DNA of 64,000 bases from Ancylobacter novellus DSM 506 (GTDB taxonomy: Bacteria > Pseudomonadota > Alphaproteobacteria > Rhizobiales > Xanthobacteraceae). The notes beneath the pieces are model-generated. The model saw only the letters and a program-made list of their open reading frames with translations. It ran no database searches and was not told where the DNA came from. This document shows positions 1-64,000 of the stretch, piece by piece. Within the stretch, counting starts at the first letter, position 1, and the number at the start of each line of letters is the position of its first letter. A program made the translations under genes and the position numbers. Location: positions 3,968,001 to 4,032,000 of the forward strand of contig NC_014217.1 of assembly GCF_000092925.1 (NCBI RefSeq). Reading direction: 5' to 3'.

Positions 1-950
1 GGCTTGAGCTGCTGCGCGAGGGCGACTGGTGGGGCATCGGCTTCATGATCGTCGGCCTCGCCTGCCTGCAGACCGTGCTCGACGAGGGCAACAAGGACGA
101 CTGGTTCGGCTCGCCGCTGATCGTGCGGCTGTCCATCATCGCCGCGGTCTGCCTCATCATCTTCCTGGTGATCCAGCTAAGGATAGAGAAGCCGACCATC
201 CAGCTGCGGCTGCTGAAGCGGCGCAACTTCGCCCTCGGCATTATCGCCAACACCGTCGTCGGCTTCGCCCTGTTCGGCTCGGTCTATGTGCTGCCGACCT
301 ATCTCGACGAGGTGCAGGGCTACAATTCCGAGCAGATCGGCACGGTGCTGGCCTGGGTCGGCCTGCCGCAGCTCGTCATCATCCCCTTCGTGCCGTTCCT
401 GATGAAGCGGATCGAGCCGCGGCTCCTCGTCATCATCGGCCTCGCCATCTTCGCCACCAGCTGCTTCATGAACACGCATCTGAGCTTCAACGACGGCGGC
501 GACCAGCTGATGGTGACCAACATCGTGCGCGCGCTCGGCCAGGCCGTCGTGCTCTCGCCGCTCGCCAACATCACAATGGCCGGCATGCCGCCGGAGCTTT
601 CCGGCCAGGCCTCGGGCCTGTTCAACATGATGCGCAGCCTGGGCGGCGCCATCGGCACCGCCATCCTCGCCACCATCATCACCAAGCGCGAGCAGTTCCA
701 TTCCAACATCATCGGCCAGTCGGTGACGCCCTATGGCGAGACCGTGCGCAACTTCCTCACCGAGCAGCAGCACTATTTCATGCAGCGCGGCATGGCGGAC
801 GCCGGCGCGGCCTATCACCAGGCCGAGATCCTGCTGGGCAACCTCGTGGCGCAGCAGTCGCTGATCATGGGCTTCTCCGACACCTTCGCCGTGCTCGGCG
901 GGGTCCTGCTGGTCGCCGCCGTGGCGGTCGCCTTCACCCGCCGGATCTGA
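1..950 (+). CDS. DHA2-family MFS drug efflux transporter, 5' end missing
   Basis: The reading frame is open from the window edge to the TGA at 948-950, so the N-terminal part lies outside. The visible ~315 residues hold several hydrophobic helices, including one starting at the motif FALGIIANTVVGFALFGSVY, and the pattern GQASGLFNMMRSLGGAIGTA typical of the C-terminal half of 14-helix EmrB/QacA (DHA2) exporters. By family this would be a proton-driven inner-membrane pump for toxic compounds, often partnered with an EmrA-type adaptor; whether an adaptor lies upstream cannot be seen. The substrate cannot be read from sequence. About 100 bp separate it from the histidine kinase downstream. Confidence 0.9.
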   Translation, partial: LELLREGDWWGIGFMIVGLACLQTVLDEGNKDDWFGSPLIVRLSIIAAVCLIIFLVIQLRIEKPTIQLRLLKRRNFALGIIANTVVGFALFGSVYVLPTYLDEVQGYNSEQIGTVLAWVGLPQLVIIPFVPFLMKRIEPRLLVIIGLAIFATSCFMNTHLSFNDGGDQLMVTNIVRALGQAVVLSPLANITMAGMPPELSGQASGLFNMMRSLGGAIGTAILATIITKREQFHSNIIGQSVTPYGETVRNFLTEQQHYFMQRGMADAGAAYHQAEILLGNLVAQQSLIMGFSDTFAVLGGVLLVAAVAVAFTRRI

Positions 951-1096
951 TCGCCCGCCGTGCGAATCCGCAAGCGGGCCGGCCCCACGGAAAGACCTCG
1001 GGCCTCCCAGCCGGCAGCCTCGCGCTGCGTCACGCGCTTGCTTAGAGTATGAGCGTCCGGAATAAGGCGGACGGATCGTACAGGCAGGCGAGGACG

Positions 1097-2551
1097 ATGT
1101 TCATTTCAAGAGGCGTCATCTTGGACGATACCCCGTCGAGCCGCTGGTTCATGCCAGTCATTGCCGCCGCACTCGCCGCCGCGATCTTCATCATCGACAC
1201 CTTCTCCGCGCTCGATATGGCGATCGCCGTGCTCTACGTCGTCGTCGTGCTGCTCTCGGCCAATTATTCCGACCGCAAGGGCCTGCTCGCCATCGCCGGC
1301 CTGTGCGTCGGCCTGACCGTGCTCAGCTTCCTCATCATGCATGGCAGCGACTACGACCTCTCCTCGACCATGCGGGCGCTGGTCAGCATCGCCGCCGTCA
1401 CCGTCACCACGCTGCTCTGCCTGGAGAACCAGGCCGCCACCCAGTCGCTGCGCGCGCAGGCGGACCTGCTCGACCTCACCCACGACGCCATCTTCGTGCG
1501 CGACATCGCCGACACCGTCCAGTACTGGAGCAAGGGCGCCGAGGAGCTCTATGGCTGGACCAGCGATCAGGCGGTCGGGCTGAAGGCCGCCGAGCTGCTG
1601 AAGACCGAGTTCCCCGGCCCGCTCGCCGACATCCGCGCCGAGCTCTTCCGCACCGGCCGCTGGGAGGGCGAACTCGTCCACACCAAGCAGGACGGCACCA
1701 AGGTCGTGGTGATGAGCCGCTGGTCGCTTCAGCGCGACGAGCGCGGGCGCCCGCTCGCCGCCATGGAGACCAACAGCGACATCACCGAGCGCAAGCATGC
1801 CGAGGACACGCTGCACCAGACCCAGGCCGAGCTCGCCCACGTCACCCGCGTCGCCACCATGGGCGAGCTGACCGCCTCCATTGCCCACGAGATCAACCAG
1901 CCGCTCGCCGCCGTCGTCACCAATGGCGAGGCCGGGCTGCGCTGGCTCGGCCGCCCCGAGCCCGACATCGCCGAGGTCAAGGCCTCGGTGGAGCGGATGA
2001 TCGCCAATGGCCGCCGGGCCAGCGAGGTGGTGGCGCGGCTGCGCGCCCTGGCCCGCCGCGGCGAGCCGATACAGGCGCCGGTCGACGTCAACGAGATGAT
2101 CGACGAGGTGCTGCCGCTCGTGGAGCGCGAGCGCAGCGACCACCGCGTGACGCTCGACCTCGCTCTGGCGCAGCAGCTGCCCGTAGTGCTCGGCGACCGG
2201 GTGCAGCTGCAGCAGGTGGCGCTCAACCTGGCGCTCAACGCCATCCAGGCCATGGCCGGCGTGAACGAGCGGCACAGGCGGCTCTGGATCACCACCCGGA
2301 TGGGCAGCAGCGAGGAAGGCGACGCCGTATTGATCGAGGTCCGCGACAACGGGCCGGGCGTCGATCCCGACAGTCTCGCCAAGCTGTTCAACGCCTTCTA
2401 CAGCACCAAGAAGGACGGTATGGGCATGGGCCTGTCCATATCGCGCTCTATCATCGAGGCCCATGGCGGGAAGATCCTCGCCACGCTCCATGTCGAAGGC
2501 GGCATGCTGTTCACCGTCATGCTCCCCGTGCCGAAGGAAAGACTGTCGTGA
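1097..2551 (+). CDS. PAS-domain sensor histidine kinase, membrane-bound
   Basis: With this start the protein is 484 residues. Four hydrophobic helices fill roughly residues 15-107, then a PAS domain (about 120-235, ending in the typical NSDITERK), then a HisKA dimerisation helix with the phospho-acceptor His264 in [10 protein letters not shown]. The ATPase domain shows the N box ([10 protein letters not shown]), G1 (DNGPGVD) and G2 ([11 protein letters not shown]). I chose ATG 1097 because GGCGAGGA sits a few bases upstream; an in-frame ATG at 1049 (+16 residues) has a poorer ribosome site. The stop overlaps the GTG of the response regulator, so the two are translationally coupled and almost certainly cognate, in a FixL/FixJ- or TodS/StyS-like arrangement. 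The signal sensed is unknown. Confidence 0.92.
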
Positions 2552-3204
2552 CCCAACGCCCGCAGCCCCGTCCCTCCGCACCGCCGAGCGACCCGCTGGT
2601 CATCGTGGTCGACGACGATCCCGCCCTGCGCGAGGCGCTTTCCAGCCTGTTCCGCTCGGTCGGCCTGCAGGTCGAGCTCTTCGCCTCGGCCGCCGAGCTG
2701 CTCGCGGCCAAGCTCCCGGAGGTGGCGCGCTGCCTCGTCCTCGACATAAGGCTGCCGGGGGTGAGCGGGCTCGACTTCCAGGCGCAGCTCGCGCGCTCGG
2801 AGATCGAGATGCCCACCATCTTCATGACCGGCCACGGCGATATCCCGATGACCGTGCGGGCGATGAAGGCCGGCGCCGTCGACTTCCTCACCAAGCCGTT
2901 CCGCGACCAGGACATGCTCGACGCGGTGGCGTCGGCCATCCGCCTCGACCGCGAGCGGCGCGAGGCCCGCAAGGCGGTCTCCGGCGTGCAGAACCTCTAC
3001 GAGACGCTCACCCCGCGCGAGAAGCAGGTCATGGAGCTGGTGACCTCCGGCCTGATGAACAAGCAGGTCGCGGCGGAGGTGGGCCTGAGCGAGATTACGG
3101 TGAAGATCCACCGCGGGCATGTGATGCGGAAAATGGGCGCCCATTCGCTCGCCGAGCTGGTCCGCATGGCCGAAACGTTGGGTCTATCCAGTGCCAAAAG
3201 ATAA
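2548..3204 (+). CDS. FixJ/NarL-type response regulator with LuxR HTH
   Basis: The protein has 218 residues. The receiver domain has the acidic pocket VDDD near residue 21, phospho-acceptor Asp66 (CLVLD) and conserved Lys116 (FLTKP). A LuxR-type DNA-binding domain follows (about 155-215: [12 protein letters not shown], then [18 protein letters not shown]). GTG 2548 is the start: it overlaps the kinase stop (GTGA) and AAGGAAAG lies just upstream. This is the transcriptional output of the adjacent kinase. Targets are not shown by the sequence, although a 20-bp-spaced direct repeat directly after this gene is a candidate site. The organisation matches FixJ-family regulators of alphaproteobacteria. 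Confidence 0.94.
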
Positions 3205-3229
3205 TTCGACAAACGTGTGTATAATTCGA
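3201..3229. promoter_or_regulatory. Direct repeat ATAATTCGA x2, candidate operator
   Basis: ATAATTCGA occurs at 3201-3209 and again at 3221-3229, exactly 20 bp apart, about two DNA turns. The first copy overlaps the stop codon of the LuxR-type regulator. Both are AT-rich islands in GC-rich DNA and lie in the 106-bp gap before the stand-alone receiver gene. Same-face spacing suits a dimeric regulator. That it is an operator is inference only. Confidence 0.35.
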
Positions 3230-3310
3230 AGTTGGGGATAAGCAGGGCTATACCAAAGACAGCCCGGCCATCGAGAGCGTGCCGGAAACTCCATATCGAG
3301 GTGTCCTGAC

Positions 3311-3697
3311 GTGTCCTCCCCCCCGATGATCACGATCATCGATGACGACGAATCCGTCCGCATCGCTACCGAAAGCCTGGTGCGGTCGCTGGGCTTCTCG
3401 GCCCGCACCTTTGCGTCCGCCGAGGATTTTCTCAATTCGCCGCTGCTCGGGGAGACCGCCTGCGTCATCACCGACGTGCAGATGCCCGGCATGAGCGGGG
3501 TCGAGCTGCAGAGCCATCTGCGCTCGAACGGCGACGCCACGCCGCTGATCTTCATCACTGCCTTTCCCGAGGAGCGCATCCGCCGCCAGGTGGACGCCGC
3601 CGGCGCCGTCGGCTTCCTCGCCAAGCCGTTCGACGGCCATGACATGATCGAGTGCATCGACCGTGCGCTCGGCGAGCGCGACACCGCGGGCGCCTGA
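3311..3697 (+). CDS. Stand-alone receiver (single-domain response regulator)
   Basis: These 128 residues form a complete receiver domain and nothing else: acidic cluster IIDDDES near residue 10, phospho-acceptor Asp55 (VITDVQMPGMSG) and conserved Lys105 (FLAKPF). The start is GTG 3311; ATG 3326 is an alternative only five codons inside. It follows the kinase and LuxR regulator on the same strand after 106 bp. With no output domain it could act as a phosphate sink, a competitor of the neighbouring regulator, or a protein-protein signalling element. FixJ-like single receivers of this kind are common beside hybrid or PAS kinases in Hyphomicrobiales. Confidence 0.9.
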   Translation: MSSPPMITIIDDDESVRIATESLVRSLGFSARTFASAEDFLNSPLLGETACVITDVQMPGMSGVELQSHLRSNGDATPLIFITAFPEERIRRQVDAAGAVGFLAKPFDGHDMIECIDRALGERDTAGA

Positions 3698-3727
3698 GCC
3701 GCCTTCACGCGGAGCTCCGCCACGCGG

Positions 3728-4327
3728 ATGGATGACCATCCCGACGATAAGACGCATCATCGCCCCGGAATGTCCGACAGCGACCGAGCTCCCGATCCGC
3801 TTCCCGCCCGGTCGCCCGGCCCGCGCCGGCGATACCCGTTCTTCAGGACGCTCGGCACCGCGCTCGGCTGGATCTTCCGCCTCGTCGCCGCCCTCGTCAT
3901 CATCCTCGACGAGCTGGTGCGGCCGATCTACCGCCCGCTGCTCGCCCGCCTCGCCGCGCTCGGCATCATGCAGGCCTTCGAGCGCTGGATCGGGAAGCTG
4001 CCGGCGCTTGCCGTGCTGATCCTGCTGCTGGTGCCCTACGCCATCGTCGAGCCGCTGAAGTTCCTCGGCCTCGTCTGGGCCGCCGACGGCTGGCCGAAAC
4101 GCGGCACGGCACTGTTCCTCATCGCCCATCTCGTCAGCTTCGTGCTGATCGAGCGCGTCTTCACCGCCGGCCGGCCGCAGCTCATGACGATTCGCTGGAT
4201 GGCCTGGGTGATCGACACCGCCAATGCCGTGCGCCGCCGCATCGTCGTCGCGCTGCGCCTGGAGGCGGCGAAGCGCTGGATCCGGCGCGCCTTTCGCCGC
4301 CTGCGCGCGGAGCTGCGCGGGCTCTAG
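3728..4327 (+). CDS. Hypothetical membrane protein
   Basis: The predicted protein is 199 residues long from ATG 3728, or 185 from the in-frame ATG 3770 (MSDSDR), which may be the real start. A polar Pro/Arg-rich N-terminus precedes hydrophobic stretches near residues 45-65, 90-112 and 125-145. The C-terminus is strongly basic (a run of Arg-rich helices such as RRRIVVALRLEAAKRWIRRA). I do not recognise the family with confidence; similar small membrane proteins are usually annotated as hypothetical. It begins 30 bp after the receiver gene on the same strand, and the convergent lipase gene ends 10 bp beyond it. Confidence 0.75.
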   Translation: MDDHPDDKTHHRPGMSDSDRAPDPLPARSPGPRRRYPFFRTLGTALGWIFRLVAALVIILDELVRPIYRPLLARLAALGIMQAFERWIGKLPALAVLILLLVPYAIVEPLKFLGLVWAADGWPKRGTALFLIAHLVSFVLIERVFTAGRPQLMTIRWMAWVIDTANAVRRRIVVALRLEAAKRWIRRAFRRLRAELRGL

Positions 4328-4337
4328 ATTCAATAAG

Positions 4338-5588
4338 CTAGCGCGAGCGTTCCCTCGCCGCGAGGGTCGCACAGTCGCTTATCGGCCGCGCGCCGGACAG
4401 CCGGGCGGCGAGCCAGTCCGTCGCCGCGCTGGCGCTCGCCGTCGCCGCATCGCCATGCGAGGCGAAGGGAACTTCCCGATAGTCGAGCTTGACCCCGTCG
4501 CGGCAGAGCTGGCGGGCGAAGTCCCGTGTCGCCGCTGGCGCGACGAGCGCGTCGCCCTCGCCCTGGGCGAGGAAGACCGGCACGCCGCGCCGCGGCTGCG
4601 CCGAGTTCATGGCGATCACGCGGCCCCAGTCCGCGCGGTGCGCGGCGCCGGGCTGCAGGAAGCCGGTCTGGCCGTAGGTCAGCGCCGCCAGACCCAGCGC
4701 CAGCCGCTCGGGCAGGCCGATGCTGCACAGCGTGGCGATGCGCGCCACCGTCGGCACCGCTTCGGGCCGGACGACCTCGCCGAGCGGCAGGCCATAGGAG
4801 CGGCTCCACGACCAGGCGGCGAAGGAGGCGACGACGTCGCCGGCCGGCGTGCCGATATCCGACGCCAGCAGGCGGCGAAGCTGGGTCGGCGCCGACACCG
4901 CGGCCACGCCCTCCAGCCGCAGCTCCGGCGCGTAGCTGCGGGCGACCTGCCCGGCGAAGAGCGAGGCCTGACCGCCTTCCGAGAAGCCCCAGGTCGCGTA
5001 GCGGCTGCCGGCGTGGAGGCCGGGAAGCGCGCGGGCGGCGCGCACCGCGTCGATCATCGCATGCGCCGCGCTGCGGCCGTCGAGATAGGGATGGACGCTG
5101 CCCTCGCCGAGCCCCTGATAGTCGGTCGCCACCACGACATAACCGTCCGCGAGCAGTTGCTGCAGGCCGCTGATGGAGCGGAAATCGTGCTGCGGCATGA
5201 GCGAGGGCGCGCAGCCCGGCGCGATGCCGGTCGTGCCGTGGCCCCAGGAGACCACCGGCCGCGGCGCCCGGCTCTCCTGCGGCCCGGCGGCGATGACGCC
5301 GGAGACGGCGACGGGCCGGCCGGCATCGCTGCGCGAACGGTAGATAATGCGGTAGGCGACGCTGGCGCCGGGCGGCGGGGCAACCGGCTCGGCGCGGATC
5401 AGCGTGCCAGCGCGGCCCGGCAGCTCGGCCGGCGCGACGGAATAGAAGCCTTCCTGGACGGGGCCGGCCGGATGGGGACCCGCCGCATAGGGATCGCCCG
5501 GATTGCTCGCCTGCGCGAGGCCCGGCCAGAGAGACAGGACCATCGCGGCGACACAGGCCGTCCTCGCACCCTTGCACCACGTCATCAT
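4338..5588 (-). CDS. Secreted lipase/esterase of the secretory-lipase (LIP) family
   Basis: This 416-residue protein begins with a signal peptide (basic start, hydrophobic core VAAMVLSLWPGLAQA, likely cut near residue 27). It has an alpha/beta-hydrolase fold with nucleophile Ser203 in GFSEGGQ, probable acid Asp346 (GEGDALV), His378 (ASHGD) and an oxyanion-type loop WGHGTTG. This layout fits the family named after fungal secretory lipases (PF03583) and its bacterial relatives, which cleave esters or triacylglycerols outside the cytoplasm. The natural substrate is unknown. It is a single gene, convergent with the membrane protein downstream, and its upstream 280 bp are shared with the small exported peptide on the other strand. 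Confidence 0.85.
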   Translation of the reverse strand: MMTWCKGARTACVAAMVLSLWPGLAQASNPGDPYAAGPHPAGPVQEGFYSVAPAELPGRAGTLIRAEPVAPPPGASVAYRIIYRSRSDAGRPVAVSGVIAAGPQESRAPRPVVSWGHGTTGIAPGCAPSLMPQHDFRSISGLQQLLADGYVVVATDYQGLGEGSVHPYLDGRSAAHAMIDAVRAARALPGLHAGSRYATWGFSEGGQASLFAGQVARSYAPELRLEGVAAVSAPTQLRRLLASDIGTPAGDVVASFAAWSWSRSYGLPLGEVVRPEAVPTVARIATLCSIGLPERLALGLAALTYGQTGFLQPGAAHRADWGRVIAMNSAQPRRGVPVFLAQGEGDALVAPAATRDFARQLCRDGVKLDYREVPFASHGDAATASASAATDWLAARLSGARPISDCATLAARERSR

Positions 5589-5742
5589 CGGGCCCTCGAC
5601 TAGCGCCCGGCACTCGCCGGGTCATGCGCCGCCGGATCGGCAGCGGCTCGATTTGAGGAGCGGCGCGAGGCGCGGTCTTTCGAAAGCGCGCCAACTCTGT
5701 CGGCGGCGCCCGGTAGGTCCCCTTGGGGCACCTATGCCAAGA

Positions 5743-5771
5743 TATGACGGTCACAGCCGAACTTATGACGG
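5743..5771. promoter_or_regulatory. Direct repeat TATGACGG x2 in an intergenic region
   Basis: TATGACGG occurs at 5743-5750 and 5764-5771, 21 bp apart, in the 281-bp region between the lipase start and the small exported peptide. The position, 100-130 bp before the peptide start, suits an activator or repressor site. No regulator is identified. The rest of this gap shows nothing recognisable. Confidence 0.25.
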
Positions 5772-5869
5772 CGCTAAGCCCAGGCATGATGTCGGCGGCC
5801 GGAGCCCGTCCCTATCCTCCTTACATGACTGGACGCCCCCCAACGGTCCAGCGATCAAGGAGAACCACC

Positions 5870-6070
5870 ATGAACAAGTTCCTCACCCTCGCCGTCCTGT
5901 CCGCCACCGTCGCCCTGGGCGCCGTTTCCGTCGCCGACGCCGCCACCTATTACGGCCCCCGCCAGCCGGTCGTCGTGGAAGGCCGCAACGCTGCCGACAC
6001 CTTCGCCGCGCGCAACGGCGCCGCGGCGATCCAGAACCAGGTCGAGCTCGACGCCCGCGCGACTCGCTGA
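5870..6070 (+). CDS. Small exported protein, 66 residues, function unknown
   Basis: ATG 5870 has a strong ribosome site (AAGGAGAA) six bases upstream. The product has a clear Sec signal peptide (MNKFLTLAVLSATVALGAVS, cleavage probably after ADA near residue 24), leaving a mature peptide of about 42 residues with no cysteine and no helix long enough to span a membrane. I do not recognise a family. The strong ribosome site and the perfect 12-bp terminator 40 bp after the stop suggest high, self-contained expression. It lies between two - strand genes, lipase and AraC, so it is monocistronic. Confidence 0.7.
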   Translation: MNKFLTLAVLSATVALGAVSVADAATYYGPRQPVVVEGRNAADTFAARNGAAAIQNQVELDARATR

Positions 6071-6110
6071 GTTCAGCCGTCGGACATCACGCCTTCGGGC
6101 GTGGACATTG

Positions 6111-6146
6111 ATCGGCCCGATCGCAGGATCGGGCCGATTGTGTTTT
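6111..6146 (+). terminator. Rho-independent terminator of the small exported protein gene
   Basis: A perfect 12-bp stem (ATCGGCCCGATC, loop GCAG, GATCGGGCCGAT) at 6111-6138 is followed by TGTGTTTT. A second hairpin with a TTCG loop (CACGCC-TTCG-GGCGTG, 6088-6103) lies just before it. The T-rich side faces the + strand transcript. The T run ends at the stop codon of the convergent AraC gene. Confidence 0.85.
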
Positions 6147-7141
6147 CAGGGATTGGGTACCGCATCGCTGCGCAGCGCCCCGGGCGGATGGCCGGTGACG
6201 CGCTTGAAGGCCCGGCTGAAGGCCGCCTGCGAGCCATAGCCGAGCCGATGCGCGGCGACCTCGATCGGCATGCGGTCGCGGCCGATCCATTGCGCGGCGA
6301 GCCGCATGCGCAGCTCGGTCAGGTAGCGCAGCGGCGTCATGCCGGTCACCTCGAGGAAGCGCTCGGCGAAGACCGAGCGCGACGCGCCCATCTCGGCGGC
6401 GAGCTCCGCCACCGTCCAGTCGCGGCCGGGATCGCGGTGCACGGCGGCGATCACCCGGCCGAGGCGCGGGTCGCGCAGCGCCGAGATCCAGCCGCTGGCG
6501 TCGCCGCAGCCGCATTCCACCCAGGCGCGGACGATGAAGGCGGAGACGACGTCGGCGAGCCGCGCGAGTACGCCGGCAAAGCCCGCCCGGTCGCCCCGCG
6601 TCTCCCGTTCCATCGCCTCCAGCATGGGCATTATCTCGGGATAGCGGCCGAGCAGCGTGCCGGCGAACATTTGCTCCGGCATCAGCGCGATGAGCGGGTT
6701 CATGCCGCCGAGATCGAACTCCATGCAGCCGCTGAAGACCAGGACCCGCGTGGTCGGGCAGATCTCCCCGGCGCAGGCCTTGATGGCGCTGACGCTCGGG
6801 CAGAGCGGCGCGGCGGCATAGGCCGACACGTCCCGGCACGGCAGTTCCGGCTCCGAGACGAGGTCGTGCACGCCGCCGCGCGGCAGCAGCACCGCGTCCC
6901 CCGTCGCCATCTCGTGCATGGTGCCGTCGGCACGGCGCAGGAACACCGGCCCCTGCGCGACGAAATGGAATTGCGCGCGCCCTTCCGCCAGGCCGAAGCG
7001 CAGCCCGAAGGGCGGGGAAAGCTCGATGCGGCGATAGTCGATGCCGACGAGGCGCATGCCCATCAGCAGCTCGCTCACCAGATCGGCGGTGAGACGGCCC
7101 ACGCGGCCATTGCTGCCATTGCCGGACGAATGATCAATCAT
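6146..7141 (-). CDS. AraC-family transcriptional regulator
   Basis: From ATG 7141 the product is 331 residues. The N-terminal ~220 residues form a cupin-like ligand domain (motifs such as LLPRGGVHDLVSEPE), and the C-terminal ~100 residues carry the double helix-turn-helix of the AraC/XylS family (WTVAELAAEMGASRSVF and PIEVAAHRLGYGSQAAFSRA). Family members of this shape (AraC_binding_2/cupin_6 type) often control a neighbouring efflux pump. Here an MFS gene starts 83 bp away on the opposite strand, so the shared gap probably holds the operator. The inducer is unknown. A longer upstream extension of the frame lacks a convincing ribosome site and would run into the MFS gene. Confidence 0.9.
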   Translation of the reverse strand: MIDHSSGNGSNGRVGRLTADLVSELLMGMRLVGIDYRRIELSPPFGLRFGLAEGRAQFHFVAQGPVFLRRADGTMHEMATGDAVLLPRGGVHDLVSEPELPCRDVSAYAAAPLCPSVSAIKACAGEICPTTRVLVFSGCMEFDLGGMNPLIALMPEQMFAGTLLGRYPEIMPMLEAMERETRGDRAGFAGVLARLADVVSAFIVRAWVECGCGDASGWISALRDPRLGRVIAAVHRDPGRDWTVAELAAEMGASRSVFAERFLEVTGMTPLRYLTELRMRLAAQWIGRDRMPIEVAAHRLGYGSQAAFSRAFKRVTGHPPGALRSDAVPNP

Positions 7142-7224
7142 CTCGGAATTGATGACATGGATCGTCCGGCGAATCCAGCCTATCTGGTGTTGCAACGCAC
7201 AACGCTTCTCCGAAAGGACTCCCA

Positions 7225-8505
7225 ATGAGCGACGCATTGCAGTGGCAGGAGGCCGCCGCCGACGCGGGCGCGCTTGCCGGCCCCGCGCCGGCTCTCGACG
7301 CCGCGGCCGAGCCGTCCGCCTTCGACATGCCGGCACCTGTCGAACAGACCATCGCGCCGGCCTGGGCCGCCGTGTTCTCACTGACGCTCGGCGTGTTCGG
7401 GCTGGTGACGGCGGAATTCCTGCCCGCCAGCCTGCTCACGCCGATGGCGACCGATCTCGGCATCACCGAAGGCGCCGCCGGCCAGGCGGTCACCGCCACC
7501 GCCACCGTGGCGCTGGTGGCGAGCCTCCTCGTCTCGGCGGCGACGCGGCGCATCGACCGGCGCATCGTGCTGCTGGCCTTCACCCTCCTGCTGATCGTCT
7601 CCAACCTCCTGGTCGCCTTCGCGCCGGACCTCGCCTCGCTGATCGTCGGGCGCGTGCTGCTCGGCGCGGCACTGGGCGGCTTCTGGGCGATGTCGGCGGC
7701 GCTCGCCATGCGCCTCGTTCCAGAGGCATTGGTGCCGCGCGCGCTGTCGCTCATGTTCAGCGGCGTCTCCGCCGCCACCATCTTCGCCGCGCCGGTCGGC
7801 TCCTATGTCGGCGACCTGCTCGGCTGGCGCGCCGTGTTCCTGATCGCCGCGGGGCTCGCGGTCGCCACGCTGGCCTTCCAGCTCGCCACCCTGCCGAAGA
7901 TGCCGCCGGCCGGCACGGCGGGCCTGCGCACCCTTATCGAGGTGCTGCGCCGGCCGCGCATCGGCATCGGCCTGTTTTCGGCGCTGCTGGTCTTCGCCGG
8001 GCACTTCGCCTTCTTCACCTATATCCGTCCCTTCCTGGAGACGGTGTCGGGGGTCGGCATCAGCGCGGTGTCCGGCATTCTGCTCGGCTTCGGCGTGGCC
8101 AATTTCGCCGGCACGTTGCTCGCCGGGCCGGTGCTGGAGCGCAGCCTGCGCCTCGCCCTCGTCTCCATGCCGCTGCTCATGGGCGCGCTCGGCCTGGGTC
8201 TCGCGACACTGCAGAGCACGCCGCTGGCGGACTCGCTGATGGTGGCGATCTGGGGCCTCGCCTTCGGCGCCGTGCCGGTCGCCTGGTCGACCTGGCTCAC
8301 CCGCACCGTGCCCGACCAGGCCGAGACCGCCGGCGGCCTCCTGGTGGCGGCGGTGCAGCTCGCCATCTCCATCGGCGCGGCCGGCGGCGGCATGATCTTC
8401 GACGCCAGCGGCGCGCAGGCGGTGTTCGCCGCCGCCAGCGCGGTGCTCCTCGTCGCGGCGCTGATCATCCTCGTCAGCGTACGCTCGCGCCCCACGCCGG
8501 CCTGA
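7225..8505 (+). CDS. MFS efflux transporter, DHA1 (AraJ/NepI-like)
   Basis: The product is 426 residues with about twelve hydrophobic helices after a ~45-residue polar N-terminal tail. The first helix has the family pattern GVFGLVTAEFLPASLLTPMA, and the loop after helix 2 shows RRIDRRIVLL, matching the DHA1 group of sugar-efflux and NepI-like purine-nucleoside exporters. It would sit in the inner membrane and use the proton gradient. AAAGGA upstream of ATG 7225 supports the start. Divergent transcription from the AraC-type gene points to substrate-induced expression. The true substrate cannot be told from the sequence. Confidence 0.9.
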   Translation: MSDALQWQEAAADAGALAGPAPALDAAAEPSAFDMPAPVEQTIAPAWAAVFSLTLGVFGLVTAEFLPASLLTPMATDLGITEGAAGQAVTATATVALVASLLVSAATRRIDRRIVLLAFTLLLIVSNLLVAFAPDLASLIVGRVLLGAALGGFWAMSAALAMRLVPEALVPRALSLMFSGVSAATIFAAPVGSYVGDLLGWRAVFLIAAGLAVATLAFQLATLPKMPPAGTAGLRTLIEVLRRPRIGIGLFSALLVFAGHFAFFTYIRPFLETVSGVGISAVSGILLGFGVANFAGTLLAGPVLERSLRLALVSMPLLMGALGLGLATLQSTPLADSLMVAIWGLAFGAVPVAWSTWLTRTVPDQAETAGGLLVAAVQLAISIGAAGGGMIFDASGAQAVFAAASAVLLVAALIILVSVRSRPTPA

Positions 8506-8633
8506 CATCGCCGGCCTGACATCACTGGCGGGCGGCGCGTCGCGGCGCCGTCGCCGGACCCGATGCATACTAACGAGTCGATGTACATTGATCGGGCCCG
8601 CCTCTAGCGTCTCGCGCATCGACGAGGGACGCC

Positions 8634-9560
8634 ATGCTCGAGGCCGAGCCGCACACCGTTGAGATTCCTTGCCGCGACGGCGTGGTGCTGGGCGGGCATT
8701 TCTGGCCCGGACGCCGGCGCGGCGCCGCCGGCGCGGTCGTCGTCAATCCCGCCACCGGCGTGCTCGCGCGCTATTATCACCTCTACGCCCGCTTCCTCGC
8801 CGGCCACGGCTTCGACGTGCTCACTTTCGATTATCGCGGCATCGGCGCCTCGCGTCCGGCGAGCCTGCGCGGTTCCGGCTATCGCTGGCGCGACTGGGGC
8901 GAGAAGGATGTCGACGCCGCGCTCGGCTTCATGGCGCGGCAGGCGCGCTCGGGCTCGCTCATGGTGGTCGGCCACAGCATTGGCGGCTTCCTGCCGGGAA
9001 TGGCCGAGAACGGCCGGCTGATCGCGCGCATGCTCACCGTCGGCGCGCAATATGCCTGGTGGCCGGACTATGCGCCGCGCCGGCGGCTGCCTCTGCTGCT
9101 GAAATGGCATGTCGCCATGCCGGCGGCGACCGCGTTGTACGGCTATTTTCCCGGAAGGCGGCTCGGCTGGCTGGAGGACCTGCCGGCCGGCGTGGCGCAT
9201 GAATGGAGCTTCCGCGGCCCCCGCTTCGAGACCAGCCATCCGCGCGCCGAGCGCGCCGACGTGCTGTTCCGCATGGCGAGCGTGCGGGCGGCGATCCTCG
9301 CCGTCTCGGTCACCGACGACGAGTTCGGCACCATCCCGGCGGTGCGCCGCGGGCTGCGCTACTACACCAATGCGGCCCGCACGCTGGTGCGGATCGCTCC
9401 GGCCGACTATGGCCGCGACGCCATCGGGCATTTCGAGCTGTTCCACGACAGCCACGCCGCCGGCTTCTGGCTCGACACGCTGATCTGGCTGCGCGACGGC
9501 CGCAACCCCTGGCCGCGTCAGGTGGTGGAAGCCGACGGGACGGGCCGGAGCGCGGTCTGA
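8634..9560 (+). CDS. Alpha/beta hydrolase (serine hydrolase)
   Basis: The 308-residue protein has a canonical alpha/beta-hydrolase layout: oxyanion region NPATGVLARYY near residue 38, TFDYRGIGAS near 64, nucleophile Ser115 in GHSIGG, acid Asp228 or Asp229 (SVTDDEFG) and His266 (IGHFELF). No signal peptide is seen, so it is likely cytoplasmic. It matches the uncharacterised 'predicted alpha/beta hydrolase' group (S33-like) of proteobacteria, whose substrates are mostly unknown. It follows the MFS gene by 128 bp and precedes the polysaccharide cassette by 139 bp, with no overlap that would tie it to either. Confidence 0.85.
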   Translation: MLEAEPHTVEIPCRDGVVLGGHFWPGRRRGAAGAVVVNPATGVLARYYHLYARFLAGHGFDVLTFDYRGIGASRPASLRGSGYRWRDWGEKDVDAALGFMARQARSGSLMVVGHSIGGFLPGMAENGRLIARMLTVGAQYAWWPDYAPRRRLPLLLKWHVAMPAATALYGYFPGRRLGWLEDLPAGVAHEWSFRGPRFETSHPRAERADVLFRMASVRAAILAVSVTDDEFGTIPAVRRGLRYYTNAARTLVRIAPADYGRDAIGHFELFHDSHAAGFWLDTLIWLRDGRNPWPRQVVEADGTGRSAV

Positions 9561-9699
9561 TGCCGGCATCGAGGCCCTGATTCTCAGCCGCCGCGTTCCG
9601 CACGAAAGCGTGAAGCCGGGTATTCCTACGGCGGCGTCGTTTGTTTATGGATGGTTCCTCAAGGGACACCAACCTCTCCAGCGGGGCCGCGCACCGTAC

Positions 9700-10638
9700 A
9701 TGAAGCTCATCATCCAGATCCCCTGCTACAACGAGGCGGAAACACTCGCCATCGCGCTGGCCGAACTGCCGCGTCAGGTCGAGGGCTTCGATGTCGTCGA
9801 GTGGCTGGTGATCGACGATGGCAGCAGCGACGACACGGCCGCCATCGCGCGCGCCAACGGCGTCGACCATGTCGTGCGCCACAGCGTCAATCTGGGCCTC
9901 GCCCGCGGCTTCATGACCGGGCTCAACGCCTGCCTGCGCCTCGGCGCCGACGTGATCGTCAACACCGACGCCGACAACCAGTACAACGCCGCCGACATTC
10001 CCGCCCTGGTCGCGCCGGTGCTGGAAGGGCGCGCGGACATCGTGGTCGGCGCGCGCCCCATCGCCACCATCGAGCATTTCTCGCCGGTCAAGAAGCTCTT
10101 GCAGAAGCTCGGCAGCTGGGTCGTCCGGGTGGCGAGCAAGACCGACATCCCCGACGCGCCGAGCGGCTTCCGCGCCATCTCGCGCGACGCGGCGCAGCAG
10201 CTCATCGTCTTCAACAACTACACCTACACGCTCGAGACCATCATCCAGGCCGGCCAGCGCGGCATCCCGATCGTCTCCGTGCCGGTGCGGGTGAACGGCG
10301 ACCTGCGCCCCTCGCGGCTGGTCAAGAGCATCCCGTCCTATCTGCGCCGCTCGATCGCGACGATCATCCGCATCTTCGTCATCTACCGGCCGTTCCGCTT
10401 CTTCGGCACCATCGGCGCGGTGCTCTTCGCGCTGGGCACGTTGATCGGCCTGCGCTTCGTGTGGTTCTTCCTGGAAGGCAGCGGCGAAGGCCACGTTCAG
10501 TCGCTCATCCTCGGCAGCATCCTGCTCGGCATGGGCTTCCAGACCATCTTGATCGCCTTCGTCGCCGACCTCCTGGCCGCCAATCGCCGGCTGATGGAAG
10601 AGGTGCGGTACGCGCAGAAGAAGCAGAGCCAGGCATAG
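9700..10638 (+). CDS. Polyprenyl-phosphate-type GT2 glycosyltransferase (DPM1/GtrB-like)
   Basis: The product is 312 residues from ATG 9700, the start that places the GT-A motif IIQIPCYNEAETL at residue 4. The nucleotide-sugar motif DAD is at 90-92 (NTDADNQYN). Two hydrophobic helices close the protein (about 230-253 and 270-290), as in GtrB/DPM enzymes that transfer a sugar to undecaprenyl or dolichyl phosphate at the inner membrane. A 30-residue upstream extension to ATG 9610 is open but does not look like the family. It heads a four-gene run (methyltransferase, flippase-like, large membrane protein) consistent with making, flipping and using a lipid-linked sugar. Confidence 0.9.
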   Translation: MKLIIQIPCYNEAETLAIALAELPRQVEGFDVVEWLVIDDGSSDDTAAIARANGVDHVVRHSVNLGLARGFMTGLNACLRLGADVIVNTDADNQYNAADIPALVAPVLEGRADIVVGARPIATIEHFSPVKKLLQKLGSWVVRVASKTDIPDAPSGFRAISRDAAQQLIVFNNYTYTLETIIQAGQRGIPIVSVPVRVNGDLRPSRLVKSIPSYLRRSIATIIRIFVIYRPFRFFGTIGAVLFALGTLIGLRFVWFFLEGSGEGHVQSLILGSILLGMGFQTILIAFVADLLAANRRLMEEVRYAQKKQSQA

Positions 10639-10666
10639 CCGGCCGGAACAGGACCAGACCGGACAG

Positions 10667-11311
10667 ATGAAGATCGCGGGCGGACTGAAGGAAGACGACA
10701 TCGCCATCGGCAATGTCTTCGACAAATACGGGTCGCGTAACCCCGTCGTGCGCTATCTGATGCAGGGCTTCTCCGACAGCCTGTCGGGCTTCGTCGGCAT
10801 GGCGGCGCCGAAGACGATCCACGAGGTCGGGTGCGGCGAGGGCTACTGGACCAACCAGTGGAACGCCATGGGCATAAAGGCCCGCGGCAGCGACTTCTCC
10901 TCGCAGGTCATCGACATGGCCCGCGCCAACGCGCAGACCATCGGCGTCCCCTCGGACATCTTCAGCGTCAAGAGCATCTATGAGCTGAAGGCGCCGGAGG
11001 ACAGCGCCGACCTCATCGTGTGCTGCGAGGTGATGGAGCATCTCGAGCAGCCGGAGGCGGCGCTGGAGACGCTGAAGGGGATCGTCACCGACCATCTCAT
11101 CATCAGCGTGCCGCGCGAACCGTTGTGGCGTGCGATGAACATGGCGCGCGGCAAGTACCTCACCTCGCTCGGCAATACCGAGGGTCACATCCAGCACTGG
11201 TCCAAGGCGGGGATCACCGGCCTGGTCTCGCGCTATTTCGACGTCATCGAGGTCCGCTCGCCCATCCCGTGGACGATGATGCTGTGCCGCGCCCGCAGCA
11301 CGCGCGGCTAG
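10667..11311 (+). CDS. Class I SAM-dependent methyltransferase
   Basis: These 214 residues contain the SAM-binding motif I HEVGCGEGYW near residue 48 and later motifs (DLIVCCEVMEHLEQPE) of the Methyltransf_11/ubiE-like fold. There is no signal peptide or membrane segment. It starts 28 bp after the GT2 gene and ends 10 bp before the flippase-like gene, so it is in the operon. The context suggests methylation of a sugar or lipid-linked intermediate, but the acceptor cannot be read from the sequence. Confidence 0.88.
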   Translation: MKIAGGLKEDDIAIGNVFDKYGSRNPVVRYLMQGFSDSLSGFVGMAAPKTIHEVGCGEGYWTNQWNAMGIKARGSDFSSQVIDMARANAQTIGVPSDIFSVKSIYELKAPEDSADLIVCCEVMEHLEQPEAALETLKGIVTDHLIISVPREPLWRAMNMARGKYLTSLGNTEGHIQHWSKAGITGLVSRYFDVIEVRSPIPWTMMLCRARSTRG

Positions 11312-11321
11312 CTGCGGGCCG

Positions 11322-12173
11322 ATGAAACGCCTGCTGCACTGGGCCGGCGGCGCCTTGGCGATCATCGGCGGCGTGTTCGTGGTCCTGCGCCTGCGCCAGC
11401 ACGCGGCCGGCATCGATTTCGAGCGGCTGACCGGCGCGCATCTGGCGGTGCTCGTCCTGCTCGCCATGGTCTATGGCGGCGCCAACACCTTCCTGGCGCT
11501 GGCCTGGCGCAACCTGCTCGCCTTCTGCCGGGAGACGACGACCCGGCGCTGGGCGATCTATGCCTATGGCAGCTCGCAGCTCGCCAAATACATCCCCGGC
11601 AACATCTTCCAGTTCGCCGGCCGCCTCGCCATCGGCATGGCGGACGGCTACGGAGGATGGGCGCTGGCGCGCTCGACGCTGTGGGAGCTCGGGCTCATCT
11701 CCGTCGCCGGGGCGATCTATGGCTGCCTGGCGCTGAACCTCGTCTTCAAGGACATTCCCACCTTCGCCAGCCTGCTCGCCTTCGCCCTCGCGCTGGCGGC
11801 TGCGATCGCGCTGTCCGCCCGCTTCCTCTCGCGCCACGTCGCCATCGCGCTGGGTGAGCAAGCGCTGTTCCTGGCGCTGTCGGGCGCGGTGTTCGTCGGC
11901 TGCCTCGTGATCGCCGCGCCGGAGATCGACGCCGCGCCCGGACGGCTGGTGGCGGTGGCCGGCGCCTTCGTGCTGTCGTGGCTGGTCGGGCTGGTGACGC
12001 CCGGCGCCCCCGCCGGCCTCGGCGTGCGCGAGGCGGTGCTGCTGGTGCTGCTCGCCGGCATCGGCACCGAGCCGGAGGTGCTGCTGGCGGTCCTGCTCGG
12101 ACGCATTGTCAACGTGGTCGGCGATGCGCTTTTCTTCGGCGTGGGAACGGCGTTGGGGCGCATGCGGAAATGA
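11322..12173 (+). CDS. Flippase-like integral membrane protein (LPG-synthase TM / UPF0104)
   Basis: The product is 283 residues with seven to eight hydrophobic helices and family signatures: SSQLAKYIPGNIFQFAGR near residue 85, PGAPAGLGVREAVLL near 225 and a closing GRIVNVVGD. These mark the membrane domain shared by MprF-type proteins and AglD-like accessory proteins, widespread beside polyprenyl-phosphate glycosyltransferases. In such cassettes it is usually proposed to translocate the lipid-linked sugar. Its stop overlaps the ATG of the next gene (ATGA at 12170-12173), indicating coupled translation. Confidence 0.88.
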   Translation: MKRLLHWAGGALAIIGGVFVVLRLRQHAAGIDFERLTGAHLAVLVLLAMVYGGANTFLALAWRNLLAFCRETTTRRWAIYAYGSSQLAKYIPGNIFQFAGRLAIGMADGYGGWALARSTLWELGLISVAGAIYGCLALNLVFKDIPTFASLLAFALALAAAIALSARFLSRHVAIALGEQALFLALSGAVFVGCLVIAAPEIDAAPGRLVAVAGAFVLSWLVGLVTPGAPAGLGVREAVLLVLLAGIGTEPEVLLAVLLGRIVNVVGDALFFGVGTALGRMRK

Positions 12174-14392
12174 ACGGGCCAATACCGAAACTGACGATCG
12201 GCGTTTATCTGGCGCTCCTCCCTGCGCTGGCGCTCGCATGGACGCTATACGGAGCCTTGCCCGGCATCGCCGTACCGACCCTTGGCCAGGCCGTATGGGC
12301 CTCCGGCTTTTCGCTGTCCTTTGCCGACAGTTTTCCGCCGAGCCTTTTCGCCGTTCATTTCGGCGCGCCCGAGCCGGCATCGATCGCCTTCGGGCTCGCC
12401 GGTGCCTATCCTGCCGCACTGTTCATCGCAGCGGGGATGCACCCTGCCGATGCCTATTCCGCGATGACGGCCTTCTGGATCACCGTCGCCTTTCTGTCGG
12501 CCTGGCGGATCGCGCTTCGCCTGCAGCTCGGCCCCTATCTCGCCATTCTCGCCGCTCTCCTCTGGATCAGCATGCCGGTCGGCTGGAGACATACCGGCTT
12601 CTCGATGGTCTCGATCGGCATCGCCTTGCTGCCGTTCTATTTCCTCGCCGTCGTGCGGCTGGTCTTTCCGTTCGATCGCGAGATCCGGGGACGGATCGGC
12701 ATCGCCGCCTTCTATCTCGCCGCCTGCTTCGTCGCCGTGTTCATGGACGGCTACACCTTCATGATGTTCGCGGTCGGCGCGGGCCTGTTCCTGCTCGGCG
12801 CATTCATCGCCATGCCGGAGTGCAGGAGATATCTCCTGCTGTTCGGCGCGCCTCTTCACGCGGGCTCGTTCATCCTGGCCTACCTCGCCTATGTCGCCTA
12901 TATCGGCAAGCCGCAGTTCGAACCCGCGTCCATTCCCTTCTTCAGGGGTTGGGGTGCCGACGTCACCTTCTTCCTCTGGCCGTCGAGGGGCGTCCTGTGG
13001 ATATGGGACATGCTCGGGCTGAGCGAGGCGCGCACGTCTGCGCGCTATTTCGGCGATGCCTCGGTCTGGATCACCACCTTCATCCTGCCGGTGGCGGTCG
13101 TCGGTGTCGCGGCATGGTTCGTGACCCGATCGAAAGGATGGGTCGCGACGGCGATCCTGCTGATTGCTCTGTTCGGCCTCTATATGTCGCTCGGACCCTC
13201 GCTCAAATTCGCCTCCGTCCGGCCGCCGGACATGTCCGTCGACCAGGCGCTCATGCCGGGCAATCTGGCGATCGGCTCGACCGGAAGCGCCATTCTGTCG
13301 AAGAACGTTCCCGGCTTCCGAAACATGCGCGCCTCCTACCGCTGGGTTGCGCTGGCATTCTTCGGCTTCTGGATGCTCACGGTGCTGCTGATGGCGCACC
13401 TCGCCAAGGGCCGGCGCCCCTTCTTCGCGATCCTGCTCGCGGGGCTGCTGATCGTCGGCAACCTCCCGCATCCGCTGAGATACTGGCGGGAGACAACCAC
13501 AAACCGCGCGAGCTTCATGGCGATCGACCGTGATCTGGTCACGGATATGCGCCAGACGCTCCGGCCGGGCGAGATGGTGGCCTTCCTGCCCTATGGGAAT
13601 GACTTCTTCGTCAACTATCTCGCGCCCTCGGTCGGCGTCCGCAGCTACAACATCGGCGGCGACAAGAACCTATCTCTCGCACGGCGAGAGTGGCCGCCGG
13701 TCATGCGCCGGTTTTCGGCAGGCGAGCTCGACGCGGATTTTGCCCGCCGTGTCCTGCTGCTGCTTGCAAGAAGGGAGGCCGACGCGGTCGTGCTCCCTTA
13801 TATCGATCTGCTGTGGGCTGCCCATTCGTGGCCGAGCCCGCCCGTGTTCCGCGAGAGCATGGAATCCATCCTCGAGGAGCTTGCGAGCACGGGATTGCTG
13901 ACCGTCGACAAGCGGGACAACTATGCCGTGGTCAGGCTCGCTCCCGCCTTCGCCGCCGCTGCCGACCAGCAGGCGCTGAATGACAGCATCCGCCGGCTGC
14001 GCTGGAACGCTCCGGATTCCCTAGGCACCGACAGCTTCAATGCGCAGACGCCCCACCAGGTCGGCGAACTGACGGCAGGCACGCTCCGCACCACCAGCCA
14101 GACGGGATTCCTCTACCATGGTCCGTATCTCCCGGCCGAAGCCGGCACGTATCGCCTGACGGTCAAGGGCACGCTTGAAACGCCGGCGGGAGCCTGGATC
14201 GATGTGACCTCGTCAAAGGGCACCATCAATCACGGCCGTTTCCCCATCACCCGTCACGGTGCAGCCAGCGGCTTGATACTCGACGAGACGGTACAGCTCG
14301 CCGGTTCTGCAGCTGACGTCGAAATCCGGCTCTGGGTAAGCGATCAAACCGACCTGACCCTTACGGGCTACCGCTTCGAGAAGGCGGACTGA
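12170..14392 (+). CDS. Large multi-pass membrane protein, probable GT-C-type glycosyltransferase
   Basis: This 740-residue protein has about eleven to twelve hydrophobic helices in residues 10-440, then a ~300-residue soluble C-terminal part that would face the periplasm and ends in a beta-rich carbohydrate-module-like stretch (about 620-740: TAGTLRTTSQTGFLYHGPYL, then GTYRLTVKGTL). The shape resembles GT-C sugar transferases and YfhO-like proteins, but I cannot point to a certain catalytic Asp motif. Coupled to the flippase-like gene, it is the best candidate for the enzyme that uses the flipped lipid-linked sugar to decorate a surface glycan. Its end overlaps the convergent triple-GT gene by 25 bp. 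Confidence 0.75.
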   Translation: MNGPIPKLTIGVYLALLPALALAWTLYGALPGIAVPTLGQAVWASGFSLSFADSFPPSLFAVHFGAPEPASIAFGLAGAYPAALFIAAGMHPADAYSAMTAFWITVAFLSAWRIALRLQLGPYLAILAALLWISMPVGWRHTGFSMVSIGIALLPFYFLAVVRLVFPFDREIRGRIGIAAFYLAACFVAVFMDGYTFMMFAVGAGLFLLGAFIAMPECRRYLLLFGAPLHAGSFILAYLAYVAYIGKPQFEPASIPFFRGWGADVTFFLWPSRGVLWIWDMLGLSEARTSARYFGDASVWITTFILPVAVVGVAAWFVTRSKGWVATAILLIALFGLYMSLGPSLKFASVRPPDMSVDQALMPGNLAIGSTGSAILSKNVPGFRNMRASYRWVALAFFGFWMLTVLLMAHLAKGRRPFFAILLAGLLIVGNLPHPLRYWRETTTNRASFMAIDRDLVTDMRQTLRPGEMVAFLPYGNDFFVNYLAPSVGVRSYNIGGDKNLSLARREWPPVMRRFSAGELDADFARRVLLLLARREADAVVLPYIDLLWAAHSWPSPPVFRESMESILEELASTGLLTVDKRDNYAVVRLAPAFAAAADQQALNDSIRRLRWNAPDSLGTDSFNAQTPHQVGELTAGTLRTTSQTGFLYHGPYLPAEAGTYRLTVKGTLETPAGAWIDVTSSKGTINHGRFPITRHGAASGLILDETVQLAGSAADVEIRLWVSDQTDLTLTGYRFEKAD

Positions 14393-17300
14393 CAAGCGGT
14401 TTGCGGCGCGGATTCAACCTCCACCCCTACCGCGCGCAGCAACTGCCCGGCGCTGTCCTGCCAGGTGAGCCACGGCATCGCGTCGGAGCGGACATGCCGT
14501 CCCTCGCGGAAAGCAGCAAGCCAGAGCTCGATCGCCTGCGCGAGAGCCTCCGGCGCCTCGCCGTCGAAATAGGCGGCGTGCACGCCGGCGATCTCGCGGA
14601 ACACCGGCAGGCCGCGGGCAAGGATGGGCAGCTTGTGCTGCGCCGCCTCGATCAGCGGCAATCCGAAACCCTCGCCCTCGCTGGCGGCGATGAGGCAGCT
14701 ACTGGCGGCATAGAGGCGTTCGAGATATTCGTCGCTGACCTCGTCCGGCCAGAACAGGCGGCGCCCAAGCTCGGGGTGTCGTCGCAGCCGGTCGATGAGG
14801 TCGCCCATGGTCCATCCGGGCTTGCCGACGATCACCAGATTGACGTCGATCCCCTTGGCCCACAGCGCCTCGAAGGCGGCGAGAGTCTGCCCGTAGCCCT
14901 TGCGCGGTTCCACCGTGCCGACCGCGAGGAAGGTGGGGCATCGCTTAAGCCGGGCGAGCACGTCTTCGGCATCCGCCGGAAGGCCGCGGGTCGGCGCGGA
15001 GTTCGTCACGTCGGCGCCGAGATGGAACCAGCCGATCTCCAGCGGAACCTTGCGCGCCGGCCCGCTCTCGACCATCCAGGCGGCGAGATCGTCGGCGACG
15101 GCCCTGGAGATGCAGATGGCGCCGTCGAGCGAGGCCACCATCGAGAGCCATTTCACGAACCAGCGCGTGTCGCTGTTGAAGTGCTGCGGCATGCGCACGG
15201 GCAGGAGATCGTACACGACGTGCACGACCTTCACCCCCATGGCGCGCATGCGGTCGACCTCGGCCTGCGCGAATTCATCCCTGAAGGCATCGAGATCGAG
15301 CCCCAGGAAAACATCGCCCGGGAAAGCATCGATCGGCTCTTCCGGCAGCGAGGTCTTCGCGATGCAACCCAGCGTCTCGGAGAATCGCAGGGCGACGACA
15401 TATTGGCCCTCGGCCGCCCGACGCACAGGTACGACCGAGAACGAGGCATGGGATCGCGACAGCAGCGCCTGCACGATGGCGCGCGTGACGCGCTGGATCC
15501 CCGTCCGCGCGTCCAGCTCGGCAATGTAGCTGACGTCGATGAACAGGGATGGCCTGCGCGGCCGCGGCGGGAAGCTCGAGGCGAGCGCGGACGCCAGCGC
15601 TCGATCGTGCCCCGCCTCGGGACGAGACGGCGCCAGCCGATCGGTCAGGCCGAGAACCGCGCGCCGGAGCGGCGTATTGAAGGCTTCGATGGCGTCCCGG
15701 TACATCCGTGCGGCGCGGGGCGGCGCGTGCCGGTCCGCGATCAGCGCGCGGGCCGCCGCGCCGAGGCGCTGGCGCAGATCGGGTGCCTCCGCAAGGCGAA
15801 CGAGGGCCTTCGCCAGGTCTGGGATCTCGAACTGATCGGGAATGAGCCAAACCGCATCGGCGTCGAGTTCCGCCATGGCGCCGTTGGCATTGGCGATGAG
15901 CGGCAGTCCGTGCCTCATGCAGTCGAGCGCGGCAGCGGAGGTCTCGCCACGCGACATGGTTCGCAGCTGCACGGCGATATCGGCCGCCTGCTGGTAGCGA
16001 TGATAGGTGTCCGCATCGACCCAGCCGGTGACCTCGACCTGGTTCTTCAGGCCGAACGTGCGGCTCAACTGCTCGACGCGATGGCTGTAGGCTTCGCCCG
16101 CGCGGCCGACGAGGACCAGCTTCGCCCGGGGACCGAGCTTTGCGACGGCCGAGGCGAAGGCCTCGACGAGCTCAACCGTCAGCTTGTTCGGGGTGACGTC
16201 GCCGAACGAACAGATGACCAGCTGATCATCCGCCAGTCCGAGCTGGCGCCGCGCCTCCAGGCGGGCGGCGTCATCGCCGTCGGCCGATCGGCGCAGCAAC
16301 GGGACGACGGCCCAGTCGCGGGCGGCGTCGGCGCCGTACCATTGTTCGGCCAGCCGCTTCGACCATTCGCTGTGGACGATGATGCCCGCCGCATTCTGCA
16401 GGACGGAAAGATTGCCCGGAAAGGTCCAGACGCCGTGCTCTTCGCTGTCGGGGCGGGCGAGCGCGGCCAATCCCTCGACGCCATGGCTGTGCAGCACCGA
16501 CTGCATCCAGTTGTTCATGCCCCGGTACATCTGGATGCCAGACAGGAAGAAATCATGGAGGACGAGGACGCCGGGAATGGTCTCCAGCAACTCGAACATG
16601 TGCTCGTGGAACGGCGAATTGCCGAAATGATAGAGGATGCGATCGAACCGGCCGGCATTTCGGCGGAACCAGCCGACGTTCCGGACGGGCAGGTTTTCGA
16701 CGATCCAGGGATCCGAAACGTCGTCCTGGCTGACGACCACCTCGATCTCGTAATGCTCCGCCAGCGCCGGAAGCAGGTCGGCGCTGTAATCGGCGATACC
16801 GGACCGCTCCGGCGGCAGCGGCGAGATGAAGGCGAGGCGAGGCTTGCCGGGCGAGGCATCCGGCAGCGGCTGTCCGCGCGTCCCGAAGGAGGCTTCCAGC
16901 GCCTCGATGGCACGGATGGCCGTCGCATCCCAGTTGAAGTGCCTCGCCTGCGACAGCCCATGGGCTTCCAGCCGAACGCGATAGGCGTCGTCGGTCAGGA
17001 CCCGCTCGATCTTCGCCGCGATATCGGCCTCGTCGCGCGGATCGAACAGCGCCTCGTCGCAGCCGACGACCTCGGGAAGGCTCGACGTGTTGGACGCGAT
17101 CACCGCCCGGCCGCACTGCATCGCCTCCAGCGCCGGCAGGCCGAAGCCTTCATGCAGGCTCGGGAACACGAAGGCCTTGCAGCCATTGTAGAGGACGGCC
17201 AGATCCTCGTCCGGCACGAAGCCGGTCATGACGAGCGACGATTCGGGCAGTCCCACGGAAGCGGCGAGCGCGGTCAACCGCTTCCTGTCGTGCGCGCTCG

Positions 17301-18093
17301 CCTTGCAGACGATGGCGAGCTGATGCGCCTGTCGCACCGGGCCGGGCAGGTGGGCGAAGGCGCGGATCAGCCCTTCGATGTTCTTCCGGGGATCGATGCC
17401 GCCCGTGTACATCAGGTAGTCCCGCGACAGGGAATATCCCTGCCGAAGAAGCTCCCGGTCCTGCGGCGAGACAGCGGCCTGCCGGAACTGCGTCCCGGCG
17501 GCGGTGGAGATGTTCGCGACGCGCTGCCGGTCCCAGCCCAGCGCCGTCACGGCCTCCTCGGCGGCCGACTGCGAGATCGAGAGGAGCTGGTCGGCACGTC
17601 GAAGATGCCCGAGCTTCTCGTGGTACCACGCGCGCACCACGTCGTTCGCGAGGTAGACCTTCTCGTTGAGCAGCGGGATCAGGTCGTACAGCACGACCGC
17701 CGTCGGCAGTGGAACCAGCCGCCCGACACTGGTGACGACATCGTCGCCCAGCCCCTCGAACAGGCTTGTCACCAGCACCGCATCCGGCTCCAGCGATGCC
17801 AGAAACGCCTCGCGGAGCAGCTCCGCATCCTGCCGGCGCCGTTCATTGGCCGTCTCGTGCCAGGCCAGCGGGCCGGGGGCCGTCCAGACGCGGATCGCCT
17901 CGCGCGGAAGCACCCCGTCGAACGCCGCGCGGATATCCTCGATCGTGTCGCGGAAATGACCGTTGAGCGCGATCAGTACCTCGTGCTCGCCGCGATGGCG
18001 GGCGATGCCGAGCGCGAGTTCGAGCGAATAGCGGCCGATGCCGCGACGGCAATTGTCGCCCTGGGCGCCCTGTAGGTCGATGACGATGCGCAC
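14368..18093 (-). CDS. Three-module GT4-type glycosyltransferase, 1241 residues
   Basis: GTG 18093 is the start: GGAGG lies just upstream and it sits two bases past the stop of the FkbM gene. Three glycosyltransferase modules follow in tandem. Module 1 is about residues 1-405, with the GT4 donor motif HEGFGLPALEAM near 315. Module 2 is about 415-800, opening with LAFISPLPPERSGIADYSAD and with a less canonical donor motif near 718 (SRGETSAAALDCMRHG). Module 3 is about 848-1241, opening with SLFIDVSYIAELDARTGIQR and with EGEGFGLPLIEAAQ. Tandem GT4 domains are known in WbdA-type polymannosyltransferases that build O-chain repeats. With mannose-nucleotide genes next door, assembly of a mannose or deoxymannose oligosaccharide is a reasonable inference. 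It is cytoplasmic. Confidence 0.88.
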   Translation of the reverse strand: MRIVIDLQGAQGDNCRRGIGRYSLELALGIARHRGEHEVLIALNGHFRDTIEDIRAAFDGVLPREAIRVWTAPGPLAWHETANERRRQDAELLREAFLASLEPDAVLVTSLFEGLGDDVVTSVGRLVPLPTAVVLYDLIPLLNEKVYLANDVVRAWYHEKLGHLRRADQLLSISQSAAEEAVTALGWDRQRVANISTAAGTQFRQAAVSPQDRELLRQGYSLSRDYLMYTGGIDPRKNIEGLIRAFAHLPGPVRQAHQLAIVCKASAHDRKRLTALAASVGLPESSLVMTGFVPDEDLAVLYNGCKAFVFPSLHEGFGLPALEAMQCGRAVIASNTSSLPEVVGCDEALFDPRDEADIAAKIERVLTDDAYRVRLEAHGLSQARHFNWDATAIRAIEALEASFGTRGQPLPDASPGKPRLAFISPLPPERSGIADYSADLLPALAEHYEIEVVVSQDDVSDPWIVENLPVRNVGWFRRNAGRFDRILYHFGNSPFHEHMFELLETIPGVLVLHDFFLSGIQMYRGMNNWMQSVLHSHGVEGLAALARPDSEEHGVWTFPGNLSVLQNAAGIIVHSEWSKRLAEQWYGADAARDWAVVPLLRRSADGDDAARLEARRQLGLADDQLVICSFGDVTPNKLTVELVEAFASAVAKLGPRAKLVLVGRAGEAYSHRVEQLSRTFGLKNQVEVTGWVDADTYHRYQQAADIAVQLRTMSRGETSAAALDCMRHGLPLIANANGAMAELDADAVWLIPDQFEIPDLAKALVRLAEAPDLRQRLGAAARALIADRHAPPRAARMYRDAIEAFNTPLRRAVLGLTDRLAPSRPEAGHDRALASALASSFPPRPRRPSLFIDVSYIAELDARTGIQRVTRAIVQALLSRSHASFSVVPVRRAAEGQYVVALRFSETLGCIAKTSLPEEPIDAFPGDVFLGLDLDAFRDEFAQAEVDRMRAMGVKVVHVVYDLLPVRMPQHFNSDTRWFVKWLSMVASLDGAICISRAVADDLAAWMVESGPARKVPLEIGWFHLGADVTNSAPTRGLPADAEDVLARLKRCPTFLAVGTVEPRKGYGQTLAAFEALWAKGIDVNLVIVGKPGWTMGDLIDRLRRHPELGRRLFWPDEVSDEYLERLYAASSCLIAASEGEGFGLPLIEAAQHKLPILARGLPVFREIAGVHAAYFDGEAPEALAQAIELWLAAFREGRHVRSDAMPWLTWQDSAGQLLRAVGVEVESAPQTACQSAFSKR

Positions 18094-18094
18094 G

Positions 18095-19339
18095 TCAGGC
18101 CTCCGGCCGGCGCGTCTGCGAGGCGTCGAGACGCTTCTGGAAATAGCGGGCGCGGGGCGAGAGCTCGGCGGGCGCCGACGGTGCACTCTCCAGCCCCGTG
18201 CCGGCACCGGGGAACGCGACGGCCTTCGGCAGCGCCTGGTAGCCGGGGCTGGCCATCCACATCCGGAAGAAGCTGCGCGGCTGGCCGTCGCGGCGCAGCA
18301 CCCAGCGCCGGAACAGGCCGCGCGGCTTGCCGCTATTGTGGAACATCAGGCGCCGGAACGTCTTCTTCGGCTTTCCCGACGCCCGGAACAGCAGCCGCTC
18401 CAGGATGCTGCGGCGGATGAGATAGTCGACATGGCGGCTCGTCCGCCGTGCCTCTCCGCTGATCTCGTCAAGGGCGCGCCGCAGCTCGGTCCGCTCATCG
18501 GAAAGGCGGGCCAGCCGGCCGGCCGCCTCATCCAGGCGCCGCTCGAGGCCCGCCTGCCGGTTCGCCCACCGGGCCGCCAGTTGGTCGAGCGCTTCCCTCA
18601 GTTCGGCGACCTCGCCCGAAAGGCGTTCGACTTTCTCGATCTCCATTTGCCGCGCGCCCAGAATGAAACCATCGAAAACATTAGGCGGAGCGTCGAAGCA
18701 ATCGGCGAGGGCGCGATGTTCACCGGCGACGTAATAGCGATTCAAGCCGTCCCAGTAGACGAATGCATAGCCGGCTTGGATCAGCGTCTCCTCCCACTCG
18801 GCGTGGGTCGAGATCTGAGTGTTCGGCCGCGTCGCCTCGACCACGACGATCCATGGCCGGTGACGCGACCAGTCCGCGCCGCGCAGCACCGCCGCCTCAT
18901 GGCCCTCCACGTCGATCTTGAGGAAATGGACCACCTGCCCCGCGGGCACGTGCTCGTCCCACAGACGGGCGAGCGTCCGCGCCGGCACCTTGATGGGGTT
19001 CAGTGCCCAGCCAGCATCGACGTGCCCTTTCGCGATCGAGGAATCGACCGTCGTCAGGCCGCTCTCCTCGATCACGCTCAGCTCGATCTCGCCGTCGAAA
19101 TCGCTAACGGCGACGCCGAGATTGATGTCCCGCGGCCGCGCCGCCACGAGCTCAGCCAGATAATGCGGGTTCGGCTCGATGTTGAGGCCGTGCCAGCCCC
19201 TCTCGCTGAAGGCGCGGGTGACGCTGTCGAGGTCCGGGGAGAAGGCGCCGACATCGATGTAGAAGCCGTGCTCCACATGCTTGAGCGCACGCCAGATCAT
19301 GACGTCTTCAAAGTTCTGCGCATAAGATATGAACGTCAC
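18095..19339 (-). CDS. FkbM-family methyltransferase with coiled-coil and GKP repeat tail
   Basis: In this 414-residue protein, residues 1-225 form an FkbM-type SAM methyltransferase: FYIDVGAFSPDLDSVTRAF near 26, NIEPNP near 53 and the conserved FLKIDVEGHE near 139. Residues ~230-300 form a charged coiled coil. Residues 321-365 are three in-register 15-residue repeats of the form [S/D]G[K/Q]Pxx-x-FRRW, then a basic tail. FkbM enzymes O-methylate sugars, often at chain ends. The coiled coil and repeat tail are additions to the minimal family, perhaps used to set chain length or dock on the membrane, as proposed for coiled-coil terminators of O-antigen synthesis. Its stop adjoins the triple-GT start. 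Confidence 0.88.
   Translation of the reverse strand: MTFISYAQNFEDVMIWRALKHVEHGFYIDVGAFSPDLDSVTRAFSERGWHGLNIEPNPHYLAELVAARPRDINLGVAVSDFDGEIELSVIEESGLTTVDSSIAKGHVDAGWALNPIKVPARTLARLWDEHVPAGQVVHFLKIDVEGHEAAVLRGADWSRHRPWIVVVEATRPNTQISTHAEWEETLIQAGYAFVYWDGLNRYYVAGEHRALADCFDAPPNVFDGFILGARQMEIEKVERLSGEVAELREALDQLAARWANRQAGLERRLDEAAGRLARLSDERTELRRALDEISGEARRTSRHVDYLIRRSILERLLFRASGKPKKTFRRLMFHNSGKPRGLFRRWVLRRDGQPRSFFRMWMASPGYQALPKAVAFPGAGTGLESAPSAPAELSPRARYFQKRLDASQTRRPEA
18245..18379 (-). repeat. Three 15-codon in-register repeats in the FkbM gene tail
   Basis: Residues 321-335, 336-350 and 351-365 of the FkbM-type protein align without gaps: SGKPKKTFRRLMFHN, SGKPRGLFRRWVLRR and DGQPRSFFRMWMASP. 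The Gly, Pro and Phe-Arg positions are invariant. The DNA copies have diverged, so this is an old protein-level repeat. Confidence 0.8.
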
Positions 19340-19501
19340 GGCGCCTCACGCAGTTCGTTCGCCCGGCATCTTCGGCCTCAGCAAAGACCCTGCCATTCGC
19401 CCGCGGGTGGCGCCGGAAAATCCCCGCCCGCGCGGGCCACCGCGCGCCAGGAAGGGCGCGCGGGGATCCTTCGTTCATGTGCGCGGAACAGTGCGCACCG
19501 A

Positions 19502-20614
<1,113 letters not shown>

Positions 20615-21991
20615 TCAGGGGGTAGCCGAGGACCGGATAAGGTCGGTCAGCTCCGCCACCCGGCGCTCGATCATGCCGTCCTGCGCCCGCGCCTCCACAT
20701 TGAGCCGCAGCAGGGGCTCGGTGTTGGACTTGCGCAGGTTCAGCCGCCAGTCGGCGAAGGCCAGCGACAGGCCGTCGGTTTCGTCGCGTGCCGGCTCCTG
20801 GCCCGACAGTGCCGCCTCGACGCGGGCGATGGCCGCCTCCGGATCGGCGATGCGGAAGTTGATCTCGCCCGAGGACGGGAAGGCCGCCATGCGGTCGGAC
20901 ACCAGCTCGGACAGGCTCTTACCCGTCCGGCCCATCAGCTCCGCGACCAGCAGCCAGGGGATCATCCCGGAATCGCAGGCCATGAAGTCGCGGAAATAGT
21001 GATGCGCCGACATCTCGCCGCCATAGATGGCGCCGGTGTCGCGCAGCGCCTGCTTGAGGAAGGCGTGGCCGGTGCGCGCCTGCACCGCGTTGCCGCCGGC
21101 CCGCGCCACCACATGCTGGGTGTTCCAGACGACGCGCGGGTCGTGCACGATGGTCGCGCCCGGCTCCTTGGTCAGGAACACCTCGGCGAGCAGCCCGACG
21201 ATATATTCGCCGGGAATGAAGCGGCCGGTGTGGTCGAACAGGAAGCAGCGGTCGAAATCGCCGTCCCAGGCGACGCCCATGTCGGCGCCGGCGGCCACCA
21301 CCGCCTGCCCGGTGACCGGCTGGTTCTCCGGCAGCAGCGGGTTGGGAATGCCGTTAGGGAAGCTGCCGTCCGGCTCATGGTGCAGCCGCAGGAAGCTCAG
21401 CGGCGCGCCACGGGCGGCAAGGCCCTCGGCGATGGCGTCGAAGGTCGGCCCCGCCGCGCCGTTGCCGGCATTGACCAGGATGGTCAGGGGACGCAGCGCC
21501 GCCATGTCGACGAAGGAGAGCACGCGCTCCACATAGGCCGCGCGCGCGCCTTCCGCCGGGACGACATGCCCGCCCGGCCGCGACGGCAGCGCCGGGCCTT
21601 CCGCCAGCATCTTGATCGCCGCGAGCCCGGTGGCGGTGTCGAGCGGGGCGGAACCCTTCCGCACCAGCTTCATGCCGTTATAGTCCATCGGGTTGTGCGA
21701 GGCGGTGACCTCGATACCGCCATCCGCGGCAAAATGCGTCACCGCGAAATACATCTCCTCCGTGCCGCACAGGCCGAGGTCCAACACCTCGGCACCGCCG
21801 GCGACGAGACCCTCGATGCAGGCGTCGGCCAGCGACTCGGACGAGGCGCGGCAGTCGCGCCCGATGATCACGCGTCGCGCCGAGAGGGCTTCGACGAAAG
21901 CACGCCCGATGCGGCGGGCGATATCCTCATTAAGTTCTTCTCCCAGACGTCCGCGAATGTCATAAGCCTTGAAACAGGTGAGCATAGGCAT
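20615..21991 (-). CDS. manB: Phosphomannomutase / phosphoglucomutase
   Basis: ATG 21991, with GGAG upstream, gives 458 residues. It has the four landmarks of the alpha-D-phosphohexomutase superfamily: phosphoserine loop TASHNP, metal loop DGDFDR, sugar-binding loop GGEMSAHHY and phosphate-binding RKSNTEP. It interconverts mannose-6-P and mannose-1-P, and probably glucose phosphates, in the cytoplasm. It lies divergent from manC across 153 bp and upstream of gmd on the same strand, so the GDP-mannose pathway is assembled here. The symbol is given by function; algC, cpsG or noeK are used for the same family. Confidence 0.93.
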   Translation of the reverse strand: MPMLTCFKAYDIRGRLGEELNEDIARRIGRAFVEALSARRVIIGRDCRASSESLADACIEGLVAGGAEVLDLGLCGTEEMYFAVTHFAADGGIEVTASHNPMDYNGMKLVRKGSAPLDTATGLAAIKMLAEGPALPSRPGGHVVPAEGARAAYVERVLSFVDMAALRPLTILVNAGNGAAGPTFDAIAEGLAARGAPLSFLRLHHEPDGSFPNGIPNPLLPENQPVTGQAVVAAGADMGVAWDGDFDRCFLFDHTGRFIPGEYIVGLLAEVFLTKEPGATIVHDPRVVWNTQHVVARAGGNAVQARTGHAFLKQALRDTGAIYGGEMSAHHYFRDFMACDSGMIPWLLVAELMGRTGKSLSELVSDRMAAFPSSGEINFRIADPEAAIARVEAALSGQEPARDETDGLSLAFADWRLNLRKSNTEPLLRLNVEARAQDGMIERRVAELTDLIRSSATP

Positions 21992-22144
21992 GGCACTCCA
22001 TCGATCGGTGAAAGCGTCGCTCTGCTGCGGTGCGGTAGCCAACTCTGTCGAAGGATCGTGGTCAAGTCATTTTGGTCGTCTTGCGTTCTAGACCCCGGCC
22101 GGCCAAGATAGCTCATTTCATCATCGCAGATCATCACGTGGCCC

Positions 22145-23587
22145 ATGGCGAACCTTTACCCTGTTCTTCTATGCGGCGGCTCCGGAACACGTTTATGGCC
22201 GCTCTCCCGCAAAAGTTTTCCCAAGCAGTTCGTCAAGCTGGGCGACGGTGAAACGCTCTTTCAGGCGGCGGCGCGGCGGATGGCCGGCCCGAAGATCATG
22301 CCGCCGCTGATCATTACGAACTCCGACTTCCGCTTCATCGTCACCGAGCAGCTCGCCGAAGCCGGGATCGAGGCCGGTCCCATCCTCATCGAACCCAGCC
22401 CGCGCAACACCGCCCCGGCGATTCTTGCTGCAGTGCAATACCTCGCCGCCCGCGATCCGGATGCGGCGATGCTGGTCATGCCGTCCGACCAGGTCATGCC
22501 CGACCGCGACGCCTTTGTGCGCGCGGTCGAGGCCGGCCTCGCAGCGGCGGAGGACGGCCAGATTGTCACTTTCGGCATCAAGCCGACCCGGCCGGAGACC
22601 GGCTATGGCTGGCTGGAGCTCGCCCATCCGCCGGCGGGCGACCAGCCGGCGGCGATCCCGCTCAAGCGATTCGTCGAGAAGCCCGCCGCCGACCGCGCCG
22701 CGACCATGCTCGCGGATGGGCGCTATCTGTGGAACGCCGGCATCTTCCTGATGTCGGTGAAGACCGCGCTCAAAGCCTTCGAGGCGCATCTGCCGGACAT
22801 GCTGGCGCCGGTGAAGCGCGCGGTGAGCGAGGCGCAGGCCGACCTCGGCTTCCTGCGGCTCGCGCCGGCACCGTGGCAGCTGGCGGAGGAGATCTCTGTC
22901 GACTACGCCATCATGGAGCGCTCGTCGAACCTGCAGGTCGTGCCCTTCGACGGCGACTGGTCGGACCTCGGCGACTGGTCGTCGGTGCTGCGCGAGGGCG
23001 GGCCGAACGAGAACGGCGTCGCCGCGCATGGCCCGGTCACCGCCATCGACTGCGAGGAATCGCTGCTGCGCTCGGAGGCCGAGGGGCTGGAGCTCGTCGG
23101 CATCGGGCTGAAGGACATGCTGGTCGTCGCCATGCCCGACGCGGTGCTGGTGGCCGACCGCTCGCGGGCGCAGGACGTCAAGCAGGCGGTCACCGCGCTG
23201 AAGGCCAAGGGATCGCGCCAGGCCGAGCATTTCCCGCGTGACCACCGCCCCTGGGGCTGGTTCGAGACGCTGGTGCTGGGCGACCGCTTCCAGGTCAAGC
23301 GGATCGTCGTGCACCCCGGCGCGTCGCTGTCGCTGCAGAGCCATTTCCACCGCTCCGAGCACTGGATCGTCGTCTCCGGCACGGCGCGCATCACGGTGGA
23401 CAACGAGGCGCGGCTGCTGACGGAGAACCAGTCCGTCTACATCCCGCTCGGCGCCGTCCACCGCATGGAGAATCCCGGCAAGGTGCCGATGGTGCTGATC
23501 GAGGTGCAGACCGGCACCTATCTTGGCGAAGACGACATCGTTCGCTATGAAGATGTCTATGCGCGTGGCCAGGGAGCAAAGGGCTGA
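22145..23587 (+). CDS. manC: Mannose-1-phosphate guanylyltransferase / mannose-6-phosphate isomerase
   Basis: This 480-residue bifunctional enzyme has an N-terminal nucleotidyltransferase domain with GGSGTRLWPLSR at residue 9 and FVEKP near 179, and a C-terminal type II PMI cupin domain (about 350-475) with RPWGWFETL, PGASLSLQSHFHRSEHWIVV and the closing IPLGAVHRMENPG. It forms GDP-mannose from mannose-1-P and GTP and can make mannose-6-P from fructose-6-P. It is divergent from the phosphomannomutase gene; the 153-bp gap is AT-richer than its surroundings and should hold both promoters. The length matches CpsB/XanB/AlgA-type enzymes. Confidence 0.95.
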   Translation: MANLYPVLLCGGSGTRLWPLSRKSFPKQFVKLGDGETLFQAAARRMAGPKIMPPLIITNSDFRFIVTEQLAEAGIEAGPILIEPSPRNTAPAILAAVQYLAARDPDAAMLVMPSDQVMPDRDAFVRAVEAGLAAAEDGQIVTFGIKPTRPETGYGWLELAHPPAGDQPAAIPLKRFVEKPAADRAATMLADGRYLWNAGIFLMSVKTALKAFEAHLPDMLAPVKRAVSEAQADLGFLRLAPAPWQLAEEISVDYAIMERSSNLQVVPFDGDWSDLGDWSSVLREGGPNENGVAAHGPVTAIDCEESLLRSEAEGLELVGIGLKDMLVVAMPDAVLVADRSRAQDVKQAVTALKAKGSRQAEHFPRDHRPWGWFETLVLGDRFQVKRIVVHPGASLSLQSHFHRSEHWIVVSGTARITVDNEARLLTENQSVYIPLGAVHRMENPGKVPMVLIEVQTGTYLGEDDIVRYEDVYARGQGAKG

Positions 23588-23709
23588 GCGAGCACGGGGC
23601 CAAGAAGATTCCGGGTGACGCGAAGCTTATCGCCGGGCCGGACAGCCCGGACGATGCGACGGCAATCGATGGAATCTCGAATGTCGCGTCCGACAGTCAT
23701 AATAATACC

Positions 23710-24942
23710 ATGAAGTCCGGCAGCGACGCGTCGGTTCGACATGCCTTTGTTCCGGCGGGGCGCCGGGAAAGACGCAGCGCGCGCCGGCGCTTCGGCCATG
23801 TCGTCGAGGACCTGCTGACCGAGGTCGGCATCGGCGAGGGCTACAAGACCCGCCAGCGTTTCGGCCTCGACGTCGTCGGCTATCTGCTGTCCGAGATCGG
23901 GCTCGGCGAGGCGGCGCGCCTGCTGGTCGGCGCGCTCGATGCCGCGCAGATCCCCTCAAGGCTGGTCAACGTGCCGCTGCCCGGCCGCCAGGCCGACGAT
24001 CGGCTGGCGGGCCGTCTCGCCGCCTCCGACAAGCACGCCGCGGCGCTGTCGATCTTCGGCCTGATCGACCTGCGGACCTTTGCCGACCGCGCCTCCCGGC
24101 ACCAGGTCAACATCGCCTATCCCTATTGGGAGCTGCCGACGGCGCCGTCCTCGGTGCGGCCGATCTTCGACCGCTTCGACGCCTATTGGGCGCCGACGAC
24201 CTTCATCCGCGACATGCTCACCGCCGAGCAGAACCGGCCCGTGCGCCTCATCCCGCAGCCGGTCCGCCTGTCGCCGCGGCCGCCGCCCATGCTGACCTTC
24301 GAGGGGCCGCTGCGGGTGCTCAGCTTCTTCGACTACGACTCGGTGATGACGCGCAAGAACCCGCTCGGCGCGGTGCATGCCTTCATGGCCGCCTTCCCGG
24401 TCGTGAAGTCGGATGTCCAGCTCGTCATCAAGGCGCGCGGCAACCTGCGCACCGAGGCGCAGGAGCGGCTCTACGAGCTCATCGAACGCGATCCGCGCAT
24501 CGTCATCATCGACGAGACCCTCACCCGCGAGGGCATGGATGCGCTGATGGCGAGCTGCCACGTCTTCCTGTCGCTGCACCGCTCGGAAGGCTTCGGCCTC
24601 GGCTGCGCCGAGGCGCTGGCGAGCGGCAAGATCGTCGTCGCCACCAATTTCGGCGGGCCGCGCGACATGATCACCCCCGCCACCGGCTATCCGGTGGCCT
24701 TCCGCCCGGTGCGGCTGGCGCCGGACGACTATCCGGAGTCGGAAGGCAGCTACTGGGCGGAGCCCGACGTCTCCCACGCCGCCGAGATCCTGCGCGCCAT
24801 CTATGACCGCCCGGCCGAGGCCGCGGCCAAGCCACGCGCCGGCTATGCCTATCTCAAAGCCAACCATTCCTTCGAGGTGGTCGGCACGAGGATCGCGCAG
24901 GCGCTGCGGGAACTCGACCAGAGCACTGTGCGCAAAGGCTGA
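23710..24942 (+). CDS. GT4-type glycosyltransferase
   Basis: The protein is 410 residues from ATG 23710. The C-terminal GT-B half has the donor-site pattern HRSEGFGLGCAEALASGK near residue 290 and then VATNFGGPRDM, typical of GT4. The N-terminal half includes GYLLSEIGLGEAARLL near residue 56 and NIAYPYWELPT near 135, a pattern seen in retaining transferases of exopolysaccharide loci. The ribosome site at ATG 23710 is weak, and the frame stays open upstream without another standard start, so the N-terminus is uncertain. It follows manC by 122 bp on the same strand and may use GDP-mannose or its derivative. Confidence 0.85.
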   Translation: MKSGSDASVRHAFVPAGRRERRSARRRFGHVVEDLLTEVGIGEGYKTRQRFGLDVVGYLLSEIGLGEAARLLVGALDAAQIPSRLVNVPLPGRQADDRLAGRLAASDKHAAALSIFGLIDLRTFADRASRHQVNIAYPYWELPTAPSSVRPIFDRFDAYWAPTTFIRDMLTAEQNRPVRLIPQPVRLSPRPPPMLTFEGPLRVLSFFDYDSVMTRKNPLGAVHAFMAAFPVVKSDVQLVIKARGNLRTEAQERLYELIERDPRIVIIDETLTREGMDALMASCHVFLSLHRSEGFGLGCAEALASGKIVVATNFGGPRDMITPATGYPVAFRPVRLAPDDYPESEGSYWAEPDVSHAAEILRAIYDRPAEAAAKPRAGYAYLKANHSFEVVGTRIAQALRELDQSTVRKG

Positions 24943-24991
24943 AGGCTTTTGCGGACCGGCACATGCTCCAGCTTGTTGAATCCAGAGCGCC

Positions 24992-26800
24992 CTAAGGCTC
25001 CACTACCGGGGACAATTCGCGTGGCGCCGGCGCGTCGGCCGCCAGCGCCTCCCGCCAGCCGCCCTCGCGGGTGATGTCGCGGGCGCCGGCGAGCGCATGG
25101 CTCTCGCACAGGAAGCCCTTCACCTCGCTGCCATCCTCCAGCATCAGTGTGCCGATGGCGAGCGGCGCCGGCACGCCGGCGAGGAAGTCGCCCAGCGCCG
25201 TGCGCGGCAGCGCCCATATCTCGACCGCGATGGCGGCGCCCTGCCCATCGGCATTGCGCACCAGCCCCGGCCGCGCCGGCGGCCCGCCCGGCAGGGCGTA
25301 GAGATTGTAGTGCGGGGCGGTGCGGCAGGCGCGCAGGAACCGCCCGCCGCGATGGATCAGCTCGTGATTGAGCGGCAGGCCGGACATATGCGCGCCGCAG
25401 ACGGCGAGGGCGATCTCGTCCGCGGCCGGCGCCGGGACGGGCACAGGCGCGCGCCCGCCGCGCTCGACCCTCAGCGCGAGCGAGGCGCAGGCCGCATCCT
25501 CGCCCTTGCGCGCGAGGATGGTCAGGCTGCCGGGACGGCCGTCGCCGCGCGGGCCGGTCGGCACGGCGATGCCGCACAGATCGAGCAGGTTGACGAAGTT
25601 GGTGTAGGTGCCGAGCCGCGCATTCGGCCCGATCGGGTCGGCGCCGATTTCCTCCAGCGTGACGAAGGTCGGGATGGTCGGCACGCAGATGAACTGCGCC
25701 TCCTCGCAGCGCCGCTTCAGCTCCTGCAGCCGGTAGAGCCCCTTGAAGGCATCGACGGCGGTGAGGGACAGGCCCAGATTGAGGATCGCCCGCGTCGTCG
25801 GGTGCAGCGTCTCCGGCGCCTGCGTCACCCGCGCGCCCACCGCGGCGACGCGCTCGGCCACCCAGGGGCCGCTATAGAGCAGCTCGGCGACGGCGTAGAA
25901 CGGCGAGAAATCGATCTCCCGCACCTCGGCGCCGCCGGCCTGCAGCTTCGCGATGGTGGCGCGGAAATGCGCCGCCTGCGCCTCGTCGCCATAGGTGCGC
26001 AGGCTCAGAGCATCCGGCACCGCCACGCGGAACCGCGGCGGCGGTGGCGAAAGGCGCTGCGCCGGCAGCGCCTGCGACCAGGGATCGGCGGCATCATAGA
26101 AGGCGGTCAATTCGAACAGCTCCCACGCCTCGGCCACGCTGCCGGCGAAGATGGAGACGGTGTCGAGCGAGCGGCAGGCCGGCACCATGCCGATAGAGGA
26201 CAGCGCCCCCAGGCTCGGCTTCAGCCCGACGATGTCATTGAGCGCCGCCGGCACGCGGCCCGACCCCGCCGTATCGGTGCCGAGCGCGAAGACCGCCAGC
26301 CTGCGCGCCACCGCCACCGCCGAGCCGGAGGAGGAGCCGCCCGGCACCAGCTTGGGATCGACGGCGTTGCGCGGCACCGGATAGGGCGTGCGCACGCCGA
26401 CGAGGCCGGTGGCGAACTGGTCGAGATTGGTCTTGCCGAGGCAGATGGCGCCCATCGCGCGCAGCCTGGCCACGACGGCCGCATCGGCCTCCGCGACATA
26501 GGTGAAATCCGGGCACGCCGCCGTCGTCGGCATGCGCGCGACGTCGATATTGTCCTTCACCGCATAGGGGATGCCCCAGAGCGGGCGCCCGTCCGGCGCG
26601 CCGAGCGCGCGCGCCTCGCCGAGCGCGGCATGGCGGGCCTCGTAGAGGAAGATGCCGGGATCACTGAGCGCATCGAGCCGGCGGAACGCCTCCTCGACCA
26701 CCGCCTCCGGGCTCAGCCCGCCGGCATAGGCGGCGCGCAGCGCGGCGAGGGTGAAGGGGAGATCGAGAAGCGGCACCGCATCACATTGCGCAACGGGCAT
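24992..26800 (-). CDS. atzF: Allophanate hydrolase (amidase-signature family)
   Basis: In this 602-residue protein, residues ~20-445 are an amidase-signature domain with the Ser-cisSer-Lys triad in its usual motifs: AVKDN (Lys near 82), PGGSSSGSA near 153 and DTAGSGRVPAALND near 175. Residues ~465-590 match the allophanate-hydrolase C-terminal domain (from VCGAHMSGLPLNHEL, later YNLYALPGGPPARPGLVR). The enzyme splits allophanate to ammonia and CO2 in urea, cyanurate or purine nitrogen use. No urea carboxylase, biuret or cyanurate hydrolase is nearby, so the source of allophanate is unclear. A LysR gene is divergent 150 bp away and is the likely controller. Confidence 0.9.
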   Translation of the reverse strand: MPVAQCDAVPLLDLPFTLAALRAAYAGGLSPEAVVEEAFRRLDALSDPGIFLYEARHAALGEARALGAPDGRPLWGIPYAVKDNIDVARMPTTAACPDFTYVAEADAAVVARLRAMGAICLGKTNLDQFATGLVGVRTPYPVPRNAVDPKLVPGGSSSGSAVAVARRLAVFALGTDTAGSGRVPAALNDIVGLKPSLGALSSIGMVPACRSLDTVSIFAGSVAEAWELFELTAFYDAADPWSQALPAQRLSPPPPRFRVAVPDALSLRTYGDEAQAAHFRATIAKLQAGGAEVREIDFSPFYAVAELLYSGPWVAERVAAVGARVTQAPETLHPTTRAILNLGLSLTAVDAFKGLYRLQELKRRCEEAQFICVPTIPTFVTLEEIGADPIGPNARLGTYTNFVNLLDLCGIAVPTGPRGDGRPGSLTILARKGEDAACASLALRVERGGRAPVPVPAPAADEIALAVCGAHMSGLPLNHELIHRGGRFLRACRTAPHYNLYALPGGPPARPGLVRNADGQGAAIAVEIWALPRTALGDFLAGVPAPLAIGTLMLEDGSEVKGFLCESHALAGARDITREGGWREALAADAPAPRELSPVVEP

Positions 26801-26950
26801 GAGCGAGACCTCGCGGAAGGAAGGACAGCTTCGCAGGGCGCCACTCCTTGCGCCACTACCATCCTGCCCCTCTCGCCGTGTTCGCCAAAATTGCTATGAT
26901 TTCACCAAGGCGTTGCAATTAATGCACCGCGTGGGGAAATCGGCAGTCCG

Positions 26951-27862
26951 ATGCGGCACTTGTACACGTTCCGCCTGATCGAGGCCGTCGCCCGCGCCGG
27001 CTCGATGCGCCGGGCGGCGGAGGACATGGCCATCACCGCCTCGGCGCTGAACCGGCGGATTCGGCGTTTCGAAGCGGAGTTCGGCGCCGAGCTGTTCGAG
27101 CGCCTGCCCGGCGGCGTGCGACTGAACCCCGCCGGCGAATTGCTGCTGCACCATTACCGCGCCAGCCTCTCCGACCTCGCCCGCGTGCAGGGACAGGTGG
27201 CCGATCTTTCCGGCGAGCGGCGCGGCCATGTCTCCATCGCCTGTTCGCAGGCGCTGCTGCCCTATTTCCTGCCCGAGCAGATCGCCCGCTACCGCGCCGA
27301 TCATCCCGGCGTCACCTTCGGCGTGAAGGTGCGCGACCGCGCCGAAGCCGAGCAGGAGCTCGCCACCTATGAAAGCGACCTCGCCCTCGTCTTCGAGCCG
27401 GTCTATCTCGTCGATTTCGAGGTGATCCGCATCGTGCCGCAGCCCGTGGTGGCGGTGATGGCCGCCGACCATCCGCTCGCGCGTAAGCAGGAGCTGCGCC
27501 TGCGCGACTGCCTAGACGCCCCGCATGTGGCGCCGGCGGCGAAGTACGGCGTGCGGCACCTGCTCGACTTCGCCGCGCGGAAAGGCTCACGCCGCGTCGC
27601 GCCCATCGTCGAGACCGAGAGCTTCGAGCTGATCCGCCATTATGTGCTGCACGAGCGGGCGGTCGGCTTCCAGATCCCCATCGGCCTGCGCGATCCCGGC
27701 GACGGCTCGCTGGTGTTCCGCCCCATCGCCGAGCGCGACCTGCCGACCGGCAACCTCATCCTCGGCCAGATGCGCGGGCGCTCGCTGCCCGTCGCTCCCG
27801 CCCGCTTCGCCCAGCGCCTCGCCAACGCGCTGAAGGACTATGCGGGGGGCACCGATCCATAG
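26951..27862 (+). CDS. LysR-family transcriptional regulator
   Basis: The 303-residue protein starts with the LysR winged helix-turn-helix (RLIEAVARAGSMRRAAEDMA, residues ~7-26, and the recognition helix ASALNRRIRRFEAEFG). Residues ~90-295 form the periplasmic-binding-like effector domain. The allophanate hydrolase gene is divergent with a 150-bp gap containing AT-rich stretches, the classical arrangement for LysR control of the neighbour, so a nitrogen-related effector is plausible. The effector is not readable from the sequence. Confidence 0.9.
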   Translation: MRHLYTFRLIEAVARAGSMRRAAEDMAITASALNRRIRRFEAEFGAELFERLPGGVRLNPAGELLLHHYRASLSDLARVQGQVADLSGERRGHVSIACSQALLPYFLPEQIARYRADHPGVTFGVKVRDRAEAEQELATYESDLALVFEPVYLVDFEVIRIVPQPVVAVMAADHPLARKQELRLRDCLDAPHVAPAAKYGVRHLLDFAARKGSRRVAPIVETESFELIRHYVLHERAVGFQIPIGLRDPGDGSLVFRPIAERDLPTGNLILGQMRGRSLPVAPARFAQRLANALKDYAGGTDP

Positions 27863-27873
27863 TCCCACGTCCC

Positions 27874-27963
27874 CTCATCCCCGGACTTGACCCGGGGACC
27901 CAGAGACCTTGCCGCCATCATGCGGCGCGAAGCCTGGGTGGCCGGGTCAAGCCCGGCCATGAG
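27874..27963. repeat. Dispersed palindromic repeat, copy 1
   Basis: Two ~30-base arms face each other: one opens CTCATCCCCGGACTTGACCC and the other closes GGGTCAAGCCCGGCCATGAG, with a ~25-base unrelated centre. A second copy with the same arms lies at 50737-50831. Both are intergenic. This is a non-coding palindromic family of the sort found in many copies in Hyphomicrobiales genomes; it occupies most of the 141-bp gap after the LysR gene. Confidence 0.85.
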
Positions 27964-28003
27964 GGCGGAGACGGCCTTGGCGCAGGCAGGGCGGGCGCAG
28001 GCC

Positions 28004-28744
28004 CTAGGCGTCCTCCAGCTCCGCCTCGTCGGCCGGGGCCGGTCCCCGCGCCTGCCGCCGGATCACCTGTGGCGGCTGGCCGAAGCTGCGCAGGAAGGCG
28101 CGGCGCATGCGGTCGCGATCAGCGAAGCCGGTCTGCCGGGCCACCATGTCGATGGGATGGGCGGTGTCCTCCATCAGCGCCCGCGCCGCCTCGAGCCGCA
28201 TATGCTCCACCGCCTTGGCCGGCGACTGGCCGGTCTCGTTCTGGAAGGCGCGGCTGAACTGGCGCGGCGAGAGATGCGCCACCTCGGCCAGCTCTTCGAC
28301 GTTCAGCCGGCTTGCCAGTTTTGCCCGCGCATAGGTGAGCACCTTCTGGATGCGGTCGGACTTCGGCTCCAGCTCCAGCAGCGAGGAGAACTGCGACTGG
28401 CCGCCGGAGCGGCGATGATAGAGCACCAGCTTGCGCGCCACCGCGCGCGCCGCCTCGATGCCGAGGTCTTCCTCGATCAGCGCCAGCGACAGGTCGATCC
28501 CGGCGCTCATGCCGGCCGAGGTCCAGACCGGACCGTCGGCGATGAAGATACGGTCCTCCTCGACCTTGATCATCGGGAAGCGCTCGGCCAGTTCGCGGGC
28601 GCGCAGCCAGTGGGTGGTGGCCCGCCTGCCGTCGAGCAGGCCCGCCTCGGCCAGCAGGAAGGCGCCCATGCCGGCGCCGGCGATGCGCCTTGCCTGCGCC
28701 GCGGCACGGCGCACGAAGTCGATGGTCGATGCCATCTCAGCCAC
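28004..28744 (-). CDS. GlxA-type AraC regulator, N-terminally truncated
   Basis: The product is 246 residues (GTG 28744; ATG 28735 also possible), whereas GlxA-family regulators are normally about 320. What remains starts in the middle of the DJ-1/PfpI-like domain (AFLLAEAGLLDGRRATTHW near residue 29, WTSAGMSAGIDLSLALIEED near 75) and keeps both C-terminal AraC helix-turn-helices (VEELAEVAHLSPRQFSRAF and PIDMVARQTGFADRDRMRRA). About 85 N-terminal residues are missing, and Gly-Met stands where the family usually has Cys-Thr before Gly-Ala-Phe. Only 45 bp separate it from the gamma-glutamyltransferase stop, so the missing part is not upstream. It may be a decayed gene, or a DNA-binding remnant still translated. 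Confidence 0.75.
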   Translation of the reverse strand: MAEMASTIDFVRRAAAQARRIAGAGMGAFLLAEAGLLDGRRATTHWLRARELAERFPMIKVEEDRIFIADGPVWTSAGMSAGIDLSLALIEEDLGIEAARAVARKLVLYHRRSGGQSQFSSLLELEPKSDRIQKVLTYARAKLASRLNVEELAEVAHLSPRQFSRAFQNETGQSPAKAVEHMRLEAARALMEDTAHPIDMVARQTGFADRDRMRRAFLRSFGQPPQVIRRQARGPAPADEAELEDA

Positions 28745-28789
28745 ACGACCCCGGCCCCCCGCTACCGCCGGGCGAGCGCCGCCTGAGCG

Positions 28790-30379
28790 TCAAATCCCCA
28801 GCGCGCAGCCGTCCTTGCGCGGATCGGAGGCGCCGGTGAGGGTGCCGTTCGCCCGGTCGAGGCGGATGGCCTGCGCGCCGCCGATCGGCCGGCCGGAGGG
28901 CACGATGTCGAAGCCGCGCCGGCGCAGCTCGGCGATGGTCTCCGCCGGGAAGGTGTCCTCGGCCTCGATCTGCGTGGTGCCGGGGATCGGGAACAGCCGC
29001 GGCAGGTCGATCGCCGCCTGCGGCTCAAGGCCGAAATCCAGCACTTTGGAGATGAAATGGGCGTGGCCCATGGCCTGGTAATGCCCGCCCATGACGCCGA
29101 ACGGCATGAACGGCCGGCCGTCCTTTGTCACCATGCCGGGAATGATGGTGTGCATGGGCCGCTTGCGCGGCGCCAATTCGTTCGGATGGCCCTCTTGGAG
29201 CACGAAGCTCTGGCCGCGATTGTGGAACAGGACGCCCGAGCGGGGCGCCAGCAGACCCGACCCATAGGGATTGAAGATCGAGTTGATGAAGCTGGCGCAG
29301 TTCCGGTCCTTGTCGACCACGCAGATATAGACCGTGTCGCGATGCTCGGCACCGGCGAGGCTGGGCGCCGGCTCACCGGCACGGTCGAGCCGGATGCGGC
29401 CGGCGAGCTCGTCCGCCAGTGCGTCGGAGAGCAGATGCGCGACCGGCACCTCGGCCTGCGCCGGATCGGCGAGGAAGCGGTCGCGCTCGGCATAGGCAAG
29501 GCGCGTCGCCTCGATCTCCACATGCAGCCGGTCGGCGGTGAGCGGATCGCCCTTGGCCGGGAAGCGCGCGAGAATGTTGAGGATCATCAGCGCGATGATG
29601 CCCTGGCCGTTCGGCGGGCATTCATGGATCTCGTGCCCGCGGAAGCTGGTGCGGATCGGCTCGACATATTCGCCACCAGCCTGCGCAAAATCTTCCAGCG
29701 TGTGCAGGCCGCCGAGACCGTTCAGGTACGCGACCATGTCCTGCGCCACCGGCCCGCGATAGAAGCCGTCGCGCCCCTCGCGGGCGACGGTCTCCAGCGT
29801 GTCGGCCAGCTCCGGCTGGCGATGCACCGCGCCGACGGCGGGGGGCTTGCCGCCGGGCAGGAAGACCCGCGCCGTGCTGGCCTCGGCGGAAAGCAGCGCC
29901 GCCTCGCGGCCCCAGTCATACTGCACGCGCTCGGCGACGGCGTAGCCGTGGCGGGCGAGACGGATGGCGGGCGCCAGCAGCTCGGCGAAGGGCATGCGGC
30001 CATGCACGGCATGCAGCTTGGTCCAGGCATCGACCGCGCCGGGGATGGTAACGGCGTGCGGCGACTGGCGCGGGATCTGCGTCAGGCCCTTGGCGCGCAG
30101 ATAGGCCGCCGTCAGCGCCGCCGGCGCGCGTCCCGAGCCGTTGAAGGCATGCACCTTGCCGTCCTCGCCGGCAAGCAGGGCGAAGCAGTCGCCCCCTAAG
30201 CCGGTCGAGCCGGGCTCGACCACGCACTGCACGGCACAGGCGGCGATGGCGGCGTCGAGCGCATTGCCGCCCGCCTCCAATACGCGGATCGCCGCCAGCG
30301 TCGAGGAGGGATGCGAGGTCGCCGCCATCGCCTCGCGGGTGACGACGGCGGAGCGGCCGGGCTTCTGGAAATCGCGCAT
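28790..30379 (-). CDS. ggt: Gamma-glutamyltransferase family protein
   Basis: From ATG 30379 the product is 529 residues. The N-terminal nucleophile is Thr349, in EHRDTVYICVVDKDRN, exactly the family's autocleavage site, preceded by the large-subunit signatures EAGGNALDAAIAA (35-47) and EPGSTGLGGDCFALL. After cleavage the small subunit would have ~180 residues. No signal peptide is present, so this is a cytoplasmic member, unlike E. coli Ggt. Such relatives act on glutathione, gamma-glutamyl amides or related acylated substrates. The truncated GlxA regulator follows in the same reading phase after the stop, suggesting a shared transcript. Confidence 0.92.
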   Translation of the reverse strand: MRDFQKPGRSAVVTREAMAATSHPSSTLAAIRVLEAGGNALDAAIAACAVQCVVEPGSTGLGGDCFALLAGEDGKVHAFNGSGRAPAALTAAYLRAKGLTQIPRQSPHAVTIPGAVDAWTKLHAVHGRMPFAELLAPAIRLARHGYAVAERVQYDWGREAALLSAEASTARVFLPGGKPPAVGAVHRQPELADTLETVAREGRDGFYRGPVAQDMVAYLNGLGGLHTLEDFAQAGGEYVEPIRTSFRGHEIHECPPNGQGIIALMILNILARFPAKGDPLTADRLHVEIEATRLAYAERDRFLADPAQAEVPVAHLLSDALADELAGRIRLDRAGEPAPSLAGAEHRDTVYICVVDKDRNCASFINSIFNPYGSGLLAPRSGVLFHNRGQSFVLQEGHPNELAPRKRPMHTIIPGMVTKDGRPFMPFGVMGGHYQAMGHAHFISKVLDFGLEPQAAIDLPRLFPIPGTTQIEAEDTFPAETIAELRRRGFDIVPSGRPIGGAQAIRLDRANGTLTGASDPRKDGCALGI

Positions 30380-30446
30380 GTCGGCAGGTCCTTGTGGCCG
30401 CTGGCGGCCGCCAACGTCACAGCCTGCTCGGCCTTCATGGGAGATG

Positions 30447-30533
30447 TGGTGCGGGTGGTCGGACTCGAACCGACACTCTGTCACCAGAAACGGATTTTGA
30501 GTCCGCCGCGTCTACCGGTTCCGCCACACCCGC
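30447..30533 (-). tRNA. tRNA-Leu (anticodon CAA)
   Basis: Read on the - strand, an acceptor stem GCGGGTG/CACCCGC with encoded CCA encloses a class II tRNA: D arm with GGTAGACGC, anticodon stem GCGGA/TCCGT with loop CTCAAAA (anticodon CAA), a long variable arm, and the T arm GTCGG-TTCGAGT-CCGAC. It decodes UUG. It lies 67 bp upstream of the gamma-glutamyltransferase start. No integrase or attachment duplicate is visible beside it. Confidence 0.97.
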
Positions 30534-30621
30534 GCTGCCGATCCCGCGCCGGCGAAGCGCGGCGGACTATAGCGGCCCGCGCGGCGCGGGCAACCCTCTA
30601 GGAAACCGATGGGGCCGGTGC

Positions 30622-31122
30622 TCAGGGCGCCGGCTGGCAGGTGCCGAAGGCGGTCAGCACCTTGCCGCCGGCAAGGGTAGTGAGCGTGGCCTCGGGCTTG
30701 GTGCGCGAGAGCTGGATCGCCCAAGCGCTCATGTCGTCATTGCCGTCGAGGATCAGGCTGTCGCCGTCACCGATCACGCTCTGGATCGAGCTGATATGCG
30801 GCAGGTCGTTGTCGGCCGTGCTGGCGATGATCTGCTCGCCGAAATGGATGAGGAAGCGGGCCGGCAGGTCGATGGTGCCGAGCTCGGTGGAGGGGCCGCA
30901 GCCCTTGGCCTCGCAGATATAGACCTTGTCGAAGCTGCAGGCGGTCGGCGGCGGCAGCGCGTCGTCGTCCGCCGGTGCGGCCGGGGGCATGGCGTCCGAC
31001 GGGTTGGCTTGCGGGTTGGCCTGAGCGACCGGGGCGGGCGCCGTGGAAGGTGCGGGCGCTTGGGCATGCGCGGCGGCGAGGCCCAGCATCAGGCAGAGGG
31101 CGGTGGCTGTCGTCTTGAGCAT
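30622..31122 (-). CDS. Secreted protein of unknown function, 166 residues
   Basis: ATG 31122 opens a clear Sec signal peptide (MLKTTATALCLMLGLAAAHA). An Ala/Pro-rich linker follows to about residue 60, then a ~100-residue globular part with four or five Cys (ACSFDKVYICEAKGCGPS and a final FGTCQPAP), suggesting periplasmic disulfides. I do not recognise a named family; comparable proteins in Hyphomicrobiales are annotated as hypothetical. It lies just beyond tRNA-Leu and 49 bp after the glycine-zipper protein gene on the same strand. Confidence 0.75.
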   Translation of the reverse strand: MLKTTATALCLMLGLAAAHAQAPAPSTAPAPVAQANPQANPSDAMPPAAPADDDALPPPTACSFDKVYICEAKGCGPSTELGTIDLPARFLIHFGEQIIASTADNDLPHISSIQSVIGDGDSLILDGNDDMSAWAIQLSRTKPEATLTTLAGGKVLTAFGTCQPAP

Positions 31123-31171
31123 GGGATGACCCTGGCGCTTGACCGAGGAAACGCGAAGCCGCGGGCGGGTC

Positions 31172-31471
31172 TCAGTAGACCGGCGTGCGGCACGGCGGAT
31201 AGGGCGGGGCGCCGCAATAGCCCGGGCCGTAGACCGGCGCCGGCCGCGGCGCGTAGTAGACCGGCGGCGGAGGCGGCGGGGGCGGCGCATAGTAATAGGT
31301 CTTCGGCTGGGTCGCGGCCGTGACGGCCGACCCGACCAGCGCGCCGGCCACCAGGCCGCCGATCAGCGCGCCGGTGGAGTTCTTGGCCTGTGCCGGCAGG
31401 CTCGCGGCCGTCATCGGCAGAACGATGGCGAGGGCAAGCCCGACGCGCAGTGTCGATCGAAGAACGCTCAT
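31172..31471 (-). CDS. Small exported glycine-zipper protein with Pro/Tyr-rich tail
   Basis: ATG 31471 gives 99 residues: a signal peptide (about 1-30, ending SLPAQA), a glycine-zipper segment GALIGGLVAGALVGSAVTAA (33-52), then a tail dominated by Tyr-Tyr and poly-Pro with two Cys. Glycine-zipper outer-surface or periplasmic proteins of this size are common in alphaproteobacteria, and some affect envelope integrity, but the exact role is unknown. The other small secreted gene lies directly downstream on the same strand, and a Tat-exported Arg-rich protein is divergent 323 bp away. Confidence 0.75.
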   Translation of the reverse strand: MSVLRSTLRVGLALAIVLPMTAASLPAQAKNSTGALIGGLVAGALVGSAVTAATQPKTYYYAPPPPPPPPVYYAPRPAPVYGPGYCGAPPYPPCRTPVY

Positions 31472-31794
31472 GTTCGGCCTCGTGCGAATCGTCGGGCCGA
31501 CTATCGCGTGCCGGGCGTCGGGGGACAAGCAGGAGAATACCGGAGGCGCGATTGCGGCAGGATGGTGAAGCCCGACGTGGCCGCATCGACCCTGTCTCGC
31601 CAAGCTGTTGGCTGAAAATGATTTTCGAGCATGGGCGCGGGAAGCGACCGTAACGTAAATGCTCCAATTCCACCGCACGCCGGCCGTGATCACACGCCAG
31701 CATGATCGGCGGTTGGCGAACCATCTCCGCTCCGGCGCGTTGCCGGTGTCGAACGCCCCCGGTCCTGCCGGAGCGGACGATAGTGGAGGTTGAA
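31472..31794. promoter_or_regulatory. Divergent promoter region with a 7-1-7 palindrome
   Basis: This 323-bp non-coding stretch separates two small exported-protein genes. At 31613-31627 lies TGAAAAT-G-ATTTTCG, a 7-1-7 inverted repeat with one mismatch, similar in form to Fur-family operators. An AT-richer stretch (TAACGTAAAT) follows near 31650. I see no other structure. Assignment to any regulator is conjecture. Confidence 0.35.
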
Positions 31795-32145
31795 GTGGAC
31801 AGACGAGGTTTTCTGCTCGGTCTCGCCGGTGCGGCGGGAACGATGGTTGCCGCCGGCACCCTGCTCAGTCCAGCGCAGGCCACGACGCTCAGCCAGGTGA
31901 AGGACTTCACGCCGCCGGACGGACTGCCCGAAGATGCACTCGCCGAGGATGCGCTCGCCGACGAGGCTCTCGCGACGCCGGACGGCACCCCCGTCGAGCC
32001 GGCGCATTGGGGTCCCCCCGGTCCGCCTCCCGGCTACTGGCGCCGTCGCCGGCGTCGGTGGCGCCGCCGCCAGCGCCGCGTGTGCCGGCGCGCCTGGAAC
32101 CGCTGGGGACGGCCTTATCGCCGCTGCCGCTGGGTCTGGTACTGA
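31795..32145 (+). CDS. Tat-signal exported protein with acidic middle and Arg/Trp-rich tail
   Basis: GTG 31795 has an excellent ribosome site (GGAGGT) and gives 116 residues. The N-terminus is a twin-arginine signal (DRRGFLLGLAGAAGTMVAAG). The middle is acidic and repetitive (EDALA, EDALA, DEALA near 46-60). The end is extremely basic and aromatic: YWRRRRRRWRRRQRRVCRRA then WNRWGRPYRRCRWVWY. Similar 'twin-arginine translocation pathway signal protein' entries with WRRRRWRRR tails occur in Hyphomicrobiales, with unknown function; binding to LPS, peptidoglycan or nucleic acid is conceivable. A strong terminator follows 23 bp after the stop. Confidence 0.75.
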   Translation: MDRRGFLLGLAGAAGTMVAAGTLLSPAQATTLSQVKDFTPPDGLPEDALAEDALADEALATPDGTPVEPAHWGPPGPPPGYWRRRRRRWRRRQRRVCRRAWNRWGRPYRRCRWVWY

Positions 32146-32167
32146 TCGCCACGAAGCAACGAGACGG

Positions 32168-32195
32168 AAGGGCGCGGTCTCCGCGCCCTTCTTTA
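32168..32195 (+). terminator. Rho-independent terminator after the Tat-signal gene
   Basis: A perfect 10-bp stem AAGGGCGCGG / CCGCGCCCTT with loop TCT is followed by CTTTAT. It ends where the convergent GT2 gene stops (32193-32195), separating the two transcripts. Confidence 0.88.
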
Positions 32196-33656
32196 TGTGT
32201 GGCGCTGCCACCACCGGACATCATCGACGGGGAGAGGCGTCGGGATGAGGGAGGTACGCGACAGCCGCGGATGATAGGCCGGATCGTCCTCGAACAAGTC
32301 GCGCCAGCGCTCGAGGAACAGCGCCATCTCGCTACCCAATACCCGACTCTGCCCGCGGCTGGCGCTTTCATAGTGAGTCAGCTCGGCATGCGGCGTGTAG
32401 ACGATGCGCAGGCCCAGCAGGCGCAGGCGCAGGCACATGTCGACGTCATTCCAACTAAGCGAAAAGCGCTCTTCGAAGCCATTTATCTCGTCGAGCAGAC
32501 TGCGCCGGGTCGCGAAGACCGCGCCTGTGACGACGGAATATTCCCGGTGGACATCGGCCCAGTTGCCGTAGGTCGGCGCGGCGCCGGGCTCGTCGAGGAA
32601 GAGATGAGCGCAGGCGTCGTTGGGGCCGAACGCCATACCGACATGCTGGAGCCTCCCGCTCGGATAGAGCAGTCGCGCGCCCACGCCACCCACGTCGGGC
32701 TCCAGCGCAAAGGTCATCAACGCCTCCAGCCAGTCGGGTGTGGCTATGACAAGATCGTCGTTCATTAGCACGACATGCTCGGTCGCAGCTAGCCGCCAAA
32801 GACCGTTCATCTTGCGCGCATAGTTGAACCGCTCGCCCGGCGCGCGCGGCGTCGCGACAAAACGCATGTCGAACGGCCATTCGCGCTGCCGGTAGAACCC
32901 GTCGTCCTCCATGTCGTCGCCGATAAGGACGGTCAGCCTGTCCACCGGCCATGATGCGGTGGTCAGGCTTTCGAGCAGGTCGAGGATATAGGGCCGGCCC
33001 GCTGGCCTTCCATCGACATCGCGCGGGGCCTCCCGCCGAGTCGGGATTACCAGGGTGACTGGCGGATGATCGGCAAGGCGCCGCGTCAGGCGCAGCGTAT
33101 CCGGCCGGCGCCCTGGCACGACGTCGAAATCGCCCAGCCCTCCGGCAGCCCACGTCGCCGCGACGCGACGGCGATCCTCAAGGTTCGCGCGGCGAGGGGC
33201 GCCGCGACGCACCGCAAGGATCTCGGGAATGCGCTCGACGGCTATTCCCGCAGCCTGCGCCCGCAGCAGAAGGTCATAGGTGACCGCGGTCCCGGCCTCG
33301 CCCGGCAGGCCCAGGCGCCGCAATGCCCGTCCATGGATGAAGATCGGCCAGCCGACATAGTCCTGCGCGATGAGCTGGGTGACGTCGAAGGACGGCTTCA
33401 GGAGGACATCCCGTTCGGCGCCGGTATCCTCGTCGAGCGCAACCTCGTCTCCATAGAAGATGCCGACATCCGGGCGCTGCTCGGAATATCGGCGGATGAG
33501 ATCGGCAAGCGTCGGATGAAGCTGCACCTGCGCATCCGTCAGCACGTACCAGGACGAATCGCCCTCGGGCAGAACGTTCAAGGCGACGCGATCCGACAGC
33601 TCGCCGCTCTCTGTGAGGAGAATGGTGAGGAAGAAGGGCTTCGGCGCGTTCAGCAT
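32193..33656 (-). CDS. GT2-family glycosyltransferase, duplicated GT-A layout
   Basis: The protein is 487 residues. The C-terminal half (about 205-470) is a clear GT2 domain: VTLVIPTRREAPR near residue 205, the metal motif NDD in HVVLMNDDLVIATPDWL, and NDVDMCLRLRLLG with the conserved ED-like acceptor position. The N-terminal ~190 residues look like a degenerate second GT-A fold (DAQVQLHPTLADLIRRYSEQ, IFYGDEVALDE), as in many rhamnan-type transferases. It is cytoplasmic, with no membrane segment. It lies 46 bp downstream of the RgpF-GT4 gene on the same strand and so probably belongs to the same surface-glycan operon. Confidence 0.88.
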   Translation of the reverse strand: MLNAPKPFFLTILLTESGELSDRVALNVLPEGDSSWYVLTDAQVQLHPTLADLIRRYSEQRPDVGIFYGDEVALDEDTGAERDVLLKPSFDVTQLIAQDYVGWPIFIHGRALRRLGLPGEAGTAVTYDLLLRAQAAGIAVERIPEILAVRRGAPRRANLEDRRRVAATWAAGGLGDFDVVPGRRPDTLRLTRRLADHPPVTLVIPTRREAPRDVDGRPAGRPYILDLLESLTTASWPVDRLTVLIGDDMEDDGFYRQREWPFDMRFVATPRAPGERFNYARKMNGLWRLAATEHVVLMNDDLVIATPDWLEALMTFALEPDVGGVGARLLYPSGRLQHVGMAFGPNDACAHLFLDEPGAAPTYGNWADVHREYSVVTGAVFATRRSLLDEINGFEERFSLSWNDVDMCLRLRLLGLRIVYTPHAELTHYESASRGQSRVLGSEMALFLERWRDLFEDDPAYHPRLSRTSLIPTPLPVDDVRWWQRHT

Positions 33657-33702
33657 GACGTGTTCATGTAGTTCTATGGTATCCAGTTGCCGTCACGGGC
33701 GA

Positions 33703-35664
33703 TCAGACCTCCGACAGTACACGCTTGATGCTATCTTCTATCCTTCGGGCGACGGTACGAGGCGACAGGAGCTGTTCAATCTTCGCCCGTGCGCGCGCCG
33801 CAAGAGCTTCGCGCTTGGCGGCCGGGAGACCGGCGGCCATTACCATGCACTCGGCAAAGTGGCCCATGTCGATACACCGGTCGGCAGTGCCTGTCGCGGC
33901 AAAGGCGCTGGCGCCATCCAGGGGCCGCCCTTCGCAGCGCACCGGAAAACCGGTCTCTGCATCGAGGTAATCACGCGAACCGCCGTAATCGGCCGCCACG
34001 ACGATGTTTCCACGCGCCAGCGCCTGCGCCAGCGCCGGATTGAAGCCCGGCAGGCACCGGCTGGAAACATAGATGTCCGCGAGGTCGGAGAGCACGCTCA
34101 GCTCCTGCCTGGTCATCGCCTTGGCGACGATGACACCAGGTGTTGCCGAACCTGCTACGATGGCCGAAGAACATTCCGGCTCAAGGACAAGCACCCAGTC
34201 GTGCGCGCCGAGTCCCGACTCGGCGAAGACGCGCACAAGATCCTCTACCCCGCCGCCCATCGATGGAGCGCCGGGCTCGGCCGCGCCGAGCATAATGCGC
34301 GCAGCTTCGGGGATCCCCAGCCGGCGGCGCAGCGCGTTCTGCTCTGATGGAGACGAAGTGACGCCGCGCAACGGCACGACATGTGGGATGATGTCGATCG
34401 GCCCCTGGAAATGGGGCCGCACGAGATCGGCGACGAAGCGGCTCGATGTCCAGATCGCATCGGCCTTCTCGAAGCAGTGGAGAAACTTTCGCCGCGAGAA
34501 ATCCTCAGCCGCATCGAGCAGGATGACCCGCTTGAGAGCGCGCTCCACCTCGTCGCGCAGTTCCCAGTTGGGATATTCATCCCATGACGAGGCATCGAGA
34601 TGAATGACGGCGATGTCGGCCGGCCCGGCGAAATCCGAAACGCGGATATTGGGGCTGATTCGGCGATGGGCGGAAAGCGCCTGGATGGGTAGAAGTCGCG
34701 TCTCGAAATCGGCGTGCATCAAGGCACGCAAATAGCCGCGTGACACGGCACCGAGCGCGTTGTCGACGTTCCATGCACCCGTGAAGCTGACCCGGAATCG
34801 GCGATCGGACGGGGAAGGGCCGAGTGGATATTTCCGATAGAAGGCCAGTTCGGCCAGAAGTCGTTCCGCCAGGGCGACGTCGTAGCCGTAACGCGTCAGT
34901 TCGTCCCGCCAGCCGCCGTCAGCATGCCGGTGATCGCGAGCCTGGAGCACGGAGATATCCACGAACGGGAAGCCCGCCGCGAGCAATTCGCGCCAGTTGC
35001 GATCGCCTCCATGGCGCGCTTGCGCCGTCCTGAACAGGACATCCACGACGAAGCCCGTCGATTTCATCAGGGACGCGAACCGCTCTTTCTGGCTGTCGCC
35101 GACATCGCCCAGATGGACGTAGCCGGCAATGCCGCGGATGAACGACTGAAACGCGAACGAACTCAATACCTTGCGCTTTATCGCGACGAAATTTCCCTCC
35201 GGCATCCAGCTGCCGTCAAGGCTGTCGGTCAAGCCGACAATATCTGCCGAACTGTTGCGGATGCAGTCCATCGCCGCATGAAGCGCCGGCCGGTTGGTGG
35301 GGCCCAGCAGGCTGTCATCCACAAGGTACAGGATCTCGACATCGGAGAGAGCAGGGTAGCGTCGCATGAGCTGCATCCACGCAGCGAAGATCGTCCCCCT
35401 GTTTTCCCGCAGGAAAAGCCCCCTGGCCGATCGGCGCAGCCAGGAATCGTCGTCGGTCAGCGGCCGGTCGGTCAGGACCAGCACATAGACGTCGACCCCC
35501 GCGCCGGTCAGCGACTCAACATAATGCCGTACATGCGCCCGGATCCGTCCGCCGAGTGAGCAGATGACGAACAGCGCCGCCTCCCGGCGCGGCGGCTCGA
35601 ACGCGATCCTTTTGAGCTGCGCCTCCGTATCTATTGATCTTTCATCGCCGGTTGAATGCCTCAT
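33703..35664 (-). CDS. RgpF-like (rhamnan synthesis F) and GT4 fusion protein
   Basis: The protein is 653 residues. The N-terminal ~270 match the rhamnan-synthesis F domain (PF05045-like): ICSLGGRIRAHVRHYVESL near 34, FLRENRG near 83 and YLVDDSLLGPT near 112, with IVGLTDS near 142. Residues ~295-640 are a GT4-type module with SFTGAWNVDNALGAVSRGYL at its start and FNPALAQALARGNIVVAADY as donor-site region; the usual EGFG is replaced by CLPGFN. Such fusions build deoxysugar-containing polysaccharides. It leads the - strand pair with the GT2 gene; its promoter must lie in the long gap towards the divergent methyltransferase-GT gene. Confidence 0.85.
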   Translation of the reverse strand: MRHSTGDERSIDTEAQLKRIAFEPPRREAALFVICSLGGRIRAHVRHYVESLTGAGVDVYVLVLTDRPLTDDDSWLRRSARGLFLRENRGTIFAAWMQLMRRYPALSDVEILYLVDDSLLGPTNRPALHAAMDCIRNSSADIVGLTDSLDGSWMPEGNFVAIKRKVLSSFAFQSFIRGIAGYVHLGDVGDSQKERFASLMKSTGFVVDVLFRTAQARHGGDRNWRELLAAGFPFVDISVLQARDHRHADGGWRDELTRYGYDVALAERLLAELAFYRKYPLGPSPSDRRFRVSFTGAWNVDNALGAVSRGYLRALMHADFETRLLPIQALSAHRRISPNIRVSDFAGPADIAVIHLDASSWDEYPNWELRDEVERALKRVILLDAAEDFSRRKFLHCFEKADAIWTSSRFVADLVRPHFQGPIDIIPHVVPLRGVTSSPSEQNALRRRLGIPEAARIMLGAAEPGAPSMGGGVEDLVRVFAESGLGAHDWVLVLEPECSSAIVAGSATPGVIVAKAMTRQELSVLSDLADIYVSSRCLPGFNPALAQALARGNIVVAADYGGSRDYLDAETGFPVRCEGRPLDGASAFAATGTADRCIDMGHFAECMVMAAGLPAAKREALAARARAKIEQLLSPRTVARRIEDSIKRVLSEV

Positions 35665-36226
35665 TTCCGCGGTCCAATGCTGGACCTCGACGATGCAGCA
35701 TGCTCAGACGACCGGGGTCGCGTGTTTGTCCATACGCCTCCCCACCGGACGCCAGACGCCGCCGGCGATGGCAGAATTGCGCGACCGTGAGAGCGCGATG
35801 CGCCGCGACGGCGCTTGTCTATTCCGGAGCGGCGCCTCCACGCACAACGCAGTGAATCATCGGCGCGAAGCAACATCAATTCGTAACATTCGTTGAGCCG
35901 TTGACGAGTGAACGAATATCCACAGCCATCAGTCCTGACTTCCCCAGCATACGTTTCGTGCAACCACAGTAGCAACACTTAATGTCTTACTGAAACCTTT
36001 CCAAAGGCCATTCTGCCCAAGGGCGCATGAGCGCGCCCCATTTGCAACCGCCGAGAAGCCGGACCGCTGTCCTTTCTCCCCGGGTCAACGCGGTCTCATT
36101 GCCAGCCGCGTCGGAGGATGTTTGAATGCCGCCGCGGTTGACCGCAGGCAGGATTCCCGATCCTTACGCCGCCGGCGACATACGCAAAGAGCTTACGAAA
36201 CGTTGGCCAAGTGAAGCGACTGAATT
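35665..36226. promoter_or_regulatory. 562-bp divergent intergenic region, AT-richer
   Basis: No convincing gene is found here. The region separates two divergent glycan genes and has lower GC than its flanks, especially 35860-36010. It contains an inverted pair ATTCGTT (35888-35894) and AACGAAT (35911-35917) around a TTGACG hexamer at 35901, a possible operator/promoter. Short open frames exist but have no ribosome site or recognisable product. Both flanking promoters are expected here. Confidence 0.5.
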
Positions 36227-38347
36227 ATGGACGACATTATGCCGATCAGCAGTAAAAGGTTCGGCGAATTTGACGATACTACTTTCTCTATATCGCTCGG
36301 CTTCGACGACGACCCCGCTCTGCCCAACCTGTCCGTGAACGCGGCGGCGTTCATGCAGCCGATCCATTTGGAACATTCGGCCTGGCACGAGCATATTCCG
36401 TTCGCTTTCTGGCTCACCGGCGCCCATCGCCCGCGGACATTCGTCGAGCTGGGCACCCATTACGGCGTGTCCTATTTCGCGTTCTGCCAGGCGGTCGAGC
36501 GGCTGCGACTGTCCACCCGCTGCTACGCCGTCGACAGCTGGCAGGGCGACGAGCATGCGGGCCTCTACGGCGGCGACGTCTATGAGAAGGTCTCCACCCA
36601 CAACGCCCGTTTCTACTCGCGTTTCTCCGCCCTCATGCGGACGACCTTCGACGAAGGGGTCGCGTTCTTTGCCGATGGCGAGATAGATCTGCTGCACATC
36701 GACGGGTACCACACGCTCGAAGCCGTGAAGCACGATTTCGAGGCATGGCTCCCCAAGCTGTCCGAGCGAGGCCTCGTCATTCTCCATGACAGCAACGAAC
36801 GCAAGGGCGATTTCGGTGTCTTCCAGTTCATCGAGGAACTGCGGAAAACCTACCCCTGCTTCGAGTTCGCCCATGGTCATGGCCTGGCCATCGTCGGCGT
36901 CGGCCCCGACCAGCCCTCCCTGGTGAAGCGACTGTTCGAAGCGGACGGCGACGAGGCGAAGCGACGGAACGTCCAGGAGATCTTCGCCCGGCTCGGCAAA
37001 GCCTGCTCCAACGAATACGCCGCCGGTCATCTCAGGTCGGAAGTCGCCGCACTGTCGAGGGAGCGGGATCGTGCCGTCGGCGAGATCGAGCGGCTCGGCA
37101 CATTGGTGGCGCGGACCGAGGCGGAGGCGCGCCGGCTGACGGGGATGGTGGGCGAACGCGACAACCTGAACGAGACGATCGCGGCAGCTCGGGATCAACT
37201 TGCCGAGCTGACCGAGGAAAATGCGGCCTTTCGTCGAGACGCCCGCGGCGCGGCCGAGACGCTCAAAGCCGTGACCCAGAACAACAAGGTCCTGCACGGG
37301 CAGCTCGAGCAGCGCGAGCGGGAAGCCGCCGAAACGCTGAACATGAACAACGTCCTACGCGCGCAGGTCGGGCAGCACGAGCGGGAACTCGCCGCGGCGG
37401 CACAGCAACTGGCGTTGCGGGAGCAGGAGCTCCGGCGCCTCCGGCGGTCTACGCCCTGGCGAATGACAGCGCTGCTGCGTGCGGTGACGGGAGCGTCGCG
37501 ATCAGTAAGTCGGAAGCAGGAACGCGCACCCCGATTCATGACCGCGTCCGCGAGGCCCAAACTCGACCACGCCGACGAAGCCTTCGGTTTTGAACGCGAC
37601 TGGTATCTCTCGGCCTATGCCGATGTCGCCGCGTCCGGAATGGATGCAGAAGAGCACTACCTCAGGCACGGCAAGGGTGAAGGGCGCTTCCCTTCGCGCG
37701 CCGCCGCCGAGTTCGACCGCGGAGGATATCTTTCCGCCAATCCCGATGTTGCCGCGTCGGGCATGGATCCCTTTCTGCATTATTGCGCGCATGGAAAGGC
37801 CGAAGGGCGGCATTTTGCTCGAATCGGCGGTCAAGGGAGCCCGCAGCTCGCCGCCGAGGCGCGCCAGCCGTCGTTCCTGGAACGGCGCCGCTATGAGGCT
37901 TCCACGCCCCGCGGCGACAAGGTCCGGATCCCGGATTCGCTGCATCCCGTCGTCTCGGTGATCATCCCCACCTACGGGCAGGTCGAGTTCACGCTCCGAT
38001 GCCTGTCGTCGATCTCGGCCCATCCTCCGCAGGTGCCGTTCGAGATCATTGTCATGGACGACGCCTTCCCCGGCGAGGAGGTCGCGCGGCTCAAGACCGA
38101 GGTCGAGGGCATCAGGCTCATACGGAACCCGGAGAACCAGGGTTTCCTGTATACCTGCAACATTGCCGCCAAGGAGGCGTCCGGGAAGTATCTGTATTTC
38201 CTGAACAACGACACCGAGGTGTTTCCCGGTGCCATCGACGCCCTGGTCGACGTTCTGGAGGCGGATCAGACTGTCGGCCTGACCGGCTCGAAGCTGATCT
38301 TTCCGGACGGCAAGCTGCAGGAGGCGGGGGGGGATCATCTGGAGTGA
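36227..38347 (+). CDS. Methyltransferase / coiled coil / GT2 protein, 5' part of a frameshifted gene
   Basis: This frame encodes 706 residues, then ends prematurely inside a GT2 domain. In order: a class I SAM methyltransferase (about 70-215: FVELGTHYGVSYFAF, DLLHIDGYHTLEAVKHDFEA, LVILHDS); a coiled coil (about 280-420); two copies of a ~28-residue module of the type YLSxxxDVAASGMDxxxHY..HGKxEGR (about 455-530); and the first half of a GT2 domain (VVSVIIPTYGQ near 575, LNNDTEVFPGAIDAL near 665). After LQEAGG the frame reads four wrong codons to a stop. Removing one G from the G8 run at 38326-38333 restores IIWSDATGWNFGRG and fuses it to the next frame, giving a 1221-residue protein. Confidence 0.85.
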   Translation: MDDIMPISSKRFGEFDDTTFSISLGFDDDPALPNLSVNAAAFMQPIHLEHSAWHEHIPFAFWLTGAHRPRTFVELGTHYGVSYFAFCQAVERLRLSTRCYAVDSWQGDEHAGLYGGDVYEKVSTHNARFYSRFSALMRTTFDEGVAFFADGEIDLLHIDGYHTLEAVKHDFEAWLPKLSERGLVILHDSNERKGDFGVFQFIEELRKTYPCFEFAHGHGLAIVGVGPDQPSLVKRLFEADGDEAKRRNVQEIFARLGKACSNEYAAGHLRSEVAALSRERDRAVGEIERLGTLVARTEAEARRLTGMVGERDNLNETIAAARDQLAELTEENAAFRRDARGAAETLKAVTQNNKVLHGQLEQREREAAETLNMNNVLRAQVGQHERELAAAAQQLALREQELRRLRRSTPWRMTALLRAVTGASRSVSRKQERAPRFMTASARPKLDHADEAFGFERDWYLSAYADVAASGMDAEEHYLRHGKGEGRFPSRAAAEFDRGGYLSANPDVAASGMDPFLHYCAHGKAEGRHFARIGGQGSPQLAAEARQPSFLERRRYEASTPRGDKVRIPDSLHPVVSVIIPTYGQVEFTLRCLSSISAHPPQVPFEIIVMDDAFPGEEVARLKTEVEGIRLIRNPENQGFLYTCNIAAKEASGKYLYFLNNDTEVFPGAIDALVDVLEADQTVGLTGSKLIFPDGKLQEAGGDHLE
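38326..38333 (+). repeat. G8 homopolymer at the frameshift site
   Basis: Eight consecutive G lie exactly where the GT2 coding frame breaks; seven would keep the frame open for 1221 codons. The run is either an assembly/sequencing error, a fixed mutation, or a slippage-prone contingency tract. Confidence 0.9.
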
Positions 38348-38441
38348 TGCCACTGGCTGGAACTTCGGACGCGGAAGCGATCCCTATCGCCCGGAATATA
38401 ACTATCGACGCGAGGTCGATTACATTTCGGGCGCGGCCATC

Positions 38442-39893
38442 ATGGTGCGGCAGGATCTGTTCGCCCAACTGGGGGGCTTCGATCCGATATTTGCACCCGC
38501 CTATTACGAAGACACCGATCTTGCCTTCCGCATCCGGCAGGCCGGGTTCAAGGTGGTCTATGAGCCGCAATCGGCCGTCGTGCATCACGAAGGCGTCTCG
38601 CACGGCACGGATATAAACACCGGCGTGAAGGCCCACCAGGTGAAGAATGCCGAGCGCATGCTGGAGCGGTGGCGCGACGTCCTGCAGCGCGATCATTTTG
38701 ACGGCCCGGCCGATCTCTTCCGGGCCAAGGACCGCGCCCGGCACAAGCCGGTCATACTGGTTGTCGATCACTATGTGCCCGAGCCGGACCGCGACGCCGG
38801 CTCCCGCGTGATCGTGAGCTTCCTAACCGCTCTGGTAAGCGCAGGGTGGGTCGTGAAGCTGTGGCCCCACAACCGGGCCTACTCGGAGCTTTACACGAGG
38901 CCGGTTGAGGATCTCGGCGTCGAGGTTCTCGACCATCGCTATCTCGGCAGCTTCGAAGACTGGATTCGGCTGAACGGTCCCTTCCTGGACCATGTCCTCG
39001 TCAGTCGTCCGTCGATAGCGGAGGACGTTCTACCTGATCTTCGCGCCTTCACACGCGCTCATCTCAGCTACTATGGCGTCGACATCCATTTCCTGCGCAT
39101 GAAGCGGCAGGCCGAGATCGCCGGCAACCCGCAGCTTCTGAACGAGGCAGCCGCGATGGAGCGGGCCGAGCGGCAGCTCTGGCGGCAGTTCGACAAGGTC
39201 ATCTACCTCTCGCATGTCGAAACGGCGCTGGTGGAGGAGCTGGAACCCGAAACGGACGCGCACGCGGTCGTGCCGTTCCATTTCGATCACTTCAACGAGC
39301 GGACCAAGCCGACGGAAGGAAACACGATCCTGTTCGTCGCTGGATTCTCCCACCCGCCGAACGTCGATGCGGCCGAGTTCCTGGTGCGCGAGATCATGCC
39401 GCTGGTCTACGCGCGCCGCCCCGACGCGCGGCTGGCGATCGTCGGCTCGCATCCGACCAATGCCGTGCGCGCCCTTGCCGCCGCAAACATCGAGGTGACC
39501 GGCTGGGTGAGCGACGAGCGCCTGATGCAGTACTACGCCGAAGCGAGGCTCGCCGTGGTGCCGCTGCGGTTCGGAGCGGGGGTCAAGGGGAAGGTGGTGG
39601 AAGCGCTGAGCCAAGGGCTCCCGCTCGTTACGACGCCAATCGGTGCGGAGGGCATCGTCGGCGTGACCGAGGCCGCGCTGGTCCGCGAGAGCGCGAGAGA
39701 GATCGCCGACGGCATTCTTACCCTGCTGAACGACGACGACGCATGGATGAAGGTCTCGAACGATCAGGTGCGGTTCGCCAAGGCAAACTTCTCGCTCGAG
39801 GCGTTGCAGGAGTCGCTCGTCGCCGCGCTTCAGCCGAAGCTGGACACCAAGCCAGCTGAGAGTCCTCGAGGGATAAAGGCAGCCGAACTTTGA
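38442..39893 (+). CDS. GT2 (C-terminal half) and GT4 protein, 3' part of the frameshifted gene
   Basis: As a separate frame this starts at ATG 38442 inside a GT2 domain (483 residues), but coding similarity begins right after the G8 run at 38334 (IIWSDATGWNFGRGSD, then REVDYISGAAIMVRQDLF). It finishes the GT2 domain (YYEDTDLAFRIRQAGFKVVY with the conserved EDTDL). A complete GT4-like module follows (about 110-460), opening KPVILVVDHYVPEPDRDAGS and carrying PLRFGAGVKGKVVEALSQGL as donor site. Alone, the GT2 half would be inactive but the GT4 module could be translated if a start is used; no clear ribosome site precedes 38442. It is best read as one broken gene, 36227-39893. Confidence 0.85.
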   Translation: MVRQDLFAQLGGFDPIFAPAYYEDTDLAFRIRQAGFKVVYEPQSAVVHHEGVSHGTDINTGVKAHQVKNAERMLERWRDVLQRDHFDGPADLFRAKDRARHKPVILVVDHYVPEPDRDAGSRVIVSFLTALVSAGWVVKLWPHNRAYSELYTRPVEDLGVEVLDHRYLGSFEDWIRLNGPFLDHVLVSRPSIAEDVLPDLRAFTRAHLSYYGVDIHFLRMKRQAEIAGNPQLLNEAAAMERAERQLWRQFDKVIYLSHVETALVEELEPETDAHAVVPFHFDHFNERTKPTEGNTILFVAGFSHPPNVDAAEFLVREIMPLVYARRPDARLAIVGSHPTNAVRALAAANIEVTGWVSDERLMQYYAEARLAVVPLRFGAGVKGKVVEALSQGLPLVTTPIGAEGIVGVTEAALVRESAREIADGILTLLNDDDAWMKVSNDQVRFAKANFSLEALQESLVAALQPKLDTKPAESPRGIKAAEL

Positions 39894-40025
39894 CGGCGCT
39901 GGCGCATGCCGTGGTGACTCCGATGAGTTGGCACAGCCAGCGTTCTCGGCCGGCGAGGCGGCCCCCCGCTGGCACACCGCCTCATCCCGACAAAGACGAT
40001 CAATCCATCGCAACAAGGGTATAGA

Positions 40026-41603
40026 ATGGCGGCGCTACGCGGGCGGAGCGTGATTGCGATCCTCGCCCTTATCTGGATATTCATGGTCTATTGGGACTTT
40101 GGATTGCCAGGTCTCCAGGCCGACGAAGCAAATCACTACGCGTTTGCGCCGGGCATCTTGTCGGAAGGTGCGGCGAGGCTCCACCACTATCGCTACCCCG
40201 ACAATTTCATAGATCGGCTCGACGGCCTAGCACGATACCCGATCGTTGGCGGCAGCTTATATAATACCGACATCGGCGCCTATGTCGGCATTCCATTATT
40301 CATCTCTATCGGTTTCTCCGTAGAAAGCTTACGGATATTCGAAGGTTTTCTGACCTTCGGAGCTATATTGTCGTTAGTCGCATTGATCGCCCGTATCTTT
40401 GGCTGGGGTCCGGCATTTTTCTTCGGCCTTATTGCCATCACGGACCCGAGCAATATTTTCTCGGCTCGCTCGCAGGCGCACTACTTCTGGTATGTCATCC
40501 TGTTCGCCGCCCTGGCAGCGCACTGTTTGCTTTCCGACTACTGGCAACCACGCCGATCGCCTTGGCTCGCTATTGGCGCTGGCAGCAGCACGGCCCTGTC
40601 CGTGCTGTGTTATTTCGTCGGCGTGTTTTTCGCGATCCCGTTGATCCTGACGGCAATCTGGACCTATCGCCGTCGACCTTGGCACTTGGTTGCCTTTCTT
40701 ATCGCCGGCATCGTCGCTTATTCGCCCGTCATTTACGCCGTCGTCTCGATCTATCTGGCAAGTCCTGCATTATTAGCCAACTTCGGTATGCCGGGCTTCG
40801 CCTTGGCCGAATCTATTCCGACATTCAGCGTCGAAAATCTGCGCCGCATGTCCAACCTGATCCAGGGCGGATTCGGCTATTATGGACATGCGCTGGGAGT
40901 TGTCGGCTATTTCCGCGACAACTACTCCACCGTGCGGCTGGCCATCATTGGCGGGATGCTCGCTTTGCTTGTGGTGACGGCACTCCGTTCCCGGTCTCCC
41001 GATAGCACCAAGAGCGCGTTCTACCTGGTTGCTTCCGGCTGCGTTGCGGCCTTCATCACAGGCGCCTTTTTTCTTAAGGCGATAAATTACCACCACTTCA
41101 TCGCCTACGCTGTCGTCGTCTATATGTTGATGGCTTCGCTCATCGCGTCCGACCGAGTGGTGAAGACTATTGCCATTGCCGCCTGCTCCGTGCTGATCGC
41201 CACCAATTTGGTCGCGCTCCATGCCGCACACAAAGCGCTGAACAAGACGGGGGGGCTCGCTTATCATAACGAAGCTTATTCGGTGCCAGCGGAATTATTC
41301 CGTACGACGCTGAAAGACTACCGTCCAGTATTTGCTTCTTGGGGCTCGCACCTGCAGTTTCTGTTCCAGACGCGAGGACGGATACCCTATACGTTCATCG
41401 GCTCTCCCTCGACCGCGGAATTCTCGACCCTGGTCAAGCAGTACGGAAAAATTGCCATCATCATCGGCGTTAAGGAGCGCCGGACAGTTACGGATTTCGG
41501 TGGCCCGGTGGATTTCGAGATGCACTTCTCGCAGAGAGACGGGGCTCCTCTCTTTGATATAATTCTCGTCGGCCAAGAAAACGCCAAGCCCGCTCCACAA
41601 TGA
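40026..41603 (+). CDS. Polytopic GT-C-like glycosyltransferase (ArnT/GT39-type)
   Basis: The protein is 525 residues with about ten to eleven hydrophobic helices and a ~120-residue C-terminal soluble part. In the first periplasmic loop sits QADEANHY, the acidic motif position of GT-C enzymes that use polyprenyl-phosphate sugars. Base composition differs: long stretches (for example 40250-40400) are near 45% GC while neighbours are above 65%, and codons ending in A/T are frequent. This suggests recent horizontal acquisition. It would act in the inner membrane, transferring a sugar to a glycan or lipid on the periplasmic side. The acceptor is unknown. Confidence 0.8.
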   Translation: MAALRGRSVIAILALIWIFMVYWDFGLPGLQADEANHYAFAPGILSEGAARLHHYRYPDNFIDRLDGLARYPIVGGSLYNTDIGAYVGIPLFISIGFSVESLRIFEGFLTFGAILSLVALIARIFGWGPAFFFGLIAITDPSNIFSARSQAHYFWYVILFAALAAHCLLSDYWQPRRSPWLAIGAGSSTALSVLCYFVGVFFAIPLILTAIWTYRRRPWHLVAFLIAGIVAYSPVIYAVVSIYLASPALLANFGMPGFALAESIPTFSVENLRRMSNLIQGGFGYYGHALGVVGYFRDNYSTVRLAIIGGMLALLVVTALRSRSPDSTKSAFYLVASGCVAAFITGAFFLKAINYHHFIAYAVVVYMLMASLIASDRVVKTIAIAACSVLIATNLVALHAAHKALNKTGGLAYHNEAYSVPAELFRTTLKDYRPVFASWGSHLQFLFQTRGRIPYTFIGSPSTAEFSTLVKQYGKIAIIIGVKERRTVTDFGGPVDFEMHFSQRDGAPLFDIILVGQENAKPAPQ

Positions 41604-41636
41604 ACGAGGACAGCTAACCACTTCCCTGCCGATTCG

Positions 41637-43550
41637 ATGATTGGGCGCGAGATGCTGGAAAGGCGTGACGACATCCAGGGGCTGCGCGCGCTGGCGGTTC
41701 TTGCCGTGATCGCGTTCCACCTCCGGCTGCCCTATTTTCCCGGCGGCTATGTCGGCGTCGACGTGTTCTTCGTGATCTCGGGCTTTGTGATCACCTCGTC
41801 CATCGCGAAGGACATCGCGAGCGGTTCGTTTTCCTTCGGGACCTTCTTCCTCAAGCGCCTCCGCCGCCTCCTGCCGGCGCTGACCGCGACGGCAGCGCTG
41901 ACGCTGGTCGCGGCAGGCCTTCTCTTTCCACCGACACTGTTCGTGCAGACGGCGCAATCGGCGCTCTATTCAATCACCGGGCTCTCCAACATCTTCTTCT
42001 GGAGGGAGGCCGGCTATTTCGCCAACGCGTCACTTACCAAGCCGCTCCTGCATACCTGGTCGCTCAGCGTCGAGGCGCAGTTCTATCTTGTCTGGCCGGT
42101 GCTGCTGGTCCTCGCCTATCGCCAGCGCACGCGGTTGCACCTCGTCGGACTGCTCGGCGGGCTGTCGATCGCCGGGCTCATCGCCTCGGAGATGGTGACC
42201 CGAAGCGACCCGGAGATGGCGTTCTTCCTGACGCCGTTCCGCTTCTTCGAATTCGCCATAGGCGGCCTGCTGGCGCTCGCCCCTCCGACATTCCGCCCAA
42301 GGGGGCTCGTGGCGGAGGTGCTTCTGCTCGCAGCGCTCGCGGCGTTGGCCGCCAGCATCGTCCTGCTCAGCGAAGCGACGCCGTTCCCCGGCCTGACCGC
42401 TCTCCTGCCGTGCGGCGCGACGGCATTGGCGATCTTCGCCGGCAGAGCGGCCGTGACCGGCCGGATATTGGACAACCCCGCCGGCCGCTACATCGGCGAG
42501 GTTTCGTATTCACTCTACCTCGTGCACTGGCCCATCATCGTCTTCTGGACCTACGCCCTGTTCCGCCCGCCGACCCCCGTTGAAGTACTGGCCATGGGTG
42601 TGGCTACGTTCGCGGCGGGGCACATGCTTTTCTGGACCGTCGAGGACCGCTTCCGGCGCTCCTTGTGGAACCGCCATACGGCCGGCGCTCGTCTGGCGAT
42701 CGTGGTCGTGCTTCCATCGATCATATTCGGCGCCGGCGCTGTGTGGGCTCAGGGCGGCTGGGCGTGGCGTTCGCCCAACTACTTCCCGTCCGGCTTCGTC
42801 GATGCCCAACTCGCGAAGCGCTATCGGACGCTGAACGCCCTTTGCTCGGCGAGGGGGTGGGCAAAGTGCTGGGAGCCGGTCGAGACCAGTAAGAAGCGGG
42901 TGCTTGTCGTTGGCGACAGCTATGCGCCTGATGGCCTGAACATTGTCGATGTCAGCCTGCACGACGCCTATTTCATCCTCGATACGGTCCCCGGTTGTCC
43001 GCCCTATCCTGATATAGCGAAGATCTTCCCCGGCCGTATGGCCAATATCGACAAATGCAACGCGGCCAATCAGCGTCGATTTAATACCGATTACTTGCGC
43101 TATTTCGATGCAATCGTGATCTCGAATTCATGGTCCTGGTACAAACCAGCCCATCTCGAAGCGTTTCTGAAACAGGTCAGATCCGCGGCGCCCGATGCGA
43201 GGATAGTGATACTCGGTGCCTATTACACGCTGAAGCAGAACTGCTGGGAGCTCATCGAGCGCTCCGGCCGCGGGGCGTGCAGCGATCCCGCATTCCTCGA
43301 GCCGCCTCTTGCGCTCGAAAAGGATGCAGAGGCGGTCGCCAGCAAATACGGCGCAACCTTCCTGTCCAAACGCGAACTCATGTGTGGTCCTGCGGAATGC
43401 CAGTTCTATGTCGATGACGCGAAATCGATCCCCTTCGCCTGGGACAGGAACCACCTGAGCTACGAGTTCGCGAGGCTGATCGGCGAGCGCGCGAAGGACA
43501 AGATTCGTCGGTCTCTGCTCGGCTCGACGGATACCACTGCCATGCCCTGA
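41637..43550 (+). CDS. OafA/YrhL-type acyltransferase with SGNH domain
   Basis: The 637-residue protein (ATG 41637; ATG 41652 is also possible) has an acyltransferase-3 membrane domain with about ten helices (1-370): RALAVLAVIAFHLRLP with the conserved His, GGYVGVDVFFVISGFVI, and LLHTWSLSVEAQFYLVWPVL. A periplasmic SGNH hydrolase-like domain follows (about 415-625) with VLVVGDSYAPDG (nucleophile Ser) and the DRNH block carrying Asp and His. Fused proteins of this class O-acetylate surface polysaccharides. Two conserved Cys pairs in the SGNH part may be disulfides. It lies 33 bp after the low-GC GT-C-like gene on the same strand, so acylation of the same glycan is likely. Confidence 0.92.
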   Translation: MIGREMLERRDDIQGLRALAVLAVIAFHLRLPYFPGGYVGVDVFFVISGFVITSSIAKDIASGSFSFGTFFLKRLRRLLPALTATAALTLVAAGLLFPPTLFVQTAQSALYSITGLSNIFFWREAGYFANASLTKPLLHTWSLSVEAQFYLVWPVLLVLAYRQRTRLHLVGLLGGLSIAGLIASEMVTRSDPEMAFFLTPFRFFEFAIGGLLALAPPTFRPRGLVAEVLLLAALAALAASIVLLSEATPFPGLTALLPCGATALAIFAGRAAVTGRILDNPAGRYIGEVSYSLYLVHWPIIVFWTYALFRPPTPVEVLAMGVATFAAGHMLFWTVEDRFRRSLWNRHTAGARLAIVVVLPSIIFGAGAVWAQGGWAWRSPNYFPSGFVDAQLAKRYRTLNALCSARGWAKCWEPVETSKKRVLVVGDSYAPDGLNIVDVSLHDAYFILDTVPGCPPYPDIAKIFPGRMANIDKCNAANQRRFNTDYLRYFDAIVISNSWSWYKPAHLEAFLKQVRSAAPDARIVILGAYYTLKQNCWELIERSGRGACSDPAFLEPPLALEKDAEAVASKYGATFLSKRELMCGPAECQFYVDDAKSIPFAWDRNHLSYEFARLIGERAKDKIRRSLLGSTDTTAMP

Positions 43551-43575
43551 TGGAGCGCCATTCCCGCGCCCTTCC

Positions 43576-44490
43576 TCATTGGGGCGGTGCCGGGCGCGGG
43601 CGCGCTGGCTCTCCCCCGCCGAGCAGGTCGATAAAGGCCTGCGCCGCCTTGGTGGCGTAACGTTCGCGGTGGCGCAGGGCGAGGAAGGACCGGCGCGGCA
43701 TGGGATAGCCGACCAGCGTCATCGCGCCGGCACGCAAGGCTTCCTCGACGACGCGGCGCGAGATGACGGTGACGCCGCTGCCCGCCTCCACGGCCGCGCG
43801 CACCGCCTCGTTCGAGGGATATTCCAGCGCCACGTCGAGTTCGCCCGGCGAAATGCCGAGGCTGCGCAGATGCGCCTCGAAGATGGCCCGCGTCCCCGAG
43901 CCGGGCTCGCGCAGCACCCACGGCCCCTCCCGCAGCTGCTCGGGCGCGGTCGGTGCCCGCCAGGTCCAGCGATGGGTGACCGGGGCGACCAGCACCATCT
44001 CGTCCTCGGCGACCGGCGTCGCCGACAGCACGGGATCGTCGATCCCGCCCTCGATGAAGCCGAGATCGGCGGCACCGTCGCGCACGCAGTCGGCGACAAA
44101 ATCGGTGTTGCCGATGACGAGGCTCACGGCGATGCCGGGATAACGCGCGCGAAAGCGCGCGACCAGCGCCGGCAGCCAGTAATTGCCGGTCGTCTGGCTG
44201 CCCGCCAGGGCCAGCGAGCCATGGGCGAGGCCGGCAAGGTCGGCCAGCACCTTCTCCGCCGCCGCCGCCCGCGCCAGCACGGCGCGCGCCTCCGGAAGGA
44301 AGAGCCGGCCGGCCTGCGTCAGCACGATGCCGCGGCCGACCCGGTCGAACAGCCGCGCTGCATGGCGCGCCTCCAGCGCGGCGATGGCGGCGCTGGTCGC
44401 CGATGGGGTGAGGTTGAGCTGCTCGGCGGCGCGGGTGACATGCTCACGCTCGGCGACGGCGACGAAGATGCGCAGCTGCTCCAGTGTCAT
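43576..44490 (-). CDS. LysR-family regulator (YeiE/CbbR-like)
   Basis: The 304-residue protein has an N-terminal winged HTH (LRIFVAVAEREHVTRAAEQL, then TPSATSAAIAALEARH) and a LysR effector domain (about 90-290: GSLALAGSQTTGNYWLPALV, then EPGSGTRAIFEAHLR, a pattern of the CbbR/CysB/YeiE group). It follows the yeiH-type gene by 16 bp on the same strand, so they are co-transcribed, unlike the divergent order in E. coli. Control of the exporter by a sulfur-compound effector is the likely role, perhaps through the palindrome upstream of the exporter gene. Confidence 0.9.
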   Translation of the reverse strand: MTLEQLRIFVAVAEREHVTRAAEQLNLTPSATSAAIAALEARHAARLFDRVGRGIVLTQAGRLFLPEARAVLARAAAAEKVLADLAGLAHGSLALAGSQTTGNYWLPALVARFRARYPGIAVSLVIGNTDFVADCVRDGAADLGFIEGGIDDPVLSATPVAEDEMVLVAPVTHRWTWRAPTAPEQLREGPWVLREPGSGTRAIFEAHLRSLGISPGELDVALEYPSNEAVRAAVEAGSGVTVISRRVVEEALRAGAMTLVGYPMPRRSFLALRHRERYATKAAQAFIDLLGGGEPARPRPAPPQ

Positions 44491-44506
44491 CCGCCGCCCG
44501 ATTTCC

Positions 44507-45547
44507 TCATGTCGTGATCTTCACCAGCAGCAGGCTGAAGCCGGCGATGAAGGCGAAGGCGGCGAAGCCCAGCGCGAAGGGCTTCAGCCCCTTGGCCCGC
44601 AGCTTGGCGATGTCAGTCTCGAGGCCCATCGCCGCCAGCGCCATGGAGAGCAGGAAGGTGGTGGCGAGCACGATCGCCGCCTTCAGCTCCGCCGGCATGG
44701 TCACCAGGCTGTTGAGCCCGACCATGGCGAGGAAGCCGAGCACGAACCAGGGCATGGGCGGCCGCGTAGTGGAGGCGCCGTGGCCGTGCCGGGCGGCGCG
44801 GCGGCTGGCGGCGAAGCCGAGCGCGATCACCATCGGCGCCAGCAGCATGACGCGCGAGAGCTTGGCGATGGTGCCGAACTCGCCGGCCGCCGAGCCGTCC
44901 TGGTAGGCGGCGGCGACGACCTGGGCGATCTCGTGGATCGAGGCGCCGGCCCACAGCCCATAGGCATGCGGCGCGAGGCCCAGAACATCCGGCAGCAACG
45001 GGTAGAGGAACATGGCGACGGAGCCGAAGACGGTGACGCAGGCCACCGCATAGGCGACGTCCTCGTCATGCGCGCGGGTCACCGTGTTGGTGGCGATCAC
45101 CGCCGAGGCGCCGCAGATCGAGGTGCCGGCGGCGATCAGCTCGGCGAGGCCGCGCTCGACGCCGATCAGCCGGCCGAACCAGGTGGTGAAGAGGAAGGTC
45201 GCGAGGAGGGTCAGCGCGATGACGGCAAGGCCGCTCAGGCCGACCTCGGCGACCTGGGCCGCGGTGAGCTGCAGGCCTAAGAGGATGATGGCGAAGCGCA
45301 GGATGCGCCGCATGGCGAAGGTCACGCCCTCCTTGGCGCGGGCGGGCGTGCCGAGCAGGTTGTGGAAGGAGATGCCGATGAGGATCGACAGGATCATCGG
45401 GCTCAGCACGCCGAGCATGGGCACCTGCCGCAAGCCGAAGGCCGCGCCGGCAATGCCCGCGGTGAGCGCGAGCCCCGGCAGGAGGCCGTAGTGACGAAGC
45501 TTCGAACCCTTCCGGGCATCGGCGGCAGCATCCACATGCGCGACCAT
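44507..45547 (-). CDS. yeiH: YeiH/UPF0324-family putative sulfate exporter
   Basis: The 346-residue protein has about ten to eleven hydrophobic helices with the family motifs [33 protein letters not shown] (the hallmark GxSxCGxSA stretch) and [15 protein letters not shown]. The family is annotated as inner-membrane putative sulfate exporters, with mostly indirect evidence. It is the first gene of a two-gene operon with the LysR-type regulator. A 15-bp perfect palindrome lies 69 bp upstream of the start. Confidence 0.9.
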
Positions 45548-45615
45548 GATCGTCCCTCCCTCACGGCGACGATCCGTCTTCGCAGCTTCAAATCATTCGA
45601 TCCAACGGATTATAT

Positions 45616-45652
45616 CGCACAAATCGTTCGACAAAAACGAACGATTTGTGCG
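45616..45652. promoter_or_regulatory. 15-bp perfect inverted repeat upstream of yeiH-type gene
   Basis: CGCACAAATCGTTCG, spacer ACAAAAA, CGAACGATTTGTGCG. It sits between tRNA-Thr and the exporter start. No T run follows on the - strand, which argues against a plain terminator for the tRNA; the symmetry and position fit an operator, possibly for the LysR-type protein of the same operon. An AT-rich TATAT block at 45611 adjoins it. Confidence 0.6.
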
Positions 45653-45734
45653 CGGCGACCCCATGCGCGGATCGAGCGTTCATGCGGGAAATGTCGGATG
45701 AGCCCGCGGCGCCGTCTGGCGCGGGAAGGGGAAA

Positions 45735-45810
45735 TGGTGCCGCTTGCGTGACTCGAACACGCGACCCTCGCATTACGAATGCGATGCTCTACCGACTGAG
45801 CTAAAGCGGC
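45735..45810 (-). tRNA. tRNA-Thr (anticodon CGT)
   Basis: On the - strand the acceptor GCCGCTT pairs with AAGCGGC, with CCA encoded. The D arm contains AGCTCAGTCGGTAGAGC, the anticodon stem TCGCA/TGCGA holds loop TTCGTAA (anticodon CGT), and the T arm is CGTG-TTCGAGT-CACG. It is 76 bases with CCA and decodes ACG. Confidence 0.97.
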
Positions 45811-45883
45811 ACGCGCGGCTCTGATAGCCGCGACGCCTCATTTTTTCAAGCGCCGGGACGCGTCACCCCGCGCAGGAAGCTTC

Positions 45884-46927
45884 TCAGCCCCAGGGACCGC
45901 GCCCGCTGCCGCGACCGCCGTCGTCCCGGCCCGTGCGGCCCCAGACATTGCTCGAAGCCTGGCTCGCAGACGAGCCCGGGCGCCGCGAGGCGCCGCCCCA
46001 AGGACCGGATCCGCTGCCCGAACCGGCGGCTTCGGGCTCGACATAGGCCCCGCCGCCGCCCCATCCGGTGCCCATCCCGCCACCCATCTCCTGCGCCAGC
46101 ACCTGGAGCGCAGCGATGCGGTTCTCGGTCGCCGGGTGGGTCGAGAACAGATTGTCCATCCGCTCGCCCGAGAGCGGGTTGATGATGAACATATGGGCCG
46201 TGGCCGGATTGTGCTCGGCCGGCATGTTGGGGATGTGCTGCGCGGCGCCCGCGATCTTGGCCAGCGCCGAGGCGAGCCAGAGCGGCTGGCCGCAGATCTG
46301 CGCGCCGAGCTTGTCGGCCTCGTATTCGCGCGAGCGCGAGATCGCCATCTGCACCACCATGGCGGCGAGCGGCGCCAGGATCATCATGGCGATGGTGCCA
46401 ATGAGCCCGAACGGATTGTTGTTGTTGCGTCCGCCACCGAAGAACATGGCGAAGTTGGCGAGCATGGAGATGGCGCCCGCCAGCGTGGCGGTGATGGTCA
46501 TGGTCAGCGTGTCGTAGTTCTTCACATGCGCCAGCTCGTGCGCCATCACGCCCGCCACCTCCTCGCGCGACAGCGAGTTGATGAGGCCGGTGGTCGCCGC
46601 CACCGCCGCGTTCTGCGGGTTGCGACCGGTCGCGAAGGCGTTGGGCTGCGCGCTGTCGATGATGAACACGCGCGGCATGGGAAGCTGCGCCCGCGCGGCG
46701 AGCTGCTCGATCAGCCCGTAGAATTCCGGCGCGCTGGCGCGATCCACCTGGCGCGCGCCGTACATGGACAGCACCATGCGGTCGGAATTCCAGTAGCTGA
46801 AGATGTTCATGCCGGCGGCGAAGACCAGCGCGATGACCATGCCGCCCTGGCCGCCCAGCATGTAGCCGACGCCCATGAACAGCGCGGTCATGCCCGCGAG
46901 CAGGATCGCCGTGCGGAAATAGTTCAT
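45884..46927 (-). CDS. htpX: HtpX-type membrane zinc metalloprotease
   Basis: The 347-residue M48 peptidase has two N-terminal helices (about 5-45), the zinc motif [13 protein letters not shown] near residue 133, two further hydrophobic segments (about 150-205) and the second zinc ligand in [11 protein letters not shown]. It degrades misfolded inner-membrane proteins, working with FtsH. The last ~55 residues are a Gly/Ser/Arg-rich extension ([13 protein letters not shown] onward) seen in many alphaproteobacterial HtpX and absent in E. coli. It lies downstream of tRNA-Thr on the - strand with its promoter towards the DUF1674 gene. Confidence 0.95.
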
Positions 46928-47110
46928 CTGTCCCTCATCTCGGCCGCGAAGGCGGCCGTGGGCAATAGAATGGGAAGCGCCGCCGGGCGCTTCAAGATCG
47001 CACGGCGTCCGCCAATCCTTGCCGGCGCTGCGTCAGACCGCCTTCCGCGCAGGGCTGCCGCGCCGCCCCCCGCCTTGACGGGCGCGCGCCAGCGGTGGTT
47101 CCAATGGCGC

Positions 47111-47314
47111 ATGAGCAAGACCGATCCAACCCCGCCCGCGCCCGCCGAGCGCCGCCCGCTCACCCCCGCCGCGAAGCGCGCGCTGGAGGAAGCCGCGGCG
47201 CGGCGCGCCGCCAGCACGCAGGCGCAGGCGCCGAAGGAGATCGACGGCCGCAACGGCCCCGAGCCGGTGCGCTATGGCGACTGGGAAGTGAAGGGCATCG
47301 CCTCGGATTTTTGA
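47111..47314 (+). CDS. DUF1674 protein (SDHAF4-like)
   Basis: The 67-residue protein has the DUF1674 signature at its end (EIDGRNGPEPVRYGDWEVKG, closing IASDF) after a polar Pro/Ala-rich stretch. The domain is shared with the eukaryotic succinate dehydrogenase assembly factor 4, so a role in assembling succinate dehydrogenase flavoprotein is possible, but bacterial members are largely untested. ATG 47111 was chosen because it starts the conserved-length version; upstream frame sequence is antisense to the htpX gene. Adjacency to htpX is common in alphaproteobacteria. Confidence 0.88.
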   Translation: MSKTDPTPPAPAERRPLTPAAKRALEEAAARRAASTQAQAPKEIDGRNGPEPVRYGDWEVKGIASDF

Positions 47315-47454
47315 ACGCCCGGGCGGAACCCGGCATCCGGCTGGCCACATTTCGATTGGCTGTTCAACTTATCCGTGTCCCATGCTCTTCTGGGACCGGT
47401 TCCGGCGCGTCTGCGTGGCGGACGCTCCTACGGCACCGGCCCAAGGAGGCGAAC

Positions 47455-48177
47455 ATGTCGACGACGGTGAACTGCTGCTGCGACGCCGTGCATGACGGGA
47501 ACTGCCCCGAACCCGGGGGACTGAGCCGACGCCTGTTCATGGCGACCGCGGCGGGCGCCGCCGGAGCGGCGGGCCTGGGTTTTTCACCGGCGGTGGCGGC
47601 CGCGCCTTCCCCGGACAAGGCGAAGTTCATGGAGGAGGCCACCCGCCTCGCCATCGAATCGGTCGAGAAGGGCTGGGGCGGGCCGTTCGGCGCCGTCATC
47701 GTAAAAGATGGCGAGATCATCGGCCGCGGGCAGAACCGCGTGCTGCTCACCGGCATCCCGGTCTTCCATGCCGAGATCACGGCGATCATGGACGCCTCGG
47801 CCCGTCTCAACCCCAAGGCGCTGCTCGGCAGCGACTATGGCGCGGGCACCATCCTCGAAATGATCCCGCGCGAGCCCGGCTCGCCCGATCCGGTGCCCGA
47901 GCGCGCCCGGATGCTGAAAGGCTGCGAGATCTACATCAACGGTGCGCCCTGCCCGATGTGCATGAGCGCCATCTACTGGTCGCGCATCGACCATGTGTAT
48001 TTCGCCGCCAGCCTCAAGGACACCAGCGCCATCGGCTTCGACGACGCCTTCCAATACGAGGACTTCGCCAAGCCGTGGTCGGAGCGGCGGATCGCCGTGA
48101 CCGAGAATTTCGAGCGCGCCACCGGCCTCAAGGCCTATGAGGCGTGGATGAACAAGAAGGACCGGCATCCCTATTAG
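47455..48177 (+). CDS. Tat-exported cytidine/guanine deaminase-family protein
   Basis: ATG 47455 has AAGGAGG upstream and gives 240 residues. A twin-arginine signal lies at about 24-50 (SRRLFMATAAGAAGAAGLGF, then AVAAA) after a Cys-rich start (VNCCCDAVHDGNC). The mature part is a complete cytidine-deaminase-fold enzyme: zinc ligand His105 with proton-shuttle Glu107 (HAE), and Cys166 and Cys169 in PCPMC. Overall it resembles nucleoside/guanine deaminases, usually cytoplasmic and ~160 residues. Export in folded form by Tat with zinc already bound is consistent. The substrate is unknown; a role in periplasmic purine or pterin salvage is one possibility. Confidence 0.88.
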   Translation: MSTTVNCCCDAVHDGNCPEPGGLSRRLFMATAAGAAGAAGLGFSPAVAAAPSPDKAKFMEEATRLAIESVEKGWGGPFGAVIVKDGEIIGRGQNRVLLTGIPVFHAEITAIMDASARLNPKALLGSDYGAGTILEMIPREPGSPDPVPERARMLKGCEIYINGAPCPMCMSAIYWSRIDHVYFAASLKDTSAIGFDDAFQYEDFAKPWSERRIAVTENFERATGLKAYEAWMNKKDRHPY

Positions 48178-48238
48178 GGCCTTTCCCGATCGGCGGAATC
48201 ATCCGATCGGCAAGGAAATGCTCCGGGTTGCGGGCGGT

Positions 48239-48670
48239 TCACTCCTCCCCGCCGCCCCCCGGCTTGTCGCGTCGCATCGCCTTGACGCCGGCGCGGCGGG
48301 CCTTGCTTTCCAACCGGCGGACCTTGGAGCCGAGCGTCGGGCGCGTCGGGCGGCGGATCACCGGCAGGTCGGCCGCCTCCTGCACCATGGCGACGAGGCG
48401 CGCCAGCGCGTCCTCGCGGTTGCGCTCCTGCGTGCGGTAGCGCTGGGCGATCAGCACGATCGCCCCTTCCTTGGTGAGGCGCCGGCCGGCGATGCGCTCC
48501 AGCCGCGCCTTCACCACATCCGGCAGGGTCTTCGAGCCGCGCACGTCGAAGCGCAGCTGCACCGCGGTCGAGACCTTGTTGACGTTCTGCCCGCCGGGAC
48601 CGGAGGCGCGCACGAAGCTCTCCTCGATCTCGTTCTCGTCGAGCCAGATGCGCGGCGTGACCGGGATCAT
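48239..48670 (-). CDS. arfB: Alternative ribosome-rescue factor / peptidyl-tRNA hydrolase ArfB
   Basis: The 143-residue protein has a class I release-factor catalytic domain with the GGQ motif at residues 26-28 (ASGPGGQNVNKVSTAVQLR) and a basic C-terminal tail (SKVRRLESKARRAGVKAMRR) that in ArfB/YaeJ enters the mRNA channel of stalled ribosomes. It lacks codon-recognition domains. It rescues non-stop complexes by releasing the nascent chain. It lies 25 bp after the cyclic-nucleotide-binding gene on the same strand. Confidence 0.94.
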   Translation of the reverse strand: MIPVTPRIWLDENEIEESFVRASGPGGQNVNKVSTAVQLRFDVRGSKTLPDVVKARLERIAGRRLTKEGAIVLIAQRYRTQERNREDALARLVAMVQEAADLPVIRRPTRPTLGSKVRRLESKARRAGVKAMRRDKPGGGGEE

Positions 48671-48695
48671 GGCCGCTGGCGCAGGAAGGCCGCCG

Positions 48696-49181
48696 TCACG
48701 GCCGCGGCTCCCCGTCGATCGCCTCCAGCCGCCGGCGTACCTTTTCGAGTTCGGCGAGGGTGGCGTTGATCTGGGCGGTGAGCTCGCGCGTCAGCCGGTG
48801 CGCCGCCTCGGGATAGCTCTCCAGCGTGCGCAGGAACACCATGCGGGGGAGGCGCAGCACCTCCGCGTCCTCCAGCGCCGTGGCGGTGGCCGGCCGCTTG
48901 GTGTCGGTGAGCAGCGCCATCTCGCCCAGCAGCGCGGTTGATCCCACCCGCGTCGCCTGGCCGGGCCGGCGGGTGGCCTCGTCATTGCCGCGGGTGACGG
49001 AGAAGGTGCCGTGCACCACCACATAGGCGCAGTCCGCCGCATCGCCCTCGCGAAACAGCGCCTGCCCGCGAGGAACGGCGTAGCGCTCGACACTGATCGC
49101 GATCACCCGCAATGCCTCGCGGCCGATCAGCGCCAGCGTCGGCACGCGTTCCAGGAAGGCGATATCGTCCTCGATGGACAT
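48696..49181 (-). CDS. Cyclic nucleotide-binding domain protein (Crp-like effector domain only)
   Basis: In this 161-residue protein, residues ~10-125 form a cNMP-binding beta-roll (QALFREGDAADCAYVVVHGT, then STALLGEMALLTDTKRPATA where the phosphate-binding cassette lies). There is no DNA-binding domain; the C-terminus is a helical stretch (SYPEAAHRLTRELTAQINAT). Stand-alone cNMP proteins of this kind in alphaproteobacteria have no agreed function. It sits 43 bp after the CenR-like regulator gene on the same strand and 25 bp before arfB. Confidence 0.85.
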   Translation of the reverse strand: MSIEDDIAFLERVPTLALIGREALRVIAISVERYAVPRGQALFREGDAADCAYVVVHGTFSVTRGNDEATRRPGQATRVGSTALLGEMALLTDTKRPATATALEDAEVLRLPRMVFLRTLESYPEAAHRLTRELTAQINATLAELEKVRRRLEAIDGEPRP

Positions 49182-49224
49182 CCGGCGGGAGAAACTCCTC
49201 CTCGGGACGAATCAGTCGCCCCGC

Positions 49225-49911
49225 TCAGGGCAGCAATTTGTACCCCCCCGCCTCGGTGGCAAGAAGGTTGGGGTGCGAAGGGTCCTTCTCGATCTTCTGG
49301 CGCAGGCGGTAGATGTGCGTTTCCAGCGTATGCGTGGTGACGCCGGAATTGTAGCCCCACACTTCCTGCAGCAGGATTTCCCGCGCCACCGGCTTCTTGC
49401 CGGCACGGTAGAGGTAGCGAAGGATCGCCGTCTCCTTCTCCGTCAGCCGGATCTTGGAGTTGCGCTCCGTCACCAGCATCTTGGCGCCGGGCCGGAAGGT
49501 GTACGGGCCGATGGTGAACACCGCGTCCTCGCTCGCCTCGTGCGAGCGCATCTGCGCGCGGATGCGGGCGAGCAGCACGGCGAAGCGGAACGGCTTGGCG
49601 ACATAGTCGTTGGCGCCGGCCTCCAGGCCCATGATGGTGTCGCTGTCGGTGTCGTGGCCGGTCAGCATGATCACCGGCGCCTTGAAGCCGCCCTGGCGCA
49701 TGATGCGGACCGCCTCGCGGCCGTCCTTGTCGGGCAGGCCGACATCCATCAGCACCAGGTCGACGCGCTGGGATTCGACCTCGTTGATCGCCCCCTGGGC
49801 ACTGTCGACGGCGACCACCTCGAACTCGTCATAGAGCGAGAGCTGCTCGACCAGCGCCTCGCGCAGGTCCTTGTCGTCGTCGACCACCAAAACTCGCTGA
49901 GCGTTCGCCAT
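49225..49911 (-). CDS. OmpR-type response regulator, CenR-like
   Basis: ATG 49911 gives 228 residues. The receiver has VVDDDKD near 9, phospho-acceptor Asp56 (VLMDVGLPDKDG) and Lys105 (YVAKPFR). A winged-helix OmpR/PhoB domain follows (about 130-228: LTEKETAILRYLYRAGKKPV, then TTHTLETHIYRLRQKIEKDP). The sequence reminds me of the envelope regulator CenR of Caulobacter and its Brucella counterpart; this is recognition, not a search. An L,D-transpeptidase gene is divergent across 184 bp, which would suit an envelope regulator. No kinase gene is adjacent. Confidence 0.88.
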   Translation of the reverse strand: MANAQRVLVVDDDKDLREALVEQLSLYDEFEVVAVDSAQGAINEVESQRVDLVLMDVGLPDKDGREAVRIMRQGGFKAPVIMLTGHDTDSDTIMGLEAGANDYVAKPFRFAVLLARIRAQMRSHEASEDAVFTIGPYTFRPGAKMLVTERNSKIRLTEKETAILRYLYRAGKKPVAREILLQEVWGYNSGVTTHTLETHIYRLRQKIEKDPSHPNLLATEAGGYKLLP

Positions 49912-50095
49912 ATCGCTTTCCCGAAAATACCGCGTCCCGTCAGGTCCGCTTCCCGAAGCCCCTTGTTCGCAGGGCACCGCGCGTCCACTCTCGCGCGGCG
50001 TCGGATGGAGGTGCCGTGCGTCCGGAGTAGGCAGGCGAAACGCGTTCGGCAAGAGTCGGCGGCCCCGCGGGACGGCATAGGCGCGGGTTCGTGAC

Positions 50096-50695
50096 GTGAT
50101 CGTGAACGGAAAACGCGTGAAGAAGAAGCCCCTTCCCGAAGAAACAAGCAGGAAATCCCCCGCCGCGCGTCGTCCGGGCGCATCGCGGCTGCGCGTGGTG
50201 GCGCGTCCGGGCTCGCCCGCCCGCGGCTGGCTCGTCCTCGACGGACGCGCGATCCCGGTAGCGCTCGGCCGCGCGGGGATCAAGGCCGGCAAGCACGAAG
50301 GCGACGGCGCGACGCCGAAGGGCGTCTGGCACCCACGCGAGGTCCGCTACCGCGCCGATCACGGCCTGCGGCCGACGACACGCCTGCCGGTGCGTCGTAC
50401 CCGCCCCGAGGATGGCTGGTGCGACGACCCGCGCGACGGGCGCTACAACCGCCCGGTCCGGCTGCCCTTCAAGGCCTCGCATGAGGAGATGTGGCGCCGC
50501 GATGGGCTGTACGACCTCGTCGTCGTGCTCGACCATAACCAACGCCCCCGCAAGACGCGGGGCGGCTCGGCCGTGTTCCTGCACCTTGCGCGCGCAGATT
50601 TCGAGCCGACCGCCGGCTGCGTGGCCTTCCGCCGCCCGGACCTCAAGCGCCTGCTGGCGCGGCTGACGCGGGCCACGCGGATCGAGGTGGTGTGA
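50096..50695 (+). CDS. L,D-transpeptidase (YkuD) family protein
   Basis: GTG 50096 gives 199 residues. The catalytic motif HLARADFEPTAGCVAF contains His163 and nucleophile Cys175, as in YkuD enzymes that make 3-3 peptidoglycan cross-links or attach proteins to the wall. The N-terminus is strongly basic (KRVKKKPLPEETSRK) without a clear signal peptide, typical of the short DUF-like subgroup in alphaproteobacteria whose localisation is unclear. The gene is divergent from the CenR-like regulator, and a dispersed palindromic repeat follows 41 bp after its stop. Confidence 0.88.
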   Translation: MIVNGKRVKKKPLPEETSRKSPAARRPGASRLRVVARPGSPARGWLVLDGRAIPVALGRAGIKAGKHEGDGATPKGVWHPREVRYRADHGLRPTTRLPVRRTRPEDGWCDDPRDGRYNRPVRLPFKASHEEMWRRDGLYDLVVVLDHNQRPRKTRGGSAVFLHLARADFEPTAGCVAFRRPDLKRLLARLTRATRIEVV

Positions 50696-50736
50696 TGAGC
50701 TAGGCGGCTCTCGCTGAATTGCGCCACCCCTCGGAC

Positions 50737-50831
50737 CGTCATCCCCGGACTTGGCCCGGGGATCCACGACTTGCCTTGAGCGCCCAGCCGAACCGAAGTC
50801 GTGGATGGCCGGGCCAAGCCCGGCCATGACG
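50737..50831. repeat. Dispersed palindromic repeat, copy 2
   Basis: The arms are near-perfect inverted repeats: one opens CGTCATCCCCGGACTTGGCC and the other closes GGCCAAGCCCGGCCATGACG, extended inward by CCACGACTT / AAGTCGTGG; a ~23-base unique centre separates them. The same core is at 27874-27963. It lies between convergent genes and could act as a bidirectional terminator or mRNA-end stabiliser. Confidence 0.87.
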
Positions 50832-50843
50832 AACCTCTGAGTT

Positions 50844-51548
50844 TCAGCGCGTGCCGAAGATGGCGCTGCCGACCCGCACATAGGTGGCGCCGAGCCCGAT
50901 GGCGGTCTCGTAGTCGCCGCTCATGCCCATGGAGAGCGCGGAGAGCCCGTTGCGGCGGGCGATCTTCGCCAGCAGCGCGAAATGCGGTGCGGCCGGCTCG
51001 TCCGCCGGCGGGATGCACATCAGGCCCTCGATCGTCAGGCCATGCACGTCGCGGCACTCGGCGATGAAAGCGTCCGCTTCGAGCGGCGCCACGCCGGCCT
51101 TCTGCGGTTCCTCGCCGGTGTTGACCTGAATGAGCAGGCGCGGCGCCGGCCGGCCTTCCAGCTTCGCGAACTCCTTGGCCAGCGCGGCGGCCAGCGAGGG
51201 CCGGTCGAGCGTGTGGATCACGTCGAACAGGCCGAGCGCGTCGCGCACCTTGTTGGTCTGCAGCGGGCCGATCAGGTGCAGCTCGATATCGGGATAATCA
51301 GCGCGTAGCGCCGGCCACTTGGCCCTTGCCTCCTGCACCCGGTTCTCGCCGAAGATCCGCTGGCCGGCCTCGATCGCGGGGAGGATGTGCTCGGCGTCGA
51401 AAGTCTTGGAGACGGCGACGAGATGCACCTCCTCCGGCTTGCGGCCGGCATCGCGGCTCGCCCGCGCGATCCGCTCGCGCACCTCGCCGAGCCTCGACGT
51501 CAGATCGCTCGCCGCCACATTCGAAGCCGTCTCGACCGTCATCGCCAT
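50844..51548 (-). CDS. yggS: YggS-family PLP-binding homeostasis protein
   Basis: ATG 51548, with AAGG six bases upstream, gives 234 residues. The fold is the alanine-racemase-like TIM barrel without the second domain. The PLP lysine is in HLVAVSKTF (near 44), with FGENRVQEA near 70, LIGPLQTNK near 98, and SMGMSGDYETAIGLGATYVR near the end for phosphate binding. YggS/PROSC proteins carry PLP and balance B6 vitamers and amino acids without known catalysis. It lies divergent from the diguanylate cyclase gene with 133 bp between. Confidence 0.95.
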   Translation of the reverse strand: MAMTVETASNVAASDLTSRLGEVRERIARASRDAGRKPEEVHLVAVSKTFDAEHILPAIEAGQRIFGENRVQEARAKWPALRADYPDIELHLIGPLQTNKVRDALGLFDVIHTLDRPSLAAALAKEFAKLEGRPAPRLLIQVNTGEEPQKAGVAPLEADAFIAECRDVHGLTIEGLMCIPPADEPAAPHFALLAKIARRNGLSALSMGMSGDYETAIGLGATYVRVGSAIFGTR

Positions 51549-51681
51549 CCCTCGCCTTGATCGACGCAATGCTGATATGCGCCGGCAGTGTCAAATCAAG
51601 TCGGCATTTGCCGCCAACTGTCCTTGCGGCAAGCACAACCCGCCGTTAACCTTTAGTCGAGCATTGCCAGCCGAGACGAAC

Positions 51682-53454
51682 GTGAGCAGCCATCGGGGTC
51701 CTCACCTCGCCCCCGACATTCCCGCGCAGCCGGCCGAGCGCCACCCGTTCCTCGGGAGCAAGCGGGGGCGTCCGCATGCCGTCAGCCTGCGGCTGCGGCT
51801 GGTTGCCTTTGCCGTGCTCGCCATGACCCTCGTCGCCGCCGAGCGCCTCTACAGCATCGTCCGGCTGCACAGCGACAACCTCGCCGCCGCGCAGGACCAT
51901 GTGCTGGACCTGATGGAGCGCGGCGTCAGTCAGTTCGGCACCGTGACCACGGAAGGCCGGGCGGTGTTGTCGACGCTCGCCGCCATGCCCGGCACCGTGC
52001 CGCTGGACCGCTATTCTATCACGCCGAGCGACGCCGACCCCTTGACCCCCGATCCCGGCGTCACGCCGGAAGCGCCGTCTTTCTGCCAGGGACTGGCGAA
52101 GGTCGCGGAAGGTTCGGCCGTGATCGATGCCATCTCGATCATCGCACCGAACGGCGTGGTCCGCTGCAGCACCAACGCCGCCGGCATGGGTCTCGATGTC
52201 AGCGGGCGCGATTATTTCCGCATCGCCATGCGGGGCATTCCGACGCTCGAATCGGTGACGCGCAGCTACGCGACCGGCATGCCCAGCCTCTATGCGGCCC
52301 AGCCCGTGGTGGTAGAGGAAGGCGAGGTCAGCGCCGTCCTGCTTGCGCGGATCGGACTGAACGACCTGCTGCCGCGCCGTTTCCTTGCCGAGCTGGGCGC
52401 CGCCGCGCAGGTCATGCTCGTCGGCCCCGAGGGCACGGTGATCATGGCCTATCCGGACCGCTCAGCCACCCTGGGCAGCAATCTTGCGGATACGGCGCCG
52501 GTGGCCCGCGCCATGAGCCGCACCCGCGGCACGCTACTGGCCACCGGACCGGACGATGTGCGCCGGGTCTATGCCTATAGCCGCCTGCCGGGCACCAACC
52601 TTCATCTGCTGGTCGGCGTCGACGAGAGGCGCGTCATCGCCCCCGTCGAGCGCGCGACCTTCAGCGCCGGCCTGGCACTGCTGGTGCTCGGCGTCATCAT
52701 CCTGGTGACCTTCTGGGTCATCGGCGAACGGCTCATCGTCGCGCCGGTGCAGTCGCTGGCCGACCGGCTGGTCCGCTTCGGCCGCGGCGAGCCCGGCGAA
52801 GCGCCGACGGCACATACCTTGATCACCGAGTTGCAGCCGCTGGTCACCGCCTTCGAGGCCATGTCCAGCGAGCTGACGCGGCGGGAATCGGCGCTGCGCA
52901 ACGCCAACCACCGGCTCAACTCGCTCGCCAGCCTCGACCCGCTGACCGGCATCGCCAACCGCCGCAGCTTCGACGCCGCGCTGGCGCTGCAATGGAACAC
53001 GGTGAGCCAGCTGGCCGTGCTGATGATCGACATCGACAAGTTCAAGGCGTTCAACGACCTCTACGGCCACAAGGAGGGCGACAGCTGCATCCGTCTCGTC
53101 GCCCAGACCATGGCCTCGACGCTGCGCGGCACCGACCTGGTGGCGCGCCTCGGCGGCGAGGAGTTCGCCGTGCTCATGCCCAGCGCCAGCCTGCGGGCGG
53201 CGACCGAGGCGGCACAGCGGCTGCGCCGGGCGGTCGAGACCGTCGCCGTACCCCATCGCGGCGGACCGGCTGGGGTGGTGACGGTGAGCATCGGCTGCGC
53301 CGCCTGCGAGCCGGAGCCTGGGCTGACCTCCAGCGACCTCATGGTCGCCGCCGATAGGGCGCTCTACGAGGCCAAGGCCGCCGGCCGCAACGAGGTGCGG
53401 GTCGCCGGTGCCGTGCAGCCGAGCGCCGGCAGTACCCGGCTGGCGCCGATCTAG
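51682..53454 (+). CDS. Membrane diguanylate cyclase (Cache-like sensor, HAMP, GGDEF)
   Basis: GTG 51682 gives 590 residues. TM1 is at ~39-57, then a ~265-residue periplasmic Cache-like sensor, TM2 at ~327-348, a HAMP region to ~402 and a GGDEF domain (405-575). The active site reads GGEEF at 491-495, which is catalytically competent, and an inhibitory I-site RGTD (482-485) lies five residues before it, so product inhibition is expected. It should turn two GTP into c-di-GMP in response to a periplasmic signal. The start is uncertain (weak ribosome site); the open frame extends further upstream over the divergent yggS gene. Confidence 0.93.
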   Translation: MSSHRGPHLAPDIPAQPAERHPFLGSKRGRPHAVSLRLRLVAFAVLAMTLVAAERLYSIVRLHSDNLAAAQDHVLDLMERGVSQFGTVTTEGRAVLSTLAAMPGTVPLDRYSITPSDADPLTPDPGVTPEAPSFCQGLAKVAEGSAVIDAISIIAPNGVVRCSTNAAGMGLDVSGRDYFRIAMRGIPTLESVTRSYATGMPSLYAAQPVVVEEGEVSAVLLARIGLNDLLPRRFLAELGAAAQVMLVGPEGTVIMAYPDRSATLGSNLADTAPVARAMSRTRGTLLATGPDDVRRVYAYSRLPGTNLHLLVGVDERRVIAPVERATFSAGLALLVLGVIILVTFWVIGERLIVAPVQSLADRLVRFGRGEPGEAPTAHTLITELQPLVTAFEAMSSELTRRESALRNANHRLNSLASLDPLTGIANRRSFDAALALQWNTVSQLAVLMIDIDKFKAFNDLYGHKEGDSCIRLVAQTMASTLRGTDLVARLGGEEFAVLMPSASLRAATEAAQRLRRAVETVAVPHRGGPAGVVTVSIGCAACEPEPGLTSSDLMVAADRALYEAKAAGRNEVRVAGAVQPSAGSTRLAPI

Positions 53455-53568
53455 CCCGCCGTTGCAGCGCGAAAGGTTGACCGGGCGCGCGACTTGGTGC
53501 CTAGTCCCGCGCCATCGGCCCGTTCGGACCGAGATCCCTCAAGACATTGCCTGCCCAAGAAGCCTGAC

Positions 53569-56181
53569 ATGAGCACCGAGCGTTACAATGCCCGCGAGGC
53601 CGAGCCCCGCTGGCAGAAGATCTGGGACGAACGCGGGATCTTCCGCACCCGCAACGACGACCCGCGCCCGAAGTACTACGTGCTCGAGATGTTCCCCTAC
53701 CCGTCCGGGCGCATCCATATCGGCCATGGCCGCAACTATGTGATGGGCGACGTGGTCGCGCGCTTCAAGCGCATGAAGGGCTTCAACGTCCTGCATCCCA
53801 TGGGCTGGGACGCCTTCGGCCTGCCGGCCGAGAACGCCGCGATCGAGCGCAAGTCGCATCCGCGCGAATGGACCTACGAGAACATCGCCACCATGCGCGA
53901 GCAGCTCAAGCTGCTCGGCCTGTCGCTCGACTGGTCGCGCGAGATCGCCACCTGCGACCCCTCCTATTACGGCGAACAGCAGCGCATCTTCCTCGAATTC
54001 CTCAAGGGCGGTTTCGTCTATCGCCGCGAGAGCGAGGTGAACTGGGACCCGGTCGACAACACCGTGCTCGCCAATGAGCAGGTGATCGACGGCCGCGGCT
54101 GGCGCTCCGGCGCGCTGGTGGAACGGCGCAAGCTCGCCCAGTGGTTCTTCCGCATCACCGCACTGGCGCAGGAGCTGCTCGACGGGCTCGACACGCTTGA
54201 TCGCTGGCCCGACAAGGTGCGCCTCATGCAGCGCAACTGGATCGGCCGGTCCGAGGGCCTGCATGTGCGCTTTGCGCTGGAGAACGCGCCGGCTGAGCTG
54301 CCGCGCGAGGTCAAGGTCTACACCACCCGTCCGGACACGCTGTTCGGCGCCTCCTTCCTCGCCCTCTCGCCCGGCCATCCGCTAACCGAGGCGCTCGCCG
54401 CCAACGACCCGGCGCTCGCCGCCTTCGTCGAGGAATGCCGGCGTGGCGGCACCTCGACCGCCGAGATCGAGACCCAGGAGAAGATGGGCTACGACACCGG
54501 CCTGAAGGTCGCCCACCCGCTGGGCGGACCGCATCTGCCGGTCTACGTCGCCAACTTCGTGCTGATGGAATACGGCACCGGCGCCATCTTCGGCTGCCCG
54601 GCGCATGACCAGCGCGACCTCGACTTCGCCCGCAAATACGGCCTGCCGGTCACCCCCGTCGTGCTGCCGCCCGACACCGACCCGGCCGCGTTCGAGATCG
54701 GCGACGTCGCCTATGACGGCGAGGGCACGCTCTATCATTCCGGCTTCCTCGACGGGCTCTCCATTCCCGACGCCAAGGAGGCGGTGGCCGCGAAGCTGGA
54801 GAAGCAGACGCTCGGCAACGAGCCGGTCGGCGAGCGGGCGATCAATTTCCGCCTGCGCGACTGGGGCATCTCGCGCCAGCGCTACTGGGGCTGCCCGATC
54901 CCGATCATCCATTGCGAGACCTGCGGCCCGGTGCCGGTCCCCGAGGACCAGCTCCCCGTGCGGCTGCCGGACGACGTCTCCTTCGATGCGCCGGGCAATC
55001 CGCTCGACCGGCATCCGACCTGGAAGCACGTGAACTGCCCGCAATGCGGCGGCCCGGCCCGGCGCGAGACCGACACCATGGACACCTTCGTGGATTCGTC
55101 CTGGTACTTCGCCCGCTTCGCCTCGGAGCCCGGCACGGCGCCGCTGCAGAAGGGCGCGGCCGACCACTGGCTGCCGGTCAACCAGTACATTGGCGGCATC
55201 GAGCACGCGATCCTGCACCTGCTCTATTCGCGCTTCTTCATCCGCGCGCTGAAGAAGCTCGGCCGTGTCTCGCTGGAGGAGCCCTTCGCCGGCCTGTTCA
55301 CACAAGGCATGATCGTCCACGAGACCTACAAGGACCCGGAAGGCCGCTGGCTGTTCCCCGAGGAGGTCGAGAAGCGCGAGGACGGCACGCCGGTCAAGAC
55401 GGGCACCAGCGAGCCGGTGACCATCGGCTCACCGGAGAAGATGTCGAAGTCGAAGAAGAACGTGGTGCCGCCGGAGATCGTCGCCGACACGTTCGGCGTC
55501 GACTGCGCCCGCTGGTTCATGCTCGCCGACACCCCGCCCGAGCGCGACAGCGAGTGGACCAGCGCCGGCATCGAAGGTGCCTGGCGCTTCGTCCAGCGCA
55601 TCTGGCGCCTCGTCGGCGAGGCGGCGGCGCTGGCGCCCGCCGACATCGCCCGGCCGGAGAGTTTCGGAGCCGAATCGACCACCCTGCGCCGTGCCACCCA
55701 CAAGCTGGCCGCGCAGGTCGCCGACGATGTCGAGCGGCTGCGCTTCAACGTCGCCGTCGCCCGCGTGCACGCCTTCGCCAATGTGTTCGGCGACGTGCTG
55801 ACCACCGCCCGCAAGGCCGGTGACGTGCCAGCGGACCTTGCCTTCGCCCTGCGCGAAGCGGCGCACTTCCTCGTCGCCACCGTCTCGCCGATGGTGCCGC
55901 ATCTCGCCGAAGAGTGCTGGACCGTGCTCGGCGGCACGGGTCTGATCGCCGAGGCCGCCTGGCCCGTTGTCGACCCCGCACTGCTGGTCGACGATACCGT
56001 TACGCTGCCGATACAGATCAACGGCAAGCGGCGCGGCGAGATCACCGTGCCGAAGGATGCCGCCCCGGCCGACGTCGAGAAGGCCGTGCTCGAACTCGAT
56101 CTCGTGGCGCAGGCACTCGACGGGCGCGCGCCAAAGCGTATCATCGTGGTGCCGCAGAGGATCGTGAATGTCGTCGCCTGA
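53569..56181 (+). CDS. leuS: Leucyl-tRNA synthetase
   Basis: The 870-residue class I enzyme has HIGH at residues 50-53 (HIGHGRNY), a KMSKS loop at 624-628, and an editing (CP1) domain between ([20 protein letters not shown], then [13 protein letters not shown]). It charges tRNA-Leu in the cytoplasm. ATG 53569 starts the conserved protein; the longer open frame upstream has no family match. The last 14 bases overlap lptE, and leuS-lptE-holA form a + strand operon facing the par genes, a layout conserved in alphaproteobacteria. Confidence 0.98.
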
Positions 56182-56794
56182 CCGGATGAACCCGATGCCG
56201 ACCCGCCGCCTCACCCGTCGACGGGCCGTTGGCCTCGCCTGCGCGGCGCTGCTCGCGCTCTCCACCGCCGGCTGCTTCCGGCCCATGTATGCCGAGACGA
56301 GCCCCGGCGAGGGCTCCGCGCTGGCGGACAAGTTCGGGCAGATCGAGATCGTCTTCGCCAGCGGGCGTGTCGCCAACGAGGTGCGCAACGATCTCATCTT
56401 CGAGCTCACCGGCGGCGCCGGCAACCCGGCGGGGGCGCCCTACCGCCTGCTGCTCAACGTCCGCAACTCGACCACCGCCGCCGCGGTGGTGAGCCCTCTG
56501 ACCGGCCTGCCCGAGGTTGAGCTGGTCACCGTCGACGTCCGCTGGCAGCTCTACGACGTTGGCAACCTCAAGGTTCCGGTCGCCACCGGCAACGCCATCG
56601 GCAAGGCCTCGCTGGACAGCGGCTATCAGCGCTTCGCCCGCAACCGCGCCATACGCGACGCCGAGAACCGCTCGTCTCGTGTCGCCGCCGAATCGATCCG
56701 CACGCAGCTGGCGGCTTATTTCGTCAACCCGACGGCTGCCGCCCCGGTCGCCGCGCCACCGCCTCTGCCCAACTACGCCACGCCCAAGACCTGA
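56168..56794 (+). CDS. lptE: LPS-assembly lipoprotein LptE
   Basis: The 208-residue protein has a basic N-terminus (RRLTRRRA), hydrophobic core and lipobox LSTAGC, so it is a lipoprotein anchored in the outer membrane. The mature domain ([13 protein letters not shown], then [11 protein letters not shown] and [10 protein letters not shown]) matches alphaproteobacterial LptE, the plug and partner of LptD that delivers LPS to the surface. The gene begins within the leuS end and is followed six bases later by holA. An inner ATG near 56186 is an alternative start. Confidence 0.92.
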
Positions 56795-56800
56795 GCCGCC

Positions 56801-57823
56801 ATGGTCGCGGTCCGGCCCGCCGACGTCGAGGCGACGCTCACCCGCATCGATCCGCTGCGTCCGGTGCTGCTGCTGTTCGGCCCGGATAGCGGGCTGGTGC
56901 GCGAGCGTGCCCGCGCCTATCTCGCCCGCGCCGCGGAAGGCTCCAGCGACCCCTTCGGCCTGGTGCGGCTCGACGGCGACGAGATCGCCGGCGATCCGGG
57001 TCGCCTGGTCGACGAAGCGGGCACGGTGGCGCTGTTCGGCGGAAGGCGGGTTATCTCGCTCCGGGTCGGCTCGCGCAACGTCGTGCCGGCGGTGGAGGCG
57101 CTGCTCGCCGCCCCGCCGGGCGACGCGATCGTGGTGATCGAGGCTGGCGACCTCAAGCGTGGCCAGGGCCTGCGGGCCTTGTGCGAGGCCTCCCCGCGCG
57201 CGCTGGCGATCACCTGTTATGCCGACACCGACCGCGACCTTACCCGGCTGATCGACACCATGGTGACGGAGGCCGGCCTTTCGATCGACCGCGACGCCCG
57301 CGCCGAGCTGATGGGCCTGCTCGGCGGCGACCGGCTGGCCTCGCGCGGCGAGATCGCCAAGCTTCTGCTCTACGCCGCCGGCGAGCCGCGCATCACCGCC
57401 GAGCATGTGCGCGCCATCGTCGGCGACGCTTCCAGCCTGGCGCTCGACGAGATCGCTGATTCCGCCTTTGCCGGGCAGCCGACCGAGATGGCCTCGGCCT
57501 TCGCCAAGGCGTCCGGCGAGGGCATGCGGGCGGACATCATCCTCGGCTCGGTATGCCGAACTGGTCAGGCACTGCATCTCTTACGGCTTGCAGCCGATGC
57601 CGGCAGCATAGAGCGGGCGATCGAGAGCGCCCGGCCAGCCATCCATTTCCGGCGCAAGCCGTTGATCGAAAAGGCGCTCCGCAGCTGGAGCGCGGCCCGG
57701 CTGGAGGCCGCCCTGCTCGCCCTCGACGACGCGCTGCTCGCCGCCCGCCGCAACGCGGCGTTAGGCCCGGCAATCGCCGAGCGCGCGCTGCTGCAGGTCG
57801 CCGGACAGGCCCGGCGCGGCTGA
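56801..57823 (+). CDS. holA: DNA polymerase III delta subunit
   Basis: The 340-residue protein has the clamp-loader delta fold: N-terminal RecA-like region without a Walker A (LRPVLLLFGPDSGLVRERAR), then VVVIEAGDLKRGQGLRALCE and the collar region with FRRKPLIEKALRSW. It opens the sliding clamp during loading. It is the third gene after leuS and lptE with a six-base gap. It converges on parB with 15 bp between the stops. Confidence 0.94.
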   Translation: MVAVRPADVEATLTRIDPLRPVLLLFGPDSGLVRERARAYLARAAEGSSDPFGLVRLDGDEIAGDPGRLVDEAGTVALFGGRRVISLRVGSRNVVPAVEALLAAPPGDAIVVIEAGDLKRGQGLRALCEASPRALAITCYADTDRDLTRLIDTMVTEAGLSIDRDARAELMGLLGGDRLASRGEIAKLLLYAAGEPRITAEHVRAIVGDASSLALDEIADSAFAGQPTEMASAFAKASGEGMRADIILGSVCRTGQALHLLRLAADAGSIERAIESARPAIHFRRKPLIEKALRSWSAARLEAALLALDDALLAARRNAALGPAIAERALLQVAGQARRG

Positions 57824-57838
57824 TTTTCGCCTGATCGC

Positions 57839-58756
57839 TCAGTGGGTTGCGAGGCGGCGGCAGACCTCGTCGAGTTGGTCGAGCGAGGAATAGCGGATGC
57901 GGATCTCGCCCGCCTCGCCATTGTGCTTCAGCACCACCTGCAGGCCGAGTTCGTCGGAAAGCTTGCGCTGCAATGCCGCCGTGTCGGCGTCGAGCGCGGG
58001 TATCGCCTTGGCCTTGCGCGCCGGCTTGCCGGCCGCTTCCGCCTTGGCAACGTTCAGCTCCTGCGCCAGCGCCTCGATGGCGCGCACATTCATGCCCTGC
58101 TCGACGATGGCGCGGGCCAGCGTCTCCGGGTCGTCCTGCGTCAGCAGCGCGCGGGCATGGCCGGCCGAGAGGCGGCCATCGGCGAGATAGGTCTTCACCG
58201 TCTCCGGCAGGCGCAGCAGCCGCATCGTGTTGGCGACATGCGAGCGGCTCTTGCCGATCACCTTGGCGAGGTCGTTCTGCGAATAGCCGAACTGGTCGGA
58301 CAGCGCCTGATAGCCGGCCGCCTCCTCCAGCGGGTTGAGGTCGGCGCGCTGCACATTCTCGATGATGGCGATTTCGAGCGCCTCGCGGTCATTGACCTCG
58401 ACGACGACGATCGGCACCTCGTGGATGCCGGCGCGCTGGGCCGCGCGCCAGCGGCGCTCGCCGGCGACGATCTCATAGGCGTCACGCTCGCCGGCGACCT
58501 GGCGCACCACGATGGGCTGGATGATGCCGCGCTCGTGGATGGAGGCAGCGAGGTCCTCCAGATCCTCCTCGACGAAGCTGCGCCGCGGATTGCGCGGATT
58601 CGGCGCGAGGAAGGCGAGCGGCACCTTGCGCGCGCCGCCGCCGGAGGGACGGCCACCGCGGTCGTTCGCCGCGCCGGCATCCTCGCTCATGTCGCCGATC
58701 AGCGCTGCTAGGCCGCGCCCGAGCCGTGAACGTCCGCCATCTTCCGCCATCGCCAT
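57839..58756 (-). CDS. parB: Chromosome-partition protein ParB
   Basis: ATG 58756 is preceded by GGAGG at good distance; 305 residues. The N-terminal arm contains the ParA-stimulating start (SRLGRGLAALIGD). The ParB/CTPase domain shows IQPIVVRQV and GERRWRAAQRAG, the CTP-binding box. The central HTH reads SQNDLAKVIGKSRSHVANTM, and a C-terminal dimer domain closes it. It loads at parS and slides along DNA as a CTP switch, segregating the origin. It is 12 bp downstream of parA in the same operon; three parS-type sites lie 1.5-4.5 kb away. Confidence 0.97.
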   Translation of the reverse strand: MAMAEDGGRSRLGRGLAALIGDMSEDAGAANDRGGRPSGGGARKVPLAFLAPNPRNPRRSFVEEDLEDLAASIHERGIIQPIVVRQVAGERDAYEIVAGERRWRAAQRAGIHEVPIVVVEVNDREALEIAIIENVQRADLNPLEEAAGYQALSDQFGYSQNDLAKVIGKSRSHVANTMRLLRLPETVKTYLADGRLSAGHARALLTQDDPETLARAIVEQGMNVRAIEALAQELNVAKAEAAGKPARKAKAIPALDADTAALQRKLSDELGLQVVLKHNGEAGEIRIRYSSLDQLDEVCRRLATH

Positions 58757-58768
58757 CACGCGCCTCCC

Positions 58769-59632
58769 TTACGCCGCTGGCGCGCGCAAAGCGCGCTCAC
58801 GCTGGATTATTTCGGATGCGAGACGAAGATAGGCCTGCGATCCGACGCATTTGAGATCGTAGAGCAGCACCGGCTTGCCATAGGACGGCGCCTCGGAGAC
58901 CCGCACATTGCGCGGGATGATGGTCTCGTAGACCTTCTCGCCCATGAACTGGCGCACATCCTCGACCACCTGGGCCGAGAGGTTGTTGCGCGCATCGTAC
59001 ATGGTCAGCACGATGCCGTGGATGGAAAGCTCGGGATTGAGGGTCGAGCGCACCTGTTCAACGGTCTTCAGGAGCTGCGACAGACCCTCCAGCGCGAAGA
59101 ACTCGCATTGCAGCGGCACCAGAATCGCGTTCGCCGCCGCCATGGCGTTGACGGTGATCAGGTTCAGCGAGGGCGGGCAGTCGATCAGTACGTAGCTGTA
59201 CTCGACATTGTTCCGAACCTGGAACGAGTCGTCACGCAGGTTCAGCCGACGGATGGCATCCCGCAGCCGGTAGGCGCGGTCGCGCTGGCTGGCGAGCTCC
59301 AGCTCCAGGCCGGAGAGGTCCATGGTAGAGGCCGCGATGTGCAAACGCGGCACCGCGGTCTCGAGGATCGCCTCACGCAAGCTCACCTCACCCGTCAGCA
59401 CGTCATAGGTCGAGACGCGCCGGCTGCGGCGGTCGATGCCGAGGCCGGTCGAGGCGTTGCCTTGCGGGTCGAGATCGACCACCAGCACGCTCTCGCCGAT
59501 TGCCGCGAGCGCCGTGCCGAGATTGATCGCCGTCGTGGTCTTGCCGACGCCGCCCTTCTGGTTGGCGAGGGCGAGCACGCGCGGGGCCACGGGGCGCGGC
59601 GCGGTCGGTGCGAGCGAAACCTCATCGGTCAT
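58769..59632 (-). CDS. parA: Chromosome-partition ATPase ParA/Soj
   Basis: The 287-residue protein has the deviant Walker A ALANQKGGVGKTTTAINLGT near residue 22, Walker A' VVDLDPQGNASTGLG near 51 and Walker B VLIDCPPSLNL near 145. It binds DNA non-specifically as an ATP dimer and moves ParB-parS complexes to the cell poles. The gene follows rsmG by 31 bp and precedes parB by 12 bp. Confidence 0.98.
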   Translation of the reverse strand: MTDEVSLAPTAPRPVAPRVLALANQKGGVGKTTTAINLGTALAAIGESVLVVDLDPQGNASTGLGIDRRSRRVSTYDVLTGEVSLREAILETAVPRLHIAASTMDLSGLELELASQRDRAYRLRDAIRRLNLRDDSFQVRNNVEYSYVLIDCPPSLNLITVNAMAAANAILVPLQCEFFALEGLSQLLKTVEQVRSTLNPELSIHGIVLTMYDARNNLSAQVVEDVRQFMGEKVYETIIPRNVRVSEAPSYGKPVLLYDLKCVGSQAYLRLASEIIQRERALRAPAA

Positions 59633-59663
59633 GGTGTCGACCCTGCTGATGGGGCACGGTGCC

Positions 59664-60317
59664 CTAGGATGCGGGTTTCAGCGGCTCAGCCGCCCGGACG
59701 ATCAGGACATGGCCGCCGGGGTCGGTCAGGCTGTCCTTAATCTCGGCTTGAATCTTCCAAGATTTAGAGGCTTCGGTCAATTCGTTATCAACATCTTGTC
59801 CCTTGAGGAACAGTCCCGTCGCTCCCTGCGCAAGGAAGGGCGCCGCAAGATCGAGAAGTTTCGGCAGCGGTGCAAGCGCGCGGGCGGAGACGATCTCGAC
59901 GCCTTCAGCGATCTTGGGCGCCACCTGCTCAATGCGGGAAGGCAGCACGGTCGCGGGCAGCTCGGCGATGCGCGCCGCCTCGCGCAGGAAGGCCGCCTTG
60001 CGGCTGTCGCTCTCGACCAGCGTCACGTCGGCGCCCGGACGCTCGGCGAGAACCGCCGCAACGACGAGGCCGGGGAAGCCGCCGCCCGAACCGAGATCGA
60101 CCCAGCGCGTCGCCTCGCCGGCGAGCGGGATCAGCTGCAGCGAATCGGCGACATGCCGGGTCCAGACGACCGGCAGCGTCGCTGGCGCCACCAGATTGAT
60201 CGTGCGCTGCCACTTCTCCAGAAGTGCCACTATGGCGACCAGCCGGTCCTCTGTTTCACGTGAAACAGGTGTGAGGCGGAGCGCTCGGGCGCGGTCGGAC
60301 GAATCGCTAGCGTTCAT
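59664..60317 (-). CDS. rsmG: 16S rRNA (guanine-N7) methyltransferase RsmG
   Basis: The 217-residue protein has the SAM-binding motif [16 protein letters not shown] near 88 and the GidB family layout; it methylates G527 (E. coli numbering) of 16S rRNA. The N-terminus contains PVSRETE, which is the translation of a perfect parS site (60252-60267). It lies 23 bp after mnmG and 31 bp before parA. Confidence 0.97.
60252..60267. other. parS site, perfect, inside rsmG
   Basis: TGTTTCACGTGAAACA, an exact 16-bp palindrome identical to the consensus ParB-binding site, lies in codons for PVSRETE of RsmG. It is 1.5 kb from parB. This is the best match of the three sites here. Confidence 0.97.
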
Positions 60318-60340
60318 GCGCCATCATAGCGCGACGAGGC

Positions 60341-62197
60341 TTATTGCGCGCGCCGCGCATGCGCCGCCAGCAGCGCCAGTGCGGCCGGCGTCATGCCGTC
60401 GATGCGGCTCGCCTGGCCAATGGTACGGGGCCGAATCGATTCAAGCTTCGCCTTGATCTCGTTGGAGATTCCGGCGAGCGAACGGTAATCGACCTGTGGT
60501 AGCTGGGCCGCCTCGTCCCGCCGGAAAGAAGCGATGTCCGCTTCCTGGCGATGCAGATAGACGGCGTATTTTGCGTCGATCTCCACCTGCTCGCCGATGC
60601 GGGCATCCTCCCCTGACGCCTCCGGCCAGATGCGGCAAATGTCGGCCCAACCTACATGCGGGTAGGACAGCAGGTCGAAGGCGCTGCGGCGCTGGCCGTC
60701 GCGGTTGAGCGTCAGCCCATGGCGGTCGCCCTCCGCCGGGGTGAGCGCGACCGAGCGGCTCCATTCGCGCACGCGGGCCAGCGCTGTGCTCTTCCCAGCA
60801 TAGCGCGCGCGTCGCTCAGAACCTATCAAGCCAAGATCGTCCCCCCGCGCAGTCAGCCGCTGATCGGCATTGTCGGCCCGCAGCGACAGGCGGTATTCGG
60901 CACGCGAGGTGAACATGCGGTAGGGCTCGCTCACCCCCCGCGTGACGAGATCGTCGATCATCACGCCGATATAGGCCTCTGCCCGGTCGAAGGTCGCGCC
61001 CTCCATCCCAGCCGCCCGCCGTGCCGCGTTCAGCCCGGCGACCAACCCCTGCGCCGCCGCCTCCTCGTAGCCGGTCGTGCCGTTGATCTGCCCGGCGAGG
61101 AACAGCCCCCTCGCCTTGCGGGTCTCGAGCGTCGGCTCCAGCTCACGCGGATCGACGTGGTCATATTCGATGGCATAGCCCGGCCGCAGCATCGCCACCC
61201 TTTCCAGTCCCGGAATCGTGGCGAGCAGCGCGAGTTGCACATCCTCCGGCAGCGAGGTGGAGATGCCGTTCGGATAGACGGTGGGATCGTCCAGCCCCTC
61301 CGGCTCGAGGAAGATCTGGTGCCCCTCGCGCTCGCCGAAGCGGACGATCTTGTCCTCGATGGACGGACAGTAGCGCGGCCCGACGCTCTGTATGTTGCCG
61401 GAGTACATGGCCGAGCGGGCGATGTTGGCGCGGATCACCGCATGCGTCGCTGGCGTGGTGCGGGTGATGCCGCACTTCACCTGGGGATTGGTGATGGCGT
61501 CGGTCAGGGTCGAGAATGGTTCCGGAGGCGAATCGCCGTCCTGCATCTCCAGCCCGGCCCAGTCGATGGTGCGGCCGTCCAGCCGCGGCGGCGTTCCGGT
61601 CTTCAGCCGGCCGAGCGTCAACCCGATCGCCGTCAGCGAGCCGGACAAGCCGCGCGCCGGCTGCTCGCCCATGCGGCCCGCCGGCATCTGCCGGTCACCG
61701 ATATGGATCAGCCCGTTGAGGAAAGTGCCGGTGGTAATGACCACCGCGCCCGCGCCGATGCTCCGTCCGTCCGCCAGCTTCAGCCCGGCGACGCGGCCGT
61801 CTTGCATCAGCAGCGTGTCCGCCTCCCCTTCGAGGACGGAAAGGTTCGGCTGCGAATCGATCGCCCGCTGCATCGCCTGCGCATAGAGCTTGCGGTCGGC
61901 CTGCGCGCGCGGGCCGCGCACAGCCGGCCCCTTGCGGCGGTTGAGCACGCGGAACTGAATGCCGCCCTGGTCGGCGACGCGGCCCATCAGCCCATCCAGC
62001 GCGTCGACCTCGCGCACGAGGTGCCCCTTGCCGAGCCCGCCTATGGCCGGGTTGCAGGACATGGCGCCGATGGTGGCGAAGGCATGCGTCACCAGCGCGG
62101 TGCGCGCGCCAAGGCGGGCCGCGGCCGCGGCGGCCTCGGTGCCGGCATGGCCGCCGCCGATGACGACGACGTCGAAGGAAAGATCGTGCGCGCTCAT
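60341..62197 (-). CDS. mnmG: tRNA uridine-5-carboxymethylaminomethyl modification enzyme MnmG (GidA)
   Basis: The 618-residue protein has the FAD site [20 protein letters not shown] at the start, the GidA signatures [20 protein letters not shown] near 47 and [20 protein letters not shown] near 270, and a C-terminal helical domain (about 550-615). With MnmE it makes the cmnm5 modification at U34 of tRNAs. The start is supported by the nucleotide-binding motif at residue 11. It is 23 bp upstream of rsmG; 140 bp separate it from mnmE, a gap holding two parS-type sites. Confidence 0.98.
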
Positions 62198-62266
62198 GAT
62201 CGCCCTTCAAAGCCAGCGAAAGCCGGCGGCGTCAAGGCACGCTTGGCTGTGCCGGTCCCAGCCGGC

Positions 62267-62282
62267 TGATTCACGTGAAACA
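62267..62282. other. parS-type site between mnmG and mnmE
   Basis: TGATTCACGTGAAACA differs from the perfect palindrome at one base (position 3). It lies 70 bp upstream of mnmG in the mnmE-mnmG gap and is likely bound by ParB. Confidence 0.85.
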
Positions 62283-62313
62283 TTCCGTTAACGAATCGAG
62301 CCCGGCGGGGCCT

Positions 62314-62329
62314 TGTTTCACGTGAATCC
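62314..62329. other. parS-like site before the mnmE stop
   Basis: TGTTTCACGTGAATCC keeps the central TTTCACGTGAA with two mismatches in the right end. It is 47 bp from the neighbouring site and just before the mnmE stop codon on the - strand. Confidence 0.7.
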
Positions 62330-62337
62330 TGCGCGGC

Positions 62338-63714
62338 TCATTTGCCGATGCAGAATTCGCGGAACACGACATCGAGCAGGTCTTCGACGCCGATCGTGCC
62401 GGTCATGCGGCCGAGCGCCCGGCCAGCGAGGCGCAGCTCCTCGGCGAGCAGTTCGTCGTCGAGACAATCCCACTCCCAGAGCGCGACGCGCAGATGCCCC
62501 GCCGCTTCCAGCGCGCTCATGCGATGCCGCTCGCGGATGAGCGCGGGATGTTCGGCTCCTCTTGCGCGTTCCGCCACGAAGGCACCGACCGCGTCGATCA
62601 GGGCTTCCAGCCCGGTGCCGTACTTAGCTGAGATGGCAAAGGCACGATCCGTCCAGCCGCCAGTGGGAGGCACGGCGCCGACTTCGTCCAGCTTGTTGGC
62701 GACCAGCCAGAGTTCGGCGCCGGCAGCCGCCTCGATCTGCGGCCGCGCGACCGGGGGCGGACCCTCGGCCGCATCGTGCACCCACAGCACCAGGTCGGCC
62801 TCGGCGATGCGGGCATGGGCGCGGCGTATGCCTTCCGCCTCCACCTTTCCCTCCGCCTCGCGCAGGCCGGCGGTGTCGACGAGCGTCACCTTATGGCCGG
62901 AGAGGTCGAGCGCGACCTCCAGCACGTCGCGAGTCGTGCCCGGCTCGTCGGAGACGATGGCGATCTCGCGCGCGGCGAGCGCGTTGATCAGCGACGACTT
63001 GCCGGCATTGGGCAGGCCGGCGATGGCGATCAGCGCGCCCTCGCGCACCATGGCGCCGCGCCGGTCGGCGAGCGCGGCGTCGAGCTCTCCGAGCAGCGCC
63101 TCCACCTCCGGCCGCGCCATGACCCGCGCCTCGGCCGGCACGTCCTCCTCGTCGGAAAAGTCGATGCCGGCCTCGATCAGCGCCATGGCGCGGATCAGCC
63201 GGCGCCGCCATTCCTCCACACGCTGGCCGAGATGGCCGAAGGCATGGGCGAAGGCGAGCCTGCGCTGACCTTCGGTCTCGGCGGCGATGAGGTCGGCGAG
63301 GCCCTCGGCCTGGGTGAGGTCCAACCGCCCATTGAGGAAGGCGCGGCGGGTGAACTCGCCCCGCTCGGCCGGGCGCAGGCCGGGCAGGGCGAACAGCGCG
63401 CCAAGCACGGCGGCGACCACGGCGCGCCCGCCATGGATCTGCAATTCGGCCATGTCCTCGCCGGTGGCGCTACGCGGGCCGGGAAACCACAGCGCCAGCC
63501 CCTCGTCCAGCACCTCGCCGCTCGACGGATCGCGCAACTTCGCCAGCATCGCCCGGCGCGGCTCGGGCAGGCGGTCGGCGAGCGCGACAAGCGCCTCCCC
63601 CGCCGCCGGCCCGGAGATGCGGATCACCGCCACCGCGCCGCCGGTGCCGGAGGAGACGGCCGCGATGGTGTCCCTCCCCGCCGCGGCAAATGCGCTTTCC
63701 TGCTGACCGTCCAC
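62338..63714 (-). CDS. mnmE: tRNA modification GTPase MnmE (TrmE)
   Basis: The 458-residue protein has an N-terminal tetrahydrofolate-binding domain ([20 protein letters not shown]), a helical domain, an inserted G domain (about 215-375) with [14 protein letters not shown] (G1), DTAGLRE (G3) and NKLDE (G4), and the C-terminal CIGK with the invariant Cys. It forms the MnmEG complex for U34 tRNA modification. It leads the - strand operon mnmE-mnmG-rsmG-parA-parB. In many alphaproteobacteria rho is upstream; here a divergent DUF255 gene is instead. Confidence 0.97.
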
Positions 63715-63763
63715 CCGCTACGCCCTATCTATCGAATCCATCGATCCTCGCCGGAGAACCAGC

Positions 63764-64000
<237 letters not shown>

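What the first reader, a model, noticed from the sequence alone, without database searches (positions are those of the whole stretch)
36227..39893. A 1221-codon methyltransferase-GT2-GT4 gene broken at a G8 run
Two adjacent + strand frames together encode one glycan enzyme. The break lies at a run of eight G (38326-38333), in the middle of a GT2 domain. With seven G the frame continues as LQEAGG then IIWSDATGWNFGRG, the expected GT2 continuation. A homopolymer in a surface-glycan transferase is where phase variation by slippage occurs in other bacteria; it is rarely described in Hyphomicrobiales. A sequencing error is the simplest rival.
Basis: partly seen in the sequence, partly recalled or inferred. 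Interest (0 to 1): 0.8.

Follow-up and report, generated by a model that had tools for sequence, protein, structure and literature searches.

The report
Glycosyltransferase gene broken at G8 run
A single large sugar-transferring enzyme gene in a soil bacterium is cut in two by a one-base frame slip inside a run of eight Gs; related bacteria carry it whole, so this looks like a recent slippage mutation or a sequencing slip, not a demonstrated on/off switch.

Summary
A G8 run at 38326-38333 splits one methyltransferase-GT2-GT4 gene into a 706-aa frame and a 483-aa frame. In 86 of 86 distinct related loci examined (89 loci, three held twice) this point lies in one uninterrupted frame. The best hit, P0002 (1191 aa), is one protein, 79% identical to the first piece and 92% to the second. 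The genome is very probably Starkeya (Ancylobacter) novella DSM 506: 4,765,023 bp, 454 plus 44x Illumina, 80 annotated pseudogenes.

Phase variation is not supported as an evolved switch. The longest G run near the site in the relatives is 6. Runs of 8 or more are rare in this genome (6 distinct). Among 41 distinct runs of 7 or more, the coding model found no other break inside a gene, though 8 were unclear. mutS and mutL are present. The second piece shows no further lesion, so the break is recent or artefactual. Best reading: a genuine recent slippage null allele (about 0.55); then a sequencing error (0.27); a true contingency locus 0.12. Only raw reads or re-sequenced colonies can decide.

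The parts
36227..38347 (+). First piece, 706 aa: methyltransferase (PF13578), a linker stretch, first part of a GT2 domain; its stop lies 12 nt after the run
36443..36790 (+). Methyltransf_24 domain (residues 73-188 of piece 1)
   Evidence: 84.3 bits, cut-off 26.3
37955..38293 (+). First part of the GT2 domain (PF00535, residues 577-689 of piece 1, profile 1-115 of 168)
38326..38333 (+). G8 run where the reading frame changes
38298..38441 (+). Stretch of the second frame that is open but has no start codon; from the run onward it encodes the conserved GT2 continuation
38442..39893 (+). Second piece, 483 aa: rest of GT2 and a GT4 domain; its ATG is an internal methionine of P0002
39321..39734 (+). 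GT4 domain (PF13692, residues 294-431 of piece 2)
   Evidence: 94.4 bits, cut-off 27
40026..41603 (+). Neighbour: 525-aa protein without a Pfam match; membrane protein by the look of its sequence (inference)
41637..43550 (+). Neighbour: AT3 acyltransferase with SGNH domain (glycan O-acylation type)
32193..33656 (-). Neighbour: GT2-type glycosyltransferase
33703..35664 (-). Neighbour: 653-aa protein with a sub-threshold RgpF (rhamnan synthesis) match
   Evidence: 23.6 bits, cut-off 25

Best explanation
One three-domain glycan enzyme gene (methyltransferase-GT2-GT4) carries a recent one-step length change inside a G8 run, made by replication slippage in the sequenced lineage. As sequenced, the first frame meets a stop 12 nt after the run. 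The GT2 domain loses its last part and the GT4 domain is not made, or made poorly from an internal ATG without a clear ribosome-binding site. It is in effect an off allele in a small glycan-modification island. The run probably exists because this lineage writes two adjacent glycines as GGG GGG where the relatives examined use GGC GGC or GGC GGG (the DNA of P0002 was not seen). Shown: one frame in relatives, the position of the break, the absence of further decay. Inferred: that the change is real DNA rather than a sequencing slip, that slippage made it, and that the allele is off.
For: 86 of 86 distinct related loci (89 loci, three held twice) are in one frame across the point (the three stops first seen there are natural 3' ends). 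P0002 is one protein with 79% and 92% identity to the pieces, and its match to piece 1 ends exactly at the run. The second frame has 531 open codons without a further stop. Relative-rate count in the second piece, 497 columns, counting columns where three outgroups agree: 3 changes on the window side, 5 on the P0002 side, 7 where both differ. The genome was finished with 454 (53.5x) plus Illumina (44.3x) and polished. The two other runs of 8 that lie in genes are intact across full Pfam domains. The six other same-strand frame changes next to runs of 7 or more proved to be junctions between neighbouring genes. Codons of nine relatives at the site.
Against: No raw reads and no second isolate could be examined. 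[quoted passage not shown] The first half of GT2 shows 2 changes on the window side against 0 on the P0002 side in 145 columns, too few to weigh.
Confidence: 0.55

Rival explanations
1. Residual sequencing error: the true chromosome carries a whole gene, and the run was miscounted in the 454-based consensus.
For: The break sits in the longest homopolymer of the window. The gene shows no decay. The assembly is 454-based and the stated error bound, under 1 in 100,000, still allows up to about 48 errors in the genome. GeneTack's authors expect single BLASTp-validated cases to be errors.
Against: Illumina polishing at 44x. The two other runs of 8 in genes leave their frames whole. Of 41 distinct runs of 7 or more, 8 lie within one coding frame, 18 at an edge of coding sequence, 8 are unclear, and of 7 same-strand frame changes only this one is inside a gene. 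The genome paper lists 80 pseudogenes, so a real frameshift is not unusual here.
Confidence: 0.27
2. Contingency locus: the run slips reversibly during growth and switches the enzyme, and so a surface glycan, on and off.
For: A G run of 8 lies inside a reading frame of a surface-glycan type enzyme; in Campylobacter jejuni tracts of 8 or more have been shown to switch genes (PMC6321876, passages). The coding sequence downstream is kept.
Against: The longest G run within 30 nt of the site in the relatives is 6. Runs of 8 or more are depleted, not enriched. Of six such runs three are outside genes and two lie in gamma-glutamyltranspeptidase and IlvD/Edd genes. mutS and mutL are present in long open frames. 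Of the long G/C runs sampled in other Ancylobacter genomes most lie outside or at the edge of coding sequence (24 of 29 classified loci).
Confidence: 0.12
3. Recoding: the ribosome or RNA polymerase slips on the G run and makes some full-length protein.
For: Both frames overlap over the run and the two pieces are otherwise intact.
Against: No relative examined has a frame change there (0 of 86 distinct loci), so the site is not a conserved recoding signal.
Confidence: 0.03
4. Two separate working genes.
For: Two ORFs of 706 and 483 aa exist.
Against: The cut is inside a GT2 domain. The second ORF starts at an internal methionine of P0002, with no clear ribosome-binding site in the 40 nt before it (sequence printed, judged by eye). 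0 of 86 distinct relatives are split there.
Confidence: 0.03

Closest known systems
Methyltransferase-GT2-GT4 multidomain glycosyltransferases (PF13578 + PF00535 + PF13692)
   Same: Same domain content; P0002 is a one-piece version; by my count 39 of the 120 listed hits carry all three families (2480 hits in all)
   Different: Here the chain is broken in GT2 by a frame change in a G8 run
Simple-sequence-repeat phase-variable loci (poly-G contingency genes of Campylobacter)
   Same: A G8 tract inside the reading frame of a glycan-type enzyme
   Different: Tract not kept in relatives, no set of such tracts found in this genome, mismatch repair genes present, length variation not observable here
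Singleton frameshifted genes / recent pseudogenes (GeneTack class)
   Same: One frame change, confirmed by homology, seen in this genome only
   Different: The record's own annotation was not available here, so how it is labelled is not known

Membership tests
MT-GT2-GT4 multidomain glycosyltransferase | All three domains in order | tested here: met
   PF13578 and first part of PF00535 in piece 1; tail of PF13641 (20 bits, below the cut-off 27) and PF13692 in piece 2
MT-GT2-GT4 multidomain glycosyltransferase | One continuous reading frame | tested here: not met
   Frame changes at 38326-38333; continuous across this point in 86 of 86 distinct related loci
SSR phase-variable locus | G/C tract of 7-8 or more inside a reading frame | tested here: met
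   cut-offs from PMC6321876 passages
SSR phase-variable locus | Tract kept in homologues or strains | tested here: not met
   Longest G run within 30 nt of the site is 2 to 6 in the 89 loci (86 distinct); no second strain of the species was available
SSR phase-variable locus | Part of a set of over-represented tracts in surface genes | tested here: not met
   Six runs of 8 or more in the genome, depleted against expectation, only this one in a glycan gene
SSR phase-variable locus | Run length varies reversibly within a clone | not testable with these tools
   No reads
Frameshifted pseudogene | Frame broken relative to intact homologues | tested here: met
Frameshifted pseudogene | Further decay or relaxed selection | tested here: not met
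   No second lesion; 3 against 5 lineage changes in the second piece
Programmed frameshift | Conserved shift site in homologues | tested here: not met
   0 of 86 distinct related loci shifted

The most novel reading that the evidence does not exclude
A young contingency locus in a non-pathogenic soil chemolithotroph that has mismatch repair genes: two synonymous glycine codons have become GGG GGG and made a slippery G run in a glycan enzyme, so that DSM 506 cultures hold a mix of on and off cells.
Probability: 0.12. Interest if true: 0.5.

Novelty: new member of a known kind. Interest (0 to 1): 0.18.

Why it matters
If it is a real off allele, the type strain lacks one glycan enzyme, which matters for anyone studying its envelope. 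If it switches, it would be an unusual case of homopolymer phase variation in a free-living member of the Hyphomicrobiales. If it is an error, the reference record of a type strain needs correction. None of these changes what is known about frame changes in runs.

Tried and rejected
A first codon model and the run classification made with it could not tell sense from antisense frames at 68% GC and were dropped; a second model scored against the other five frames replaced them. The display script missed frames running off the end of a stretch; one search repeated five of the six junction checks without that fault and confirmed a stop and a nearby start in each; the sixth (window 49243) stands. 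The first scan of genome contigs with piece 2 alone found no relative; an alignment query did. Near matches in plasmids: none.

Literature searches for phase variation with homopolymers in Rhizobiales or relatives: one search found no paper with all its terms; some searches listed 5, 12 of 49 and 10 of 2,145 papers; one search listed one (PMC4516964, listing only, on dinucleotide repeats in blood-borne species). None of the listed titles and abstract beginnings concerns this gene or homopolymer phase variation of a glycan gene in this order; the lists are capped and I make no wider claim of absence.

Long G/C runs in other Ancylobacter genomes were looked at as support for a genus-wide switch and rejected. 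One search listed 129 places in 26 of 30 genomes; 30 loci were fetched, one had no run at the expected place, and 29 were classified (two of them the same place): 14 unclear or noncoding, 9 at an edge, 1 between genes, 4 in one coding frame, 1 same-strand frame change that is a junction of two genes. The other 99 places were not examined, except G005:C4:53279, classed as noncoding. Structure prediction was not run because it would not bear on the question.

Full report
What is there. The window is G000:C1:3968001-4032000 of a 4,765,023-bp single-contig genome. That is the published length of the Starkeya novella type strain chromosome (PMC3570799, abstract), now Ancylobacter novellus DSM 506. 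Genus-mates agree: contig lengths tie G016 and G008 to Ancylobacter amanitiformis and A. oerskovii; a third genus-mate, G003, ties to a record called Bosea sp. 117. The identification rests on length and kinship, not on a record name. The paper describes a non-motile soil bacterium.

The break. ORF 36227-38347 (706 aa) and ORF 38442-39893 (483 aa) flank a G8 run at 38326-38333. Pfam places a methyltransferase and the first 115 of 168 positions of the GT2 profile in the first, and a sub-threshold GT2 tail (PF13641) plus GT4 in the second. The second frame is open from 38298 without a start codon before 38442. In nine relatives fetched with more flank (L029-L037), homology to piece 1 ends at residue 702 (LQEAGG) and homology to the second frame resumes there in the same relative frame. 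Seven of the nine write the two glycines as GGC GGC and two as GGC GGG.

Wider test. In 80 loci and the nine above, 89 of 89 have both halves adjacent in one frame, and the longest G run within 30 nt of the end of the first-half match is 2 to 6. Three of the nine are the same places as three of the 80, so this is 86 distinct loci. Three loci first flagged for a stop proved to be alignments running past the natural end of the protein. The protein search with piece 1 listed 120 of 2480 hits; only the 7996 candidates sharing most words were scored. The best hit other than the window's own protein, P0002, is one 1191-aa protein, 79% identical over 99% of piece 1; piece 2 matches it at 92% over 464 residues, and the match to piece 1 ends exactly at the run. 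By my reading of the table, 39 of the 120 carry all three families. No near-identical intact copy was listed, although a protein of the full length would have been within the length limit; longer members hidden in the window protein's own cluster (5 members) cannot be excluded.

Is it recent? The second frame has 531 open codons. With three relatives as outgroup, and counting only columns where they agree, the second piece (497 columns) shows 3 changes on the window side, 5 on the P0002 side and 7 where both differ; the first half of GT2 (145 columns) shows 2, 0 and 0. There is no sign of decay, so the break is recent, reversible or not real.

Is it a sequencing error? The genome was built from 454 (53.5x) and Illumina (44.3x) reads, polished and finished, with a stated error rate under 1 in 100,000 (PMC3570799, section 8 read whole), and 80 pseudogenes were reported (section 13 read whole). 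Six distinct G/C runs of 8 or more exist in the genome. Three lie outside genes by ORF and Pfam context, two inside genes whose Pfam domains run intact across them (gamma-glutamyltranspeptidase, IlvD/Edd), and the sixth is this one. Of 41 distinct runs of 7 or more (49 overlapping words, merged), the coding model gave 8 within one frame, 18 at an edge of coding sequence, 8 unclear and 7 same-strand frame changes. Of the seven, six are junctions of neighbouring genes and one is this gene. The IlvD/Edd run was classed as an edge by the model and shown to be inside an intact domain only by Pfam, so the model is rough. Runs are therefore not generally miscounted in a way that breaks genes, but one error cannot be excluded. 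[quoted passage not shown]).

Is it a switch? In Campylobacter jejuni, tracts of 8 or more G have been shown to switch genes (PMC6321876, passages), and rates of 1e-4 to 1.6e-3 per division are quoted (PMC8355987, passages). C. jejuni NCTC 11168 has 29 loci with tracts of 7 or more (PMC4965091, search listing only). Here runs are depleted: 4 runs of 8 or more against 23 expected from a first-order model in a 464-kb sample, and that sample happens to hold 4 of the genome's 6. mutS and mutL matches lie in open frames of 941 and 640 aa; C. jejuni lacks such repair (recalled). Neither the homologues examined nor other genes of this genome show a kept tract of this kind in a glycan gene. The locus fulfils the tract criterion; of the other criteria none that could be tested was met.

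Setting. The gene lies in a stretch of lower GC (0.57-0.66 between about 32 and 44 kb, against 0.67-0.72 on both sides) between tRNA-Leu (30447-30533) and tRNA-Thr (45735-45810), with a GT2 gene, a protein with a sub-threshold RgpF match, and an AT3-SGNH acyltransferase. The flanking genes were not found beside the nine relatives' homologues; the only matches were of the neighbouring GT2 gene to the relatives' own GT2 domains. A role in decorating a surface glycan is inferred from this company.

Conclusion. One gene, broken inside a G8 run: firm. A real recent slippage allele is the likeliest cause, a sequencing error second; a true contingency locus remains possible but has no support beyond the tract itself.

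Noticed in passing
G016:C3:413196-413275; G028:C1:644123-644185 (L193): Other Ancylobacter genomes hold very long G/C runs (about 34 G and 42 G close together in G016; 26 C, 15 G and 19 G in a row in G028). 26 of 30 genomes of the genus have a G run of 10 or more, the window's genome none; 24 of 29 sampled loci lie outside or at the edge of coding sequence. Cause unknown; assembly artefact not excluded.
   Followed up: partly
32000-44000: Low-GC glycan-modification island between a tRNA-Leu and a tRNA-Thr, possibly acquired.
   Followed up: partly
36227-37900: The N-terminal methyltransferase and linker part is not matched in the three nearest genus homologues, which have other N-termini on the same GT2-GT4 core. 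It is also less like P0002 (79% over piece 1 as a whole) than the core is (140 of 145 and 461 of 497 identical columns). Suggests domain shuffling.
   Followed up: no
3318, 38326, 41249, 49243: The window holds 4 of the genome's 41 distinct G/C runs of 7 or more in 1.3% of its length.
   Followed up: no
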